DNA of 64,000 nucleotides from Rothia koreensis (GTDB lineage: Bacteria; Actinomycetota; Actinomycetes; Actinomycetales; Micrococcaceae): assembly GCF_004136575.1 (NCBI RefSeq), contig NZ_NOIQ01000001.1:434001-498000 (forward strand). Reading direction: 5' to 3'. The notes below the pieces were generated by a model. That model was not told where the DNA came from. It saw only the letters and a program-made list of their open reading frames with translations, and ran no database searches. The position numbers and the translations under genes were made by a program. Positions 1 to 64,000 of this stretch are shown here, piece after piece. The stretch's first letter is position 1. Every line of letters begins with the position of its first letter.

Positions 1-206
1 TGCAGCCAGATCGACGCCGTTTCGTCGGCGGACTGGCCCCTGCACGCCCACTCGACGATGTCGCTCATGCCCTCCACGGTCGCGATCGTGCCCACCGCCA
101 GGGCGGGGTCGGTACCGGTCGCGGCTTCCAGTACTCGGTGGACCATGTTCCGGTACTCGGTGCTGGCGGGCGACGGCAGGGCCGGAAGGCTGGTTGTTTC
201 GGGCAT
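1..206 (-). CDS. hypothetical protein, N-terminal fragment
   Basis: A leftward gene starts with ATG at 206 and stays open to the window edge, so only about 68 N-terminal residues are visible. It begins MPETTSLPALPSPAS and is followed by a helical-looking stretch (EYRNMVHRVLEAATG). Third codon positions are G/C-rich, as in real genes here. It is divergent from sbcD, with 79 bases between the two starts. I do not recognise the family and see no catalytic motif, signal peptide or membrane segment in this part. The product cannot be assigned. Confidence 0.55.
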   Translation of the reverse strand, partial: MPETTSLPALPSPASTEYRNMVHRVLEAATGTDPALAVGTIATVEGMSDIVEWACRGQSADETASIWL

Positions 207-273
207 GGGGATTATTCTAGTCGGCGCCTGGGGGCCGTCCCTCGGGCTGTCTTAACTTGTCGGTCGGGCGGGA

Positions 274-279
274 TAGGTT
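274..279 (+). promoter_or_regulatory. candidate -10 box of sbcD (leaderless start)
   Basis: The hexamer TAGGTT ends six bases before the sbcD ATG at 286, and there is no convincing ribosome binding site. This geometry would place the transcription start on the ATG itself. No good -35 box is visible. The same arrangement recurs at several other genes in the window. Confidence 0.3.
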
Positions 280-285
280 GAGCGT

Positions 286-1452
286 ATGAGAATCCTTCAT
301 ACCTCGGACCTTCACCTGGGCAGGTCCTTCCACGGTCGCTCTCTGTTCCGGGAACAAGAGGCGTGGGCGCGCGAACTGGTCGCCGTGTGCGAGGCGCAGG
401 AGGTCGGCGCCGTCATCATGGCGGGGGACATCTACGACCAGGCCTCACCCAGGACCGATGTCATCGACCAGTTCTCGCGGCTTCTGACCCGCCTTCGGGA
501 TCTCGACGTCGAGGTCGTGCTGACCAGCGGGAACCACGATTCCGCGGCTCGTCTGGGTTTTGCGTCGAACCTTCTCGAGACTGCCGGCGTTCACTTCAGG
601 ACGCGTATTGAGGACATCGATCGCCCCGTGCGCCTGGCCGACGGCACGCTGGTGTACGGGATCCCCTATCTGGATCCGCGCTCGTCAGCGGCCGTTCTGG
701 GAACCGGCCCGACGCATCACGAGGTGCTGTCCGCCGCCGTCGAGCGGGCACGCGACGACAGGCTGCGTCAGCCACACCACACCGCCGTGATCGTGGCCCA
801 CTGTTTCGCGAGCGGGGCGGAGGGCACGGATTCCGAACGGATCCTCGATACCGGCAACCTCGGCGTCGTCTCCGCGGACATCTTCGATGGGTTCGACTAC
901 GCCGCGCTGGGCCACCTGCACGGGAGACAGGCCATACGGGACACGGTCCGGTACAGCGGTTCCCCCTTGCCGTTCTCCTTCTCGGAGGCCAACCACCGGA
1001 AGGGATATTGGCTGCTGGATACCTCTGCGGAGACATTGCAGATCGAGGCGGGAGAATGGACCAAGGCGGTCGACTTGGCGTGCATCTCCGGGGAGCTCGA
1101 AGATCTCTTGTCCTCGGAGGATGTCGCCTGGGCCGAAAACTGCCTGTGCCAGGTCACCCTGACCGACCGACGCCGGCCGGCCCACCCGATGGAGCGATTG
1201 CGCGACCGATTTCCCGAAACCCTCGAACTCAAGTTCTCTGGCCTCGAGGCGACCGAACGGGACACGTACGCCTCACGAATGGCCAGAGCCCAGTCTCCGG
1301 CGGAAGCGTGCGCGGCCTTCTACGAACAGGTCAGGGGTCGAGAACTCGATACGAGGGAACACGAAGAAATCACCTCGGCGGTTGCCGAAGCGGAAAGGCT
1401 TCGGGCCGCAGGTGACATGGACTCACCGAGCGGGGAAGAGGGGCACGCATGA
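286..1452 (+). CDS. sbcD: exonuclease SbcCD, nuclease subunit SbcD (Mre11 family)
   Basis: SbcD is the Mn-dependent phosphoesterase subunit of the SbcCD complex, which opens DNA hairpins and processes blocked double-strand ends. The 388-residue product carries the calcineurin-like metal motifs in order: DLH (8-10), GDIYD (47-51), GNHD (82-85), an AHCF segment (171-174) and GHLHG (209-213). The length is normal for the family, and the C-terminal part is the capping and SbcC-binding region. The ATG at 286 is the natural start because the conserved strand MRILHTSDLH begins there. The last four bases overlap the sbcC start (ATGA at 1449), so the two are translationally coupled. Confidence 0.95.
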   Translation: MRILHTSDLHLGRSFHGRSLFREQEAWARELVAVCEAQEVGAVIMAGDIYDQASPRTDVIDQFSRLLTRLRDLDVEVVLTSGNHDSAARLGFASNLLETAGVHFRTRIEDIDRPVRLADGTLVYGIPYLDPRSSAAVLGTGPTHHEVLSAAVERARDDRLRQPHHTAVIVAHCFASGAEGTDSERILDTGNLGVVSADIFDGFDYAALGHLHGRQAIRDTVRYSGSPLPFSFSEANHRKGYWLLDTSAETLQIEAGEWTKAVDLACISGELEDLLSSEDVAWAENCLCQVTLTDRRRPAHPMERLRDRFPETLELKFSGLEATERDTYASRMARAQSPAEACAAFYEQVRGRELDTREHEEITSAVAEAERLRAAGDMDSPSGEEGHA

Positions 1453-4400
1453 GGCTGCATCACTTGGAACTGTGCGCGTTCGGACCGTTCCCGTCGAAGG
1501 AACGCGTCGATTTCGACGCCTTGAACGAGGCCGGGCTCTTCCTGCTCAGCGGCCCGACCGGGGCCGGCAAGTCGACCGTCTTCGACGCCATATGCTTTGC
1601 CCTCTACGGCTCGACCACGCGCCCGGAGAACACGAAGAGCCTCTACTCCGATTTCGCGAAGCCCGGGACCGAACCGTACGTGGACCTCGAGCTGACCGTG
1701 GGAGGCCACCGCTACCGAATCCGTCGAACACCCGAATGGGCCCGCCCCTCCACCAGGGCCAAGAGCGGCTGGGTCACGGAACATCCCCAGGTAGCTCTGT
1801 ATCGCTGCCTCGCGGAGGACGCCGTCGCAGCCTCCGACGCTGACTGGGAAGTCCTCTCGGTACGCAACGACGAGGCCGGCAGGATCGTCGCGGAAGCATT
1901 CGGCCTGACCAGGGAGCAGTTTGCGCAGGTCGTGATGCTTCCCCAGGGGCAATTCGCCCGCTTCCTCTCGGCATCATCGGATGAGCGCGAGAAACTCCTG
2001 AGACGCCTTTTCCCCGTGGACCTCTACGCCGATGTCCGGGATGTCCTGAAGCAACGCTCCGATGCCGCAGCTCAGCGATTCCGCGACTTGTCGGCCGAAG
2101 TCCGGCGGGGCCATGAGGAGGTTGCGGCGCTGCTCGAACGCCTCTCGTTGGCCGAAGGGTCCCAACCCGACCAGGCCGATGGCACGGTGTTCGTCGACAT
2201 GCAATCCGCGGTGGATCGCCTGGAGCGTGCCCGGTCACAGGCCGCGACGGCCCGTGAGCACGCGGCCGAGCAATCCAGCACAGCCGGTCGGCACGCTGAT
2301 GCTGTGGAAAGAGGAATCGGGGAATGGCGGGAACACGATCGGCTCGTGGCGCGCAGAACCGCCGTGCAGGACGCCGAACAACGGACTGCCAGGGACAAGC
2401 ACACGGCCGAACGCGCGGCCGCAGCGACTCCGGTCCATGAAGCGCTGGAGCGACTTCGACAGACACGGCAGCAAGTGGCCGACAAGAAGAAGCAACTCGC
2501 GGACCTTCTGGCTCGTGCTCGCACGCTGACCGAGGAGCCGGTTGCAGCGGTGGCGGAATCGGAATCAGAGCGCGACGTCGAGCGTGCCTACTGGTCCTCG
2601 GCCGATCAGGCCGAGGGCGAAGAATACGACGCGCTGCTCGAGCGGCGTCGTGAAACCGTGGGGGAACTGCTGCGCAGGATCCGGGACGCCGAAGAACTCG
2701 AGAGGGCATTGCTGGAGCCGGTCCGAAGGAAAACCGACGCGGAAGCGCAACTTCTTCGCGTGGTCGAACGAGAGAAAGAGCTCGGGCGGACACGCGAGAG
2801 AATGGTTCACGAGCGCGACGAACTCTCCGAGGCGATCTCCGAACTGCCGGAAGCTGCCGCGGCCGAGGCAGAGACCTCCCGAGTGCTCGAGCTGACACGC
2901 CGTGCCCAGGGAACCCGAGAGGACTTGGGGAAGGCAACGCAGGAGGCCGAGCGGGCAGAATCACGCCGCAAGGAGGCTTCCGGACACTACGACGACCTGA
3001 TGAGCAGGCGATTCCGGCAGGCCGTCATGGTTCTTGCGGACGATCTCGAAGCCGAGCAACCGTGCCCCGTGTGCGGGTCCACCGAGCACCCCGACCCCGC
3101 CCGTGCCGAAACACCGGGTCGTGACCACATGGTCTCTGAGGAGGACCTCGAACGATCCGCCCGAGAGAGGGACAGAAGCGACGCGCTCGCGAAGGAAACG
3201 TTCGCTCGGTGTGCCGAGCTCAGACGCGCGCTCGAGGAGCTGGAGTCCCAAGGTGCACGACCTCGTCTCTCTGAGGCCGAAGACGCCGCGCGCGAGGCTC
3301 GAGAACGGCACCGAGAAGTTCACGATCAGAAACAACGGTGTGCGGATATCGAAGGCCGTCTGGACGACTTGTGGCAGGAAATTCGCGACGCCGAATCACG
3401 GTCCCAAGAACTCAGAGTGGAGATCAGTGGGCTCGACTCCACGATCCAGGAGCTTCGGGACCGGCGGGCCAACCTCTCGTCCGCCCTCGACGGTGTGCCG
3501 GGCCGAGAAGAGCTGGGCAGGATCACGGCGCGAATCGACAAACTTCGTGAGCACCGTTCCGCGGCCGACCGCCTGCGAGGCCACGTGCAGGGTCTGAGAG
3601 AAAACGAGCGTGCCGCGGAAACGGATCTCGACCGAGAGGTGGCCGAGAGCGTCTTCGACGATGCAGACGAGGCAGAACGGCACTGGCTTCCCCCGCAAGA
3701 GCTCGCGGCAATGCGCGAGAGGCTGCGGGTTTTCGAGGAGGAGCGGGCCCGCATCGACGAGGCCTGGAAAGCCGCGTGGCACGAGGCCATGCTGGAACGC
3801 ATCGATGCAGGAGAATCCAGGCCGGATCCCGAGGATGCGGAACGGACCCGGAGGGCCGCCGAGGAAGCCAGAAAGATCTATGAGGAGGAGTTGGCCAGGG
3901 AAACAACGTTCCGTGAGGGCCTGTCCACGGTGGAACGGATCCGGTCCGGCGACCGGAATCTGCAAGCGGAGGTCCACCAGGCCTCGGATACCGCGCAGAT
4001 GCTCAAGGACTTGGCGGATGTGGCCTCGGGCCTCGGTGGGGAAAATCTGCAGAGGATGTCCTTGACCACTTTCGTGCTTGCCGCGCAGCTCGAAGACATC
4101 GCCGAGGCCGCGACCGTCAGGCTGAAGAACATGACCAATGGCCGGTACAGCCTGAGACATTCCGATGCCACGGCGGGAAGGAACAAGAAGTCGGGCCTGG
4201 GGTTGGAGATATTCGACTCCTGGACCTCCGAAACCCGGTCGACGTCGTCGTTGTCGGGGGGAGAGACGTTCATGGCGTCATTGTGCCTGGCCCTGGGCCT
4301 GGCGGACGTGGTCCAAGCCCGTGCCGGAGGCATTGAAGTGGATACACTCTTTGTCGACGAAGGTTTTGGATCCCTCGACGAGGACACTCTCGAGGACGTC

Positions 4401-4544
4401 ATGGACGCCATCGACGGCTTGCGCGAGAATGGCCGGGTTATTGGTCTCGTCAGCCACGTCGCCGACATGAAAACCAGAATCCCCGAGCACGTGAGAATCA
4501 CCAGGTCCCCGAGCGGGTCCTCATTGGAGTCGAAGTCAACATGA
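1449..4544 (+). CDS. sbcC: exonuclease SbcCD, ATPase subunit SbcC (Rad50 family)
   Basis: SbcC is the SMC-like ATPase that forms the SbcCD hairpin nuclease with SbcD. The 1031-residue protein has an N-terminal Walker A motif (GPTGAGKST, about 35-43), a Q-loop region near MLPQGQFARF, and two long coiled coils rich in Glu, Arg and Ala. A zinc-hook CPVC lies at 539-542, halfway along. The C-terminal ATPase half has the ABC signature LSGGETF (about 934) and Walker B with VDEGFGSLD (about 970). Length and order match actinobacterial SbcC. It overlaps sbcD by four bases upstream and the MFS gene by four bases downstream, which suggests one three-gene operon. Confidence 0.95.
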   Translation: MRLHHLELCAFGPFPSKERVDFDALNEAGLFLLSGPTGAGKSTVFDAICFALYGSTTRPENTKSLYSDFAKPGTEPYVDLELTVGGHRYRIRRTPEWARPSTRAKSGWVTEHPQVALYRCLAEDAVAASDADWEVLSVRNDEAGRIVAEAFGLTREQFAQVVMLPQGQFARFLSASSDEREKLLRRLFPVDLYADVRDVLKQRSDAAAQRFRDLSAEVRRGHEEVAALLERLSLAEGSQPDQADGTVFVDMQSAVDRLERARSQAATAREHAAEQSSTAGRHADAVERGIGEWREHDRLVARRTAVQDAEQRTARDKHTAERAAAATPVHEALERLRQTRQQVADKKKQLADLLARARTLTEEPVAAVAESESERDVERAYWSSADQAEGEEYDALLERRRETVGELLRRIRDAEELERALLEPVRRKTDAEAQLLRVVEREKELGRTRERMVHERDELSEAISELPEAAAAEAETSRVLELTRRAQGTREDLGKATQEAERAESRRKEASGHYDDLMSRRFRQAVMVLADDLEAEQPCPVCGSTEHPDPARAETPGRDHMVSEEDLERSARERDRSDALAKETFARCAELRRALEELESQGARPRLSEAEDAAREARERHREVHDQKQRCADIEGRLDDLWQEIRDAESRSQELRVEISGLDSTIQELRDRRANLSSALDGVPGREELGRITARIDKLREHRSAADRLRGHVQGLRENERAAETDLDREVAESVFDDADEAERHWLPPQELAAMRERLRVFEEERARIDEAWKAAWHEAMLERIDAGESRPDPEDAERTRRAAEEARKIYEEELARETTFREGLSTVERIRSGDRNLQAEVHQASDTAQMLKDLADVASGLGGENLQRMSLTTFVLAAQLEDIAEAATVRLKNMTNGRYSLRHSDATAGRNKKSGLGLEIFDSWTSETRSTSSLSGGETFMASLCLALGLADVVQARAGGIEVDTLFVDEGFGSLDEDTLEDVMDAIDGLRENGRVIGLVSHVADMKTRIPEHVRITRSPSGSSLESKST

Positions 4545-5926
4545 GTATGCCGCCAGTGACCGGGCCGCAGCCCCAGCTTCCCGAGCGTGACGAGCGCCGG
4601 TCTGCGAACGATCGCTTCAGCGACGACGGCCAGGAGAGCGGCAACAAACGGCCCACCGAGAGCACCATGGACCGGTTGCGGATCCTCACCGGGCTGGCCG
4701 GGCTGGGATACTTGGCGATTTCGGTCATTGCACGATTGCCGGTAGCCATGCTTCCGCTCGGAACCCTCATCATGATCGTTTCGTGGACGGACGAGATCCT
4801 GCTCGGGGGATTCGCTGCGGGCGCCATGGCGCTGAGCATGGCGGTCATCGTGCCCATCTACGGTGCCATAGCCGAGAAAATCGGCCAGCGTCTCGTCCTC
4901 ATGTTCTGCGTTCTTTCGAACATCGCGGCCATATTGTGGCTCATCAGCGAATCCGTGGAGCTGCAGAAGCCGTCGGGCGGAAGCGTGACCGGTTTGCTCT
5001 CGGCGTGCATCGTGACTGGAGCAACCTCGGCTCCCGTGGCGGCCCTGGCGCGGATCCGTTGGGCCGACGAATCGCACCGCCTCGCCGACCGGTCGCTCCT
5101 GAGCTCTTCCCTGGCGTTCGAGTCGGTGGCCGACGTCGTCGCGATCGCGCTGGGAGCCGCGGTGACGGGCGTGGCCTCCCTGCTCTGGCACGCGCACTCG
5201 ACCCTGCTGCTGGTCGGTGCCATCAACCTCGTTTCGGTGTCGGCCTTCGCCCTGACCAGGCTGAGGCACAGTGCGGCACCGCTGCCCAAGCCCGAACCGC
5301 CGAGCCCGGAAAAACAGCGGGACAACGCGGCGCGGCGCAAACTGATGTGGTTTCCCGTGGTCGGAATGGGAACGCTGGGCCTGCTTCTGGGCTCGATGCA
5401 GTCGTCCCTCGTGAGCCTGAGCCAGAATTTTGATTCGGTCGAAGGCGTGGGGCTGCTCTACGCGGTGCTCGGTCTCAGTTCCCTGGTCGCGGCGATCACG
5501 GCGAATCTTCTGCAGGTCCGGACCTCGACGTGGGGTGCTTGGCTGTTCTGGGCCTGCGCTCTGACGCTGGTGTCCCTGCCCGCTTCGATGCCAGGATCCA
5601 TCCCGACCATGGCACTGGCGCTCGTCTTCTTGGGATTCGTGGTGGGCATTGCCCTCATTGTGACCGACTCCGTCGCGACCGCGGTCACGCCCAACGGCAC
5701 CCTCGATGTCGTCATGGCCTCGACATTCGCCGCGCTCCTCAGCGGGACCGCCCTCGGGCTGGTCTGGGGTGCCGTCCTCGGGGATTCCCAGGGATACAAC
5801 ACCGCGCTGTTGTTGCCGGTGCTCAGTGCGACTGCATACCTCATCCTGGGTCATACGTACGGCTACCTCTGGCGCCGATACTTCGAGTCCAGCATTCTCG
5901 GCGGCAAGCACAGTGCTCAGCCCTGA
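4541..5926 (+). CDS. MFS transporter
   Basis: This 461-residue protein has about a dozen hydrophobic segments from residue 48 on, in the pattern of a major facilitator superfamily transporter. A charged loop (EKIGQRLVLM) after the second segment corresponds to the usual loop 2-3. The first 45 residues are hydrophilic and unlike a signal peptide. The ATG at 4541 overlaps the sbcC stop (ATGA), so it is probably cotranscribed with sbcDC; a later Met (MDRLRIL) is an alternative start. The substrate cannot be read from the sequence. It ends 28 bases from the convergent MBL hydrolase gene. Confidence 0.8.
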   Translation: MSMPPVTGPQPQLPERDERRSANDRFSDDGQESGNKRPTESTMDRLRILTGLAGLGYLAISVIARLPVAMLPLGTLIMIVSWTDEILLGGFAAGAMALSMAVIVPIYGAIAEKIGQRLVLMFCVLSNIAAILWLISESVELQKPSGGSVTGLLSACIVTGATSAPVAALARIRWADESHRLADRSLLSSSLAFESVADVVAIALGAAVTGVASLLWHAHSTLLLVGAINLVSVSAFALTRLRHSAAPLPKPEPPSPEKQRDNAARRKLMWFPVVGMGTLGLLLGSMQSSLVSLSQNFDSVEGVGLLYAVLGLSSLVAAITANLLQVRTSTWGAWLFWACALTLVSLPASMPGSIPTMALALVFLGFVVGIALIVTDSVATAVTPNGTLDVVMASTFAALLSGTALGLVWGAVLGDSQGYNTALLLPVLSATAYLILGHTYGYLWRRYFESSILGGKHSAQP

Positions 5927-5954
5927 TGCCGCCGCCGAGATGCCGGACGCGTGA

Positions 5955-6608
5955 TCACTCTCCGCGGTCGATCCACTCCTGCCGATGCGGGGCCTCCGCC
6001 CCGATCGTGGTCGAATCGCCATGACCCGTCAGCACCACGGTGTCCTTCGGCAACACGAGCAACCGATCGGTGATCGACGCGATGATGGTCGGAAAATCGC
6101 TGTACGACCGACCGGTGGCCCCGGGGCCGCCCTGGAACAGGGTATCGCCCGAGAACACAACGGGAGACGCCCCGTTCCATTCGAGGTCTTGCGAATAAAA
6201 GCAGACCGACCCCGGTGAATGCCCCGGAGTATGAATCACGGTGAGCGTAGCGTCCCCCACAGGGAGCTGGAACCCATCGGTCAGCCTGTGGAATGACGGA
6301 GCAGGTTCGCTATGAGTCAACTTCCACAGCGGTTGTTCGTCAGGGTGCAGGAAAATCGGGGCGCCGAAGCGGCCTGCCGCCTCCACCGCGAGGCCCGCGT
6401 GGTCGTCGTGCGCGTGAGTCAGGAGAATCTTCTCCACGGTCCGCGAACCCACGGCGTCGGCCACCACGTCGAGATCGTGTGCCGGATCGATGACGACACA
6501 ACCCTGGTCGTCCCCAACGACCCAGACGTTGTTGTCCACATCCCACGTACCGCCGTCGAGACTGAACGTCCCGCTCGTCTCGCGATGTTCGATGGTGCTC
6601 TGTGCCAT
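5955..6608 (-). CDS. MBL-fold metallo-hydrolase, partner of mycothiol formaldehyde dehydrogenase
   Basis: The 217-residue protein is a glyoxalase II-like metallo-beta-lactamase-fold hydrolase. Metal ligands are visible as H65-A-H67-D-D69-H70 (THAHDDHAG), H130 (TPGHSPGS), D155 (FSGDTLF) and H196 (LTGHGDS). It begins two bases after the stop of the mycothiol dehydrogenase gene, so the two are almost certainly cotranscribed. In actinobacteria this pair occurs together, and the hydrolase is thought to release formate from S-formylmycothiol or a related thioester. The exact substrate is inferred from this neighbour, not from the active site. Confidence 0.85.
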   Translation of the reverse strand: MAQSTIEHRETSGTFSLDGGTWDVDNNVWVVGDDQGCVVIDPAHDLDVVADAVGSRTVEKILLTHAHDDHAGLAVEAAGRFGAPIFLHPDEQPLWKLTHSEPAPSFHRLTDGFQLPVGDATLTVIHTPGHSPGSVCFYSQDLEWNGASPVVFSGDTLFQGGPGATGRSYSDFPTIIASITDRLLVLPKDTVVLTGHGDSTTIGAEAPHRQEWIDRGE

Positions 6609-6610
6609 GG

Positions 6611-7711
6611 TTACGCCTCCGCCACTTCAACGACCGAGCGCAGGACCTTGCCCTGCGTCATCTTCTCGAAGGCCGGTTCGATGTCCCCGAGTCCGATCTT
6701 CTCGGACACGAACGCATCAAGGTCCAACCGTCCGAGGAGGTACTGGTCAACGAGCATGGGGAAATCACGGGACGGAAGGGTGTCGCCGTACCACGCGGAC
6801 TTGATCGAACCTCCCCGCGAGAACACCTCGTCCAACGGCATCTGCAGGGTAGTACCCGGGTCGGGAACACCGACGAGTACCACGCGGCCGGCGAGATCGC
6901 GGGCCTGGAAGGCCTGTTCGAAGGTCTTCGCGATTCCGACCGCATCGATGACCAGGTCGGCTCCATAGCCCCCGGTCAGCTCCCGAATGGCCTCGACCGC
7001 ATCCCGCGACGAGGAATTGACCGTGTGCGTGGCTCCCAGCGACTGGGCGGTGGCGAGCTTGTCGTCGTCGATGTCGACGGCGATGATCTTCGTGGCCCCC
7101 GCCAGGGCAGCGCCCGCAACGGCGGCGGTGCCGACGCCTCCGCACCCGATGACAGCGACCGACTCCCCGCGCGCGACTTGGCCCGTGTTGATGGCGGCGC
7201 CGATTCCGGCGGTGATGCCGCACCCGAGGAGTCCCACGGCGGCATACTGGTCGGTGTCCAGGTCTCCCTCGATCTTGGTGCACTGACCGGCGGCCACCAA
7301 GGTCTTTTCCGCAAAGGCGCCGATACCGAGGGCTGCCTCGAGCTCGGTGCCGTCCTCGAGGGTCATCTTCTGCTCGGCATTGTGAGTGTCGAAGCAGTAT
7401 TGCGGTTGGCCCTTCTTGCACGCCCGGCATTCGCCGCAGACGGCGCGCCAATTGAGGATCACGTGGTCACCGGGCTCGACGTCGGACACGCCGTCGCCCA
7501 CCGCCTCGACCACGCCGGAGGCCTCGTGGCCCAACAGATAAGGAAAGTTGTCTCCGACTCCGCCACGCTTGTAATGGAGGTCGGTTTGGCAGACGCCGCA
7601 CGTCAGAATCTTGACGAGCGCTTCGCCGGGGCCGGGATCGGGAACGTTGATGGTCGTGACTTCGACCGGCGCGTCCTTCTCCCGCGAGATGACGGCCTTG
7701 ACCTTCTGCAT
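6611..7711 (-). CDS. mscR: S-(hydroxymethyl)mycothiol dehydrogenase (NAD/factor-dependent formaldehyde dehydrogenase)
   Basis: This is a zinc-dependent medium-chain alcohol dehydrogenase that oxidises the mycothiol-formaldehyde adduct to S-formylmycothiol. The 366-residue form has catalytic zinc ligands C41 (GVCQTD) and H62 (GHE), structural zinc cysteines C92, C95, C98 and C106, and a Rossmann glycine motif ([12 protein letters not shown]). I chose ATG 7711 over the longer frame starting at 7789 because AAGGAGG (7717-7723) sits five bases before it and conserved sequence (VKAVISREK) begins there. It forms a pair with the downstream MBL hydrolase. The assignment to mycothiol rather than glutathione rests on the family resemblance and the actinobacterial context. 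Confidence 0.9.
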
Positions 7712-7831
7712 GAGAGCCTCCTTGGAGATCAATGTGTGGTCTGGGCGGCGTCGAAGGACGTCCTTCGGAACCGCTTCGACATCAGTCAATCACAACGGAT
7801 CGGGGAGACGCCGCGTCGATCTCTTCTCGGC

Positions 7832-8671
7832 TTAATCCTCGTCAAGGTGGGCGGTGACCGCGCGTGCGAACGCGCCGGAGGTGAGAGCGTTGACGTGTGT
7901 GCGACCGGGGAGCTCACGGTAGACGGCGTCCGGACCGAGGTAATCGACCAGGTCGGGGGAGTCCTGGGCCACGTTGTCCTCGCTGCCGGTGACGACCAGC
8001 GTGGGCTGAGTCGGAGCATGTTCTGCGGACGGTCCGAATTTGGGGACGGACAGCCGGTCGGCGCACGTCAGGAGGCCGCCTCGATCGAGCTCCGAGGAAT
8101 CGACGAACTCGAGGACCTCTCGCGCGGCGGGAGACATGGTGGGATCGTTCCGGAGCGAACCTGTGCGTACACCGTGGGCGAATTCGGACAATTCATCGTG
8201 AGCCGGCAGGCCTCCCAGAACCAGTCGCCGAATCAATCGGTCCTCCTGGCAGGCGAGATCCCAGGCGAGCCGTGCTCCCAGCGAGTAACCGAACAGGTCG
8301 ACGACGCCGTGGTCAGAGTCCAGGGAAGCGTTCGCCTCGTGGCCGAGAGACCGGCGAATCGCCTCCGACATCGCATCCAGGACGTCGAGGGAGGTCAGGG
8401 CGTGGTCCGAGGAGTCTTCGAGACCGAGGACGCCTTCGGTGACCGATCTCTGTCCGTAGTGGGCGCGAATGCGAGCTGCGGCCGAGGCGTCGTCGTGCCA
8501 GGGAAGGTGGAGGAATACGAGGGTTCTCTGGGGCCCGAGACGCCGGAGCCAGCCGGTGGCCAACCAACACTGCGTGACCGTGGTCGCGAAACCGTGGACG
8601 AGGACCAGAGGCACCGAACCCGCGCCCTCGGCGTGTTCGCCGGAGACGCGGGTCCATCGAAGATCGGGCAC
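7832..8671 (-). CDS. alpha/beta hydrolase
   Basis: This 279-residue protein has the alpha/beta hydrolase fold. The oxyanion strand is HGFA (26-29), the nucleophile elbow is GYSLG with S130, the acid is probably D232 (TGSEDNVA), and the histidine is H259 (GRTHVNA). No signal peptide is visible, so it should be cytosolic. It starts four bases after the yihY-like gene ends, so both are likely on one leftward transcript. A 120-base gap separates it from the mycothiol dehydrogenase. The substrate is unknown; esterase, lipase and C-C hydrolase activities are all possible. Confidence 0.8.
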   Translation of the reverse strand: MPDLRWTRVSGEHAEGAGSVPLVLVHGFATTVTQCWLATGWLRRLGPQRTLVFLHLPWHDDASAAARIRAHYGQRSVTEGVLGLEDSSDHALTSLDVLDAMSEAIRRSLGHEANASLDSDHGVVDLFGYSLGARLAWDLACQEDRLIRRLVLGGLPAHDELSEFAHGVRTGSLRNDPTMSPAAREVLEFVDSSELDRGGLLTCADRLSVPKFGPSAEHAPTQPTLVVTGSEDNVAQDSPDLVDYLGPDAVYRELPGRTHVNALTSGAFARAVTAHLDED

Positions 8672-8675
8672 GGGA

Positions 8676-9752
8676 TCAGCCCTGGTCGGAGTAGTCCAGG
8701 CGATCGTTCTGGAGCCTCAGTCTGCGCCCTTCGTCCACGAACTTCTGGCGGGATTCCACCAGTTTGTGCGCCTGCCGCGTGTCGCGGGGAGGAAGCTGAA
8801 GGTGTTCCTCGGCGCGGATTCCGGCCTCGAGTTCACGGGCCCGTTCCAATTCGGAGTCCAGCACGGCGCCGAAGAGGAGGACGTTGTTCATGATCCAGAT
8901 GAACAGCAGCATCACGATCACGCCGCCGATGGTCCCGTAGGTCGCGTTGTAGCTTCCGAAATTCGATACGTAGAAGCCGAAGGCCGCGCCCGCGATGGCC
9001 ATAGCGACGAGTGAGAATGCGGCACCCGGGCTCAACCACTGGAGCTTCGGCTGCTTGACGTTCGGGGTCGCGTAGTAGAGGAGGGCGATGAAGGCCACGG
9101 CAAGGATCAGCATGACGATCCACCTGGCCCAGCTCCAGACCTCCACGGCCGTGTCGCCGAGGCCGATCCAGTCGCCCGCGGCGTGAAGAATGCTCCCGGA
9201 CAGAAGGAGAACCAGCATCATGATCACCACGATCACGACCATGAAAAAGGTGACGACCAGATTGATCGGCCGCAATTTCCAGATCGGCCGTCCCTCGACG
9301 ACGCCGTAGATCTTGTTCAGGGCACGGCCGAATCCGCCGACGTAGCCGGACGCGGTCCAGAGGGCACCGACGACACCGGTGATCAGGGCGATCACGCCGG
9401 CTCCCGTGGAGCTGGTCAGTTGCGTGATGGGTTCCTTGATCAGTGCCATCAGTTCTTCAGGCGCATAAGGCCGGATGAAGTCGAGAATCGCTGTCGTGGT
9501 GGTGTCTCCCTCGCCGAACACGCCGAGCAGTGAGACGACGGCCAGCAGACCCGGGAACAGGGACAGCACCGCGAAATACGTCAGCGAGGCGGCGAGGTCG
9601 GTCCCGCCATCGGCGGTGAACGAATTCACTGACCTCTTGAACACGTATCCCCACCCGGGTTTGCAGATCTGGGACAAATTCTTCGCTTTGTCCCGATGAG
9701 CCGCTTTCGGGGCGTGTTCCGATTTGTGAATTGTCTGTTCCGAAAGATCCAT
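8676..9752 (-). CDS. YihY/BrkB family inner-membrane protein
   Basis: The 358-residue product belongs to the YihY/virulence-factor BrkB family, polytopic membrane proteins of uncertain function. The conserved N-terminal core ADGGTDLAASLTYFAVLSLF precedes six hydrophobic segments, and GGVIVMLLFIWIMN lies near the end. The tail after the last segment is charged and cytoplasmic. I prefer ATG 9752, with AGGA nine bases upstream, to the longer GTG frame at 9782. The family was once annotated as ribonuclease BN, which was a mistake, so a nuclease role should not be inferred. Confidence 0.85.
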   Translation of the reverse strand: MDLSEQTIHKSEHAPKAAHRDKAKNLSQICKPGWGYVFKRSVNSFTADGGTDLAASLTYFAVLSLFPGLLAVVSLLGVFGEGDTTTTAILDFIRPYAPEELMALIKEPITQLTSSTGAGVIALITGVVGALWTASGYVGGFGRALNKIYGVVEGRPIWKLRPINLVVTFFMVVIVVIMMLVLLLSGSILHAAGDWIGLGDTAVEVWSWARWIVMLILAVAFIALLYYATPNVKQPKLQWLSPGAAFSLVAMAIAGAAFGFYVSNFGSYNATYGTIGGVIVMLLFIWIMNNVLLFGAVLDSELERARELEAGIRAEEHLQLPPRDTRQAHKLVESRQKFVDEGRRLRLQNDRLDYSDQG

Positions 9753-9926
9753 GAATAACGATCCTGTGGTTTCTAGGGGCACGACCTCATCGCGCGGTGC
9801 AGTGTGCAGGCAAGGGATATTGCCTTTCTACAACGTACCCGAAAACAAGCCGAACCCCGGCTGGTTGGGGAGAATGTTGCTCAATTCTTGTGGGATGGCC
9901 TCGGCTGGCGGGTACCCGGGCAGAGA

Positions 9927-9971
9927 ACGCATCGTGCCCGCCGTCAACGGGTGACGGCGGGCACGATGCGT
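9927..9971 (-). terminator. strong hairpin terminator downstream of mqo
   Basis: A perfect 20-bp inverted repeat (9927-9946 with 9952-9971) flanks the five-base loop ACGGG. It lies 20 bases beyond the mqo stop. There is no long T tract on the leftward strand, so this is an L-shaped or factor-assisted terminator, which is common in actinobacteria. Confidence 0.7.
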
Positions 9972-9991
9972 ATCGGTGGCGGACGGGTCCG

Positions 9992-11470
9992 TCAGTTCCG
10001 GATTCCAAGAACCTTCGCCGTGTGGGCCATGATTTCGTCCGCGAGATCGGGTTCGTCATTGAGCCTGTGACCGTACGCCGGGACGAGCTCCTTGATGCGG
10101 GGCGACCACGCGTCGAACCGATCAGGGAAGCACTTCTTGACGAGGTTCAGCATGATCGGGACCGCCGTCGACGCGCCGGGAGATGCCCCCAGTAGTGCCG
10201 CGATCGAGCCGTCGCCCTTGGTGATGAGTTCCGTGCCGAACTGCAGGACGCCGCCCTTCTTGGCATCCTTGCGCATGACCTGGACGCGTTGTCCGGCCTC
10301 GATGAGGTCCCATTCGCCTCCGGCGGCCTCGGGGTAGTACTCCCGCAGGGCGTCGATTTTCGCCTGACGGGTTTTGGTCAGCTCTGTCAGCAGGTACTTG
10401 ACCAGGCCGAGATTGTCCAGGCCGGCGCGTGCCATCGGGTAGATGTTGTCGGGCTTGACGGACTTGAAGAGGTCCAGCAAGGACCCCTGCTTCAGGAAGT
10501 TCGTCTTGAAACCCGCGTAAGGGCCGAACAACAAGGAGCGTTTGCCGTCGACCCATCGGGTATCGAGGTGAGGCACGGACATCGGCGGCGCACCCACGGA
10601 AGCCTGGCCGTAGACCTTGGCGTTGTGTCGCGAGGCCGTCTCTTCGTGGGAGTTGCGCAGGAACAGACCCGAGACGGGGAATCCGCCGAATCCCTTGCCC
10701 TCCGGTATGCCGGACTTCTGCAGCAGGGGCAGCGCACCGCCACCGGCACCGAGGAACACGAACTTCGCGCGTACCAGGAGATCATCCTCGGCGTTGAGCC
10801 GGTTCGTCACGCGAAGGCTCCAGGAGCCATCGGATTCCTGACGGAGGTCCTGGACCTCGTGGCCGAACCGAACGTCGGCCCCCTGTTCCTCGAGGTGATG
10901 GGTGAACTGGAGGGCCAGGTTGCCGAAGTTGACGTCAGTACCCTCGCGCGAGTAGTTTGCCGCGACCGTCTCCTTCGGATCGCGCCCCTCCATGGTCAAG
11001 GGGGCCCACTCTGCGATCTTCTCCGGATCCTGGGAGAACTCCATTTTCTCGAAGAGCTTCTGGGCGCTCAGGGACTGGTAGCGAGTTTTCAGGTATTCGC
11101 TGTGGTCCTTTCCGAATACCAACGACATATGTGGTACCGAATTGATGAAGGAAGGATTCGCAATCTTTCCCTCCTCGACCAGGGTGGACCAGAACTGACG
11201 GCTGGTCTGGAACTGCTCGTTGATGTTGAGCGCCTTGGCCGGGTTCACGGTGCCGTCCGACCCCATCGGAGCGTAATTGAGCTCACACAGCGCGGAGTGG
11301 CCCGTACCGGCATTGTTCCACGCGTTGGAACTCTCAGCGCCGACTCGATCCAGGCGCTCGAACAGGGTGATGTCCCAATTCGGTTCGAGCTCCTTGAGCA
11401 GAACGCCAAGGGTCGCGCTCATGATTCCGCCGCCCACGAGGACGACGTCGGTCGTGTGAGTCTGAGTCAC
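9992..11470 (-). CDS. mqo: malate:quinone oxidoreductase
   Basis: Mqo is a peripheral membrane FAD enzyme that oxidises malate to oxaloacetate and passes electrons to the quinone pool; it serves the citric acid cycle instead of, or beside, NAD malate dehydrogenase. The 492-residue protein starts with the dinucleotide-binding strand DVVLVGGGIMSATLG and contains Mqo-typical stretches such as WNNAGTGHSALCELNYAP, plus ASPGAST near the C-terminus. I place the start at GTG 11470 because AGGAG precedes it by nine bases. The longer frame to 11575 adds 35 Arg/Pro-rich residues with no family resemblance. A 20-bp hairpin follows the gene. Confidence 0.95.
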   Translation of the reverse strand: MTQTHTTDVVLVGGGIMSATLGVLLKELEPNWDITLFERLDRVGAESSNAWNNAGTGHSALCELNYAPMGSDGTVNPAKALNINEQFQTSRQFWSTLVEEGKIANPSFINSVPHMSLVFGKDHSEYLKTRYQSLSAQKLFEKMEFSQDPEKIAEWAPLTMEGRDPKETVAANYSREGTDVNFGNLALQFTHHLEEQGADVRFGHEVQDLRQESDGSWSLRVTNRLNAEDDLLVRAKFVFLGAGGGALPLLQKSGIPEGKGFGGFPVSGLFLRNSHEETASRHNAKVYGQASVGAPPMSVPHLDTRWVDGKRSLLFGPYAGFKTNFLKQGSLLDLFKSVKPDNIYPMARAGLDNLGLVKYLLTELTKTRQAKIDALREYYPEAAGGEWDLIEAGQRVQVMRKDAKKGGVLQFGTELITKGDGSIAALLGASPGASTAVPIMLNLVKKCFPDRFDAWSPRIKELVPAYGHRLNDEPDLADEIMAHTAKVLGIRN

Positions 11471-11651
11471 TGTGGATATCTCCTGTGCTGGTTTCCGCGT
11501 CGGCGCGCGGTTTGGTTCCCGCCGAGGTACGCCGGGGCGGGCCGCGTCCTGACCGGTTGCAAAGGACGCATTCACTTCTCAGGTTAGCCCTTCCGAATCG
11601 CGCCGGTCGAACGGGCGCGTAGCATCCTTCAATGATGCGGGCCGAGGTGGA

Positions 11652-13274
11652 TCATTTCTCCTCGTGTACTTCGATTTTGGAGAAATCGGCCACGCCCGTG
11701 GCGGTGAGCGGATACGAGACGACCCGCGAGTTGAGGGCCACCGCAGAGATGGGGAATGCCAACGGGATTGCGGGCATCGCTTCTGCCACGGACTTGTTGA
11801 TCTTCTTGTACAGCTCGTTCCGTTCCCCGCCGTCGGACATCGAGGAAGCCTTCTGCACCTGGTCGAACAGGTCCGGATCGGAGAACCCGAACTGGGGGTT
11901 CTCCTGGCGGAACAGGGGCGACAGGAAGTCGTCGGGATCCCTGTACGCACCCATGTAGCCGGTCAGGGCGAAGGCCCGGTCCGAATTGGCCTGATTGATC
12001 TTGCTCAAGTAGTCGTCCGTCCACCGAATCGGGACGGGCTTGATGTTGAAACCGACCGATGTGAGATCTCCCGCGATCTGGGCGAAAACCGCCTCCGGGC
12101 TCTGGACGTAGGCCAGGGACACGTCGGTCGGATAGTAGAACTGGAGTTCCTTGCCGTCGTACTCCGACTCTTCGAGGAGCTTCTTGGCGAGGCTCTGGTC
12201 CTGCCGATACGCGGATTGCGTGTCGGAGCCGCTGACCTTGAACAATTCCGGGACGAAGTCGTTGGCGACCTTCGTTCCATCGGGATAGTACTTGTCAGCG
12301 ATGGGGGAGCGCGTGATCGCGTGGGCCGCCGCACGCCGGACTTTGATGTCTGACAAGGGGCCGGCTTGCTGATTCATGCTCACGTAGGCCACCGAGTACG
12401 GGTCGCGCTGCTGGATCTGGTATCCGCGGCGCGCGAGATTCACGAAGTCGTCGATGCCGATCTGGTCGTAGGCGTCAACGCCGCCCTCGAGGATCTCGTA
12501 GTACCGCTTCTGGGTACTGGTCACCGTCACGAACGTCAGTTTCCCGAGGTGCGCGGCCTCGCCCCAGTAGTCAGGGAAGCGGGTCAGGGTCGCGGTCCGC
12601 CCGTCCCAGTCCTTCAGTTCGAAGGGACCCGTACCGACCGGGTGGGAAACGTATTCGCCGTGGTCCTTGAAGGCCCGGGGAGATCCAATACCGAAGGCAG
12701 GTTGCGTCAGGGCCTTGATCACGGACGGGTACGGCGTGGAAATGGCCAGTCGGACGGTGTGGTCGTCGACGGCGGTGCATGACCGATAGATCGACTCCCT
12801 GGACGAGCCATCGGCCTTGGTCGACCGAAAGATGGTTTGGTACGCGGTCTGATTCACCTGTTCGGTCTGGGTGTTCTCGGACCAACGGCGGAAGTTCTCG
12901 CACACGACGTCGGCCGTGAGATCCGTACCGTCGTGGAACGAGACGTTCTTCCGCAACGTGAAGGTGTAGGTGAGGCCGTCGTCGGAGACCGACCAATCCG
13001 TGGCCAGTCCTGGGACCGGCTTGCCCGTGTCCTGATCGGCTTTGACCAGAGGCTCGAGAATTTGGGCCGCAATGCGCGAGGTCTCGAGGTTTGAGGTCAG
13101 CGACGGATCCAAGGTCGGTGCGGCGGCCGCGTTGCCGAAAACGAATGACGGTCCGGCCGGACTGGCCGAGCCGCTGGACGACGGAGACGGCCCCGACGAG
13201 TTGCCGCAACCGGCCAGGGCCACGGCAGCGACTCCCAGAGAACCGGTCAGGAATCCGCGCCGGGTGGTTCTCAC
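11652..13274 (-). CDS. ABC transporter substrate-binding lipoprotein, family 5 (peptide/nickel type)
   Basis: This 540-residue extracytoplasmic solute-binding protein belongs to family 5 (DppA/OppA type). The N-terminus has a double arginine (R5-R6) and a lipobox LAGC at 20-23, so it is probably a Tat- or Sec-exported lipoprotein anchored through C23, followed by a Ser/Gly/Pro linker. Typical segments are LDPSLTSNLETSRIA and VSFHDGTDLTADVV. The GTG start at 13274 has GGAG six bases upstream. No permease or ATPase genes lie nearby, so the transport partners must be encoded elsewhere. The bound ligand, a peptide or another compound, cannot be told. Confidence 0.85.
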   Translation of the reverse strand: MRTTRRGFLTGSLGVAAVALAGCGNSSGPSPSSSGSASPAGPSFVFGNAAAAPTLDPSLTSNLETSRIAAQILEPLVKADQDTGKPVPGLATDWSVSDDGLTYTFTLRKNVSFHDGTDLTADVVCENFRRWSENTQTEQVNQTAYQTIFRSTKADGSSRESIYRSCTAVDDHTVRLAISTPYPSVIKALTQPAFGIGSPRAFKDHGEYVSHPVGTGPFELKDWDGRTATLTRFPDYWGEAAHLGKLTFVTVTSTQKRYYEILEGGVDAYDQIGIDDFVNLARRGYQIQQRDPYSVAYVSMNQQAGPLSDIKVRRAAAHAITRSPIADKYYPDGTKVANDFVPELFKVSGSDTQSAYRQDQSLAKKLLEESEYDGKELQFYYPTDVSLAYVQSPEAVFAQIAGDLTSVGFNIKPVPIRWTDDYLSKINQANSDRAFALTGYMGAYRDPDDFLSPLFRQENPQFGFSDPDLFDQVQKASSMSDGGERNELYKKINKSVAEAMPAIPLAFPISAVALNSRVVSYPLTATGVADFSKIEVHEEK

Positions 13275-13385
13275 GTCTCACTCCTCATGAAGGGTGCCAT
13301 CTTGGATTCGCCCCGGGATGCGGGGACGTACGGCCGGCCGAACCGGGCGCACGGGGCCGACGCCCACCAAGGGGCCGGCTGTCGG

Positions 13386-13468
13386 TGCGCGAGGCGGGAC
13401 TTGAACCCGCACGCCTCCCCGGCACAGGAACCTAAATCCTGCGTGTCTGCCTATTCCACCACTCGCGC
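13386..13468 (-). tRNA. tRNA-Leu (anticodon UAG)
   Basis: An 83-nt cloverleaf is read leftward. The acceptor GCGCGAG pairs with CTCGCGC, there is a long variable arm typical of tRNA-Leu, and the T arm reads GCGGGTTCAAGTCCCGC. The anticodon stem CAGGA/TCCTG encloses the loop TTTAGGT, which gives anticodon TAG. The CCA end is not encoded. Confidence 0.95.
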
Positions 13469-13567
13469 ATGCCGCTCACTTCGGCGAGTCCACAGTCTAC
13501 ATGAGGGCGCGAAGCGGTTCGGCGCGGTGGGGCCGCGGGCACGGGGCCGGCGGAACGGCGTCGACCG

Positions 13568-14047
13568 TCAGGCGTCGATGCCGAGATCTCGCCGCAACTT
13601 GGCCACATGCCCCTTGGCCCTGACGTTGTATTGGGCGAGCTGGATCGTGCCGGAGCCGTCGATCACGAACGTCGATCGAATCAGGCCGACCGAGACCTTT
13701 CCGTAGTTCTTCTTCTCGCCCCAGGCCCCGTAGGCTTCGGCGACCTCGTGGGAGGGATCCGAGAGCAACGGGAAGGTCAGGGACTGGTTGTCCACGAATT
13801 TCTGCAGCGCCCCCGGTTTGTCGGGCGAGATTCCCAGGACCCGGTATCCCAGAGACTCCAACGAGTCGAGATTGTCCCGGAAATCGCAGGCCTCGGTGGT
13901 GCACCCGGGGGTCGACGCCTTGGGGTAGAAGTAGACAATGACCGTCGAGCCGGCGTAGTCGGCGAGTGAGACCTGCTTGCCCTGGGCGTCCTCGAGGGTG
14001 AAGTCCGGGGCAGGGTTTCCCGGCGACAGTCGAGTGGAATCGGTCAT
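13568..14047 (-). CDS. bcp: thioredoxin-dependent peroxiredoxin, Bcp/PrxQ type
   Basis: This cytosolic thiol peroxidase reduces hydroperoxides with thioredoxin-type donors. The 159-residue protein has the peroxidatic cysteine C49 in PKASTPGCTTEAC and a nearby C54, the usual resolving position of the Bcp group. The chosen ATG at 14047 has GGAGG eight bases upstream; the longer frame to 14107 adds unrelated residues. It lies between tRNA-Leu and a divergent MarR regulator gene. MarR proteins often sense oxidants, so joint control is possible, but no shared operator was identified. Confidence 0.93.
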   Translation of the reverse strand: MTDSTRLSPGNPAPDFTLEDAQGKQVSLADYAGSTVIVYFYPKASTPGCTTEACDFRDNLDSLESLGYRVLGISPDKPGALQKFVDNQSLTFPLLSDPSHEVAEAYGAWGEKKNYGKVSVGLIRSTFVIDGSGTIQLAQYNVRAKGHVAKLRRDLGIDA

Positions 14048-14189
14048 GCAAGAACCTCCGGTCGTGACGGCCACGGCGCCCCAGCGTTGTCGGTGCTGGA
14101 ACACCACGTGGCCTGATTGTTTGTGCTGTTGGCTATTGTACGAGCGTAATATCGGCCGTCGGCTCAGTGCCCGGGTTCCGCGTGGTGCT

Positions 14190-14195
14190 TATAAT
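14190..14195 (+). promoter_or_regulatory. consensus -10 box of the marR gene
   Basis: A perfect TATAAT lies seven bases before the ATG at 14203. The upstream -35 region (14167-14172) matches poorly. The spacing predicts a transcript beginning at or next to the start codon, with no 5' leader. Confidence 0.55.
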
Positions 14196-14202
14196 TTCAG
14201 CC

Positions 14203-14754
14203 ATGCCTCACTTCCAGGAATGGTCCATCAGTCGCCTGATGTCCACCGCAGCAAGGATGCTGGAACACAATTGGAACCGACAGTTGCAGTCTCTCGGACT
14301 CACGCACGCCGGTGTCATGGCCCTCGACGTCATTTACCGAGAGGGCAGCCTCACCCAGGCCCAGGTGGCCCACAAGGTCGGCGTCCAAGCGCAGACCATG
14401 GGCAAGACCCTGACGCGCCTCGAAGTGCACGGGCATATCGCACGGCAGCGCAGCACTCAGGACCGTCGTAGTTACTTGATGGTCATCACCGACAAAGGGA
14501 AGCGCGCCCTGGCCGAGGCCACCGAAGTCGAGGAAGAGCTCGCAGGCACGGGGGTGCTGGAACACGGCGAGCTCCGAGAAGCACTCGAGCAGGTCATCAG
14601 AGACCTGTCGAACACGGACACGATGCCGCTCAAGATCGTCCGGGACACCATGGAGAGCCTCCCGCAAGAGGCTCGATGGGTTGCTGAGGGCGTCGCATCC
14701 CAGCGCCCGGCGGGGGAGTCGAGCGAGGGAACCCCCGAGAGCGCGGAGGACTGA
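14203..14754 (+). CDS. MarR family transcriptional regulator
   Basis: This is a winged-helix regulator of the MarR family. Of its 183 residues, about 20-130 hold the wHTH core: GVMALDVIYREGSLTQAQVA, then the recognition helix region QAQTMGKTLTRLEVHGHI and the wing motif QDRRSYLMVITDKG. The C-terminal 50 residues are Ser/Glu-rich and unstructured-looking. The start at 14203 is favoured by the TATAAT seven bases upstream. It is divergent from the peroxiredoxin gene, a candidate target. The ligand and the regulon are unknown. Confidence 0.88.
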   Translation: MPHFQEWSISRLMSTAARMLEHNWNRQLQSLGLTHAGVMALDVIYREGSLTQAQVAHKVGVQAQTMGKTLTRLEVHGHIARQRSTQDRRSYLMVITDKGKRALAEATEVEEELAGTGVLEHGELREALEQVIRDLSNTDTMPLKIVRDTMESLPQEARWVAEGVASQRPAGESSEGTPESAED

Positions 14755-14938
14755 CGACGTCGGGCCGGCGGTCGGCCCGTCTGCCCCATCCGGTGTCTCG
14801 TGGGCACGCGCTGCGTCCAGGCCACCGGACCAGGCCCCGACGACGGCTCGTTCATCCCCGAATCTCTGGCCACGTGCATGAATCCTGCCGCAGGGGTTGA
14901 GAGCGAGCAGCGCCCGTGGGAAAGAACTGAAGCACACG

Positions 14939-14968
14939 AAAAAACCCGGTTCGTTGCCGAACCGGGTT
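14939..14968 (-). terminator. rho-independent terminator of the tRNA-Lys pair
   Basis: Read leftward, an 11-bp perfect stem (14943-14953 with 14958-14968, loop GCAA) is followed by a run of six T residues. It lies eight bases past the 3' end of the distal tRNA-Lys and should end the tRNA transcript. Confidence 0.88.
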
Positions 14969-14976
14969 ATCCATCG

Positions 14977-15048
14977 TGCGCCCCCCGGGACTCGAACCCG
15001 GAACCCATTGATTAAGAGTCAATTGCTCTGCCATTGAGCTAGAGGCGC
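14977..15048 (-). tRNA. tRNA-Lys (anticodon CUU), distal copy
   Basis: A 72-nt cloverleaf with acceptor GCGCCTC/GGGGCGC (one G-U pair) and discriminator A. The anticodon stem ATTGA/TCAAT encloses CTCTTAA, giving anticodon CTT. No CCA is encoded. It is identical to the upstream copy. Confidence 0.95.
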
Positions 15049-15082
15049 ATGCCGCAGAAGGGGCGAGAAGTGAAGACTTCCG

Positions 15083-15154
15083 TGCGCCCCCCGGGACTCG
15101 AACCCGGAACCCATTGATTAAGAGTCAATTGCTCTGCCATTGAGCTAGAGGCGC
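15083..15154 (-). tRNA. tRNA-Lys (anticodon CUU), proximal copy
   Basis: This is identical in all 72 positions to the copy at 14977-15048, with anticodon CTT. The two are probably transcribed together leftward and ended by the hairpin at 14939-14968. Confidence 0.95.
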
Positions 15155-15266
15155 ATACCTTTTCGCGGCTGGAACCCAGTGTCCCAGCGCGTCGGCAACG
15201 AAAAGAAACTATACGCAGAGCCCAGGACCCGTGCAAGTCGAATCGCCCGCTGTGATCAAGCGAACG

Positions 15267-15722
15267 TCAGACCGAAACCAGCTCGCGGACGTAGCTCAGG
15301 AAATCTTCAGAATCTGCTTCCTGTTCGAGCACTTCGGCGCCGTAGGCGGTCTCGATTTCGACCAGGGGCAAGACCTTGAGGTCGAACGCGGTCCGTGACG
15401 TGGTCTCGAGGCGCAACCGACCCTGCCCCGAGCTCGAGGCCTCGATCAGGTTGGTGTTGTCGATCGCGTTGGGGAGCCCCAAGGACGCGAGGGCCGCCGG
15501 GTCGAACGGGGCCACGATGATCTCCGAAGGGTACCGGCGGTAGCCCACGATGAAGTGGCGTTGGGCCACCCCATGATGCTCCCCGTCCGAGGGCTGGCTC
15601 GCGTAGGTCGCACATCCGGTCGCGTAGACCAGGTTGTACGCACCGTAGTTCATGACCTGGCTGTCGAAAACGGTGTGCAGACGTTCTGCCAGGGTCGGCG
15701 AGGTTTCCGGTTCGGAGGACAT
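15267..15722 (-). CDS. conserved-looking hypothetical protein
   Basis: A 151-residue soluble protein (MSSEPETSPTLAERLHTVFD...) with an alpha/beta appearance, a Tyr-rich central part (HFIVGYRRYPSEIIVAPFD) and an acidic C-terminus. There is no signal peptide, membrane segment or motif I recognise. Codon use is that of the neighbours, so it is probably real. A TAGACT hexamer (15730-15735) ends seven bases before its ATG, which suggests leaderless transcription. It is divergent from the ilvB leader region. Function unknown. Confidence 0.65.
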   Translation of the reverse strand: MSSEPETSPTLAERLHTVFDSQVMNYGAYNLVYATGCATYASQPSDGEHHGVAQRHFIVGYRRYPSEIIVAPFDPAALASLGLPNAIDNTNLIEASSSGQGRLRLETTSRTAFDLKVLPLVEIETAYGAEVLEQEADSEDFLSYVRELVSV

Positions 15723-15912
15723 ATTTCAAAGTCTATCCAGGTCAGGCTCGTAATCGAATGGGTGTCGAACAACTTGTTGATCGATTGCAACGAGAGGACA
15801 TCATGTAACGGGAGCAGAGGTCGTTCGGGTCGACCGCCGTGGGCGTGTGGCGCAGATTTCATATTCTGATACATTTTTGACCCCCTCAGGCGGGGACGTC
15901 GATCATGAATCC

Positions 15913-15993
15913 ATGGCACATCACGAAGCTCTGGTTCTTACCGGCGTACGCGTCTCGCTCATTATTGCGGGTCGCGCGGCTGGGCTGGCCTAG
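15913..15993 (+). CDS. ilvB leader peptide (26 codons, Val/Leu/Ile-rich)
   Basis: A short frame starts at ATG 15913 and stops at TAG 15991-15993. It encodes 26 residues beginning [20 protein letters not shown], with nine branched-chain residues (three Val, four Leu, two Ile). It is followed 24 bases later by a terminator hairpin, and then by ilvB. This is the classic arrangement of ribosome-mediated attenuation; ilvBNC of Corynebacterium glutamicum is known to be controlled this way. A frame from ATG 15905 runs through the terminator into ilvB and is unlikely to be real. The ribosome binding site (GGCGGGGAC upstream) is modest. Confidence 0.75.
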
Positions 15994-16017
15994 AACCAGA
16001 TATTTCGTACCGCGCAG

Positions 16018-16051
16018 ACCCCTCACCGAGACTCAGGTTGAGGGGTTTTTT
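16018..16051 (+). terminator. ilvB attenuator (rho-independent terminator in the leader)
   Basis: An 8-bp stem ACCCCTCA/TGAGGGGT (16018-16025 with 16039-16046), extendable by two C-G pairs, is followed by six T residues (16046-16051). It lies between the leader peptide and ilvB, so it would stop transcription when the leader ribosome does not stall. A short CTGG/CCAG hairpin around the leader stop codon may be part of the alternative fold. Confidence 0.8.
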
Positions 16052-16148
16052 CGTGTCAGGTCGGATTCCACCGGATCAGGACTGGCTCATGGCGGACCCA
16101 CAGGACCCGCCGCACCGCAGAACACAGCAGGAACAAAAGGACGATCAC

Positions 16149-17966
16149 ATGAGCAACGAAAAGTCGGCGACGCCGGCCACGGTTGCCGCCTCGACTTCCG
16201 GGTCGCAGAGCAGCGCCCCAAGAATTACTGGGTCCGAAGCGGTCATTCGTACTTTGGAGAAGCTCGGAGTCACCGATGTCTTCGGCCTTCCCGGCGGCGC
16301 CATCCTGCCGACCTACGATCCACTCCTTGATTCGGAGAGCATCAACCACATTCTCGTGCGCCACGAGCAGGGTGCGGGCCATGCGGCCGAGGGGTATGCC
16401 CTGGTGACCGGCAAGGTCGGCGTGTGCATCGCGACGAGCGGGCCTGGAGCCACGAACCTCATTACTGCGCTGGCCGACGCGAATATGGACTCCGTGCCGA
16501 TGGTGGCCATCACCGGGCAGGTGGGGTCCAAGGTCTTGGGCACGGACGCGTTCCAAGAGGCTGACATCGTCGGCATGACCATGCCGGTGACCAAGCACTC
16601 CTTCATGGCGACCTCGCCCGAGGACATCCCCCGAATCATCGCGGAGGCGTTCCACATCGCCGCGACCGGTCGGCCCGGACCCGTTCTCGTGGATATCACC
16701 AAGGACGCCCAACAGGGGCTCATGACCTTCGAATGGCCCGTGGACATGCAGCTGCGTGGGTACCGGCCGGTGGTCCGCGGGCACAACAAACAAGTCAAGG
16801 AGGCCGCCAAGCTGCTGGCCGCGGCCGAACAGCCGGTTCTCTACGTCGGGGGCGGCACGCTCCGTGCCCACGCGAGCGAAGAATTGGCGGGGCTGGTCCG
16901 CACGACCGACGCCCCAGTGGTCACGACCTTGACGGCCAGGGGTGCATTCCCCGATTCCGATCCCCATCATTTGGGCATGCCGGGTATGCACGGGTCCGTC
17001 CCCGCGGTCACCTCGATGCAGAAGGCGGATCTGATCGTCGCCCTGGGCGCGCGGTTCGACGACCGAGTCACCGGACACGTCGAATCGTTCGCTCCCCACG
17101 CGAAGGTCGTCCACGTGGACGTCGACCCGGCAGAGATCTCGAAGATCCGGGTTGCCGACGTGCCGATCGTCGGGGATCTCAAAGCAGTGATCCCCGAGCT
17201 CATCGATGCGGTGAGTGAACTGCAACGAGAGAACGGACCCGCGGATCTGAGTGGTTGGTGGGCCATCCTGAACCGGATCAAGGACGAGTATCCGCTGGGT
17301 TACGTCCCGACCGAGGACGGCCTCGGCTCGCCCCAGCACGTGATTCAGCGCATCGGAGAGCTGACGGGGCCCGAGGCGGTCTACGTTTCCGGCGTCGGAC
17401 AGCACCAGATGTGGTCCGCCCAATTCATTGGGTACGAGCGCCCGCACCAGTGGCTCAACTCTGCTGGGCTCGGAACGATGGGTTACTGCGTTCCGGCCGC
17501 GATGGGGGCGAAGGTCGGCAACCCGGACAGGGTCGTCTGGGCGATCGACGGCGACGGTTGCTTCCAGATGACGAATCAGGAGTTGGCCACGTGCGTTCTG
17601 AATGACATCCCGATCAAGGTGGCCGTGATCAACAACTCCTCGCTGGGCATGGTCCGGCAGTGGCAGACGCTGTTCTACGACGGCCGGTACTCGAACACCC
17701 ACCTGGATACGGGTCACGATTCCCGCCGAATTCCCGATTTCGTCAAGTTGGCGGAAGCCTACGGTTGCGCGGCCTTCCGCTGCACGAATGACGACGAGGT
17801 CGACGAAACCATTCGGAAGGCCCTGGAGATCAACGATCGACCGGTTCTCATCGACTTCACTGTGAGCCCCGATGCCATGGTGTGGCCGATGGTTCCGGCC
17901 GGCGTCTCCAACGATGCGATCCAGATTGCCAAAGACACGTCACCTGATTGGGACGGAGAGGAATAA
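16149..17966 (+). CDS. ilvB: acetolactate synthase (acetohydroxyacid synthase), large subunit
   Basis: IlvB is the TPP/FAD catalytic subunit that makes 2-acetolactate or 2-aceto-2-hydroxybutyrate, the first common step to valine, leucine and isoleucine. The 605-residue form has FGLPGG (45-50), the catalytic glutamate E73 in VRHEQGAGH, and the TPP/Mg motif DGDG from 467. I chose ATG 16149, with AAAAGGA nine bases upstream. The long frame from 16038 would begin inside the attenuator hairpin and cannot be right; ATG 16089 is a weaker alternative. Two bases separate it from ilvN. Expression is expected to respond to charged Val/Leu/Ile tRNA through the leader. Confidence 0.96.
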
Positions 17967-17968
17967 CC

Positions 17969-18481
17969 ATGTCTCGTCACACGCTGTCCGTCCTGGTCGA
18001 GGACACACCCGGCGTTCTCGCGAGAGTCTCGGGTCTGTTCGCACGTCGCCAATTCAATATTGACTCCCTGGCCGTGGGCGCCACCGAGGTTCCGGGCATA
18101 TCCCGGATCACCGTGGTGGTCGACGCGGAAGGGGGCCTGCTCGAGCAGGTCACCAAGCAACTCAACAAGTTGATCCATGTTCTGAAAATCGTTGAACTGC
18201 CATCGGAAACCTCGGTGCAGCGCGACCACATCATGGTCAAGGTCCGTGCGGATGCGGCGACTCGCATCCAGGTCACCCAGGCCGCGGACCTGTTCCGGGC
18301 ATCGATCGTCGACGTCTCCACCGAGTCCGTCGTCATCGAGGCCACGGGAGCCCCGGAGAAGCTCCGGGCCTTCCTGGAAATTCTGGAGCCCTTCGGCATA
18401 CGCGAGATCGTGCGTGCCGGGACCCTTGGCATCGGGCGCGGTGTGCGCTCGATGAGCGAGAGGGCTCTGCGCCATCAGTAA
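17969..18481 (+). CDS. ilvN: acetolactate synthase, small regulatory subunit
   Basis: IlvN is the regulatory subunit that activates IlvB and confers valine feedback inhibition. The 170-residue protein begins with an ACT domain (HTLSVLVEDTPGVLARVSGL, with the classic G-V-L near residues 14-16). A second ACT-like C-terminal domain contains IVDVSTESVVIEATG. ATG 17969 is preceded by GGAGAGGA, and the start falls two bases after the ilvB stop, so the pair is translationally coupled. The extra seven residues of the frame from 17948 are not conserved-looking. Confidence 0.95.
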   Translation: MSRHTLSVLVEDTPGVLARVSGLFARRQFNIDSLAVGATEVPGISRITVVVDAEGGLLEQVTKQLNKLIHVLKIVELPSETSVQRDHIMVKVRADAATRIQVTQAADLFRASIVDVSTESVVIEATGAPEKLRAFLEILEPFGIREIVRAGTLGIGRGVRSMSERALRHQ

Positions 18482-18656
18482 TCCACTTCGCACGTGAAGC
18501 CATTTCGTGCGAGGCGTTCACAAACCTGTCATGCGCCGGCAGAATCCGGGGCATCGTGGGCCGGGAAGCTAGGCTTTTTATAGCAGTGGCCCGGGCCACC
18601 ACGACCATAGTCCGCGGGCAAATGCCCGTGGGGAAGATAGAGGAGTTCTCAATCCC
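18482..18656 (+). promoter_or_regulatory. ilvN-ilvC spacer with palindrome, hairpin and possible promoter
   Basis: This 175-base gap holds a -10-like TATAGC (18579-18584), a perfect 14-bp palindrome GTGGCCCGGGCCAC (18586-18599) and an 8-bp hairpin CCGCGGGC/GCCCGTGG with loop AAAT (18612-18631). The ilvC ribosome site AGAGGAG follows. A separate ilvC promoter is known in Corynebacterium glutamicum, and this spacer may hold the equivalent. The -35 box is not clear. Confidence 0.4.
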
Positions 18657-19682
18657 ATGGCTGAAATCTTTTACGACGACGACGCAAACCTCGCGGCGAT
18701 CCAGGACAGCTCCGTCGCGATCATCGGTTATGGATCCCAGGGTCACGCGCACGCGCTGAACCTCCGGGATTCCGGCATCGACGTTCGTATTGGCCTCGCC
18801 GAGGGCTCGTCCTCGCGCGCCAAGGCCGAAGCTGAGGGCCTGCGTGTCCTGACGGTCGCGGAAGCCGTCGAAGAAGCAGACGTCATCATGATCCTGACCC
18901 CGGACCAGGTCCAGGCCGCGATCTACAAGGAATCGATCGAGCCGAACCTCGAGCCGGGGAACACCTTGTTCTTCGCCCACGGGTTCAACATTCGTTTCGA
19001 CTACATCCAGCCCATCGAGGGCGTGTCCGTGGCCATGGTCGCCCCCAAGGGTCCCGGCCACACCGTGCGTCGTGAGTTCGAGGCCGGACGCGGTGTCCCC
19101 GCACTGGTCGCCGTCGAGGTCGATGCCTCGGGCAAGACCTTCGAGCTCGCTCTGGCCTACGCCAAGGGCCTCGGCGCAACCCGCGCCGGCGTCATCAAGA
19201 CCACCTTCACCGAGGAAACCGAATCCGATCTCTTCGGTGAGCAGACCGTTCTGTGCGGTGGCGTTTCCCAGCTGATCCAGTACGGCTTCGAGACGCTGAC
19301 GGAGGCCGGCTACCAGCCGGAAATCGCCTACTTCGAGGTGTGCCACGAGCTCAAGCTCATCGTTGACCTGATCAACGAGGGCGGGATCACCAAGCAGCGC
19401 TGGTCCTGCTCCGACACCGCCGAATACGGCGACTACGTGTCCGGGCCCCGCGTGGTGACCCCCGAGGTCAAGGACCACATGAAGGCGGTTCTCTCGGACA
19501 TCCAGGACGGCACCTTCGCCAAGAGGTTCATGGACGACCAGGCCAATGGCGGCAAGGAATTCCAGGAGCTCCGTGAGAAGGGCGCAGCCCACCCGATCGA
19601 GAAGACCGGCCAGGAATTGCGCAAGCTCTTCTCCTGGAAGTCCTCCGACGCCGACTACACCGACGGCTCGGCGGCTCGCTGA
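18657..19682 (+). CDS. ilvC: ketol-acid reductoisomerase (class I)
   Basis: IlvC carries out the Mg-dependent alkyl migration and NADPH reduction of acetohydroxyacids, the second common step of branched-chain amino acid synthesis. The 341-residue protein has the nucleotide motif [10 protein letters not shown] (24-33). The KARI core follows, with [20 protein letters not shown] and the metal-binding region [19 protein letters not shown]. Length fits class I enzymes. ATG 18657 follows AGAGGAG by 11 bases. It is the third gene of the ilvBNC cluster and ends before a strong hairpin. Confidence 0.97.
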
Positions 19683-19706
19683 GAATCAGAACCCGATGAC
19701 GGTTCG

Positions 19707-19748
19707 GCAACGGCCGGTCATCCGAACCCCCGGATGGCCGGCCGTTGC
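19707..19748 (+). terminator. hairpin terminator after ilvC
   Basis: An 18-bp stem (19707-19724 with 19731-19748, one G-U pair) flanks a six-base loop. It begins 25 bases after the ilvC stop. There is no T run, as is usual for actinobacterial L-shaped terminators. Confidence 0.65.
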
Positions 19749-19801
19749 ACTTGTGAAGTCTTTCCCCATCAGGCATCCAACCATTACCTAGGAATTCGAC
19801 T

Positions 19802-21406
19802 GTGACTCAAACGCCCGTTGTCCTCCTCGCGGAGGAACTTTCGCCCGCCACCATCGACGCCCTCGGAGAGGGATTCGAGATCCGCACGACGGACGGATCC
19901 GACCGCCAGGCCCTCCTCCGGGACATTGCGGACGTCGACGCGATCATGATTCGCTCCGCGACCAAGCTGGATGCGGAAGCCTTCGCGGCCGCTCGCCGCC
20001 TCAAGGTCGTCGCCCGAGCCGGTGTCGGTTTGGACAACGTCGATATTCCCGCTGCCACGGCCGCGGGCGTGATGGTGGTCAACGCCCCCACGTCCAACAT
20101 CATTTCCGCGGCGGAGCTGACCGTCGGCCACATTCTGGGGCTGTCCCGGAACATCGCCGCCGCCGACGCTTCCATGAGGGAGGGACAGTGGAAGCGCTCC
20201 CAGTACACCGGAATCGAACTCTTCGAGAAAAAGGTCGGCATCATCGGCCTGGGCCGGATCGGTGGACTCGTTGCCGAGAGGCTCCGGGCGTTCGGGACCG
20301 AGATCCTCGCCTACGATCCGTTCGTGACGAGCGCGCGGGCGGCCTCGCTCGGCGCCCAGATGGTCGAACTGGAGACTCTGTTCCGGGAGTCCGACATCAT
20401 CACGATCCACATGCCGAAGACCGCAGAGACGACCGGAATGGTCGACGCCGCAGCCTTCGAGCTCATGAAACCTTCCGCCTTCGTGGTCAACGTGGCCCGC
20501 GGCGGCCTGGTCGATGAGGAGGACCTGGCGGAGGCGCTCAAGACGGGCAAGATCGGTGGAGCCGCCATCGACGTCTACGTCTCGGAACCGCCGCAGGGCG
20601 TCGAATTCGTGGGCATGGACAACGTGGTCACCACGCCCCACCTGGGTGCGTCGACTGCGGAAGCCCAGGAGAAGGCGGGGATCTCCGTGGCCAAGTCGGT
20701 CAAACTGGCCCTCGAAGGGGAACTGGTCCCCGACGCGGTCAACGTGGCCGGCGGCCCCATCGACGCCGACGTCCGACCCGGCATCGCGCTCGCCGAGAAG
20801 CTCGGCCGAGTACTCACCGCGTTGACCCACGATTCACCGCTGACCAGCGTGGAGGTCAAGGTGGCTGGGGAGATCGCGTCCAAGGACGTCTCGTCGCTGA
20901 AACTCGCGGCCCTCAAGGGCGTTTTCACGGACGTCGTTTCCGAGAAGGTCTCCTACGTCAACGCCCCCATGATCGCCGAGCAGCGCGAGATCGAGACCAC
21001 CCTGGTCACGACGTCCGAGGTGGAGGGTTTCCGCAATGAGACGACCCTCTCGGCCATTCTGGCCGACGGCACGCGCATTGCAGTCTCGGGGACGGTCACC
21101 GGACCCAAGCTCGTGGAGAAGCTCACGGGTGTCAACGGCTTCGATTTCGAGGTCGGACTGACGGATCACATGATGATCCTCGACTACCGCGACCGGCCGG
21201 GCGTCATCGCTTCGATGGGAACCTTGCTGGGAACCGCAAGCATCAACATCGCCGGCATGCAGGTCTCCCGCGGGGAAGGGCAGGACAAGGACCAGCGGGC
21301 CCTGTCCGTCCTGGCCCTCGATTCGCCGGCTTCCCCCGAAATGGTGGCATCGATCAAGTCGACCATCGAGGCCGACCGTACCGCGTTCGTCTCGCTCGTC
21401 GACTAG
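19802..21406 (+). CDS. serA: D-3-phosphoglycerate dehydrogenase
   Basis: SerA catalyses the first step of serine synthesis, oxidising 3-phosphoglycerate with NAD. The 534-residue protein is the long actinobacterial type. It has a catalytic domain with Rossmann motif GLGRIG (149-154), a substrate/NAD loop NVARGGLVDEEDLAEAL, and the catalytic His in TTPHLGAST (about 280). A long intervening (ASB) domain follows, then a C-terminal ACT domain (MMILDYRDRPGVIASMGTLL) that binds serine for feedback control. The GTG at 19802 follows TAGGAA. It sits between ilvC and metG with hairpins on both sides, so it is probably its own transcription unit. Confidence 0.96.
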   Translation: MTQTPVVLLAEELSPATIDALGEGFEIRTTDGSDRQALLRDIADVDAIMIRSATKLDAEAFAAARRLKVVARAGVGLDNVDIPAATAAGVMVVNAPTSNIISAAELTVGHILGLSRNIAAADASMREGQWKRSQYTGIELFEKKVGIIGLGRIGGLVAERLRAFGTEILAYDPFVTSARAASLGAQMVELETLFRESDIITIHMPKTAETTGMVDAAAFELMKPSAFVVNVARGGLVDEEDLAEALKTGKIGGAAIDVYVSEPPQGVEFVGMDNVVTTPHLGASTAEAQEKAGISVAKSVKLALEGELVPDAVNVAGGPIDADVRPGIALAEKLGRVLTALTHDSPLTSVEVKVAGEIASKDVSSLKLAALKGVFTDVVSEKVSYVNAPMIAEQREIETTLVTTSEVEGFRNETTLSAILADGTRIAVSGTVTGPKLVEKLTGVNGFDFEVGLTDHMMILDYRDRPGVIASMGTLLGTASINIAGMQVSRGEGQDKDQRALSVLALDSPASPEMVASIKSTIEADRTAFVSLVD

Positions 21407-21421
21407 ATCCCGACGACCGAC

Positions 21422-21464
21422 CACGACGCCGCCCGGCCCGACTCTCGAGGTGGGCGGCGTCGTG
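21422..21464 (+). terminator. hairpin terminator after serA
   Basis: A 13-bp perfect stem (21422-21434 with 21452-21464) with a 17-base loop starts 15 bases after the serA stop codon. T residues after it are few. Confidence 0.6.
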
Positions 21465-21490
21465 ACGGTTCAGTACCGCACTATCCACAG

Positions 21491-21519
21491 GCCGGCGTCC
21501 GGGGCAGGAGGACGCCGGC
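21491..21519 (+). promoter_or_regulatory. hairpin in the metG upstream region
   Basis: A perfect 10-bp stem GCCGGCGTCC/GGACGCCGGC with a nine-base loop ends 21 bases before the metG start. A TAGAGT -10-like box (21528-21533) follows it, seven bases before the ATG. If transcription starts there, the hairpin is outside the mRNA and may be an operator or the end of the serA terminator region. If transcription starts upstream, it is a 5' leader structure. Confidence 0.4.
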
Positions 21520-21540
21520 ATCTGCCTTAGAGTAGGAGCC

Positions 21541-23094
21541 ATGACTTCCACTTCAGCCGAGCCCTTCTACATCACCACGGCTATCGTTTACCCGAACGGT
21601 GATCCGCATATTGGCCATGCCTACGAGCACATCGCCACGGACGTCATGGCGCGGTTCAAGCGCCTGGACGGATACGACGTGCGGTTCATGACCGGAACCG
21701 ACGAGCACGGTCAGAAGATGCAGACCTCGGCCGAGAAGCAGGGGGTGACCGCCAAGGTGCTGGCGGACAAGAACTCCGCTCGCATCAAGGCGATGGACGA
21801 CCTCCTGGGTGTCAGCTACGACCGTTTCATTCGGACCACGGATCCGGACCATGTGGCTTCCTGTCAGGAGATGTGGCGGCGGATGGAAGCCAACGGGGAC
21901 ATCTACCTGGACAAGTACGAAGGCTGGTACTCGGTCCGTGACGAAGCGTTCTACGGCGAGGACGAGACCGAGGTCAGGGAAGACGGAGTCCGTTACGCGA
22001 TCCCCACGGACACCGAGGTCGAGTGGACCGAGGAGGAGTCGTACTTCTTCCGGCTCTCCAAGTACCAGGACCGGCTGCTCGAGCTCTATTCCTCCGAGGG
22101 ATTCGCCTACCCCGAATACCGTCGCAACGAAGTCGCTTCCTTCGTGCGGTCCGGGCTGAGGGACCTGTCCATTTCGCGGACGACGTTCGACTGGGGCATC
22201 CCCGTTCCGGGCGACGAAAAGCACATCATGTACGTGTGGGTCGATGCTCTGACCAACTACCTCACGGGACTGGGCTTCCCCGACACCGAGGGGGAGTTGT
22301 TCCAGAAGTACTGGCCGGCGAATTTCCACGTGATCGGCAAGGACATCACCCGGTTCCACACGATCTACTGGCCGGCTTTCCTCTGGTCCGCGGGGCTGGA
22401 ACTTCCCCGCGAGGTCTTCGCTCACGGATTCCTGCTGGTGGACGGCGCGAAAATGTCCAAGTCCGTCGGAAACGTGCTCGACCCTGCGCAGTTGGTGGAG
22501 AGTTTCGGCGTGGATCCCCTGCGGTTCTTCCTGCTTCGCGAAGTGACCTTCGGCCAGGACGGTTCCTACAGTGCTGCCGCGATCGTTTCTCGCGTCAATT
22601 CGGACCTGTCGAACGACCTGGGGAATTTGGCGCAACGATCCCTGTCCATGGTTGCCAAGAACTGCGGATCCGCCGTTCCTGAGCCGGGGGAGTTCACGGC
22701 CGAGGACCGCGAGGTGCTGGACGCAGCGGATGCTCTGTACGCTCCGGTGCGCGAGGACTTCGACCGCCTGGACTACCACCGCGCCCTGGAGCGCGTGTGG
22801 AAGGTCATTGCCCAGGTCAACCGGTACTTCACGGCGCAGGAGCCCTGGAAGTTGCGGAAGACGGATCCCGCGCGCATGGCGACGGTCCTCTACGTGACCC
22901 TGGAATCCCTGCGCATTGTGGCCACTCTCGTCCAGCCCGTCATGCCTGATTCAATGGGTCGACTGTTGGACCAGCTCGGCCAGCCAGAGGGGGAGGCCCG
23001 TGCCTTTGCGGCCCTGGACCATCGGATCGTTTCAGGCACGGCCTTGCCGGCGCCCGAAGGCATCTTCCCCAGGTATGAGGCGGCCACAGAATAA
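21541..23094 (+). CDS. metG: methionyl-tRNA synthetase
   Basis: MetG charges tRNA-Met and initiator tRNA. The 517-residue protein is a class I synthetase with HIGH at 23-26 (PHIGHAYEH) and KMSKS at 304-308. It is the short form without the C-terminal dimerisation/tRNA-binding domain, as is normal in actinobacteria. I see no Cys4 zinc knuckle in the connective domain, consistent with the zinc-free group. ATG 21541 has AGGAG only three bases upstream and TAGAGT seven bases upstream, so a leaderless mRNA is more likely than Shine-Dalgarno initiation. Confidence 0.96.
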   Translation: MTSTSAEPFYITTAIVYPNGDPHIGHAYEHIATDVMARFKRLDGYDVRFMTGTDEHGQKMQTSAEKQGVTAKVLADKNSARIKAMDDLLGVSYDRFIRTTDPDHVASCQEMWRRMEANGDIYLDKYEGWYSVRDEAFYGEDETEVREDGVRYAIPTDTEVEWTEEESYFFRLSKYQDRLLELYSSEGFAYPEYRRNEVASFVRSGLRDLSISRTTFDWGIPVPGDEKHIMYVWVDALTNYLTGLGFPDTEGELFQKYWPANFHVIGKDITRFHTIYWPAFLWSAGLELPREVFAHGFLLVDGAKMSKSVGNVLDPAQLVESFGVDPLRFFLLREVTFGQDGSYSAAAIVSRVNSDLSNDLGNLAQRSLSMVAKNCGSAVPEPGEFTAEDREVLDAADALYAPVREDFDRLDYHRALERVWKVIAQVNRYFTAQEPWKLRKTDPARMATVLYVTLESLRIVATLVQPVMPDSMGRLLDQLGQPEGEARAFAALDHRIVSGTALPAPEGIFPRYEAATE

Positions 23095-23196
23095 AGGTAT
23101 CCGCCTTGTATCCAGATAAACAAAGTTGGAACCTTGTTATGCGTTTCATCGAGTTCCACCCTTGTATCGAACCGTAGCGGCTGGCAGGATCGACAC

Positions 23197-23811
23197 ATGT
23201 TCGTTCTGACCGTGGACCAAGTGGGTTCGAGGGAGGCCGCGGATGCCGTGCCTCATCTCGAGCGAGCCCGCGGCGTCGAGGAGGCCGTCCTCCGCTTCGA
23301 CAGGACGGCCGGGGACGAGGCCCAAGCAGTCTTCGATGCGGCGGATCCTGCGATTGAGTGTCTGCTTGCCCTCGCCTCGAGCGGCGAGTGGCACTGCGGT
23401 CTCGGCCAGGGGACTATCGAACCGCCCTGGCCGAAGACCGCCCGGGAGGGGAGGGGCTCGGCCTACATCAACGCGCGGGCTGCCGTCGAGGATGCCAAGC
23501 GTCCCGGTGCACATCACGTCGGATTCACCGCAGACTCGGATCTGGGCGCCGGAGTCCGGTCCGGATTGCGGGCAATCGTGACGATGTGGAGCAAGAGAGG
23601 GGCAAAAGCCCGAGAGGCCTACGACCTCGCCGTGACCGGAATGACCCAGGCCGACATGGCGCGTCGCCTCGGGATCAGTCAGCAAGCGGTGTCCGGCAGG
23701 TTGTCCGCGAGCATGTACCGGGAGACAGAGGATCTCCGCCGCGAGATGATTCGCTGGGCCCAGCACCTGGACTCGACGGACGGTCTCGCGAGGACAGCGG
23801 GGTCATCATGA
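23197..23811 (+). CDS. SatD-like DNA-binding protein
   Basis: A 204-residue cytosolic protein. Its N-terminus (MFVLTVDQVGSREAADAVP) and the segment FDRTAGDEAQAVFDA resemble the SatD family, named after the acid-tolerance sat operon of Streptococcus mutans. The C-terminal third has a helix-turn-helix, TQADMARRLGISQQAVSGRL. I prefer ATG 23197 to the frame start at 23134 because the family-like sequence begins there. Its stop overlaps the start of a membrane-protein gene (ATGA), and the two form a pair. The function of SatD proteins is not established; a regulatory role is inferred from the HTH only. Confidence 0.65.
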   Translation: MFVLTVDQVGSREAADAVPHLERARGVEEAVLRFDRTAGDEAQAVFDAADPAIECLLALASSGEWHCGLGQGTIEPPWPKTAREGRGSAYINARAAVEDAKRPGAHHVGFTADSDLGAGVRSGLRAIVTMWSKRGAKAREAYDLAVTGMTQADMARRLGISQQAVSGRLSASMYRETEDLRREMIRWAQHLDSTDGLARTAGSS

Positions 23812-24395
23812 CTCTGATCGCCCTCTCGATCATGATCCTGGCGGCCGTGCTCGGCGCCATCGTGTGCTTCCGCGTCCCCGCGGTCAGTGTTCGAACACGC
23901 CGCACCTGGGCCCTGGTGTTCCTGATTCTGCTGGTCGCGGCCGCAAGCGCCGCCACGGCCAGTGCCCTTCAGGGGGAGGGCGTCGGGGTCGAACCGTGGG
24001 CCGCCGTGGTTGCCATCGTCTCCGGGGTTGCGGCTGCCGCGCTGACCGGGTCGCCCGTGACCGCCGCTGTGCTTCAGTTCTCCCAACGGAGCGGAAAGCT
24101 CTACCGATCGGGCAGGCGCCGCGAACCATCGGAGGCGCCCGCAGATCCCGAGCGCGATTCCGACCTGCACGGCGGATTGTGGATCGGGGTCCTGGAGAGG
24201 GTCGGTGTGGCCGTCACCCTGATCGCGGGGTGGCCGACAGGGCTCACGGTGCTCGCCGCGATCAAGGCCCTGGGCCGGTTTGCCGAGCTCAAGCAGCCGG
24301 ACGCCGTCGAACGGTTCATCCTCGGAACCTTCGGCTCATTCCTCTGGGCGGCCGCCTGGGCCGGGGTCGCGATGCTCCTGACTCGAGGGCTGTGA
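23808..24395 (+). CDS. hypothetical multi-pass membrane protein coupled to the SatD-like gene
   Basis: A 195-residue membrane protein with hydrophobic segments near residues 1-20, 31-52, 60-82, 125-150 and 168-190. A hydrophilic loop (about 85-120) contains SGKLYRSGRRREPSEAP. The ATG at 23808 overlaps the stop of the SatD-like gene by four bases, so translation is coupled. Longer upstream frames through the SatD gene are shadows. The partner relation resembles satD-satE pairs elsewhere, where a regulator-like protein is encoded with an integral membrane protein. No transporter or enzyme signature was recognised. Confidence 0.65.
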   Translation: MTLIALSIMILAAVLGAIVCFRVPAVSVRTRRTWALVFLILLVAAASAATASALQGEGVGVEPWAAVVAIVSGVAAAALTGSPVTAAVLQFSQRSGKLYRSGRRREPSEAPADPERDSDLHGGLWIGVLERVGVAVTLIAGWPTGLTVLAAIKALGRFAELKQPDAVERFILGTFGSFLWAAAWAGVAMLLTRGL

Positions 24396-24472
24396 TCTTG
24401 TTCGAACCGAGGAATGTTGGCCCGGAATCCCGACCGGGCCCGGGCCATGGCTCACATACTGAGATCGCATCC

Positions 24473-24478
24473 TACTAT
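24473..24478 (+). promoter_or_regulatory. candidate -10 box of leuB
   Basis: TACTAT lies 37 bases before the leuB start, and AAGGGG follows about 12 bases before the ATG. The -35 region (GCTCAC, 17 bases upstream) is weak. A 7-bp G/C hairpin (GGCCCGG/CCGGGCC, 24419-24440) just upstream may end the previous transcript. Confidence 0.35.
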
Positions 24479-24515
24479 GTGGGCGTGACGGGCTCCAAGG
24501 GGCTACCTTGTCTCT

Positions 24516-25580
24516 ATGAGCGACACCACGGATACCCGCACCCTTGACCTGGCCGTCATCCCCGGAGACGGCATCGGCCCCGAAGTCACGGAACAGGCGT
24601 TGGCCGTCCTCACGAAGGCCGCGGGCCGTGCGGGCCTGCGTGTCTCGCCGACTCACTATGAACTCGGTGCCGAGGCCTGGCTTCGCACGGGGGAGACGCT
24701 GACGGACGAGAAGCTCGCCTCGCTCCGTGAGCACCAGGCCATCCTCTTCGGCGCAGTCGGGGCCGATCCGCGATCGACTCAGGTTCCTTCGGGGCTCATC
24801 GAACGCGAAATCCTGTTGCGACTGCGATTTGCCTTCGACCACTTCATCAACCTGAGGCCGTCACGGCTGTATCCCGGTGCCGTGTCCCCCTTGTCCGCGC
24901 CGGGCGACATCGACTTCGTCGTCGTCCGTGAGGGCACGGAGGGGCCGTATGTCGGCAACGGGGGAACGGTCCGCGAGGGCACGGAGCACGAAATCGCGAC
25001 CGAGGTCTCCGTCAATACGGCCCATGGCGTCGACCGGTTGATCCGCTACGCCTTCGACCTGGCGGCCTCGAGGGACAGGAAGCACTTGACCCTCGTTCAC
25101 AAACACAATGTGTTGGTCCACGCCGGTGGCCTCTACCGCCGCACCTTTGACCGGATCGCCCAGGAATATCCGCAGGTTTCCACGGACTACATTCACGTCG
25201 ATGCCGCGACGATCTACATGACCACGGATCCGGCCCGGTTCGACGTGATCGTGACGGACAATCTGTTCGGGGACATCCTCACCGACCAGGCCGGCGCGAT
25301 TTCAGGCGGCATCGGCTACGCCGCCTGCGGCAACATCAACGCGGAATTCACGGCGCCGTCCATGTTCGAACCCGTACACGGATCGGCGCCGGACATTGCC
25401 GGACGGGGAATCGCGGATCCCCGTGCCGCGATCCTAGCCGGAGCTTTGTTGCTTCGTCACCTGGGCCACGAAGACGCAGCGAGTACCATCGAGTCAGCAG
25501 TCGAGGACGATATGCGGGACCACGGCGCCGAGCAGCGATCGACCGCAGACATCGGTCGAGCTGTTCTCGCCGGGATCTGA
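24516..25580 (+). CDS. leuB: 3-isopropylmalate dehydrogenase
   Basis: LeuB oxidatively decarboxylates 3-isopropylmalate with NAD in leucine synthesis. The 354-residue protein begins with the family core [13 protein letters not shown], includes the substrate Arg-rich region [20 protein letters not shown], and has the metal/NAD motif [19 protein letters not shown] followed by [19 protein letters not shown]. Length is typical of the actinobacterial type. Its partners leuC and leuD are 5.4 kb downstream. ilvE follows 77 bases after the stop, past a short G/C hairpin. Confidence 0.96.
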
Positions 25581-25611
25581 GCCTCTCCTCTCTTCCCCGA
25601 TAGTCCGGGCG

Positions 25612-25631
25612 CCGCCGCAAGGACGCGGCGG
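25612..25631. terminator. short G/C hairpin between leuB and ilvE
   Basis: A 7-bp stem CCGCCGC/GCGGCGG with a six-base loop lies 31 bases after leuB. Without a T run it may be a weak terminator or a 5' structure in the ilvE leader. Confidence 0.35.
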
Positions 25632-25657
25632 TCGCGCGGTACAAGACACACACGCAC

Positions 25658-26776
25658 ATGCTGGAAACGGAGCCCACGTTGAGCACTTCGACCTTCACCA
25701 CCACCGAGAACCAGGAACCGACCACACCGGAAAGGCTGGCCGAGATTCTGGCGGCTCCCGGGTTCGGTGAATTCATGACGGACCACGTGGCCAAGGTCGA
25801 GTGGAGCGGCGAGAGCCCGGACGGCGGCGAATGGCGGGATGCCCGGATCGAGCCGTACGGCCCCCTGAGCCTCGATCCCGCGACGTCGGTCCTGCACTAC
25901 GGCCAGGAAGTCTTCGAGGGGCTCAAGGCGTACCGTCACCAGGACGGCTCCGTCTGGTTGTTCCGGCCCGAGGCGAATGCCCAGCGATTCCAGAAATCGG
26001 CGAGGCGACTGGCCCTCCCGGAGCTTCCGGTCGACCTCTTCGTCGACGCCGTCCGGAACCTCGTGGAGAAGGACTCGCGGTGGATCCCGGAGGGAGAGGG
26101 GACTTCGTTGTACCTCAGGCCCTTCATGATCGCGACGGAAAAATTCCTCGGCGTTCGGCCGACGCACGAGGCGCTGTTCGAGGTCATCGCCTCACCCGCG
26201 GCCAACTACTTCGGAACTCCCGAGCCCGTCGACATCTGGTGGGCCCGAGACTACGCCCGAGCTGGCGAAGGCGGCACGGGCGCAGCCAAGTGCGGCGGCA
26301 ACTACGCGGCCAGCCTTCTGCCTCAGACAGAGGCGGAGGAGAAGGGGTGCAAGCAGGTCATCTTCACCGACCCCCACCGGGACAACGCCGTCGAGGAGCT
26401 CGGGGGCATGAACGTCTTCTTCGTGTTCAGCGACGGAACACTGGTGACCCCGGAATTGACCGGAACCATTCTGGAAGGAATCACTCGCACCTCGATCATC
26501 CAGCTCGCAGAGGAACAAGGATACCGGGTCGTCGAGCGAAAGATCACAGTCGACGAGTGGCGTGACGGCGTGGAGAGCGGCGAGATCGCGGAAGTCTTCG
26601 CGTGCGGCACGGCCGCCGTCGTCGCGCCCATGGGGCGTCTGCTCTGGGAGGACGGCGAGATTCCGGCGGCGAAGAACACCAACGGTGAAGTGACCGAACT
26701 GTTGCGGACGCAACTGACCGGGATTCAGACCGGACGGGTCGAGGACCGTTTCGGGTGGTTGACCCGCGTCGTCTGA
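25658..26776 (+). CDS. ilvE: branched-chain amino acid aminotransferase
   Basis: IlvE is the PLP enzyme for the last transamination to valine, leucine and isoleucine and the first step of their breakdown. The 372-residue protein is a fold-type IV aminotransferase. The PLP lysine is K211 in AAKCGGNYAASL. Other family segments are HYGQEVFEGLKAYR and EVFACGTAAVVAPMG. Length suits the group II long form. ATG 25658 has no clear ribosome site; TTG 25679, with CGGAG about nine bases upstream, is an alternative that removes seven residues. It lies with leuB in the branched-chain cluster. Confidence 0.95.
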   Translation: MLETEPTLSTSTFTTTENQEPTTPERLAEILAAPGFGEFMTDHVAKVEWSGESPDGGEWRDARIEPYGPLSLDPATSVLHYGQEVFEGLKAYRHQDGSVWLFRPEANAQRFQKSARRLALPELPVDLFVDAVRNLVEKDSRWIPEGEGTSLYLRPFMIATEKFLGVRPTHEALFEVIASPAANYFGTPEPVDIWWARDYARAGEGGTGAAKCGGNYAASLLPQTEAEEKGCKQVIFTDPHRDNAVEELGGMNVFFVFSDGTLVTPELTGTILEGITRTSIIQLAEEQGYRVVERKITVDEWRDGVESGEIAEVFACGTAAVVAPMGRLLWEDGEIPAAKNTNGEVTELLRTQLTGIQTGRVEDRFGWLTRVV

Positions 26777-26875
26777 TCCGACCCGTGCTCGTCCTCGCGG
26801 CTCTCTTCCGAGGGCCGAACGTCACACCTGTGGATTGCTGAGCTGTGTCTGCGGTATAGGCGCTAACCTGGATTC

Positions 26876-27652
26876 ATGCGCATTGCACGATTTACAGCCG
26901 AGGACCAACTGTTCTACGGACGCGTCGACGGCGAGGACGGTCAGGAGACCGTGACCGTACTCGCGGGCGACCCGTTCTACACAGGGATCAACCCCACAGA
27001 AAAGACCTTCCCGATGGCCGACGTCCGTCTGGTCGCGCCCATCATTCCCCGTTCCAAGGTCATTGGTGTGGCCAGAAACTGGAACGAGCACGCGAGCGAG
27101 CTCGGGAACGAAGCACCCACCTCGCCTCAATTCTTCCTCAAACCGAATACCTCCGTGGTCGGTCCCGGGGATCCCGTGACCCTGCCGGATACCAGTGAGG
27201 AAGTTTCCTACGAAGCCGAACTGGCCGTGGTCATCGGGCGCATGTGCAAGTCGGTTCCGGTCGAACGTGTTCCCGAAGTGATCTTCGGATACACCTGCGG
27301 CAACGATCTGACGGCGCGTGATCTCCAGGCCACCGACCTCCAATGGACTCGCGCCAAGGGATTCGACGGTTCGTGCCCGCTCGGGCCGTGGATCGAAACG
27401 GATCTGGACACAGAGAACCTCAGCGTCAGGTCGTGGGTTGATGGTGAATTGAAGCAGGACGGCTCCACGAGCGACATGATCTTCGGCGTCGCCGATCTGG
27501 TGTCCAGGATCTCCGATGCCTTCACCCTGCTGCCCGGTGACGTCATCCTCACGGGCACACCGGCGGGTGTCGGCCTCGTCGAGGACGGGCAGGAAGTCGA
27601 AATTGAGGTCGGCGGTATCGGCGCACTCGTCAACCGGATGCGGCGGGCCTGA
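26876..27652 (+). CDS. fumarylacetoacetate hydrolase family protein
   Basis: The 258-residue protein has the FAH fold of C-C bond hydrolases and 2-hydroxyhepta-dienedioate isomerases. Visible elements are [17 protein letters not shown], then the metal-binding glutamates in [33 protein letters not shown] and [17 protein letters not shown]. Family members act on fumarylpyruvate, acylpyruvates or oxaloacetate, so the substrate is open. The position directly before gltX is common in actinobacteria and says little about the reaction. TAACCT ends six bases before the ATG, so the mRNA is probably leaderless. Confidence 0.88.
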
Positions 27653-27717
27653 CCACACGACGGCGGGGCCACGCCCCGGAAACCTCTGAGAACGAAAGCG
27701 ATGAGTATCCAAGAATC

Positions 27718-29235
27718 ATGACAACCGAAGCCATTAAGCCGACGGTGAGCGAAGACCGTCCCGTACGCGTACGCTTCTGCCCCTCACCGACCGGCACACC
27801 CCACGTGGGCATGGTCCGGACCGCTTTGTTCAATTGGGCTTATGCCCGTCACACGGGCGGGCGGCTCATCTTCCGCATCGAAGACACGGACGCGCAGCGG
27901 GACTCCGAAGAATCCTTCAACCAGGTCATTGAGTCGCTGCGGTGGCTGGGCATCGAATGGGACGAGGGGGTCGGCGTCGGAGGACCTCACGAGCCCTATC
28001 GGCAGTCCGAGAGGGGCGAGATCTACCAGGACGTCATCGGCCGCTTGAAGGACGCGGGCTATGTCTACGAGGACTTCTCGACTCCCCAGGAAGTCGAAGA
28101 GCGCCATCGTGCCAAGGGCGAGGACCCGAAGCTGGGCTACGACAACTTCGACCGTGATCTCACCGAGGAGCAGAAGGAAGGCTTCCGTGCTGAGGGGCGT
28201 GAACCGGTCTTGCGTCTGCGCATGCCGGACGAGGACATCACGTTCAACGATGTCGTTCGCGGGGAGATCACGTTCAAGGCCGGGTCCGTTCCGGACTATG
28301 TGGTGGTGCGGGCGAATGGCAACCCGTTGTACACGCTCGTCAACCCCGTGGACGACGCCCTGATGGGCATCACGCACGTGCTCCGGGGAGAGGACCTGTT
28401 GTCCTCGACGCCGCGTCAGATCGCCCTGTACAGGGCTCTGGTGGGCGTGGGGATCGCCGAATTCATCCCGGAATTCGGGCACCTGCCGTACGTCATGGGC
28501 CAGGGGAACAAGAAGCTCTCCAAGCGGGACCCGGAATCGAATCTCTTCCTCCTGCGGGACGAGGGATTCATCAAAGAAGGTCTGCTCAACTATCTTTCCC
28601 TCTTGGGTTGGTCGCTTTCCGCGGACGAAGACATCTTTACCGTGGATCAATTGGTCGAGAATTTCGATGTTCACGATGTCCTCGCCAACCCCGCTCGGTT
28701 CGATGTGAAGAAGGCCGAAGCGATCAATGGTCAGCACATTCGCATGCTCGATGCGGCTGATTTCGAAGAGCGTTTGTTGCCCTATCTGAGAGACGCCGGA
28801 ATCGTTGACGAGGAACTCAGCGACAGGGAACGGCAGATCCTGCACGAGGCGGCCCCCCTGGTCCAGGAAAGGATGCAGCTTCTCGGTGAGGCGCCCGGGC
28901 TCCTCGGGTTCCTCTTCCGCGGCGACCAGGAGATCGTCATCGCGGATGATGCGCGGAAGCAGCTCAAGGAATCCGCTCCGGACGTCCTGCGCGCCGCTCA
29001 CGAGGCGCTGTCGCAGCTCGAGAACTGGGAGAGCGCATCGATCGAGCAGTCGTTGCGTTCGGCCATCGTCGAGGGCCTGGAGATCAAGCCGCGCCTGGCC
29101 TTCGGCCCCGTTCGCATTGCCGTCTCGGGCGCGCGGATCTCGCCGCCCCTTTTCGAATCGCTCGAAATCCTCGGAAGGGAGTCCTCGTTGCGTCGGATCG
29201 ACGCCCTGATCCGGGACCTGGCGGACCGGTCCTGA
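27718..29235 (+). CDS. gltX: glutamyl-tRNA synthetase
   Basis: GltX is the class I synthetase that charges tRNA-Glu. In most actinobacteria, which lack GlnRS, it also mischarges tRNA-Gln for later amidation by GatCAB. The 505-residue protein has the HIGH-type motif HVGM at 29-32 within [11 protein letters not shown] and the KMSKS-type motif KLSKR at 266-270. The C-terminal anticodon-binding domain is complete. A tRNA-Gln and a tRNA-Glu lie immediately downstream. Start ATG 27718 has no strong ribosome site. Confidence 0.95.
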
Positions 29236-29254
29236 GGTTCCGGCCAGGCTGTCG

Positions 29255-29294
29255 CCGGTCGCGCGTCTCTCCGCCGGAGTAGGGGCGCGACCGG
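29255..29294 (+). terminator. hairpin terminator after gltX
   Basis: A 10-bp perfect stem CCGGTCGCGC/GCGCGACCGG (29255-29264 with 29285-29294) with a 20-base loop starts 19 bases after the gltX stop. The T content after it is low. Confidence 0.55.
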
Positions 29295-29408
29295 GTCGCC
29301 TGAGGGTGGCCGAGGCCACGTTGTGCGAGGTTGCGTGGGTCGGGTGGGGGCTGTAGAGTATTTACTCGTTGCGGAGATGAGGCCGGAAGGCCGAAACGCC
29401 GCAAACAG

Positions 29409-29480
29409 TGGGATATGGTGTAATTGGCAACACAGCGGTTTCTGGTACCGTCGTTCTAGGTTCGAGTCCTGGTATCCCAG
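29409..29480 (+). tRNA. tRNA-Gln (anticodon CUG)
   Basis: A 72-nt cloverleaf with acceptor TGGGATA/TATCCCA (the U1-A72 pair typical of tRNA-Gln) and discriminator G. The anticodon stem GCGGT/ACCGT encloses TTCTGGT, giving anticodon CTG. No CCA is encoded. It lies downstream of the synthetase likely to load it. Confidence 0.94.
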
Positions 29481-29531
29481 CGAACATAGCTCTGATATAA
29501 AAATCACGTGTTATGATTCACATCGGTCGAT

Positions 29532-29560
29532 TTGGAAACAAACTCCAGAGTGTGTAAGAT
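29532..29560 (+). promoter_or_regulatory. promoter for tRNA-Glu
   Basis: TTGGAA (29532-29537) and TAAGAT (29555-29560) are separated by exactly 17 bases in an AT-rich spacer between the two tRNA genes. Transcription would begin about 40 bases before tRNA-Glu. Confidence 0.6.
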
Positions 29561-29606
29561 AAATCGAGCGGTCACGAGGAAGACAGTAATTCCGAAATGA
29601 CATTCT

Positions 29607-29679
29607 GGCCCCATCGTATAGCGGCCTAGTACTCCGCCCTCTCACGGCGGCAACACCGGTTCGAATCCGGTTGGGGTCA
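29607..29679 (+). tRNA. tRNA-Glu (anticodon CUC)
   Basis: A 73-nt cloverleaf with acceptor GGCCCCA/TGGGGTC and discriminator A. The anticodon stem CCGCC/GGCGG encloses CTCTCAC, giving anticodon CTC. No CCA is encoded. A rho-independent terminator follows eight bases later. Confidence 0.96.
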
Positions 29680-29686
29680 CAGGTCA

Positions 29687-29719
29687 AAGAGCCCGGCACA
29701 ACAGTGCCGGGCTCTTTTT
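29687..29719 (+). terminator. rho-independent terminator after tRNA-Glu
   Basis: A 13-bp perfect stem AAGAGCCCGGCAC/GTGCCGGGCTCTT with loop AACA is followed by a T-rich tail. It is the clearest classical terminator in the window. Confidence 0.92.
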
Positions 29720-30028
29720 ATTGTCGGTCAGGGATTCGCCCCGATCATTCTGGATTCATGGACGATCGACGCAGCGTAGGGCCGAGCGGGCGGCGTGACC
29801 GAGTCGCAGGAGCGAATATCCTGGGCGAACCGAATTGCCGCTCCGGACCGAAGCCACTCCGCGCCCCGCCCGTCCGGCACGGCACAGACCCGCAAGCAGT
29901 GCCACCCAGACAGGCGGTGATGGTCCCGCAGGGACAGATCAGGGTTCCCGGAGGGACAACCGGGCCGCAGGGATCACGGAGTCGCGCAGAATCATGGGGG
30001 GAGTGAATTCTCCCGGCAGAGCGCGGAT
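29720..30028. other. gene-free stretch between tRNA-Glu and ndgR
   Basis: About 310 bases with no convincing gene on either strand; the frames present have skewed, Arg-rich translations typical of shadows. It lies after the tRNA-Glu terminator and beyond the ndgR stop. A few short G/C inverted repeats are present but no strong terminator. I see nothing functional in it. Confidence 0.5.
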
Positions 30029-30853
30029 CTACTGAGGAGCCCTGAGCGCTTCGGTCAGCTGACGGGCGGCCTGGGCGACGACGTCGGAATGCAGCCGACC
30101 GGGTTGGCGAGTCAGGCGCTCGATGGGTCCCGAGATGGAGACGGCCGCGATGACCTTGCCCGAGGGGTTGCGAACGGGCGCCGACACCGAGGCAATGCCG
30201 CGTTCGCGTTCACCGACCGACTGGGCCCAGCCGCGGCGTCGAACCGCGGAGAGAACCGTCGCGGAGAAGCGGGCCTGCCGAAGGCCTTCAAGGAGGCGAT
30301 TGTGGTCCTCCCAGGCGATGAGCACCTGAGCCGCCGAACCGGCTTTCATGGACAACTGGGTGCCCACGGGGATGGTGTCGCGCAGGCCAATGGGGCGCTC
30401 TGCTGATGCGACGCAAATGCGCCATTCGCCCTGGCGTCGATAGACCTGGGAAGATTCGCCCGTCAGATTCCTGAGCTGGTTGAGCACGGGGCCTGCCGCG
30501 GCAATCAGGCGGTCCTCGCCGGCGGCGGAGGCCAATTCGCCGAGCCGGGGCCCGAGAACGAACCGTCCCTGAACGTCTCGCGCGACCAGCCGATGATGGG
30601 CGAGGGCAACCGCCAGACGATGCGCCGTGGGTCGGGCGAGGCCGGTGGCCTCGACCAGCTGCGACAGGCTGGCCGGACCGGCCTCGAGGCAGTCCAGAAT
30701 ATGGGTGGCCTTGTCCAGAACCCCGACCCCGCTGGGGCGGGCCCGGACGGACATGGGGTTCGCGGTCCCCATGCCACCAAGAATCTCGTCGCTGCCCGAC
30801 GCGGCCTCGACGGTGGCAGGAGTGGTCTCGGAAAGTTCGCTCATACCCACCAT
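30029..30853 (-). CDS. ndgR: IclR family regulator NdgR/LtbR-like
   Basis: An IclR-type transcriptional regulator, 274 residues. An N-terminal winged helix lies at about 45-105 (LSQLVEATGLARPTAHRLAVAL, with the wing RFVLGPRLGELA). A C-terminal effector domain contains ISGPIERLTRQ near the end. It is divergent from leuC, the conserved position of NdgR (Streptomyces) and LtbR (Corynebacterium), which control leuCD and leucine-linked genes. Repression of leuCD and of itself is therefore the likely role. An N-terminal Met at position 4 is an alternative start. Confidence 0.88.
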   Translation of the reverse strand: MVGMSELSETTPATVEAASGSDEILGGMGTANPMSVRARPSGVGVLDKATHILDCLEAGPASLSQLVEATGLARPTAHRLAVALAHHRLVARDVQGRFVLGPRLGELASAAGEDRLIAAAGPVLNQLRNLTGESSQVYRRQGEWRICVASAERPIGLRDTIPVGTQLSMKAGSAAQVLIAWEDHNRLLEGLRQARFSATVLSAVRRRGWAQSVGERERGIASVSAPVRNPSGKVIAAVSISGPIERLTRQPGRLHSDVVAQAARQLTEALRAPQ

Positions 30854-30954
30854 AGTGAGTTCTCAAATACTGGAATGCAAGTCCACGTTCTGGAAGACCT
30901 GCGTGTTCGTGGGCAGAATGAGTTTCGCAAGCACACAGGAATTCGGAGGACAAC
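30854..30954. promoter_or_regulatory. ndgR-leuC divergent control region
   Basis: These 101 bases separate two divergent starts and must hold both promoters and the NdgR operator. CTGGAA occurs twice, at 30870-30875 and 30890-30895, exactly 20 bases (two helical turns) apart, which is a possible half-site pair. The leuC ribosome site GGAGGA lies close to the ATG. I cannot confirm the operator by eye. Confidence 0.45.
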
Positions 30955-32382
30955 ATGACGGATTCATCGGCCCGCCCCAGGACCCTGGCCGAGAAGGTTT
31001 GGGCCGACCATCGAGTCGTCGCGGGGCAGGATGGCAAACCCGATCTGATTTACATCGACCTGCACCTCGTTCACGAGGTGACCTCGCCCCAGGCATTCGA
31101 AGGGCTCCGCCTGGCCGGACGGCAGCTTCGCCGCCCGGACCTCACGATCGCGACGGAGGATCACAACACCCCGACGCAGGACATCTTTTCCCGCATTGCG
31201 GACGAGACCTCACGCCAGCAAATCGAGACCCTGCGCGCGAACGCCGAAGAATTCGGGGTCCGCATCCATTCGCTGGGTGATGAGGAGCAGGGGATCGTCC
31301 ACGTGGTCGGCCCCCAGCTCGGTCTGACCCAGCCCGGCATGACCGTGGTCTGCGGCGATTCCCACACGTCCACCCACGGGGCCTTCGGTGCCCTGGCCTT
31401 CGGTATCGGCACGAGCGAGGTCGAGCACGTCATGGCCACCCAGACGCTCTCGCTGGCGCCGTTCAAGACCATGGCCATCACGGTCAACGGCCACCTCCGC
31501 CCCGGGGTCACGGCGAAGGACATCATTCTGGCCGTGATCGCCAAGATCGGCACCGGCGGGGGACAAGGATACGTCCTCGAATACCGCGGAACCGCGATCG
31601 AAGAACTGTCGATGGAAGGGCGGATGACGATCTGCAACATGTCCATCGAGGCGGGTGCCAGGGCCGGCATGGTCGCTCCGGACCAGACGACGTTCGACTA
31701 CGTCCGCGAACGGCCTCACGCGCCACAGGGTGAGGACTGGGACCGGGCCGTCGAGTATTGGCAGTCCCTGCGCACGGACGAGGGCGCAGTCTTCGACCGA
31801 GAAGTCACGATCGATGGCAACGAGCTCGAGCCGTTCGTGACGTGGGGGACGAACCCCGGCCAGGGCGTACCCCTGTCGGAATGCGTCCCCGATCCCGAGG
31901 ACGCTGCCGACGAGGGATCCAAGGCGTCCGCGGCCAAGGCGTTGGAGTACATGGACCTGAAGGCCGGTACCCCGATGAAGGACATCGCTGTGGACACCGT
32001 GTTCCTGGGGTCGTGCACCAACTCCCGCATCGAGGATCTGAGGGCCGCGGCCGAGATTCTCAAAGGCCGGTCCAAGGCCGAGAATGTGCGCATGATGGTG
32101 GTCCCCGGATCTGCGCGCGTGCGTCTCCAGGCCGAGGAGGAGGGCCTGGACCAGGTCTTCAAGGAATTCGGCGCCGACTGGAGGTTTGCCGGCTGCTCGA
32201 TGTGCCTGGGGATGAACCCGGACCAGCTCGCACCCGGCGAGCGGTGCGCGTCGACGTCCAACCGAAATTTCGAAGGCCGACAAGGCAAGGGCGGGCGCAC
32301 GCATCTCGTGTCGCCCCTCGTGGCGGCCGCGACGGCCGTCAGAGGGACACTGAGCTCGCCCTCGGACCTGACCGACGCATAG
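30955..32382 (+). CDS. leuC: 3-isopropylmalate dehydratase, large subunit
   Basis: LeuC with LeuD isomerises 2-isopropylmalate to 3-isopropylmalate. The 475-residue protein is an aconitase-family subunit with the three 4Fe-4S cysteines at C354 (FLGSCTNSR), C414 and C417 ([13 protein letters not shown]). The N-terminal [20 protein letters not shown] and [20 protein letters not shown] segments are typical. Start ATG 30955 follows GGAGGA. leuD begins 12 bases after its stop with its own AGGAGG site. Regulation by the divergent NdgR is expected. Confidence 0.97.
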
Positions 32383-32394
32383 GAGGAGAACCCG

Positions 32395-32994
32395 ATGGAA
32401 CCCATCACTACCCATACCGGCGTCGCCGCCCCGTTGCGCGCGTCGAACGTGGACACCGACCAGATCATCCCGGCCGTCTACCTCAAGCGCATCACCAAGA
32501 CCGGGTTCGACGACGCCCTGTTTGCCGGGTGGCGCAAGGACCCCGAATTCGTGCTCAACCAGGAGCCCTATCGGAATGCCTCCGTGCTGGTCGCAGGGCC
32601 GGACTTCGGCACGGGATCTTCCCGTGAGCACGCCGTCTGGGCGCTCAAGGATTACGGCTTCCGGGTGGTGCTCTCGCCCCGATTCGCTGACATCTTCCGA
32701 GGCAACTCCGGCAAACAGGGGCTGGTGGCAGCCCAGGTGGATCAGCAGGACATCGAGTTGATCTGGAAGTCCATCGAGGAGAACCCGGGAATGGAGGTGA
32801 CGGTCGATCTCGAAGGGAGAACCGTCACCTGTGGGTCGCTCGTGGTGCCGTTCCAGATCGATGAGTACACCCGGTGGCGGCTCATGGAAGGACTCGATGA
32901 CATCTCCCTGACGCTTCAGCAGGAGAGCGACATCACGGAGTTCGAGCAGACGCGCCCCGAGTTCAAACCTCGTACGCTACCGGCGAAGTCCTGA
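32395..32994 (+). CDS. leuD: 3-isopropylmalate dehydratase, small subunit
   Basis: LeuD is the swivelling domain partner of LeuC in leucine synthesis. The 199-residue protein has the family motifs [17 protein letters not shown] near the N-terminus, [17 protein letters not shown] (substrate-binding Ser/Arg loop) and [11 protein letters not shown]. Start ATG 32395 follows AGGAGGAGAA. It is the second gene of leuCD; murA starts 236 bases later behind its own promoter. Confidence 0.96.
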
Positions 32995-33060
32995 GCGGGG
33001 TACGACAGAAACAGCGCTCGGTCCACGCTCACGCCGTGCGTATGACGGGTCGAGACCGCC

Positions 33061-33072
33061 GATCACGTGATC
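33061..33072. repeat. 12-bp palindrome GATCACGTGATC upstream of murA
   Basis: A perfect palindrome 67 bases after leuD and 52 bases before the murA -35 box. It could be an operator, but nothing in the window shows which protein would bind it. Confidence 0.35.
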
Positions 33073-33123
33073 AACAGCCGGGGTCCGGTATCGTGTTCGC
33101 TGCACCATTGAGGCAGCAGAAAT

Positions 33124-33152
33124 TTGACTGCCCGATGGTGCCGTAAAATAGT
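33124..33152 (+). promoter_or_regulatory. promoter of murA
   Basis: TTGACT (33124-33129) and AATAGT (33147-33152) are 17 bases apart. Transcription would begin near 33159, where an in-frame ATG lies. The MurA family core starts later, at 33231. Confidence 0.5.
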
Positions 33153-33230
33153 TCTAGAATGCGTGTCACTTGCGGACACGTAGGAATCACGGGGACCGCT
33201 GAGGTCCAAAGACACGAAGATTGGAACTTT

Positions 33231-34562
33231 ATGATCGGCGCATTGCACATTGAAGGCGGCGAACCGCTCCGCGGAGAAGTGACGGTTCGCGGGGCCAAGA
33301 ATCTTGTCCCCAAAGCCATGGTGGCCGCCTTGCTCGGTGCAACGCCGTCGGTGCTTCGCAGCGTACCGGAGATCAAGGACGTCAACGTCGTGACGGATCT
33401 TCTGTCCCTCCACGGGGTCACGGTCGGCAAGGACCCGGAGAACGGCGATCTGAGCCTGGACCCCACGAACGTGTCCGTGGCCCGCCATGCGGACATCGAT
33501 GCACATGCGGGGGATTCCCGTATCCCGATTCTGCTGTGCGGTCCGTTGCTTCACGCCATCGGCGAAGCCTTCATTCCTGATCTCGGCGGTTGCAAGATTG
33601 GCGATCGGCCGATCGATTACCATCTCGAAGTTCTCAGGAACTTCGGTGCAGAGGTCAACAAGCTTCCCTCGGGTATCCGCATGACGGCCCCGAAGGGGCT
33701 CAAGGGCGCCAAGATCGACCTGCCCTACCCCTCGGTCGGAGCAACGGAGCAGGTGCTCCTGACGGCGACCCGCGCCGAGGGCAACACCGAATTGCGTGGC
33801 GCGGCCACCGAACCCGAGATCATGGATCTCATCGCGATCCTGCAGAAGATGGGCGCCATCATCACGGTCCAGACCGACCGCGTCATCCATATCGAGGGTG
33901 TGCCCCATCTGAGCGGATACAACCATCGTGCCCTGCCCGATCGCATCGAGGCGGCTTCCTGGGGGTCGGCAGCGCTGGCGACCGGGGGCGACATCTTCGT
34001 CCGGGGCGCCCACCAGTCGGACATGATGGCCTACCTCAACACCTTCCGGAAGATCGGTGGCGGTCTGGACATCACCGACGAAGGAATTCGCTTCTACCAC
34101 CCGGGCGGCAAGCTGAACTCGCTCATCGTCGAGACCAATGTGCATCCCGGATTCATGACCGACTGGCAGCAGCCGCTCGTCGTGGCCCTGACCCAGGCGG
34201 ACGGCGTCTCCATCGTCCACGAGACAGTGTACGAGAACCGGTTCGGTTTCACGGGTGCTCTGAACCGGATGGGAGCGTCCATCCAGCTGCACCGCGAATG
34301 CCTCGGATCCGTGCCCTGCCGTTTCGGCCAGCGCAACTTCCTGCATTCCGCGGTGATCTCCGGTCCGACGCCGCTGCACGGTTCCGACATCAACATTCCC
34401 GACCTCCGCGGCGGCTTCAGCCACCTGATCGCCGCCCTGGCTGCGGAGGGACAGTCGCACGTGACCGGCGTCGAACTGATCAACCGTGGGTACGAGCGAT
34501 TCGTGGAGAAGCTCGAGGGTCTCGGGGCCCAGTTCGACCTCGAGACGATGGCGGCCAAGTAA
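33231..34562 (+). CDS. murA: UDP-N-acetylglucosamine 1-carboxyvinyltransferase
   Basis: MurA transfers enolpyruvate from PEP to UDP-GlcNAc, the first committed step of peptidoglycan synthesis. From ATG 33231 it is 443 residues, beginning MIGALHIEGGEPLRGEV followed by RGAKN (Lys/Asn that bind substrate). The catalytic cysteine is C121 in GGCKIGDRPIDYH, so fosfomycin sensitivity would be expected for this enzyme. The frame extends in phase to ATG 33159, which coincides with the predicted transcription start. A 24-residue N-terminal extension on a leaderless mRNA is therefore possible. It is followed closely by plsC and gpsA. Confidence 0.94.
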   Translation: MIGALHIEGGEPLRGEVTVRGAKNLVPKAMVAALLGATPSVLRSVPEIKDVNVVTDLLSLHGVTVGKDPENGDLSLDPTNVSVARHADIDAHAGDSRIPILLCGPLLHAIGEAFIPDLGGCKIGDRPIDYHLEVLRNFGAEVNKLPSGIRMTAPKGLKGAKIDLPYPSVGATEQVLLTATRAEGNTELRGAATEPEIMDLIAILQKMGAIITVQTDRVIHIEGVPHLSGYNHRALPDRIEAASWGSAALATGGDIFVRGAHQSDMMAYLNTFRKIGGGLDITDEGIRFYHPGGKLNSLIVETNVHPGFMTDWQQPLVVALTQADGVSIVHETVYENRFGFTGALNRMGASIQLHRECLGSVPCRFGQRNFLHSAVISGPTPLHGSDINIPDLRGGFSHLIAALAAEGQSHVTGVELINRGYERFVEKLEGLGAQFDLETMAAK

Positions 34563-34564
34563 GG

Positions 34565-35377
34565 ATGTCGACGGACGAGCGCAAGTCACCGGGCACGTCG
34601 CGAAAGACCCGTCCAATCAGGACGACGACGCCGAGCAAGAGCGGCGACCGCCTCTTTCGCTGTGTCGCCTTCGGGGTGCGCCACGTCTTGGACCTCATGT
34701 TGTCCAAGACGTGGACCGGCACCGAGAAGCTTCGGCGCGACGAGGGCTACATCGTCGTGGCGAACCACGTGACGGAGATCGACCCCACGTCCGTGGCGTA
34801 TCCCGTGTACATGACGGGCACGATACCTCGGTTCCTGGCCAAGGAATCGCTGTTCCGCGTCCCCGTGCTCGGAACGGTGCTCAGCCGGACGGCGCAAATT
34901 CCCGTGTTCCGAGGGTCGATGGAAGCCAAGAAGTCCTTGGAGAGCGCACGCGCGGTGATCGACGCCGGCGGTGCGGTTCTCATCTACCCCGAGGGGACAC
35001 TGACCAAGGACCCCGACCTGTGGCCCATGGCGGGGCGGACCGGTGCGGCCCGGCTGGCCATGGCCACCGGCGCTCCCGTGATTCCCATAGCCCACTGGGG
35101 TGACCAGGAATTCCTGGCACCGAAGGCGACGCGTCCGCGGCCGTTCCCGCGGAAGCACGTCCACGTTCTGGTCGGTGACCCGCTGGACCTGTCGGATCTG
35201 CGCGGTGAGGACCGCACGGATCACGTGAGCCAGCAGGCCCTGGCCGAAGCAACGGACCGTATGATGGACGCACTGACGTCGCTCGTCGAGCAATTGAGGG
35301 GCGAAAAGGCCCCGGACGGTCGGTGGGATCCTCGCCTGAAACAGCGGGTGCCCAGAACGCGAACGAACGAGGAATAA
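34565..35377 (+). CDS. plsC: 1-acyl-sn-glycerol-3-phosphate acyltransferase family protein
   Basis: A glycerolipid acyltransferase that makes phosphatidic acid from lysophosphatidic acid. The 270-residue protein carries the catalytic HX4D motif (H68-VTEI-D73), then PVFRGS, and the glycerol-phosphate motif YPEGTLTKD. The N-terminal 30 residues are basic and the protein is probably membrane-associated. The ATG at 34565 is three bases after the murA stop, so the genes are coupled. Its place just before gpsA, which makes glycerol-3-phosphate, fits phospholipid synthesis. Other acyl acceptors cannot be excluded. Confidence 0.88.
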   Translation: MSTDERKSPGTSRKTRPIRTTTPSKSGDRLFRCVAFGVRHVLDLMLSKTWTGTEKLRRDEGYIVVANHVTEIDPTSVAYPVYMTGTIPRFLAKESLFRVPVLGTVLSRTAQIPVFRGSMEAKKSLESARAVIDAGGAVLIYPEGTLTKDPDLWPMAGRTGAARLAMATGAPVIPIAHWGDQEFLAPKATRPRPFPRKHVHVLVGDPLDLSDLRGEDRTDHVSQQALAEATDRMMDALTSLVEQLRGEKAPDGRWDPRLKQRVPRTRTNEE

Positions 35378-35433
35378 CGCGGATCCGGCCCACGCCGGCC
35401 GTACCGCAACGGCAATCGACCGGAAGGAACATC

Positions 35434-36546
35434 GTGAGCGAGACCGTTCGAGCCCCAACAGTTCCCCCGACCGTCCCGACGCCGCGCAAGGTTGCGGTCC
35501 TCGGTGCGGGCAGCTGGGGGACCGCGTTCGCGAAGATTGCAGCCGACGCCGCGCGAGTCGATGCGGACAGCGACCCTTCCTGGAAGGTCGTGCTCTGGGG
35601 GCGTGACGAAGCCGCCATGAACCTCATGGCCGAAACCGGAACCAACGACCGGTATTTTCCCAACGTGCGTCTGCCCGGGAACCTCGAGTTCACCGCGAAC
35701 CAACGCGAGGCCCTGACCGGCGCCGACGTCGTCGTTCTGGCACTGCCTGCCCAAGTCCTGCGTGACCAACTGGTGTCCGTCGCCGACGCCGTCCCCGAGG
35801 AGGCCGTGCTCGTGTCCCTGGCCAAGGGCCTCGAGCGCGGGACGGGGCTGCGCATGTCCGAAGTCATCGCAGAGGCACTGCCCGGAAGCGAGGGGCGGAT
35901 CGCCGTGCTCTCCGGGCCGAACCTGGCCCGCGAGATCATCCAGGAGCAGCCGACCGCGTCGGTGGTGGCCGCGGTCTCGGACCCCTCTGCCGGCATGGTG
36001 AGCCGTGTCTGTGCGACGCCGTACTTTCGCCCTTATACGTCGGCGGACGTGGTCGGCGTCGAGATCGGGGGCCTGGTCAAGAACGTCATCGCCCTGTGCG
36101 TGGGAATCTGCGAGGGGCGTGACTACGGGGACAACTCCAAGGCCTCGATCATGACCCGCGGACTCGCTGAGACGACGCGGCTGGCGAGCGCGCTCGGGGG
36201 AAGACCTGAGACCCTGGCCGGGCTGGCAGGGATGGGCGACCTCGTGGCGACCTGTTCTTCTCCCTTGTCACGCAACCACACGGCGGGTCGACTCCTTGCC
36301 CTGGGACTCAGCGTGGAGGAAGTCTCCGCACGCATGACGCAGACCGCAGAGGGCATCAAATCTGCTCCTGTGGTCAGAGACCTGGCCCGGCGCCACGGCG
36401 TCGAAATGCCGATCGTCGAAGCCGTGACCTCCGTGTTGGCCGGCGAGATCACCGTGGACCAGCTCCAGCCGATGCTGCTGGGTCGTCGACTCAAGGCCGA
36501 GACCCCGCACGGCGGCCCCGAAGGAACCAACGCTCCCGGCCAGTAG
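35434..36546 (+). CDS. gpsA: glycerol-3-phosphate dehydrogenase (NAD(P)+)
   Basis: GpsA reduces dihydroxyacetone phosphate to glycerol-3-phosphate for phospholipid synthesis. The 370-residue form has the dinucleotide motif GAGSWG (24-29). The family segments LSGPNLAREI, the catalytic Lys region EIGGLVKNVIALCVGICEG and GDLVATCSSPLSRNH follow. I chose GTG 35434 because GGAAGGAAC lies just upstream; the frame from 35323 starts inside plsC and adds unrelated sequence. It is in a run of envelope genes (murA, plsC, gpsA, ddl). Confidence 0.95.
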   Translation: MSETVRAPTVPPTVPTPRKVAVLGAGSWGTAFAKIAADAARVDADSDPSWKVVLWGRDEAAMNLMAETGTNDRYFPNVRLPGNLEFTANQREALTGADVVVLALPAQVLRDQLVSVADAVPEEAVLVSLAKGLERGTGLRMSEVIAEALPGSEGRIAVLSGPNLAREIIQEQPTASVVAAVSDPSAGMVSRVCATPYFRPYTSADVVGVEIGGLVKNVIALCVGICEGRDYGDNSKASIMTRGLAETTRLASALGGRPETLAGLAGMGDLVATCSSPLSRNHTAGRLLALGLSVEEVSARMTQTAEGIKSAPVVRDLARRHGVEMPIVEAVTSVLAGEITVDQLQPMLLGRRLKAETPHGGPEGTNAPGQ

Positions 36547-36599
36547 TATGGCCCGAAACTCCTGAGACCATCAGACCCCAAGACCTCGAGAGAGAGCCC

Positions 36600-37727
36600 A
36601 TGACCACCAACGCAGACAACGGTCGCACCACCGTCGGGATCCTGTTCGGGGGAGTATCCTCCGAGCACTCGATCTCCCTCATCACCGCCAAGGGCGTCCT
36701 CGGGGTCCTCGACCACGAAAAGTATGAGCCCGTGCTCATCGGGATCACCCCGTGGGGAACATGGCATCTCAGCAGCGAGGAAGAACTCGGCCGCCTCATG
36801 GACGGCGTCGCTCTTCCGCGGTTCACCGGAGAAGGCCCCCAAGTTTCCCTCCCGATGGGGGACCCGAGCGAGGGGCTCAGCCTGAAGTACGACGATGCGA
36901 GTTTCGAGACCGGACCGCACCTCGACGTCGTCTTCCCCCTCCTGCACGGCCCGTTCGGGGAGGACGGAACGGTCCAGGGCCTGCTCGAACTCGCTGGTCT
37001 GCGCTACGTCGGTGCGGGCGTGACAGCATCCGCGGTGGGGATGGACAAGCACTTCATGAAGATCGCCTTCGAATCCGCCGGACTCGAGGTCGGTCCGTAC
37101 ACCGTGGTCACGGCCCGAGACTGGGCCAACGATCGGGCCGGCGCGATCGAACGCATCAAGAAACTGCAGCTTCCGGTGTTCGTGAAGCCGGCCCGGGCCG
37201 GTTCCTCGATGGGAATCACGAGGATCGAGGACTGGGCGGACCTGGACGAAGCCATCCAGAGCGCCCAGAAGCTCGACCCGAAGCTCGTGGTCGAGGAGGG
37301 CATCAGCGGACGCGAAATCGAGTGCGCCGTGCTGGACGGATTCGGCCACGAGATGCCGCAGGCCTCCCACCCCGGCGAAATCGAGATGGTCGGAGACGAA
37401 CACGTCTTCTACGATTTCGAGGCGAAATATGTGGAGACGGCCTCTTCCGAACTGCGTTGCCCGGCCGATCTCCCGCAGGACGTCCAGGACTCGATACGCG
37501 ACAAGGCGGTGCAGGCGTTCCTGGCCCTTGACGGGGAAGGGCTGTCCCGGTGCGACTTCTTCTACACGGACGACGGCCGCGTGGTCATCAACGAAGTCAA
37601 CACGATGCCGGGCTTCACGCCCATTTCCATGTACGGCATGATGTGGGCGGAATCCGGGATCGGGTACGGCGAGCTGGTGGACCGACTGATCCGGCTCGCT
37701 CTGGACAGGGAGCCCGGCCTCCGCTGA
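36600..37727 (+). CDS. ddl: D-alanine--D-alanine ligase
   Basis: Ddl is the ATP-grasp ligase that makes D-Ala-D-Ala for peptidoglycan. The 375-residue protein has the N-terminal GGVSSEHSISL, a lid-region KPARAGSSMGI, the triad-side VEEGISGREIECAVL, and the C-terminal metal/substrate motif VINEVNTMPGFTPISMY. Start ATG 36600. A TAGTAT box overlapping the gpsA stop (36544-36549) could drive a separate transcript with a 44-base leader. It converges with the DUF3515 gene 39 bases downstream. Confidence 0.95.
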   Translation: MTTNADNGRTTVGILFGGVSSEHSISLITAKGVLGVLDHEKYEPVLIGITPWGTWHLSSEEELGRLMDGVALPRFTGEGPQVSLPMGDPSEGLSLKYDDASFETGPHLDVVFPLLHGPFGEDGTVQGLLELAGLRYVGAGVTASAVGMDKHFMKIAFESAGLEVGPYTVVTARDWANDRAGAIERIKKLQLPVFVKPARAGSSMGITRIEDWADLDEAIQSAQKLDPKLVVEEGISGREIECAVLDGFGHEMPQASHPGEIEMVGDEHVFYDFEAKYVETASSELRCPADLPQDVQDSIRDKAVQAFLALDGEGLSRCDFFYTDDGRVVINEVNTMPGFTPISMYGMMWAESGIGYGELVDRLIRLALDREPGLR

Positions 37728-37766
37728 TCTGGAGGATGGGGCCGGTTCGTGCAAGCCGGCCGGCCC

Positions 37767-38396
37767 TCAGCCGTCCTTCGAGAGGTCCAGGTCGTCGGAC
37801 ACCGAGGTGCACTGCTTGGTCTGGTCGATCCTGCCGACGGCCGACTGGAGATCCACCAGAAGGGTCGAGGAATTGACCTTGGCGGCGTCGAAAGTGACCT
37901 GGACGGCGGGGGACCGACCGAAGGACGTGGCCGTCCACGTCCCTTTGCCGTTGAGTGTCTCGCCCTGGTCCTGTCCCGTACCGCCCGACTGAGATCCCTT
38001 GCTCTGAGACGTGTCGTCGGTTCCGTCCTCCTGTTTGAGCGTCCAATCGACGTCGTTGACCCGAACGCAGGGGTCGGTGACCGGTTCCTTGACCCGCGCC
38101 CCGCACTTGAGAATGATCGAGGCCGGATCGCCCCAGGCGGCGGTGGCCTGGGCCGTGGTTTCCCGCTTGTCCTGCCCGGCAAGAGTGTCCGGCATGGCCA
38201 CCATGGCACGGGCGCAGTCCGGGTCGGTCGCGTCCGGAGCGGCGTCCACGGTCACTGCCGAGGAGCAACCGCTGATCAGGAGCACTGAGGCAGCCGCGCC
38301 GCAGAGTAACGTTCTGCGGGCCGGCCAGCCTTTCTGTACCTTTGCGGCGGGGCGTTCTACACTGGTCGATCGAGAGCGACCGAGACGATGGGGCAT
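37767..38396 (-). CDS. DUF3515 family lipoprotein
   Basis: A 209-residue exported lipoprotein with a basic N-terminus, a hydrophobic stretch and the lipobox LISGC (near residue 42). The mature part begins with Ala/Asp/Pro. Segments such as DPDCARAMVAMPDTLAG, AAWGDPASIILKCG and VNDVDWTLKQ match the actinobacterial DUF3515 family, which usually lies between ddl and thiL as here. Cysteines in the mature part may form disulphides. An insertion TSQSKGSQSGGTG interrupts the C-terminal half. ATG 38396 with GAGGA upstream is preferred over the 250-residue frame. Function unknown, probably envelope-related. Confidence 0.8.
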   Translation of the reverse strand: MPHRLGRSRSTSVERPAAKVQKGWPARRTLLCGAAASVLLISGCSSAVTVDAAPDATDPDCARAMVAMPDTLAGQDKRETTAQATAAWGDPASIILKCGARVKEPVTDPCVRVNDVDWTLKQEDGTDDTSQSKGSQSGGTGQDQGETLNGKGTWTATSFGRSPAVQVTFDAAKVNSSTLLVDLQSAVGRIDQTKQCTSVSDDLDLSKDG

Positions 38397-38430
38397 CACG
38401 TCCTCGAGGATACCCCAGCGTTCCTGGTCA

Positions 38431-39633
38431 ATGCCCGGTGAACCATCCGGGGGAGACACACCACGAGCGGATCTGGACAGCCAGACGGGACCATCCGGAA
38501 AGGCCACTATCATTCGCAACAGCGACAGGTCGGACGAGAAGAGCCGAACGGGGCAGCGCGCCGTCTACTACGGCGCGACCTGCGCCGCCGTTATCGGTGT
38601 GGCAGGTCTCACCGCCGCGAACGCGGCGCAGGCGTTGGATGGTCCGGAAGACGGAGGCGCCACGCCGGCAGCCCCCACGGCCACTCCCAACCCCTCGGGC
38701 GGCACCAACGAGAAGCCGTCGGATGACGGATCACATCGTGAACCCCAACCGGGCCCCTCGCCTTCCTCCACGGAACCGGCCACCGAACCCACCGTGAACC
38801 CGACGCAGGATCCGTCCACGGAGCCGACGCAGAATCCGACCACAGACCCGTCCACGGAGCCGACGCAGGATCCTTCGCCGCCACCGACACAGGACCCCGC
38901 ACCTTCGCACGAGCCGGCACCGGACCCGACCTCGGACTCCGGCACCGGCCAGTCTGACCAGCCCACTGGGGCTCCCACTACCGATCCTTCACCGGCTCCC
39001 ACGGCCCAGCCGGCGCCCGAACAGACCCAGGATGCCGTCCCGCCTCAAGCGCCGACCGGCAATGCCGGTCATGGCCCTGCCGCAGGAGATCCGGGGACCC
39101 AAGGCTCCGGGACCCAAGGCTCTGGGAACCAGGGCTCCTGGAATCAGGGGGACCAGAACCAAGGGAACCAGGAACAAGTTCCTGATTCCCAGGCCGGGAG
39201 CGGACAGAACGGTTCCGCACAGGGCTCTCAGGGCGGAACGCGTTCCGAGAACGGAACCGAGACGTCGTCGTCGGACCAGACGGGACGCGGGGGCAACACC
39301 ACCGAAGGACAGGACGGGAACTCATCCCAGTCCAACGACTCCGTGGGCGATGTCTCGGGCCTGTCGAGCTGGGTCAGCCACTACCTCAACAGCAAGGACT
39401 CCGACAAGGACTCGGCCGAGCCCGTGGATTCGGACACCAACGCCGGTGTCAACGACGTCGGTCAGCAGGCAGACGGATCCGGCAAACAGCAGCAGGCGGG
39501 GAGCCAACGGAACCTGTCCGCTCTTCGTGGTCCCCTTCCGATCGCCATTTTCACGATCCTCGCCCTCGGTGGCGTCGGAACGGTCGTGGCCAGGGCGTCC
39601 AAGGCCCTTTCGCACTCGAAATCCGGGAAGTAG
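38431..39633 (+). CDS. Pro/Thr/Ser/Gln-rich exported protein with C-terminal membrane anchor
   Basis: A 400-residue low-complexity protein. Its N-terminal hydrophobic segment YYGATCAAVIGVAGLTAANA (about 48-67) reads as a signal peptide or anchor. Then come a Pro/Thr/Glu repeat region (units like STEPTQDP), a Gly/Gln/Asn region (GTQGSG units), an acidic stretch and a hydrophobic segment IAIFTILALGGVGTVV followed by a basic tail. It looks like a cell-surface spacer protein, but no LPXTG-type sortase motif precedes the final segment. The start is uncertain: ATG 38431 is the first in-frame ATG outside the divergent DUF3515 gene and lacks a ribosome site. Function unknown. Confidence 0.65.
   Translation: MPGEPSGGDTPRADLDSQTGPSGKATIIRNSDRSDEKSRTGQRAVYYGATCAAVIGVAGLTAANAAQALDGPEDGGATPAAPTATPNPSGGTNEKPSDDGSHREPQPGPSPSSTEPATEPTVNPTQDPSTEPTQNPTTDPSTEPTQDPSPPPTQDPAPSHEPAPDPTSDSGTGQSDQPTGAPTTDPSPAPTAQPAPEQTQDAVPPQAPTGNAGHGPAAGDPGTQGSGTQGSGNQGSWNQGDQNQGNQEQVPDSQAGSGQNGSAQGSQGGTRSENGTETSSSDQTGRGGNTTEGQDGNSSQSNDSVGDVSGLSSWVSHYLNSKDSDKDSAEPVDSDTNAGVNDVGQQADGSGKQQQAGSQRNLSALRGPLPIAIFTILALGGVGTVVARASKALSHSKSGK
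38812..38868 (+). repeat. direct repeat inside the Pro/Thr-rich region
   Basis: A 21-base sequence encoding part of STEPTQ occurs at 38812-38832 and again at 38848-38868, a 36-base (12-residue) period. A second repeat, about 15 bases encoding GTQGS, occurs near 39093-39120. Such repeats can expand or contract by slippage. Confidence 0.75.
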
Positions 39634-39635
39634 GA

Positions 39636-40772
39636 GTGGTCGGACCGTGGACGGTCGCTCAGGTGAGCGAGGAAGAGCTTCTCCGTCCCGTTCTCGAGAT
39701 CTTCGCCGCGCACAATGAGCGGGCGGAAGCCGCACGGTCGGGAAGGCTCCTGCTCGGCCCGGGAGACGATTGCGCCGTCTATGACCTGACCCCCGGCCGG
39801 ACCGTGGTCACGGTCGATACCCAGACGCAGGGGCAGGACTACCTCAGGACCTACCCCTGCGGGTATACCGTCCGCGGGTGGGAACTCGGGTGGAAGTCCG
39901 CGGCGCAGAACCTGGCAGACGTCGCCGCGATGGGTGCCCTGCCCACGGGGCTCGTGATCAGCCTGACCTTGCCCCCGGAGACCCCGGTCGACTGGGTGAC
40001 CGACATGGCGCGCGGCTATTGCGCGGCCATCCGGACCCTGGGGGCCGCGCACTGCACCGTGGGCGGCGGCGACGTCGGGTCCGGAACGGAACTCTCCGCG
40101 ACCGTCGCCGCATTCGGCACGGTCCCGGAAGGCGGCCCGTTGGATGCCTCCCATGGTTCGGCCCGCGGTCGCGCCTCCGGTCCGGTGCTCCGATCAGGAG
40201 CCCGACCCGGTGACGTCCTGGTGCTTGCGGGAACGGTCGGACGCGCCGCCGCCGGACTGGAAATTCTCATGGACCGCCAGGGGGCCTTTCCGATGCCGGT
40301 CCCGGAGCACGCGGAGACAGGGCCCGCGTGGGGAGCGCCCGAGGACGACCCGTCGGCACTTGCGGCCTCGCAATTGCGCCCGCTGCCGCCTCTCCATCTC
40401 GGACCGGACCTTGCCGCGGCCGGGGCGACCGCGATGATCGACGTGTCCGACGGACTGCTCAAGGACGCCGAGCGGGTCGCGCGGGCATCAGGAGTTGCCA
40501 TCGACGTCGATTCCTCCCGGCTGACCCCGCTCGTCGAACCCCTGCGGAGGGCCGCGACGTTCGTCGATGAGGACCCGCTGGAATGGGTACTCCACGGGGG
40601 AGAGGATCACGGGATCCTCGCTACGCTGCCATCCACAGCTGACCTTCCTGCAGGTGCGATTGCGATAGGCTCGTGTGGAGAATCTACCGATCGGGCGCCA
40701 CACATCAGCGTGGACGGAAGGCCCCGAGACCAAAGGGGATGGGATCATTTTGCAGCAAAGGACCGGGTCTAG
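39636..40772 (+). CDS. thiL: thiamine-monophosphate kinase
   Basis: ThiL phosphorylates thiamine monophosphate to thiamine diphosphate, the cofactor used by IlvB and others. The 378-residue protein has the metal/ATP motif GPGDDCAVYDL, the segment GWKSAAQNLADVAAMGA, GGGDVGSG and the C-terminal MIDVSDGLLKDAERVA. A 45-residue insertion with PVLRSGARPGDVLV precedes the second half. I keep GTG 39636 because TVAQVSEEELL aligns with the usual ThiL N-terminus; GTG 39663 would remove it. It starts two bases after the surface-protein gene and overlaps the DAK2 gene if that gene uses TTG 40750. Confidence 0.9.
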   Translation: MVGPWTVAQVSEEELLRPVLEIFAAHNERAEAARSGRLLLGPGDDCAVYDLTPGRTVVTVDTQTQGQDYLRTYPCGYTVRGWELGWKSAAQNLADVAAMGALPTGLVISLTLPPETPVDWVTDMARGYCAAIRTLGAAHCTVGGGDVGSGTELSATVAAFGTVPEGGPLDASHGSARGRASGPVLRSGARPGDVLVLAGTVGRAAAGLEILMDRQGAFPMPVPEHAETGPAWGAPEDDPSALAASQLRPLPPLHLGPDLAAAGATAMIDVSDGLLKDAERVARASGVAIDVDSSRLTPLVEPLRRAATFVDEDPLEWVLHGGEDHGILATLPSTADLPAGAIAIGSCGESTDRAPHISVDGRPRDQRGWDHFAAKDRV

Positions 40773-41745
40773 CGCCGTTTTCATGCGTCGTTGGCTGTCG
40801 GACGCGGCCGATGCTCTCGAGAGGCATCAGGAAGAGCTCAATACCCTGAATGTCTTCCCCGTGGCGGACGCCGACACCGGCACGAACCTGGCGATCACCG
40901 TGCGGGCCGGCGCCCAGGCGGGCGAAATGGTCAACACCACGCTGGTGGGCGAATTGTTCGAAATCTGCGGCCGTCATTGCCTCGAAGAGGCCAAGGGAAA
41001 TTCCGGCACACTGTTCGCCGTGATCCTTTCCGGCTTTGCGGACCCCTTGAGGGAAGAATCGAGACTTACCGCCTTCGGTCTGGCCAGAGCCTTGGAACAC
41101 GCTCGGACACGAGTCTCCGGTGCGCTGCACGATCCGGTTGAGGGAACGATTCTGTCCTTCATCGACGACATCACCCGGGCCGCGGGCGCCTGGGAGGATG
41201 CGGAGGACTCGAACAAGAACCTGTGCACGATGCTCGAGCATCTGGTGGGCGTGGGAAACAAGTCGGTGCGGCGGACCAACGCCCAATTGGAGATCTTGCG
41301 CGACACCGGATGGGTCGACGCCGGTGCATTGGGGATGCTGATCATTTTCGACGTCCTGGCCCACACGGTTCGGGGCGAGGACTATCCGGGTGGGGAAGCC
41401 CGGCCGTATGCCGAATTGCTGACTCCTCAGGATGCGGAGCCGCAGCGTGCGAAGGAGAGGTCCGCCGCGAGCTCGGCGGCCGGATCCTCGGAAGCCGACG
41501 ACGGCGGCGTCGAATTCATGTGCTCGATCGACCTGGATGCTCTCTCCGCGGCCCAGGTCAGACACGAACTGTCCGAGATCGGGGATTCCGTGATCATGTC
41601 CGCGGTGTCCCAGAACGAGGGCGAGAAGATCCGATGGAAAGTGCACGTGCATGTCCGCGAGGCGGCGGAAGCCATGGCCGTTCTGAGCCCTCACGGGAAG
41701 CCCCTGGGAATCACCACGGAGCCCCTGACCGCGGAGGACAAGTAG
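40750..41745 (+). CDS. DAK2 (DhaL) domain protein, FakA-like but short
   Basis: About 331 residues. The N-terminal DhaL/DAK2 domain contains the Mg-ATP motif NVFPVADADTGTNLA (equivalent to N-x-PVxDGDTG in FakA) and later EAKGNSGTLFAVILSG. A second domain (from about 255) carries GVEFMCSIDLDAL and KVHVHVREA. FakA fatty acid kinases and most actinobacterial relatives are longer; the C-terminal domain seems to be missing here, although the gene ends cleanly three bases before recG. The start is uncertain: TTG 40750 (overlapping thiL) or ATG 40783, which would trim the first helix. A role in fatty acid phosphorylation is inferred only from the family. Confidence 0.8.
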   Translation: MQQRTGSSAVFMRRWLSDAADALERHQEELNTLNVFPVADADTGTNLAITVRAGAQAGEMVNTTLVGELFEICGRHCLEEAKGNSGTLFAVILSGFADPLREESRLTAFGLARALEHARTRVSGALHDPVEGTILSFIDDITRAAGAWEDAEDSNKNLCTMLEHLVGVGNKSVRRTNAQLEILRDTGWVDAGALGMLIIFDVLAHTVRGEDYPGGEARPYAELLTPQDAEPQRAKERSAASSAAGSSEADDGGVEFMCSIDLDALSAAQVRHELSEIGDSVIMSAVSQNEGEKIRWKVHVHVREAAEAMAVLSPHGKPLGITTEPLTAEDK

Positions 41746-41748
41746 GTC

Positions 41749-44034
41749 ATGGCCGGCGCGCCCGAGCGTCGTGAGGACCAGCCGCTTCGGACGGTTCTCC
41801 ATCCCAAGACGGCAGACGCCGTGACACGCTATCTCGGCCTGGAAACGGTCGGCGAGGTGCTCGAGTACTTTCCTCGGAGGTATTTGCCGCGGGGCGAGCT
41901 GACCCGTTTCTCCGATCTCGTTCTGGGGCAAGAGGTCTCGATCATCTCCCGGATCCTCTCCGTGAGCACCCGCCGCCTGCACACCCGGCGCGGCTCGATC
42001 GCCGAGGTCACCGTGACCGACCAGCTCGCTCCGGAGGAGAACGTCGCCTCGACGGGCCAGGCCTCGTCGGGGCAGGGCAGCTTCGCGCCGCGGCTCGACG
42101 GCTTGGCCGGGGGCGGCCTCCCCGCTCCGGATGTCGGACCCATCGGGGAAACCATGACGCTGTCCTTCTTCAACGCGTGGACGGCGTCCAAGGACTTGGC
42201 CGTGGGGGACCACGTCATGTTCTCGGGAAAGGTCAATGAATACAGGGGCCAATTGACCCTGACGAACCCTCATTACGCGGTTCTCGAGGACCCCGCCCCA
42301 GGGGACGCCTCGGAGGACGCCGACATGGCAACTGCGCCCCTGCCCGTCTACCCGGCGACGGCAAAATTCACGACCGACCGCATCGCCACGGTCGTGGGGC
42401 GCGTACTGGACTCGATCGATCTGTCACTCCTGGATGACCCGGTACCTGACGACCTCCGGGCCAAACACCGCTTGATGTCCTTGCCCGAAGCTCTCGAGGC
42501 CGTGCATCGGCCGCGGGACGAGGACGAGCCCCAGCAGGCCATGCGGTACTTCAGGTACCGGGAGGCGCTGGTCCTTCAGACCCTTTTGGCCAGGAGGTCC
42601 GCGGTGCTCGACGCCCAAAGGACGCTGTCCTTCCAACCCCGGGAGGAAGGACTGCGCGAGAGGTTCGACCAGATCCTGCCCTTCCGGCTCACGGACGGGC
42701 AGCGGCAGGTCGGCGACGAGATCGCCGGCGACATTGCGCTGGAGAAGCCGATGAATCGCCTGCTCCAGGGGGACGTGGGGTCGGGCAAGACGCTGGTGGC
42801 CCTGCGAGCGATGCTCCAGGTCGCCGACGCCGGGGGCCAGTCGGCCATGCTGGCCCCGACCGAAGTGCTGGCATCCCAGCACTACAGATCCGTTATCAAG
42901 ACCCTGGGCCCGCTCGCCGAGGAGATCGGCGTGGTCGTGCTGACTTCATCGATGCCCACAGGAGCCAAGCGCCAGGCGTTGCTCGACATCGCCAGCGGCA
43001 GCGCAGGCATCGTGATCGGAACGCACGCGTTGCTGGGGGACGACGTCGTCTTCGCCGAGCTCGGGCTGGTGGTCGTGGACGAGCAGCACCGATTCGGCGT
43101 CCGGCAACGTCATTCGTTGACGGCTCGGGACGGCGGCCCCGTGCACCGACTCGTGATGACGGCCACTCCCATCCCTCGCTCCGTGGCCATGACGGTGTTC
43201 GGGGACCTGGCGGTCTCGGTCCTGAACGAGCTTCCGGCAGGAAGGCAGGACGTATCCACGCACGTCGTCTCGCTGGCAGAGCACCCGAAGTGGGAGACCC
43301 GTCTGTGGGAGAGGGCCCGAGAAGAGATCGACGCCGGGCACCAGGTCTTCGTGGTGGTCCCGACCATCGGAGAGGACGCTCCCGGACCCCGCCTCCCCGA
43401 CGGCGACGGCCAGGAGACTCCGCTCCAGTCCGTGGAAGGCATGGTTCGCAAACTGTCTGCTCTGCCGGTTCTTTCGGGGATACGGCTGGGGTCGGTTCAC
43501 GGACGCATGGATGGCACGGAGAAGGCCGACGTGATGAACCGTATGGCCGCCGGCAGCGTGGACCTGTTGGTGGCCACCACGGTCATCGAGGTCGGCGTGG
43601 ACGTGCCCAACGCGAGCCTCATGATCATCATGGACGCCGACCGACTCGGTATATCGACGCTGCACCAGTTGCGCGGTCGTATCGGCCGCGGAGAGCTCGA
43701 GGGAACGTGTCTGCTGGTCACCGAGCAGGACCACGACGGCCCGTCCATGCCGAGGCTGCAGGCCGTGGCATCGACTCGCGACGGTTTCGAGCTTTCGACC
43801 TTGGACCTCGAGCAACGCAGGGAGGGCGATATTCTCGGAGACAACCAGTCCGGCCGACGTTCGACCCTCAAGAACCTTTCCGTGTTGCGCCACGTGAAGA
43901 CGATCGAACAGGCCCGCGAGGATGCGTGGCGCCTCGTGGACAGGGAGCCGGACCTGTCCGGGCACCCATCACTGCTTCGAGCGGTGCAGGACGCCGGTGA
44001 GCAGTCGACGACCGAATATTTGTACCGAGGCTGA
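41749..44034 (+). CDS. recG: ATP-dependent DNA helicase RecG
   Basis: RecG remodels stalled replication forks and branch-migrates Holliday junctions. The 761-residue protein has an N-terminal wedge/OB domain (to about 280) with an acidic, Gly-rich insertion around residues 98-130. Then come helicase motif I GDVGSGKT (341-348), motif II DEQH (444-447), TATPIPRS, and the C-terminal helicase motifs VATTVIEVGVDVPNA and QLRGRIGRG. Start ATG 41749 lies three bases after the DAK2 stop, so these genes are coupled. rsmD follows after 93 bases with its own strong ribosome site. Confidence 0.96.
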   Translation: MAGAPERREDQPLRTVLHPKTADAVTRYLGLETVGEVLEYFPRRYLPRGELTRFSDLVLGQEVSIISRILSVSTRRLHTRRGSIAEVTVTDQLAPEENVASTGQASSGQGSFAPRLDGLAGGGLPAPDVGPIGETMTLSFFNAWTASKDLAVGDHVMFSGKVNEYRGQLTLTNPHYAVLEDPAPGDASEDADMATAPLPVYPATAKFTTDRIATVVGRVLDSIDLSLLDDPVPDDLRAKHRLMSLPEALEAVHRPRDEDEPQQAMRYFRYREALVLQTLLARRSAVLDAQRTLSFQPREEGLRERFDQILPFRLTDGQRQVGDEIAGDIALEKPMNRLLQGDVGSGKTLVALRAMLQVADAGGQSAMLAPTEVLASQHYRSVIKTLGPLAEEIGVVVLTSSMPTGAKRQALLDIASGSAGIVIGTHALLGDDVVFAELGLVVVDEQHRFGVRQRHSLTARDGGPVHRLVMTATPIPRSVAMTVFGDLAVSVLNELPAGRQDVSTHVVSLAEHPKWETRLWERAREEIDAGHQVFVVVPTIGEDAPGPRLPDGDGQETPLQSVEGMVRKLSALPVLSGIRLGSVHGRMDGTEKADVMNRMAAGSVDLLVATTVIEVGVDVPNASLMIIMDADRLGISTLHQLRGRIGRGELEGTCLLVTEQDHDGPSMPRLQAVASTRDGFELSTLDLEQRREGDILGDNQSGRRSTLKNLSVLRHVKTIEQAREDAWRLVDREPDLSGHPSLLRAVQDAGEQSTTEYLYRG

Positions 44035-44127
44035 ATCGCCGCGTCCGTGGTTGGACCGGATCGAGAGCGCGGAACCGTGGGCCGCGGAGCCACAACGGCC
44101 GCACAGAAATGAAGAAGGAGACCCGTG

Positions 44128-44691
44128 ATGAGTCGAATCATTGCCGGCCGGGCCGGCGGAAGCCGCCTCGCCTCGGTCAAGGCCAAGAACACCCGGCCCA
44201 CCACGGACAGGGTCAAGGAAGCGCTCTTCTCCCGGCTCGAGGGCTACAACGTCCTGAGCGGTGCGGACGTGCTGGACCTGTTCGCCGGGACGGGGGCACT
44301 GGGGCTGGAAGCGGCGAGCCGAGGAGCGAGGGCAGTGACGCTCGTGGATCGTGACCGGTCGGCGCTCGAGGCGTGCTCCAGGAACAAACGGGCCCTCGAA
44401 GCCTCAGGGACGGACGCCCGGATCGACGTCGTGAACTCCCCGGCGGAAAGCTACGTGAAGCGGAGCCAGGGGCCGTGGGACCTGGTATTCGTCGATCCGC
44501 CGTACTCGATGACCGATGCAGAGATCGCCCCACTCCTGGCAGCCATGACGCCTGGCCTGCGCGACGGCGCCGTCCTCGTCGTGGAACGTTCCGCGCGCGA
44601 CCCCGAGCCCACGTGGCCCGCCGGTCTCAGACGATTCGGGCACCGGAGCTACGGCGAGACCGCGTTGTGGTTCGCGGAGCCCGAGGACTGA
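44128..44691 (+). CDS. rsmD: 16S rRNA (guanine966-N2)-methyltransferase
   Basis: RsmD methylates G966 of 16S rRNA using S-adenosylmethionine. The 187-residue protein has the RNA-binding N-terminus RIIAGRAGGSRL followed by RPTTDRVKEALFSRL. Motif I is DVLDLFAGTGALGLEAASRGA, and the catalytic motif is DPPY at 123-126. AAGGAG ends seven bases before ATG 44128, which favours it over GTG 44125. In many actinobacteria coaD follows directly; here a leftward aminotransferase gene lies between. Confidence 0.94.
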   Translation: MSRIIAGRAGGSRLASVKAKNTRPTTDRVKEALFSRLEGYNVLSGADVLDLFAGTGALGLEAASRGARAVTLVDRDRSALEACSRNKRALEASGTDARIDVVNSPAESYVKRSQGPWDLVFVDPPYSMTDAEIAPLLAAMTPGLRDGAVLVVERSARDPEPTWPAGLRRFGHRSYGETALWFAEPED

Positions 44692-44700
44692 GCGCCCGCT

Positions 44701-45969
44701 TCAGAGACCGGAGTCGGAGAGCCGTTGGGTTGCCTGGCGCAGGACCTCGGGCCGTTTGCAGAAAGCAAACCGCACCCAATCGGTGTAGAGGTGACGGTTC
44801 TCCGGCGTCGCGAAGGCCTGCAGGGGCACGACGGCGACGCCGGCGTTCGCGGTCAGTCTCTCCGAGATCTCGGTCCCGTCCCGTCCCCAGGAATCCGGAA
44901 CTTTCTCCGTCGAGGCGACCGAGAAAAAGGTCCCCGCAGGGCTGACCGCATCGAATGAGGTGGCGCCCAAACCGTCGAGCAGTATCTTTCTCTGGTCCTC
45001 GTACTGTGCCCTCAACCGGTCGTAGAAGTCGGACTGACGTGCCCACCGCAGGGCCTCGGCCACCGCGGCCTGCAGCGGAGCCGCCGCGGAGTGCGACAAA
45101 TAGCCCTTGGTCACCCGCAGCCCTCGGGTCAGCTCAGGGGGAGCAATCGCCCAACCGACCCGCCACCCGGTGATCGAGAACGTCTTGGACGCCGAGGACA
45201 CCCTGATGGTTCTGTCCCGTCCCGCATCCGTAGTGGCCGGGTCGGTACTGGGAGCGTCGAAGGCGAGGTGTTCGTAGACCGAGTCCGTCAGGATGATGGC
45301 GTCGTGTTCCCGGGCGAGCTCGGCGATCTGGGACATCTCCGATGGATCGAGCACCGTCCCGGTCGGGTTGTGGGGGTCATTGACCACAATCATCCTGGTC
45401 CGATCGGAGAATGCTTCCCTCAACCGGACGGGGTCGGGACGGAACTCCGGGGGCGCCAGGGGTACCGTGACGATGCGGGCGCCGGTCAGCCCGGCAATCG
45501 CAGGATAGAGATCGTAGAACGGTTCGAAAAGAATGACCTCGTCGCCGGGGGAGAGGAACGCCAACATCGACGCGCTCAGCGCCTCGGTCGCGCCGGCCGT
45601 GACGGTGATTTCGGAGTCGGGGTCGGGGCGACGTCGACCGTTCAATGCCTCGTGCTCAGCCAGCTCCCCGCGCAGATCCGGCGATCCCGCGATCGTCGCG
45701 TACTGGTTCTTTCCACCCGATACGGCCTCGGCCAGAGCGCGTGAGAGAACCTCCGGCCCGTCGGTGTCCGGAAAACCCTGCCCCAGGTTGATCGCATCAT
45801 GGGCGACGGCCAGAGCACTCATCTCTTCGAAAATCGTCGAGGAGAGCCTTCCCGACTCATTCAACAGCCCGGCTGTCTCTGCCAGGCGCTTCCACGGCGG
45901 CCCGGCCGGGGTTCGGGACTCCTGAAGGGTTGCCGATGAGGTCAGGGTATGAGTTGAATGATCGCGCAT
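44701..45969 (-). CDS. class I/II pyridoxal-phosphate aminotransferase
   Basis: A 422-residue fold-type I aminotransferase. Key elements are INLGQGFPDTDGPE, the NPTG loop at 201-204, D229 in ILTDSVYEHL, and the PLP lysine K262 in SSASKTFSITGWRVGW. The C-terminal arginine lies in WVRFAFCK. It resembles the methionine/kynurenine aminotransferase (YbdL) and the actinobacterial DapC-like groups, so the amino donor and acceptor are not certain. ATG 45969 has TACGAT six bases upstream, so the mRNA is probably leaderless. The gene is divergent from coaD. Confidence 0.9.
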   Translation of the reverse strand: MRDHSTHTLTSSATLQESRTPAGPPWKRLAETAGLLNESGRLSSTIFEEMSALAVAHDAINLGQGFPDTDGPEVLSRALAEAVSGGKNQYATIAGSPDLRGELAEHEALNGRRRPDPDSEITVTAGATEALSASMLAFLSPGDEVILFEPFYDLYPAIAGLTGARIVTVPLAPPEFRPDPVRLREAFSDRTRMIVVNDPHNPTGTVLDPSEMSQIAELAREHDAIILTDSVYEHLAFDAPSTDPATTDAGRDRTIRVSSASKTFSITGWRVGWAIAPPELTRGLRVTKGYLSHSAAAPLQAAVAEALRWARQSDFYDRLRAQYEDQRKILLDGLGATSFDAVSPAGTFFSVASTEKVPDSWGRDGTEISERLTANAGVAVVPLQAFATPENRHLYTDWVRFAFCKRPEVLRQATQRLSDSGL

Positions 45970-45975
45970 GGTTCC

Positions 45976-45981
45976 ATCGTA
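45976..45981 (-). promoter_or_regulatory. -10 box of the aminotransferase gene
   Basis: Read leftward, TACGAT ends six bases before the ATG at 45969, which would give a leaderless transcript. The -35 region is poor. Confidence 0.45.
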
Positions 45982-46041
45982 GGGTGGATCACACGTTTCC
46001 GCCGATCAGTACGTCATGACCCGCATCTGCAGGTCCTGGGC

Positions 46042-46070
46042 CTGTCATACGTGGCCCCGACTGTTATTTT
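46042..46070 (+). promoter_or_regulatory. coaD promoter with leaderless start
   Basis: CTGTCA (46042-46047) and TATTTT (46065-46070) are separated by 17 bases. The -10 box ends six bases before the coaD ATG, so transcription should start at the start codon. No ribosome binding site is present. Confidence 0.6.
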
Positions 46071-46076
46071 GGGGAC

Positions 46077-46547
46077 ATGAGTCTTGCCGTTTGCCCGGGT
46101 TCCTTCGATCCTATTCACAACGGACACGTCGAAATCATCACGCGCGCCACCAAAATCTTTTCCGGCGGAGTGATCGTTGCCGTGTCCAACAACCCCGCCA
46201 AGAAATACCGATTCCAGTTGGAAGAGAGACTGGAAATGGTGACCGAGGTTTTCGGGTGGCTCGACGGCGTCGTCGTCCAACCCATGTCGGACGGCCTCCT
46301 CGCGGATTTCGTCCGGTCCCAGGGAGCCACCGCGATCATCAAGGGACTCCGGGACTCCAAGGACTTCGAGTACGAAGCACCGATGGCAACGATGAACCGC
46401 AATATCAGCGGCGCCGAGACCGTATTCCTGGCCGCGGACCCCAAGAACGGCCACCTTTCCTCTTCCCTCATCAAGGAAGTTGCCTCTTTCGGCGGCGACA
46501 TCCGAGGTTTCGTTCCCCGTTCGGTGGCCCGGCGGCTGGTTCCCTGA
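46077..46547 (+). CDS. coaD: phosphopantetheine adenylyltransferase
   Basis: CoaD transfers AMP to 4'-phosphopantetheine in coenzyme A synthesis. The 156-residue protein has the nucleotidyltransferase motif DPIHNGH (11-17), the segment KGLRDSKDFEYE and the C-terminal HLSSSLIKEVASFGGD with the equivalent of the ISSS(T) motif. The length is standard. Transcription appears to begin at the ATG. It is followed by a 150-base structured gap before the yceD-rpmF operon. Confidence 0.96.
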   Translation: MSLAVCPGSFDPIHNGHVEIITRATKIFSGGVIVAVSNNPAKKYRFQLEERLEMVTEVFGWLDGVVVQPMSDGLLADFVRSQGATAIIKGLRDSKDFEYEAPMATMNRNISGAETVFLAADPKNGHLSSSLIKEVASFGGDIRGFVPRSVARRLVP

Positions 46548-46570
46548 CCGGACCGCCTGGTCGCGCGACA

Positions 46571-46621
46571 CGGTACGAATCGCGGCAAGCATGATGTTGC
46601 GCACAGCGACACATCGTACCG
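46571..46621. repeat. 8-bp inverted repeat with structured spacer between coaD and yceD
   Basis: CGGTACGA (46571-46578) and TCGTACCG (46614-46621) can pair around a 35-base spacer that itself contains GCAA/TTGC. It lies upstream of the yceD promoter. It may be a coaD terminator or an operator; there is no T run. Confidence 0.4.
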
Positions 46622-46631
46622 CTGGCGGGAC

Positions 46632-46660
46632 TTGTGAGCTCACGCGGACCTGGGTAGGCT
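46632..46660 (+). promoter_or_regulatory. promoter of the yceD-rpmF operon
   Basis: TTGTGA (46632-46637) and TAGGCT (46655-46660) are 17 bases apart. Transcription would begin near 46667, and AGGAG at 46687-46691 would then be the ribosome binding site. Confidence 0.5.
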
Positions 46661-46697
46661 GGTCAGTCGGTCATGACGTCAGAATCAGGAGTTCATC

Positions 46698-47276
46698 ATC
46701 AAGAATGACAATTCATCGTCCCTGAGGATCGAGGTCAGGGACCTGGCCCATCGTCCCGGGACCATGAATGCTCTCGAGAAGACGGTGGCCGCGCCCCAAG
46801 ACTTCGGGAATGCTCTGATCGGAGCGCCCGAGGGTTCCGACATTGTGCTCGATCTCCGCCTCGAATCGGTTCATGATGGTATCTTGGTCAGTGGTGTTGC
46901 CTCCGTGGACGTACATGGGGAGTGCAGCCGTTGTCTGGATCCCATCGATTTTCCGGTTTCGGCTGACATTCAAGAGCTCTATGTTTTTGAACCTGCACCA
47001 GAAGGCCCGTCGGAAGACGAAGCAGACGAGCAGTACCGCGTCGAGGACGATTCCATCGATCTCGAGCCGGTTCTGCGGGATGCGGTCATTACGCAACTGC
47101 CGTTCCAGCCCGTGTGCCGTGAGGATTGTCAGGGACTGTGCTCCGAGTGCGGAGTGCGACTTGATGAGAATCCCGGTCATCACCACGAGATTCTGGATCC
47201 TCGCTGGTCGGCCCTTTCCGGGCTGTTCGGTGCGGAGGCCGCAAACGAGACAACCGAGACGAGAGAAGAGAGATAG
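46698..47276 (+). CDS. yceD: YceD/DUF177 family protein (start codon unusual)
   Basis: YceD (DUF177) proteins are encoded just before rpmF and are linked to 23S rRNA/large-subunit assembly. About 192 residues from 46698, with a zinc-like cysteine pair CSRC (GECSRCLDP) and, near the C-terminus, [13 protein letters not shown] followed by DPRWSAL. The first in-frame ATG is 46764 (MNALEKTV). However, the family-typical [14 protein letters not shown] lies before it, and the frame is open back to the TGA at 46674 without ATG, GTG or TTG. AGGAG sits six bases before the ATC at 46698. I therefore place the start there tentatively; 46764 is the conservative alternative. Confidence 0.75.
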
Positions 47277-47278
47277 CC

Positions 47279-47482
47279 GTGGCTGTTCCCAAGCGGAAAA
47301 TGTCCCGCGCCAATACGCGAGCACGTCGCTCCCAGTGGAAGGCATCCGCGCCTCAGCTGGTCAAGACCGTTGAAAACGGCAAGGTGACCTACAGCCTTCC
47401 GCACCAGGCGAAGGTCGTCACCGACTCCGCCGGCACCCCGCTGTACCTCGAGTACAAGGGTCGCAAGGTGGCCGACGTCTAA
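47279..47482 (+). CDS. rpmF: 50S ribosomal protein L32
   Basis: L32 of the large ribosomal subunit, 67 residues. It begins [20 protein letters not shown], the usual highly basic N-terminus. The zinc-ribbon cysteines of many L32 proteins are absent; the C-terminal half reads [16 protein letters not shown] and has no Cys. This is the C-minus form common in Micrococcaceae. GTG 47279 is two bases after the yceD stop, so the genes are coupled. rnc starts nine bases after its stop. Confidence 0.96.
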
Positions 47483-47491
47483 GACGTCCCC

Positions 47492-48226
47492 ATGACTACC
47501 GTGGACAACGGAGAGCTCCTGAAGCGTCTCGGCGTCGATATCGATGCCGAGACGCTTCAGCTGGCTCTGACCCACAGATCCTTCGCCTACGAGAACGGTC
47601 CGCTCCCTCACAACGAGCGGCTCGAATTCCTGGGCGATTCCGTGCTCGGCCTGGCCGTGACCACGGAGCTCTACACGCGCTTTCCCGACCTGTCGGAAGG
47701 CGAACTCGCCAAACGGCGTGCCGCCGTGGTGTCCGAGCGTTCCCTGGCTGCCATTGCCCGGTCCCTCGGCCTCGGGCCGCACATACGGCTCGGCCGCGGC
47801 GAATCGATGACCCACGGGGACGACAAGGACTCGATTCTCGCGGACACGATGGAGGCACTGTTCGGTGCCACCTATATCTCGTGCGGGGGAGACCGCGCCC
47901 GTGACCTGGTCCTCCGGCTCACCAGTGCCCTGCTCGACGACGACTTCGTCCTCGGAGCAGGTCGTGACTGGAAGACCGAGATCCAGGAGCTGGCTGCGGA
48001 GCTCGACCTCGGAGAGATCCAGTACGTGGTCACCGGTACCGGCCCGGACCACGCGCGTGTGTTCGAAGCCGATCTCCGCATCGGGGACAAGACCTACGGC
48101 GTCGGGACGGGATCGGCGAAGAAACACGCCGAACGGTCCGCCGCCGAAGCCGCGTACCGGTACCTGACCTCCCAGGAAGACGCCCCGACGACGCTGCTGA
48201 TCGAGGATTCCTCGGACGGTGCCTGA
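47492..48226 (+). CDS. rnc: ribonuclease III
   Basis: RNase III cuts double-stranded RNA, including the rRNA precursor. The 244-residue protein has the signature NERLEFLGDSVL (41-52), a second acidic site DTMEALFGA, and a C-terminal double-stranded RNA-binding domain from about 165 (DWKTEIQELAAEL to AKKHAERSAAEAAYRYL). Start ATG 47492 lies nine bases after rpmF. Its end overlaps mutM by eight bases. Transcription is probably from the yceD promoter. Confidence 0.96.
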   Translation: MTTVDNGELLKRLGVDIDAETLQLALTHRSFAYENGPLPHNERLEFLGDSVLGLAVTTELYTRFPDLSEGELAKRRAAVVSERSLAAIARSLGLGPHIRLGRGESMTHGDDKDSILADTMEALFGATYISCGGDRARDLVLRLTSALLDDDFVLGAGRDWKTEIQELAAELDLGEIQYVVTGTGPDHARVFEADLRIGDKTYGVGTGSAKKHAERSAAEAAYRYLTSQEDAPTTLLIEDSSDGA

Positions 48227-49166
48227 ACTTCCCGAAGTGGAGGTCGTGCGCTCCGGGCTCGCACGGCACATTCTCGGCGCGCGCATTGATGCCGTGGAAG
48301 TTCTCGAAACACGGTCTCTGCGGCGGGACCCCGGTACGGCCGCGGAATTCGCGGCCTTCCTGCGCTGCCAGAAGATCGTCGACGTCTGCCGTCGAGGAAA
48401 ATACATGTGGTTGCGGCTGTCTGCCGGCCCAGAAGACGCGGCCCCGCAGTCAGGCCCGTGCGACCCGACGGCCGTGGTCGTTCACCTGGGCATGAGCGGC
48501 CAGGTCCTCCTCACCGAAGCAGGCGCGCCGGACCACCGACATCTGCGCCTCAGGCTGGCCCTGACCGGTCCGGGCGGCAACCGCCTCGACATGCGGTTCG
48601 TGGACCAGAGAATCTTCGGTGGGATGTATCGCGATCCCGTGGTCGGCGTCGTCGACACGGAAGGGCAGGCCGTGCCTGCGGCGTCGAGCAGTGTTCTCGA
48701 CCTGGCCGAAATCCCCGCTACCGTCTCCCACATCGGCCGTGATCCGTTGGACGCGCACTTCGACGAGGCATCCTTCCGGCGTCGTCTGAGCCGGACGAGC
48801 AGCGGAATCAAAAGAGTCCTCCTGGACCAGACCACGATCTCCGGGATAGGCAACATCTATGCCGACGAGGCCTTGTGGCGGGCCGGTCTGCACTACGCCA
48901 CGCCGGCCCGGTCCCTCACCCAGTCCCAAGCGGAAGAATTGCTGGCGGCCTGTACGGAGGTCATGACGGCGGCCCTGGCCGAAGGCGGGACCAGCTTCGA
49001 CGCGCTGTATGTCAACGTCAACGGCGAGTCCGGGTACTTCGAACGTGGGCTCAACGTGTACGGGCGTTCGGGGGAGCCCTGCAAGCGGTGCGGGGCCTTG
49101 GTGGTCAGGGAACGATTCATGAACCGTTCGAGCTACTTGTGCCCTGTGTGCCAGCGGGAGCGTTAG
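48219..49166 (+). CDS. mutM: formamidopyrimidine-DNA glycosylase
   Basis: MutM (Fpg) removes 8-oxoguanine and formamidopyrimidines and nicks the abasic site. The 315-residue protein begins (M)PELPEVEVV, with the catalytic proline exposed after Met removal and the following Glu. It includes HLGMSGQVLL, the helix-two-turn-helix region VLLDQTTISGIGNIYADEALW and a C-terminal Cys4 zinc finger (CKRCG ... CPVC). The GTG start at 48219 lies within the rnc end. In related genomes smc follows; here a block of about 8.8 kb intervenes. Confidence 0.96.
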   Translation: MPELPEVEVVRSGLARHILGARIDAVEVLETRSLRRDPGTAAEFAAFLRCQKIVDVCRRGKYMWLRLSAGPEDAAPQSGPCDPTAVVVHLGMSGQVLLTEAGAPDHRHLRLRLALTGPGGNRLDMRFVDQRIFGGMYRDPVVGVVDTEGQAVPAASSSVLDLAEIPATVSHIGRDPLDAHFDEASFRRRLSRTSSGIKRVLLDQTTISGIGNIYADEALWRAGLHYATPARSLTQSQAEELLAACTEVMTAALAEGGTSFDALYVNVNGESGYFERGLNVYGRSGEPCKRCGALVVRERFMNRSSYLCPVCQRER

Positions 49167-49265
49167 GCGAGCAGAGCGGCAGGGCGTTCGGTGGTCAGGC
49201 GGTTCGGTGGAGGTGACGGGCTCGGATGCCTGTCTTTGAGACGACGTTACTCTTGATCGTTGGCG

Positions 49266-49571
49266 TCAGGCGACCTGGATGCGCTGGTCTCCGACCACGT
49301 ACTCGATGGCGAGTCCGCCGCCGACGGCTTCGAGGTATCTGCGGACCGTGCCGATCTTGGCGCTGTCGAGGTCACCGTGCTCGATCTTGGAGACCTGACG
49401 CTGGCCGACGCCGATGAGCTCGGCGAGCTGTGCCTGGGTGAGGTCGGCCTGTTCTCGCAGCTCGCGCAGTTGGTATGCGCGGACCTCGGAGATCATCCGC
49501 TCCTTGTGCGCCTCGACGCGCTTCCGATCTACCGGGTGCTCGGCGACGAAGTGCTTCAGCGTCATGGCCAT
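49266..49571 (-). CDS. higA: HigA-type antitoxin, XRE family
   Basis: A 101-residue DNA-binding antitoxin. Residues 43-67 form the helix-turn-helix LTQAQLAELIGVGQRQVSKI, followed by EHGDL, and the C-terminus (GGGLAIEYVVGDQRIQVA) is beta-rich. ATG 49571 overlaps the end of the toxin remnant by ten bases. It is the second gene, as in toxin-first higBA operons. HigA proteins neutralise HigB and repress the operon. Here the toxin frame is broken, so it may persist as a lone repressor. Confidence 0.85.
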   Translation of the reverse strand: MAMTLKHFVAEHPVDRKRVEAHKERMISEVRAYQLRELREQADLTQAQLAELIGVGQRQVSKIEHGDLDSAKIGTVRRYLEAVGGGLAIEYVVGDQRIQVA

Positions 49572-49923
49572 CTTGGTCGCTCTCCTCTCAGCCTGCGCAG
49601 GTGGTCGTCGAATAGGTCGTCGGCCAGTGGGATGTTCTTCTTGTACCAGCGGATCCAGTTGCCTGCCTTGTTGCCGGCGATCAGCAGGATTGCCGATCGC
49701 TGGGGGTCGAAGGCGAACAGGATCCGGAGCTCGGAGCGCCCGGAGGACCCGGGCCGAAGCTCCTTCATATTGTGATGCCTGGACGCCGTCACGGTGTCGA
49801 CGATGGGTCGGCCGAGTTGCGGGCCGCGATCTTCCAGTAGCTCGCGGCAACGACCTGTTCACGCGAATCAACGTCCAGTGAACTGAGCCATCCTGCGATC
49901 AGCTCAATGTCCACCCTCCACAT
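49562..49923 (-). pseudogene. higB: HigB-type toxin (Gp49-like), disrupted by a frameshift
   Basis: Two frames together encode a RelE/HigB-like mRNA interferase. From ATG 49923, the N-terminal part MWRVDIELIAGWLSSLDVDS runs to about 49845. The reading then continues one frame over as ELLEDRGPQLGRPIVDTV, ending with NKAGNWIRWYKKNIPLADD. A one-base deletion at about 49843-49845 explains the shift; the mended product would be about 120 residues, the usual size. In the first frame translation would run to a stop at 49789. A sequencing error is the alternative. No slippery heptamer for programmed frameshifting was seen. Confidence 0.8.
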
Positions 49924-49929
49924 GACACG

Positions 49930-49951
49930 AGTGTAGACCATGGAGGGTCTA
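49930..49951 (-). promoter_or_regulatory. higBA promoter and operator
   Basis: Read leftward, the -10 box TACACT (49930-49935) ends six bases before the higB ATG. It overlaps a perfect inverted repeat TAGACC/GGTCTA (49934-49939 and 49946-49951, six-base spacer). This is the expected place for HigA autorepression. Confidence 0.55.
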
Positions 49952-50143
49952 TCGGCCATGGGCACGTCGGCGTTCGTGTTTCCGATGGTGCTATCGCGTG
50001 TCGCTGCCCCCGGCAGATACGTCCCAAGAATCGGGAATCGTCCGGCGTTGCCCATGTCAACGGTTCAGGGCGGTATCATCGCAACTCATACGCCGAACTG
50101 AGCCCAGCGGATCTGCCCCAGACCGCTTCGAGGAGCATGCACC

Positions 50144-51343
50144 ATGATGTCGCACCACCCCATCGCCATCCTCGGCGCCGGACTCGGAGGGCTGACCGCC
50201 GCCCGCGTTCTCCACGTCCACGGGATCGAGGCCACCGTGTTCGAGCTGGAAGCCGACCGGCACGCTCGAGTGCAGGGCGGCATGCTGGATATTCACGATC
50301 ACAACGGTCAGCTCGGTATCCGGGAGGCCGGGCTCTGGGATTCTTTTCTTGAAATCGTCCATCCCGGGGGAGAGGCCATGCGCATCCTCGACCACCGTGC
50401 GCATATCCTGTACGAGGACAGCGACGACGGTGATCTTACCCGACCAGAGGTCGACCGGGGAGCACTCCGCGATCTGCTCATCGACGCGGTGCCACAGGGC
50501 TCCATCGTCTGGGGACACAAAGCCATCAACGTCCGCCCTAACACGGAGGGCCCGGGCAGATTTTCGATCGACTTCAGCAACGGCCAGACCGTAACGACTG
50601 ACCTCCTGGTTGGGGCGGACGGTGCCTGGTCAAAGGTGAGGCCGCTCCTGACGGACGCCCGGCCGTCCTACACGGGAATATCTTTCGTCGAATCCGACCT
50701 CTTCGACGCGTCGGAGCAGCATCCGTCCGAGGCGTTGGCCATGGGTGAGGGCATGCTCATGGCTTTCCGGGGGAGCACCGGCGTCCTCGGGCATGCAGAG
50801 CCCGACGGCTCCCTGCACGCTTACGTCGGGTTGCGCGTTTCCGAAGACTGGATCGAGGTTTTCGAAGGGATCGACGAGGCGGCGGCACTAAATCTGGTCC
50901 TCGACCGCCTCGATGGCTGGGACGACTCTCTCCGTGGCCTGATTCGCAACGCTGATGTCCCATTGACGCCTCGACGCATCCACGCACTTTCGGTGGGTGT
51001 CAGCTGGGATCGCGTGCCGGGAGTGACTCTCCTGGGCGACGCCGCCCACCTCATGAGCCCGTTTGCCGGAGAGGGTGCCAACCTTGCCATGTACGACGGT
51101 GCGCGGCTCGCGCTGGCCATCGCTTCGCACCCGGACGACGTCGACGTGGCGATGGCTGAATACGAATCCGAGCTGTTCCCGCGGGCGACCGAGGCCGCAA
51201 GAGAGTCCGCAGAGAGCCTGGAAATGATGTTTCGCGCCGATTCGCCTGCTGGTCTGGTGGAGATGTTCGAAGGCATGCAGCTCGACGATGCAGGTGCCGG
51301 GCCCAACAGGAATTCCCTTGCACGTGGCCAGGACCCGGAATAG
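50144..51343 (+). CDS. FAD-dependent monooxygenase (TetX/PHBH-like)
   Basis: A 399-residue flavoprotein of the aromatic hydroxylase superfamily. The FAD-binding GAGLGG is at 11-16, the middle motif is LLVGADGAWSKVR, and the second FAD motif is LLGDAAHLMSPFAGEGANLAM (GD at about 297). The C-terminus is the short helical type, as in TetX-like and antibiotic-modifying enzymes. ATG 50144 has AGGAG upstream. Aromatic or polyketide-like compounds are likely substrates, but the exact one is unknown. It precedes an ABM-domain gene by 40 bases, suggesting one small operon. Confidence 0.85.
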   Translation: MMSHHPIAILGAGLGGLTAARVLHVHGIEATVFELEADRHARVQGGMLDIHDHNGQLGIREAGLWDSFLEIVHPGGEAMRILDHRAHILYEDSDDGDLTRPEVDRGALRDLLIDAVPQGSIVWGHKAINVRPNTEGPGRFSIDFSNGQTVTTDLLVGADGAWSKVRPLLTDARPSYTGISFVESDLFDASEQHPSEALAMGEGMLMAFRGSTGVLGHAEPDGSLHAYVGLRVSEDWIEVFEGIDEAAALNLVLDRLDGWDDSLRGLIRNADVPLTPRRIHALSVGVSWDRVPGVTLLGDAAHLMSPFAGEGANLAMYDGARLALAIASHPDDVDVAMAEYESELFPRATEAARESAESLEMMFRADSPAGLVEMFEGMQLDDAGAGPNRNSLARGQDPE

Positions 51344-51383
51344 CGTGATCAGAAGATTCCGGACAAGGGAGATGAAACCGTCC

Positions 51384-51710
51384 ATGGCACTCAACGACCA
51401 GCCCGGCTATGTCATCAGGATGCGAGCGAAGCCCGGGATGGGTGATCGTCTGTTCGAGCTCGCGACCGAGGGCATGTTCAAGTCCGGTGCCTCCGACCGG
51501 TTCATCATGCTGCGCGAGGACGACGACCCCGATGTCCTGTGGAATATCGAGATCTTCCGGTCCCAGGAGGACAAGGACCGCTACGAGAACAGCACCCTGG
51601 CGGACGAGCTCCGGGACGAGATCCTCGAGACTCTGGACGGGCCTCCGCTGATGCGCGTGGATGTGCACCCGCACGCGGTGATTCCGGAGCTGCCCGGCGA
51701 CTCGGCCTGA
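51384..51710 (+). CDS. small quinol monooxygenase/ABM-domain-like protein
   Basis: A 108-residue ferredoxin-like (dimeric alpha-beta barrel) protein: PGYVIRMRAKPGMGDRLFEL, then ENSTLADEL, and the final strand PPLMRVDVHPHAVIPE. This pattern fits the antibiotic biosynthesis monooxygenase (ABM) domain group, though family members can have other roles. AAGGGAG lies about 12 bases before ATG 51384; ATG 51372 sits directly on that site and is less likely. It is linked to the FAD monooxygenase upstream and converges with the DapA-family gene. Confidence 0.7.
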   Translation: MALNDQPGYVIRMRAKPGMGDRLFELATEGMFKSGASDRFIMLREDDDPDVLWNIEIFRSQEDKDRYENSTLADELRDEILETLDGPPLMRVDVHPHAVIPELPGDSA

Positions 51711-51767
51711 CCCAGTCGTGGACCGGCGTGCCCTCTTTGGGCGCCGCCGTTCGTTCGGTGGGTGAAT

Positions 51768-52673
51768 TTAGTCGAGATCCAAGTGGCTCAGCACGTCGGA
51801 AATCTTCGCGCGCTGGCTGGCCGAAAGTGGTTGCAGAGGATCGGGCAGACAGTTGTCGGGCGCCAGGCCCAGATGCTCGGCTATCGCCGCCACCACGCGC
51901 AGGCTCCCTCCGAATTCGGCGAACAGATCCCACAGTGGGGCCAGTCGCTCCGACTCGGCGACGGCGTCGGCCGGCCTGCCCTGCTGCACGGCGCGGGTGA
52001 TGGCGAGCGCGGGTTCGGGCAGCGTCCCGGCGATGACCGAATACCAGGCGTCGCATCCCGCCGCGAGACCGGCCGCACCATACGCATCTCCCGAGACGCC
52101 AATGGTCACGTGCTCGGGTACGGCCGCTCGGATGGCTGCGACGTGAGCACGTGCGGCGTCCGGATCGGTGGGAACGCCCGGGATCTTGATCGAGCAGATC
52201 CCCGGCAGCTCGGCGATGCGGGCGTAGAGCTCATGGGTGAACGAGAAGTGCGTGGTCCCGGGATTGTCATAGACGATCACAGGAAGATCGGTGTGCTGGG
52301 TGACCGCACGATAGAGCTCGACGACGTCGTCGTGCGTCAGAGGCTGATAGGTCATGGGGGCAAGAAGCAGCCCCGAGGCGCCGGCGGCCTGCGCGGCCTC
52401 GGCGTTGGCCACAACGTGCGACGTCCGCAGCGCGCCGATGCCGACGACCACGGGTGTCTCCCCGGCGTGCTCGACAGCGATGCGTGCAACGTGGGCACGT
52501 TCTTCCGTGGTGAGGTAAGCGTACGAACCCGTCGAACCCAAGGCGGTGATCGCATCGACGCCCGTGGAGGACAAACGTTCCACAAGTCCGGCGAATGAAC
52601 GATCGTCCACCGCATCATCCCGGAGCGGGGTCAGCGGAAAAGCGCTCAATCCGGTGAATCCAGTCATGACCAC
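51768..52673 (-). CDS. dihydrodipicolinate synthase (DapA) family aldolase/lyase
   Basis: A 301-residue TIM-barrel class I aldolase. The N-terminal FPLTPLRDDAVDDRSFAGLV and TALGSTGSYAYLTTEE are family-typical, with the catalytic tyrosine in VIVYDNPGTTHF and the Schiff-base lysine in CSIKIPGVP. The family covers DapA, N-acetylneuraminate lyase, KDG aldolase and others. The place outside any lysine operon and beside oxygenase and ole genes argues against the housekeeping DapA. The substrate is unknown. It lies 87 bases past oleD on the same strand. Confidence 0.8.
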   Translation of the reverse strand: MVMTGFTGLSAFPLTPLRDDAVDDRSFAGLVERLSSTGVDAITALGSTGSYAYLTTEERAHVARIAVEHAGETPVVVGIGALRTSHVVANAEAAQAAGASGLLLAPMTYQPLTHDDVVELYRAVTQHTDLPVIVYDNPGTTHFSFTHELYARIAELPGICSIKIPGVPTDPDAARAHVAAIRAAVPEHVTIGVSGDAYGAAGLAAGCDAWYSVIAGTLPEPALAITRAVQQGRPADAVAESERLAPLWDLFAEFGGSLRVVAAIAEHLGLAPDNCLPDPLQPLSASQRAKISDVLSHLDLD

Positions 52674-52760
52674 TTCCTGTTCCTGTTCATGCCCCTCGCG
52701 ATCCGGTGGACCACATCGAGTGATTCCTCATCGCCCCCGAAGCGGCGTGCGGACGCCGTC

Positions 52761-53885
52761 TCAGACGAGCGGGCGCAACGACGCGGTGTTCTCGCTGCTG
52801 CGCGGGCGATAGTACCGACGCAGGCTTTCCATGCCCTCGTCGATCGAAACCTCGGGCTTCCAGTCGAGCAATTCGTGCGTCTCGCGCTGATCGAACCAGT
52901 GGGAGGTCGACAATTGCTCGGCCAGGAACCGAGTCATGGGAGGTTCGTCCGCACCCGGTCGCCGAGCCCAGATCTTCTCCACCACACTGCCTGCCAGCTT
53001 GGCCACGGACGCGGGGACCGTGCGTTGGGGCGGCTGGACTCCGGCGGCCTCGCACATCATCGTCATGAGTTCCCCGACGGTCCGCGGCTCACCGTTGCTG
53101 ATGACCAGGGGTTTCCCGTGCACGGTCTCGAGGCGTTCGAAATCACGGAGCACGGCCTCGGCCGCGTTGTCGACGTACGTTGAATCGATCAGTGCCGCCC
53201 CGGCGTCGAGCAGGGGAATCCCTCCGCGTGAGGCGCGTTCGATGACACGCTCAACGAGTTGGGTATCGCCGGGTCCCCAGACCAGATGCGGACGGACGAC
53301 GCCCACCAGGAGGTCTTGCGAATCGTAGTCGAGGGCCAGCCGCTCCGCGTATGCCTTGGACCGGGCATAATTGCCGCGCGCATTGTCGGGATCGGCCGGT
53401 TGGTTTCCCTGCCCCATGAATGCGGAGCCCGCGTGGGACACGGACGGCGAGGAGACCTGGACGAACCGGCCGATGCCCTCCGCCCGGGCCCCCTCGAGCA
53501 GAATGCGGGTACCCGTCACATTGGTCTCGACATATTCTTCCCAAGGGCCCGTGACGGAAACCTTCGCTGCCAAGTGCACGACGGCGTCGGCACCGTCGAG
53601 GGCGCGGGACACGTGATCGGGATGGGTGATGGATCCACGATGCTGCTCGAATCGTTCGAGCCCCTTGGGCTGCAGGGATTCCCTCACCGCGACGGCATCC
53701 CTGCGCTGGAAGCACCGCACGGTGTACCCGGCCCGGATGAGCTTGAGGGCCACGCGCGACCCGAGGAGGCCGCTCGCACCCGTCACGACGACGGTCCGGT
53801 CCTTGGAGTTTTCCAAGGAGCTGTCTGGCAGAATCGCCCGCCGCCCGCTCGGATCGGGAGCCGTCCATGCTGCGGTCTTGCTCAT
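52761..53885 (-). CDS. oleD: OleD: NADPH-dependent 2-alkyl-3-ketoacid reductase
   Basis: OleD is an extended short-chain dehydrogenase that reduces the 2-alkyl-3-ketoacid made by OleA to the 3-hydroxyacid. The 374-residue protein has the Rossmann motif TGASGLLG (35-42), VHLAAKVS, a catalytic Ser pair in QVSSPSVS and the YxxxK pair Y173/K177 (NYARSKAYAE). ATG 53885 overlaps the oleBC stop by four bases, so the genes are coupled. The longer frame to 54359 is a shadow of oleBC. It is the last gene of the leftward oleA-oleBC-oleD operon. Confidence 0.9.
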   Translation of the reverse strand: MSKTAAWTAPDPSGRRAILPDSSLENSKDRTVVVTGASGLLGSRVALKLIRAGYTVRCFQRRDAVAVRESLQPKGLERFEQHRGSITHPDHVSRALDGADAVVHLAAKVSVTGPWEEYVETNVTGTRILLEGARAEGIGRFVQVSSPSVSHAGSAFMGQGNQPADPDNARGNYARSKAYAERLALDYDSQDLLVGVVRPHLVWGPGDTQLVERVIERASRGGIPLLDAGAALIDSTYVDNAAEAVLRDFERLETVHGKPLVISNGEPRTVGELMTMMCEAAGVQPPQRTVPASVAKLAGSVVEKIWARRPGADEPPMTRFLAEQLSTSHWFDQRETHELLDWKPEVSIDEGMESLRRYYRPRSSENTASLRPLV

Positions 53886-56695
53886 GGTTTCCTGACCTTT
53901 CCGCCGGAGAGAACCGAATCCGCCCACGCTGCGAGGCGCGGCCTGTCGATCTTCGAATTGTGCCTGATGTCGGTCGGATGCTCGCGAACCTGCAGAATGG
54001 CCGCGACCCGGACCCCCGTGGCCGACTCGACGACCGAGCGCACGGCCCGAGCGAGCGCCTGGGGCGCGGGGCCGTCCTTGATCGCCCGAGAACCGTTCCG
54101 GGCCGGCGCCGACTCGCGTTCGACCACGACCACCGGGACCTGGGCCCCCCATGGTCCGACTCCGACGACGGCGGCCCGGCGAACCCCGGAAATCTTTTCG
54201 GCGGCCGTTTCCCCGGCCACCGGAGTGAGCAATCCGCTCTCCGTCGAGATGAGGTGCGACAGACGTCCCTCGACCCAGAGACGGCCCGTCGCGTCGAAAT
54301 GCCCGACGTCGCCCGTCCTGTGCCACCCGGGGATCGAGGCGGAAGTCCGCTCGGTCCACCAGAGGCGGTCATAATGATCCTTCGCGTGGGGTGCGGCGGC
54401 GATGATCTCACCGGTGATTCCCGGCGTGTGTGTTGGCTCGCCCGTGGCCGCACCGGTGTCGTCGAGCGGCACCACCTGGACGCGCGCGCCGTACACCGGG
54501 GTGCCGACGCACACCCCTGCTCCTGCGCCTTCGACGCCGTCCTGAGGGTCGGCATCGCGTTCCGCCTCGCGGATCTGATCCAGGTTCACGTCGGTCAGGG
54601 GGAGGCATTCGGTCATGCCATAGGGGGTGTGCAGTTTGGCGTGGGGACAGATCTCCTCCATGCCCTCGAGGAGGGGGACCGTGATCGGCGCCCCGGCGGA
54701 GAGCAGCCGTTCCACGCCCTGCATCGCCGCCTGCTCGTCCTCGTTCATGTCCTCGCGTGTCTCCACGACATTCATGAGCGCCGCCGGGCTGGCGAAGACC
54801 ACGGTCGCGGAAATGGCCCGGACGGCTTGGGCCAGGGCTTTCGCGGTCAGGGTCTTGGGCTGGGTCACGTCCATGTCGGGGGTGACCGATGTCGCCCCCA
54901 GAGCGGGCCCGAGCAGCGCGAAGGGTGCGAAACCGGCCACGAGGCCGGCCCCTTCGCCGAGACCGTAGGTGTTCTGGATCGCGTCACGCATCGACGAGAG
55001 CTGACGGTGCGTGTATGCGACTCCCTTGGCCGGGCCGGTCGATCCGGAGGTGTACAGGATCGCGGCGACGTTGTCGGGCTGAGGTGCGTTCCACGGCGTC
55101 GTCGGTTGGGCCGCGGAGACCTCGTGCGACTCGATGCCCGTTTCCGCGCCCAGGAGGCGCAGGGTCGACGAATGTGCGGTCCCCGCGAGAACCCGACGCC
55201 CGGGCCACCCCGCCGTCTTCGCGGCCAGCAGAGCCTGGGGGATGCCCACCAGGAACTCCGGCGACGCGCCACGGAGGGCTCTGGTGAGCCCCTTGATTCC
55301 GAGCCCGGTGTCGGCGACCACGATGACGGCCCCGATCTTGAGGCACGCATAGATCAGCGTGGTGAGTCGTGATCCCGGAGGAACCATGAGATTGACCCGC
55401 GTGCCTGCCTGGACACCCAGATCCCTGAGAACCTCCGCGGTACGGTCGACCTGTTCGGCCAGTTCGCGCCAGGACAGTTGGCGGCGGATCGTGGCCTGCC
55501 GAGTCCGGGACCGACGCTCCGAGTCGCCGGACCTGTCCTTGAGCCCGCGGCCGGCGGGACCCATATCGACGACGGCCAGCGAGTCGTCGTCGCGGCGTTC
55601 CTCCAGCTCGGAGACCATGGGCCTGTAATCCAGGGCCAGGGGAGAGGCCTTCCGGTCCTTCTCGCGGACGACCCGGTGACGTTCCACGACGTCGGGAGCC
55701 CCCAGATACGCCTCGTCCAACCAGGTGAACAGGACCGTGGAAATGTCCTCTTCCTCGGCGACCAGGTGCCCTGCCTTGTCGAACCGGTGGAGGGTGGCCT
55801 CCGGGTTGCGAGCGAGGATGTCGTCCAGATAGCGCTGTTTGAACACCGGATCGCCGGGCCCCCAGAGGACGAGGCAGGGGAGGTCATCGTCGGCGACGGC
55901 TTGCGCAATACGTTGCATCGCGGCGTAGGAACGGTGTCCCTCGTCCACGGGAATGTCCGCGACGAAGTTCTGGATCCCCTCTCTGGCCGCGGGGCTCGTG
56001 TAGGGGGACCGGAAGGTTTTCCTGACCTCGGGATCCCAGGTTCCCTTGTGCAGGGAAAGTGTCACGTCGAGGAACGCCGTCGTGGACCGTGTGCCCTTGC
56101 CGTGCACGGCCGGGTGCAGAGCCAGACGCAGGGCTCCCGGGATCTCTTCGCCCTGCGCGTGGTGGAGAGCGGTGTTGGTGAAGATACGACCGCGGTGCAG
56201 GTCGGGGTGTTTCATTCCCCAACCCTGGGAGATCAGGCCACCCCAGTCATGGCTCAGCGTCACGACGCCTTCAGGGCCCGCGGCGTCGTCGAGGCCCAGG
56301 GCTCGCGTGAAGTCCCCGAGGTCCCGGACGCGGTCCTCGAGGCTGCGCTCGAGGCCCGTACGCTCGGAATACCCCATGTCGAGCTGGTCCACTGCGACCA
56401 CTCGCCAGGGCTGGATTCCCGAGTTCGCACCGGCGGCGACGACGTTCCTCCACAGGTAGGACCATGTCGGATTGCCGTGCACGCAAAGAATCGTGCCCAC
56501 GGGGTCGAGCCCCTGGCGTTCGAGTTCGGGCCCGTTGTCCAGGAAATGCCAGGTACGCAGCGACCCGGAATCCACGGGGGCGGTCGATTCGGCGTCGATC
56601 ACCCTGCTGGCGTCCCTGGCCACTCCAGGCCAACGCTTGAGCGGGATCGGCCCAGGTCGTGGTGTGGGGCGAGTTGTCCGGTTCGCGGTGGCCAT
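53882..56695 (-). CDS. oleBC: OleBC fusion: beta-lactone decarboxylase plus beta-lactone synthetase
   Basis: A 937-residue two-domain enzyme. Residues 1-335 form OleB, a haloalkane-dehalogenase-like alpha/beta hydrolase with HGNPTWSY (73-80), nucleophile D150 in LSHDWGG and H310 in DKAGHLV. OleB decarboxylates the beta-lactone to a cis-alkene. Residues from about 370 form OleC, an ANL-superfamily enzyme that closes the 2-alkyl-3-hydroxyacid to a beta-lactone using ATP. Its P-loop is YTSGSTGPAKG (549-559), followed by TPYGMTE and HRTGDVG. OleB and OleC are separate in Xanthomonas and fused in Micrococcus-type actinobacteria. The gene starts 31 bases after oleA. Confidence 0.92.
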   Translation of the reverse strand: MATANRTTRPTPRPGPIPLKRWPGVARDASRVIDAESTAPVDSGSLRTWHFLDNGPELERQGLDPVGTILCVHGNPTWSYLWRNVVAAGANSGIQPWRVVAVDQLDMGYSERTGLERSLEDRVRDLGDFTRALGLDDAAGPEGVVTLSHDWGGLISQGWGMKHPDLHRGRIFTNTALHHAQGEEIPGALRLALHPAVHGKGTRSTTAFLDVTLSLHKGTWDPEVRKTFRSPYTSPAAREGIQNFVADIPVDEGHRSYAAMQRIAQAVADDDLPCLVLWGPGDPVFKQRYLDDILARNPEATLHRFDKAGHLVAEEEDISTVLFTWLDEAYLGAPDVVERHRVVREKDRKASPLALDYRPMVSELEERRDDDSLAVVDMGPAGRGLKDRSGDSERRSRTRQATIRRQLSWRELAEQVDRTAEVLRDLGVQAGTRVNLMVPPGSRLTTLIYACLKIGAVIVVADTGLGIKGLTRALRGASPEFLVGIPQALLAAKTAGWPGRRVLAGTAHSSTLRLLGAETGIESHEVSAAQPTTPWNAPQPDNVAAILYTSGSTGPAKGVAYTHRQLSSMRDAIQNTYGLGEGAGLVAGFAPFALLGPALGATSVTPDMDVTQPKTLTAKALAQAVRAISATVVFASPAALMNVVETREDMNEDEQAAMQGVERLLSAGAPITVPLLEGMEEICPHAKLHTPYGMTECLPLTDVNLDQIREAERDADPQDGVEGAGAGVCVGTPVYGARVQVVPLDDTGAATGEPTHTPGITGEIIAAAPHAKDHYDRLWWTERTSASIPGWHRTGDVGHFDATGRLWVEGRLSHLISTESGLLTPVAGETAAEKISGVRRAAVVGVGPWGAQVPVVVVERESAPARNGSRAIKDGPAPQALARAVRSVVESATGVRVAAILQVREHPTDIRHNSKIDRPRLAAWADSVLSGGKVRKP

Positions 56696-56726
56696 GAATA
56701 CCTCTTTACGTGCTGTGGTCCTGTTG

Positions 56727-57758
56727 CTACCAGTCGATTTCCATGAGGGCGGTGTTCAGACCCGACCCGACACCCATGCACAGGACGCGTTGCCCCGGTT
56801 TCAGGCGTTCTGCCTCGAGTGCGAGCGTCATGGGCAGCGCAGCCGCTGCAACATTTCCCCAATAAGGGAAGGTCACGGGGATCCTGTCACGCTCGATACC
56901 GACGGCGTCGATGATCGCGTTGGTGTGGGAGGTCGAAATCTGGTGCGTGACATAGGAATCCATGTCCGTCCAGTCCCAACCGTCCTCGTGAGCCTGGTCC
57001 CACGCGTCCGTGACGAGTTCGAGACCGTACTTCAGCAGGCCGGTGGCGTCCGTGCTCATTCCCTGGCCGGCTTCGCCACCGATGCAGAGATCCTTGTGCT
57101 CCGTCCCGGCGCGGGAGATCGAGCCGAGGATGCGGTGGCCTTCCGGGTGGCGATCCGATCGCCCGACGACGGCGGCAGCGGCCCCCGACCCCAGGGTCAG
57201 CGTCGCGAACTGTGCGAGGACGTCGTCACGGGTCGATGCGGACTGGTTGAGCATGTTCAAGGCCGTCTCGTGCCACGGCGAGGGGTCCTCCCCGCACACG
57301 ATGAGCGCGTAGTCGATCGCACCGGCGTCGATCATGGAGGAGGCGACCGTCAGACCGTTGACGAACCCGAGGCACGCGTTGGTCATGTCGAAATTCAGCG
57401 CGTGACGGGGCAGGCCGATCTCGTGGTGCACCCCGACGGCGACGGCCGGCTCGAAGTTGTCGCGGGTCACCGACGTGTTGATGAACAGACCGATGTCCTC
57501 CGCCGAGATCCCGGCTTCCTCCAGGGCCGCACGCCCTGCTTGGGCCGCTCCGTGTTCGAAGGAGCTGTCTGCCGACCACGAGCGCCGCTCGCTGATGCCT
57601 GCCAGACGTTCCAGAAGACCCTTGGGCATCTTGAGGCGTTTGTACGTGTCAGCCAGCTGTTCGTCGAAGTATGAAGAAGGCAGTACCTCTTCGGCCTCCA
57701 CCTTCGTCACTGAAAGTAGTGCGGAATTGCGATGGTGGATAGACGAGTTAGCGGTCAA
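56727..57758 (-). CDS. oleA: OleA: thiolase-fold acyl-CoA head-to-head condensing enzyme
   Basis: OleA performs non-decarboxylative Claisen condensation of two fatty acyl-CoAs, the first step of long-chain olefin synthesis. The 343-residue protein is FabH-like, with catalytic C129 in FDMTNACLGFVNG, H272 (VTHQIS) and N302 (WGNVAAAA). LFINTSVTRDNFEPA matches OleA rather than FabH. The glutamate near E160 or E113 cannot be matched to the known catalytic Glu by eye. I keep the TTG start at 57758 because RNSALLSVTKVEA looks conserved; GTG 57710 is the alternative. It is the first gene of the ole operon, divergent from smc. Confidence 0.9.
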   Translation of the reverse strand: MTANSSIHHRNSALLSVTKVEAEEVLPSSYFDEQLADTYKRLKMPKGLLERLAGISERRSWSADSSFEHGAAQAGRAALEEAGISAEDIGLFINTSVTRDNFEPAVAVGVHHEIGLPRHALNFDMTNACLGFVNGLTVASSMIDAGAIDYALIVCGEDPSPWHETALNMLNQSASTRDDVLAQFATLTLGSGAAAAVVGRSDRHPEGHRILGSISRAGTEHKDLCIGGEAGQGMSTDATGLLKYGLELVTDAWDQAHEDGWDWTDMDSYVTHQISTSHTNAIIDAVGIERDRIPVTFPYWGNVAAAALPMTLALEAERLKPGQRVLCMGVGSGLNTALMEIDW

Positions 57759-58008
57759 TTAAACGAGCCTTCATCCGTGAGTCTGTGGGTCTGTGTCGAG
57801 AACACCGAGGGCGGCACTCGAGGTACTACTCTACAACCAGGATTCTGCCTGTCCTGCGATTTCACCCTTGACAGAAAAGTTCCCGGGGTGGGGTCGCGCA
57901 CGGCCGTCCTGGCAGGGTGGTCCCTGCAGGTCGCGATACAGTGGGCCGTTGTGGCTCAGATGGCGAGACCACGCGGACCTCGGTCGCACCGACAGGAAAA
58001 GAGGCGAT

Positions 58009-61000
58009 GTGCACCTCAAGACGTTGACGGTCAAGGGATTCAAGTCCTTTGCATCAGCCACTTCCTTCGAGTTCGAGCCCGGGGTCACCGCCGTCGTCGG
58101 GCCCAACGGCTCGGGCAAGTCGAACGTCGTCGACGCCCTCTCCTGGGTCATGGGAGAACAGGGCGCGAAGTCCTTGCGCGGCGGAAAGATGGAGGACGTG
58201 ATCTTCGCGGGCACGTCCGGTCGCGCACCCCTGGGACGCGCGCACGTATCGCTGACGATCGACAATTCCGACGGCGCCCTCCCGATCGAGTACTCCGAAG
58301 TCACGATCTCCAGGACACTGTTCCGCACGGGCGGCTCCGAGTACGCGATCAACGGCAATTCCTGCCGTCTGCTGGACATCCAGGAGCTGCTCTCCGACTC
58401 CGGGCTCGGGCGGGAAATGCACGTCATCGTGGGGCAGGGGCAACTGGACCGCATCCTGCATGCCACTCCGGAAGAACGGCGCGGTTTCATCGAAGAAGCC
58501 TCTGGCGTGCTCAAGCACCGGCGCCGCAAGGAGAAGACCCTCCGCAAACTGGCCTCCATGGAAACCAATGTGTCCCGCCTGGAAGACCTCACGGGAGAAA
58601 TCGGTCGTCAGCTGACACCCCTGGGGCGGCAGGCCAAGGTGGCACGCCGGGCCCAGAGGATTCAGCACGACGTCCGAGACGCTCGGGCCAGGCTCTTTGC
58701 CGACGACTGGATCCAGGCCTCGACCGCGTTGGATTCGGACGCCGACGAACTCCAGAGGCTCCGCGACCAACTGGCGGAGCGCGAACGGGCCCACGACGAG
58801 ATCACCCGCATCATCACCGAGCTCGAGGCCGAAGCATCGACGCTGAGCCCCCTCGTCACCCGGGCCCGCGACACCTGGTACTCGTTGTCCCAGATGCGCG
58901 AGAGGTTCGAGTCCCTGACCCAGCTGGCCCAGGAACGGCTCCGGACCCAGTCGACGCCGGTGGGCCGGGCACACCTGCGCGACCCGGAGAAACTGCAGGA
59001 AAACGCGGACCGCATTGCCCGGGACCTCGAGTCCACCGAGGCCTCCGTGGAAAGAGCCCGCGAAGACCACGAGTCCTCGGGCACGACCAGAGCGCAGAAG
59101 GAAGAGGCGGCGTCCGAGGCTGAAGAGCACCACGCCAACCTTCTCGCCGCAGCCGCCGAACGGCGCGAGAACATCGCCTCACTCCGCGGGGCCATGGCCA
59201 CGGCCCGGTCCGAACACGAAACCCTCGTGGCCCGCCGCGAGGAACAGGAACGCGAAGTCGAGGCCGTCGACCGGCGACTCGAGGAATACCGCGGTCAGTT
59301 GGCCCAGCAGACCGAGGCGTCCGGACCGACCGAGGAGGACACCACGGCTGCCTCCGAGGCCTCCGAGGCCGCACATGCCCAGACCGAGTCGACTCAGGCC
59401 GCCCTCGACCATGCTGCGTCCCGGTTGAACACCGTGAGACGAGACCACGACGCCGCCCGGGCCCGAGTCGAAGCGCTCGAGGAATCCCTTCCCGCGGCCG
59501 ACGCGACGGAGGCGATCATGGATCGCTTCCGCGACCACGTGTCCAGGGTCCGGGAGCGCCTGACCGTGGACCCGGAGCACGCCGCCGCCGTCTCGACGGC
59601 GATGGGCACAGTCGCGGACGGCCTGGCTCTCTCCGAGGGCGCCGACTTCGAGGCGGTTCTGGAGGAAGCACGCACTTCGGACCTCGGCGTCGTCAGCCTC
59701 CTGCTCGAAGCGGAGAAGACACACACCGCGGCGGGCACCGACCCCGAGCCTTCTGACAGTGCCTTCGGCGCATACCTCGAGGAACTCGCCTCGAGCGGCA
59801 CGGACGTCGTCTGGGCCCCACGAGCCATCACGGGCGGGGCCTCTGCGCAAGAGGTCCAGGCGCTCCTGAGCCGGTGCGCCGTGGTTCCCGACGCCGCATC
59901 GGCCGCTCAACTGCGCTCGCGTCTGCTCGCCGACGCCGACGCGCCCGAAGTCCCCGCGGCCTGGAAGATCGTGGCAGCCGACGGAACCGTCCTCGAAGAG
60001 CACCAGGCTCGGGGCGGAAGCTCCGGCGGCACGTCCGGCCTGGAAATCAGCGCACGGATCGAGCTGGCCAGGGCCAGGGTCGAAGAGCTCGGTCAAGAAT
60101 TCAGCGCCGCGGAGAAAGCACACGAGCAGGCCTCCGAAGAACATCGCGCGGCCCGCGAAAAGGCCCGCACCGCCCGCGAGGAGTTCGCACGGATCAGCCG
60201 GGAATCGACCGCGAGCGCCGCGGCACTTTCCCGGGCCAGAACGCTGGTGTCCTCGACCGAGGAAGAGGCCGAGCAGGCGCGGGGGCGTCTCGAGGAGCTG
60301 AAACGGCAGGAGCCCGACGCCGCCGACAAGCTCAAACAGGCGGTCGGCGCGGTCTCTGCCGCCCTGGAGCTCCAGGACCAGGACGGCGGCGAGGCGCTGG
60401 AACGAGCCGAGCGCATTCGCGACGAAGCGGTCGAGGAAGCAAAGGCGGCTCGCACACGAGAGACCGAAGCCTTGCTGAGCCTTCGTGGCGTCGAGGGAGA
60501 GATCGATCAACTGCGGCAGAGGCACGACGCCGCCTTGCGGACGGTGGCCTCGGAGCGGGCCGCCCACGCCGAGGTCGAACGGCAGGAGACGCGACGAAAG
60601 GCCCAGTACTCGGCCACCAGCAGGGTCTTGTCACTGATCGGCAAGGTCAGCGAGCGTATTGACGCATCCTCCGACCTGGCCAGGGTCGAACGAGAGAGCA
60701 TGCAGACCAGGCGTGCCGGCGTCGAGACCCGACTGGCGGAGGCCCGCGAGAAGGAGAAGAAGCTCCGCGAGGAGCTGGATTCGACTCGGTCCAAGGCCCA
60801 TTCGGGTGAGCTCGAACGGGCCACGAGGGAGGCAAAGCTCGAATCCCTGCGCGAGACGATTCTCGAGGAACTGAGCCTCACCGCCGAGACCCTGGTTGCC
60901 GACTACGGCCCGCACTTGCCCATCCCTGTCCTCGACGAATCGGGCGAAGTGGTCGGGGAGGAGCCCTTCGTCCGCGCAACGCAGGAGAAACGACTGGGCA

Positions 61001-61626
61001 CGGCGCGCAAGGAATTGAAGTCGCTCGGCAAAGTCAATCCGCTGGCCCTCGAAGAATTCGCAGCCCTCGAGGAGCGACACACCTACCTCGTCCAGCAACT
61101 CGAGGACCTCAAGGCCTCGAGGGCGGATTTGGAAGAACTCATCCGCGATCTCGATGACCACGTCCGAGACGTGTTCACCCAGGCGTTCCACGACACCCAG
61201 GAGCAGTTCGTCCAAGTATTCTCGACCCTGTTCCCGGGCGGCGAGGGCAAGCTCGTCCTCACGGACCCGAACGACATGCTGTCCACCGGAATCGAAGTCC
61301 ACGCCAAACCCGCGGGCAAGAAGGTCAAGAGGCTGTCGTTGCTCTCGGGCGGCGAAAGGTCACTGACCGCCATTGCCATGCTCGTGGCGATCTTCAAGGC
61401 CAGGCCTTCGCCCTTCTACGTCATGGACGAAGTCGAGGCGGCGCTCGACGACAGGAACCTGGGCCGGTTGCTGACGATTCTGCGCGAGCTGCAGACCAGC
61501 TCGCAGCTGATCATCATCACGCACCAGAAAAGAACCATGGAGATCGCGGACGCGCTCTACGGCGTCTCGATGCGGGGCGACGGCATCACCCAGGTCATCT
61601 CGCAGAAGCTCGCCGACCTGCGCTGA
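58009..61626 (+). CDS. smc: chromosome segregation protein SMC
   Basis: SMC is the condensin ATPase that organises and segregates the chromosome with ScpA and ScpB. The 1205-residue protein has Walker A GPNGSGKS (31-38), a Q-loop region VGQGQLDRIL, two long coiled-coil arms and a hinge near 490-690. The ABC signature LSGGER is at 1112-1117, and Walker B reads YVMDEVEAALDD. GTG 58009 with AAAAGAGG upstream gives the family start HLKTLTVKGFKSFA; the longer frame from 57793 is not conserved-looking. It converges with the MFS gene, leaving nine bases. Confidence 0.97.
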   Translation: MHLKTLTVKGFKSFASATSFEFEPGVTAVVGPNGSGKSNVVDALSWVMGEQGAKSLRGGKMEDVIFAGTSGRAPLGRAHVSLTIDNSDGALPIEYSEVTISRTLFRTGGSEYAINGNSCRLLDIQELLSDSGLGREMHVIVGQGQLDRILHATPEERRGFIEEASGVLKHRRRKEKTLRKLASMETNVSRLEDLTGEIGRQLTPLGRQAKVARRAQRIQHDVRDARARLFADDWIQASTALDSDADELQRLRDQLAERERAHDEITRIITELEAEASTLSPLVTRARDTWYSLSQMRERFESLTQLAQERLRTQSTPVGRAHLRDPEKLQENADRIARDLESTEASVERAREDHESSGTTRAQKEEAASEAEEHHANLLAAAAERRENIASLRGAMATARSEHETLVARREEQEREVEAVDRRLEEYRGQLAQQTEASGPTEEDTTAASEASEAAHAQTESTQAALDHAASRLNTVRRDHDAARARVEALEESLPAADATEAIMDRFRDHVSRVRERLTVDPEHAAAVSTAMGTVADGLALSEGADFEAVLEEARTSDLGVVSLLLEAEKTHTAAGTDPEPSDSAFGAYLEELASSGTDVVWAPRAITGGASAQEVQALLSRCAVVPDAASAAQLRSRLLADADAPEVPAAWKIVAADGTVLEEHQARGGSSGGTSGLEISARIELARARVEELGQEFSAAEKAHEQASEEHRAAREKARTAREEFARISRESTASAAALSRARTLVSSTEEEAEQARGRLEELKRQEPDAADKLKQAVGAVSAALELQDQDGGEALERAERIRDEAVEEAKAARTRETEALLSLRGVEGEIDQLRQRHDAALRTVASERAAHAEVERQETRRKAQYSATSRVLSLIGKVSERIDASSDLARVERESMQTRRAGVETRLAEAREKEKKLREELDSTRSKAHSGELERATREAKLESLRETILEELSLTAETLVADYGPHLPIPVLDESGEVVGEEPFVRATQEKRLGTARKELKSLGKVNPLALEEFAALEERHTYLVQQLEDLKASRADLEELIRDLDDHVRDVFTQAFHDTQEQFVQVFSTLFPGGEGKLVLTDPNDMLSTGIEVHAKPAGKKVKRLSLLSGGERSLTAIAMLVAIFKARPSPFYVMDEVEAALDDRNLGRLLTILRELQTSSQLIIITHQKRTMEIADALYGVSMRGDGITQVISQKLADLR

Positions 61627-61635
61627 GCCGAATCC

Positions 61636-62928
61636 TCAGGCCGACGTCGGAAAAGAGGCCTTGGGAGTCAGCAGGAAAACGACCCCGGCGACCGCCAGGA
61701 GACCTCCCGAAATCAGGAACGCGACTCCGAAGCCCGTGACATCGACGACCGTGCCCAGCACGATCGGCGCCACGATCTGACCGACGTCGGCACACGCCTG
61801 GTAGGCCGACATCACGTTCCCACCCGACCGGCGGGAACCGACGACGTCGGTCAGGGTCGCCTGCATCGACGGCGTGTAGAGCCCCGTGCTGAGTCCGGCC
61901 AGGAGACAGAGGCCCCAGAACGCCCACGGTCCCGGTGAGTACCCGACGAGGCCGGTCAGCACCGCCGACAGGCCGAGACCCGCGACCAACAACGGCTTGC
62001 GTCCCCACCTGTCGGACAGCCCTCCGAACACCATCTGCGACACCGCCGACCCGCCGGCAAAAATACCCAGTGCGATCCCCGCAATGCTCGAACCGGACCC
62101 GAAGCCTTGCTCCGGTGCGCCGACGGAAACCGCCAGCGCCGCAGCCAAGAGCGGAATCAACGCGACTCGGGCCCCGAGGTTCGCCCAACCGTGGACGAAA
62201 CTCGTGAGCAGGAGCGAACGGTAGCTCCCGACGCCGAGGGCCTGCGAGAACTTCATCGGCAGAAGCACGGAGCCCGTGCTCGTGACCGGCGGGGCGGGAC
62301 GAAGCTTCCAGGCGGCGACAACAATCGCCAGGAGAAGGGCAACCGCGTAGACCACGAACGGCGCTCGCAACCCCCACGCGGCCGTGAGACTCCCGATCAC
62401 CGGTCCCATGATGCTTCCCAGCATGAAGGAGGTCGCGTAGTAGCCAGAGACCTTGGCCCGGATCGTCGGCGGCGCCAGCCTGGCAATGAGACCCATGGCG
62501 GACACGGAGAACATGACCGAACCGACCCCACCCAGGCCGCGCAGGACGACCAGGAGACCGTAGTCCGGGGCGAAGGCCGTCGCCGCGGAGGACGCCGCGA
62601 CAACGCCCAAGCCCGTCAGGTAGGTTCGGCGCTCGCCGATGCGCGACATGATGGGGCCGGCCACCGGAGCCCATGCGACTCGCATGAAGGCGAAGGCTGA
62701 CATGACGGCCCCGGCCGCGGCCGCACCGACGCCGAAGGACGTCGCGAACTGCGGCAGGACGGGGGCGACGACGCCGTAACCGGCGGCGATCACGAATGCG
62801 GCCACCACCAGGACCCTGAGGTCAGCGGGTACGCGCTGACGCCCCGGGGCATCCTTGCTCGGCCGCGGGTTCCCCTCCGATGCGCGGTGGCCGTCGGGGG
62901 CATTGTTCTCAGGGGGTGGGGCACTCAC
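61636..62928 (-). CDS. MFS transporter, drug-efflux-like
   Basis: A 430-residue membrane protein with about twelve hydrophobic segments. A charged, Pro-rich N-terminal tail is followed by VVAAFVIAAGYGVVAPVLPQF and the motif-A-like RIGERRTYLTGLG after segment 2. A second GGLSDRWGRKPLL follows segment 8, the duplicated loop typical of the major facilitator superfamily. It resembles multidrug/arabinose efflux families, but no substrate can be named. The start is uncertain; GTG 62928 with AAGG upstream is chosen over 62937 and 62955. It is inserted leftward between smc and ftsY. Confidence 0.8.
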   Translation of the reverse strand: MSAPPPENNAPDGHRASEGNPRPSKDAPGRQRVPADLRVLVVAAFVIAAGYGVVAPVLPQFATSFGVGAAAAGAVMSAFAFMRVAWAPVAGPIMSRIGERRTYLTGLGVVAASSAATAFAPDYGLLVVLRGLGGVGSVMFSVSAMGLIARLAPPTIRAKVSGYYATSFMLGSIMGPVIGSLTAAWGLRAPFVVYAVALLLAIVVAAWKLRPAPPVTSTGSVLLPMKFSQALGVGSYRSLLLTSFVHGWANLGARVALIPLLAAALAVSVGAPEQGFGSGSSIAGIALGIFAGGSAVSQMVFGGLSDRWGRKPLLVAGLGLSAVLTGLVGYSPGPWAFWGLCLLAGLSTGLYTPSMQATLTDVVGSRRSGGNVMSAYQACADVGQIVAPIVLGTVVDVTGFGVAFLISGGLLAVAGVVFLLTPKASFPTSA

Positions 62929-63022
62929 CAGAGGCACCTTACTCGCGGCGCACATTTCGGGCGACAGATGAACCGTCCACAGGGCGCTGCTGGGAGCCGA
63001 ACAGGTATGGCAAGCTGGAAAT

Positions 63023-64000
63023 GTGAATGACACACTCATCCTGATTCTGTACATCCTGGCCGGCGTCGTGGTTCTCGGCGGCCTGGCCTTCGTGTTCCTC
63101 AAGGGTCCCAAGGCTCCCAAGGGCGGTTATCCCGAGACGCGGGACGAGGACGACACGGCTCCTCCCGTCGGAGAGAAGGCTGAACCGGGGTACGAAACTC
63201 CCGCTCCCGTGGCGGGACGGCTGCAGAGACTCCGCGCCCGTCTCGCCAGGTCCAATTCGATGCTCGGCAAGGGCCTCCTGGCGTTGCTCTCGAGCGAGAA
63301 GATCGATCAGGACGTCTGGGACGAGATCGAGGAGACCCTGCTGATGGCGGACCTCGGGTCCGAGCCGTCGCAGCGTTTGGTCGAGGCGCTCCAGACCCGT
63401 GTGCGCGTCGAGGGCACCGATGACCCGGTGCGCGTCAAAACGATGTTGCGTGAGGAACTGCTCAAAATCGTCGATCCGACCATGGACCGTGAGCTCGGCC
63501 TGGACGGGGAAGGCGAGAATCCCGGCGTCGTACTGGTCGTCGGGGTCAACGGCGTGGGAAAGACCACCACGGTCGGCAAGCTCGCGCGAGTAATGGTCGC
63601 AGAGGACAAAACGTTGCTGTTGGGCGCGGCCGATACCTTCCGCGCGGCCGCGGCGGATCAGCTCGAAACCTGGGGCGGACGGGTCGGCGTGGACACCATT
63701 CGTTCCGAACAGGAAGGCGCCGATCCGGCGTCGGTGGCCTATGAGTCTGCGGCCGAAGCGAAGAAGCGCGGGGTCGACACCCTGATGGTGGACACCGCGG
63801 GCCGCCTGCAGAACAAGGCGGGGCTGATGGACCAGCTCGGCAAGGTCAAGCGCGTCGTCGAGAAAGTGTCGCCGGTCACCGAGGTCCTCCTGGTCATCGA
63901 CGCGACGACGGGCCAGAACGGCATGGTCCAGGCCAAGGTTTTCGCCGAGGTCGTGGACATCACCGGGATCGTGCTGACCAAGCTGGACGGCACGGCCAAG
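63023..64000 (+). CDS. ftsY: signal recognition particle receptor FtsY (C-terminus beyond window)
   Basis: FtsY is the SRP receptor GTPase that targets ribosomes to the membrane. The frame is open from GTG 63023 to the window end, 326 codons. The N-terminal segment NDTLILILYILAGVVVLGG is a membrane anchor, followed by a short acidic linker (A domain) and the NG domain. G1 is GVNGVGKTTT (174-183), then DTFRAAAADQL, G3 DTAGR (257-261) and G4 TKLD (319-322). Only the last part of the G domain is missing. The position after smc is the standard actinobacterial order. Confidence 0.96.
   Translation, partial: MNDTLILILYILAGVVVLGGLAFVFLKGPKAPKGGYPETRDEDDTAPPVGEKAEPGYETPAPVAGRLQRLRARLARSNSMLGKGLLALLSSEKIDQDVWDEIEETLLMADLGSEPSQRLVEALQTRVRVEGTDDPVRVKTMLREELLKIVDPTMDRELGLDGEGENPGVVLVVGVNGVGKTTTVGKLARVMVAEDKTLLLGAADTFRAAAADQLETWGGRVGVDTIRSEQEGADPASVAYESAAEAKKRGVDTLMVDTAGRLQNKAGLMDQLGKVKRVVEKVSPVTEVLLVIDATTGQNGMVQAKVFAEVVDITGIVLTKLDGTAK

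Follow-up and report, generated by a model that had tools for sequence, protein, structure and literature searches.

A predicted olefin biosynthesis operon with an OleB-OleC fusion in Rothia koreensis

Introduction

Does the locus carrying oleA, oleBC and oleD in Rothia koreensis encode a complete route to olefins, and does the fusion of OleB with OleC serve to hand a reactive intermediate from one active site to the other? In the route described for other bacteria, OleA condenses, OleD reduces, OleC closes a beta-lactone and OleB decarboxylates it to a cis alkene; the same source reports that nearly every Micrococcaceae species with a complete genome has an ole cluster, and that olefins were measured in Rothia among other genera (PMC7158056). 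The oleBC fusion is described in Actinobacteria, typically in Micrococcales, and has also been reported in Granulosicoccus (PMC7064751). The gene layout, the OleB-OleC fusion and the presence of olefins in a Rothia strain are already published (PMC7158056, PMC7064751), as are the operon and its products in Micrococcus and Kocuria.

In this work, the genes were analysed within a window of 64 kb, this being the whole stretch of DNA under study. A first-pass annotation had proposed that the ole operon is complete and carries an OleB-OleC fusion, and the intact frames, family matches and active-site residues described below agree with that proposal. The locus is read here, with a probability of about 0.93, as a full set of ole (olefin) biosynthesis genes in one operon, of the kind usual in Micrococcaceae. 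Its function in the cell, each chemical step, the product and the cellular place are those that we infer from characterised relatives.

Operon layout and possible expression

By open reading frame inspection, oleA, oleBC and oleD are found on one strand in the order A-BC-D with all frames intact (Table 1), so that a broken gene within the operon was ruled out. An intergenic gap of 31 bases (56696-56726) separates oleA from oleBC, and oleBC overlaps oleD by the four bases ATGA (53882-53885); the strand, the gap and the overlap had been given likewise in the first-pass annotation, and all coordinates were re-derived with the same result. For comparison, 428 named stretches were found to encode a relative of OleBC, and the best 80 of the 428 were kept. 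In all 80 of these loci, oleA precedes and oleD follows oleBC on the same strand.

Table 1. Coordinates and features of the predicted ole operon within the window
Feature	Coordinates	Strand	Description
oleA	56727..57758	minus	predicted condensing thiolase, 343 aa, TTG start; E103, C129, H272, N302
oleBC	53882..56695	minus	predicted fused beta-lactone decarboxylase and beta-lactone synthetase, 937 aa, ATG start
OleB part, about residues 19-326	55718..56641	minus	alpha/beta hydrolase, haloalkane dehalogenase type; N75, D150, W151, D282, H310
OleBC junction, about residues 327-358	55622..55717	minus	modelled helix 336-350; length and sequence variable among relatives
OleC part, about residues 359-937	53885..55621	minus	AMP-binding (ANL) fold; TSGSTGPAKGV at 549-559
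oleD	52761..53885	minus	short-chain dehydrogenase/reductase, 374 aa, ATG start; TGASGLLG, Y173, K177
oleA-smc gap, 250 bases	57759..58008		presumed ole promoter site; smc divergent

The TTG start of oleA (57756-57758) stands directly after an in-frame TAA. When the start codons of the relatives were taken as the candidate nearest to the homologous position, TTG was obtained in 77/80, with another in-frame ATG or GTG nearby in 69/80; under this rule the rare start appears to be conserved, although the other starts nearby weaken the case. The same rule places oleBC at a spacing of -55 bases from oleA in 46 of the 80 loci, which is likely an artefact of start choice. A terminator scan of the ole region returned two terminator-like sites against 3.2 expected.

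An intact operon that is silent or weakly used would be compatible with all the enzyme roles proposed here, and it is the strongest of the other readings, though an unlikely one. The TTG start of oleA is in keeping with it, as are the lack of any sigma-70-type promoter match in 52500-58100 and the published account of several Micrococcales that make traces only (PMC7158056). Against this stand three intact frames with their active sites kept, and the listing of Rothia among the genera with measured olefins in that same account.

Neighbouring genes

The smc gene (58009-61626) lies head to head with oleA over 250 bases. It is also found in 46 of the 80 named loci, and in 45 of these it has the same head-to-head arrangement, no more than about 360 bases from oleA. 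On the other side, a dihydrodipicolinate-synthase-like gene (51768-52673) follows oleD on the same strand after 87 bases; a wider operon including it was considered and rejected, as no match to this gene was obtained in any of the 80 loci (E 1e-20). Further along, the FAD-dependent monooxygenase at 50144-51343 reached 159.5 bits with the model for the tetracycline-inactivating Tet(X), which is far below the threshold of 750 bits, and its product is probably an ordinary flavin monooxygenase.

OleBC and OleD

OleBC matched AMP-binding (PF00501) with 163 bits and Abhydrolase_1 with 60 bits, and OleD matched SDR families, Epimerase (PF01370) with 116 bits. By sequence, the OleB part retrieved haloalkane dehalogenases from the PDB and the OleC part AMP-forming ligases. 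The fold search with the OleBC model returned AMP-forming ligases, and because the larger domain fills the 50 matches listed, the fold of OleB rests on sequence.

The residues named in the first-pass annotation (D150 and H310 of OleB, the P-loop of OleC at 549-559, and Y173 and K177 of OleD) were all found. N75, D150, W151, D282 and H310 of OleB are invariant in 81/81 sequences, as are the P-loop TSGSTGPAKG of OleC (T549 to G558) and Y173 and K177 of OleD, which also has the Gly-rich loop TGASGLLG. A pentad of this Asn, Asp, Trp, Asp, His type is described for subfamily III haloalkane dehalogenases, including DhmeA and the OleB of Xanthomonas campestris (XcOleB), and the Asp-to-Asp and Asp-to-His spacings of 132 and 28 residues in R. 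koreensis compare with 129 and 28 in DhmeA (PMC10503415). Unlike DhmeA and XcOleB, the R. koreensis OleB is fused to an AMP-forming ligase domain.

With the dedicated NCBIfam models the scores were lower than the cut-offs. The OleC part obtained 318 of 900 bits with NF045786 and 261 of 850 bits with NF045785, both olefin beta-lactone synthetase models, and OleD obtained 276 of 580 bits with NF042422 and 232 of 580 bits with NF042423. The proteins of Kocuria rhizophila TA68, used as a control, also fell short (305 and 256 bits for OleC, 281 and 221 bits for OleD); this species is named as the one in which the route was first described (PMC5857589). Because the control proteins fall short too, the sequence scores suggest models that are too narrow for this branch rather than another function.

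The intact OleB part bears on whether the cluster could end at the beta-lactone, with a lipstatin-like product instead of an alkene, as in actinobacterial oleACD clusters. Some Actinobacteria with such clusters do make beta-lactones (PMC7064751), but oleACD clusters have no oleB, whereas here the OleB part is whole and keeps all five residues of its active site, and no glycosyltransferase or P450 match was obtained among nine proteins scanned from the 64-kb stretch. This end product was rejected in view of the intact OleB part and is considered very improbable.

OleA

OleA scored 436.9 bits with NCBIfam PRK09258 (cut-off 285) and 106.5 bits with the FabH model TIGR00747 (cut-off 292.1). A search of the R. 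koreensis genome for the KAS III domain gave three matches besides OleA: two are FabH, with 312 and 293.5 bits to TIGR00747, and the third, which is below the cut-off of the domain search, scores as HMG-CoA synthase. In the PDB sequence search, the X. campestris OleA chains came first (E 2.4e-66), and the best FabH had an E value of 5.8e-20.

The catalytic residues C129, H272 and N302 proposed in the first-pass annotation are present and align to C143, H285 and N315 of the solved X. campestris OleA, and E103 aligns to E117, in the numbering of the 358-aa PDB construct. All four are invariant in 81/81 aligned sequences, while the two FabHs of the same genome carry T and S at the E103 column. 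Glu117 of OleA is reportedly key to the condensation, being so named in the title of one paper. The published OleA pattern, EPxx[AS]x(14,18)DxxNACL (PMC7158056), was found in 81/81 OleA rows, R. koreensis included, and in 0/2 of its own FabHs. Grouping with OleA or with FabH in a tree was the test put forward in the first-pass annotation, and a 24-row tree separates the 21 OleA sequences, that of X. campestris among them, from the genome's own two FabHs with support of 98/98, although the program flagged long branches for X. campestris OleA, the FabHs and the HMG-CoA synthase.

The weakest of the alternatives, in which OleA would act as an additional FabH to initiate fatty acid synthesis and the operon would be some other kind of lipid-modifying cluster, can draw on the NCBIfam title of PRK09258 ('3-oxoacyl-ACP synthase III') and is rejected as extremely improbable by the scores, the tree, the E103 column and the pattern, the genome having two better FabH candidates elsewhere.

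Relatives and distribution of the fusion

Among the best 80 loci, the closest OleBC proteins belong to Kocuria sp. 36, Curtobacterium sp. S6 and Kocuria massiliensis, with 84%, 79% and 77% identity, and their OleA proteins are 95%, 92% and 91% identical to that of R. koreensis, respectively. The oleA-oleBC gap in these three is estimated at 28, 30 and 31 bases, all have the 4-base overlap, and a divergent smc stands ahead of the operon as in R. koreensis; unlike the ATG of R. koreensis, the oleBC start is estimated to be TTG in two of them. The OleA tree places R. koreensis in a clade with these three and three Rothia species (99/97), in keeping with a place in the Rothia/Kocuria lineage of Micrococcaceae. 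Longer N-terminal tails of OleBC and OleD were considered as a trait of this close group and discarded, as longer OleD and OleBC occur elsewhere.

The order-wide sample comprised 248 genomes, that of R. koreensis included. An OleA above the PRK09258 cut-off was found in 97/248 and an OleBC match, taken as E 1e-60 or better, in 103/248, and all 97 are among the 103. In 102 of the 103 genomes a single open frame of 851 codons or more contains the OleBC match, and the remaining frame, of 750 codons, lies at a contig end; these frames run from stop to stop and so somewhat overstate gene length, and a few of the 102 match the query only partly among the matches listed. Because 102/103 OleBC matches sit in one long frame, the OleB-OleC fusion is the rule in this order. 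Apparent internal stops in the OleBC of two distant genomes were traced to the stop codons with which the matched stretch ends.

Within the genus of R. koreensis, one genome (G014; 99% complete, 5% contamination) has no OleBC and gave weak matches for OleA (E 1.7e-5) and OleD (E 5.3e-5). The ole operon is thus not universal in the genus, as this genome is without all three genes, and it has likely lost them. Six other genomes of the genus (G001, G008, G009, G019, G021 and G034) have OleBC matches with an interruption around residues 217-222 of the OleB part, and four of them show a further one near 330-356. The OleBC frame is fragmented in G001, and it measures 1013-1024 codons in the other five.

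In a different genus of the order, six genomes (G156, G211, G169, G234, G100 and G142; 7.8-9.4 Mb), these being all of that genus among the matches listed, have a fused oleBC with 48-51% identity and an OleA-like gene of 180-192 bits, below the PRK09258 cut-off. In the first four (loci L135, L136, L137 and L138) the OleA-like gene adjoins oleBC and oleD (52-54%). Its product has 28-30% identity to the R. koreensis OleA and keeps the Glu, Cys, His and Asn, with NACN instead of NACL, and the published pattern misses it.

With regard to known systems, the OleA of X. campestris has the same active-site residues at 38% identity, and the OleB and OleC of that bacterium are separate proteins. The ole operons of Micrococcus luteus and Kocuria have the same three genes in the same order with the OleB-OleC fusion, M. 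luteus being likened by its published description (PMC7158056). Kocuria OleBC proteins outside the close group are 56-57% identical to that of R. koreensis, and, as far as seen, the Kocuria operon differs by sequence divergence alone.

The fusion junction

The first-pass annotation had also held that the fusion channels the beta-lactone from the OleC domain to the OleB domain, and this claim did not find support. From the conserved L326 of OleB to P359 of OleC, the junction measures 19-71 residues over 81 sequences (median 29; R. koreensis 32), and the mean share of the commonest residue per column is 0.26, compared with 0.77 for the OleB part and 0.75 for the OleC part. A wider measure, from L326 to W409 (46-105 residues), takes in conserved OleC positions, A374 and others. 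With its length so variable and its conservation so low, the junction shows no conserved channel-forming linker across the 81 sequences.

An AlphaFold model of OleBC was built from 33 sequences (mean pLDDT 83.8, pTM 0.84). It has helices at 318-330 and 336-350, with mean confidence per block at 80-92 across residues 331-380, whereas residues 1-18 and 382-399 are modelled with low confidence; in this model the R. koreensis junction looks ordered, with fair confidence. It is doubtful that the fusion goes beyond a loose tether, with helix 336-350 positioning the two active sites for transfer of the beta-lactone from OleC to OleB without release, and that the genes have stayed fused through selection for such a transfer. 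The OleB, OleC and OleD proteins of other bacteria are described as forming a large complex (PMC6463001), and because of this the fusion may be needless for the hand-over.

Proposed route and product

By analogy with the characterised enzymes, OleA would condense two activated fatty acids head to head, OleD would reduce the ketone, the OleC part would activate the acid with ATP and then close the beta-lactone, and the OleB part would split off CO2, giving an internal cis alkene. For a host whose order has mostly branched C14-C17 fatty acids, a branched monoalkene of C23-C31 is the probable product. The range of C25-C31 given in the first-pass annotation is plausible, because published Micrococcales olefins average C27-C29 and those of Kocuria are C21-C27; the olefin profile is described as largely set by OleA, in a study in which Kocuria oleA was exchanged into M. 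luteus (PMC7158056).

Significance

Direct hand-over of the beta-lactone, if true, would make this enzyme a useful model for reactive intermediates and for hydrocarbon engineering. For the family itself, the R. koreensis locus adds one well-preserved operon to those already published and agrees with the fusion as the normal state in this order.
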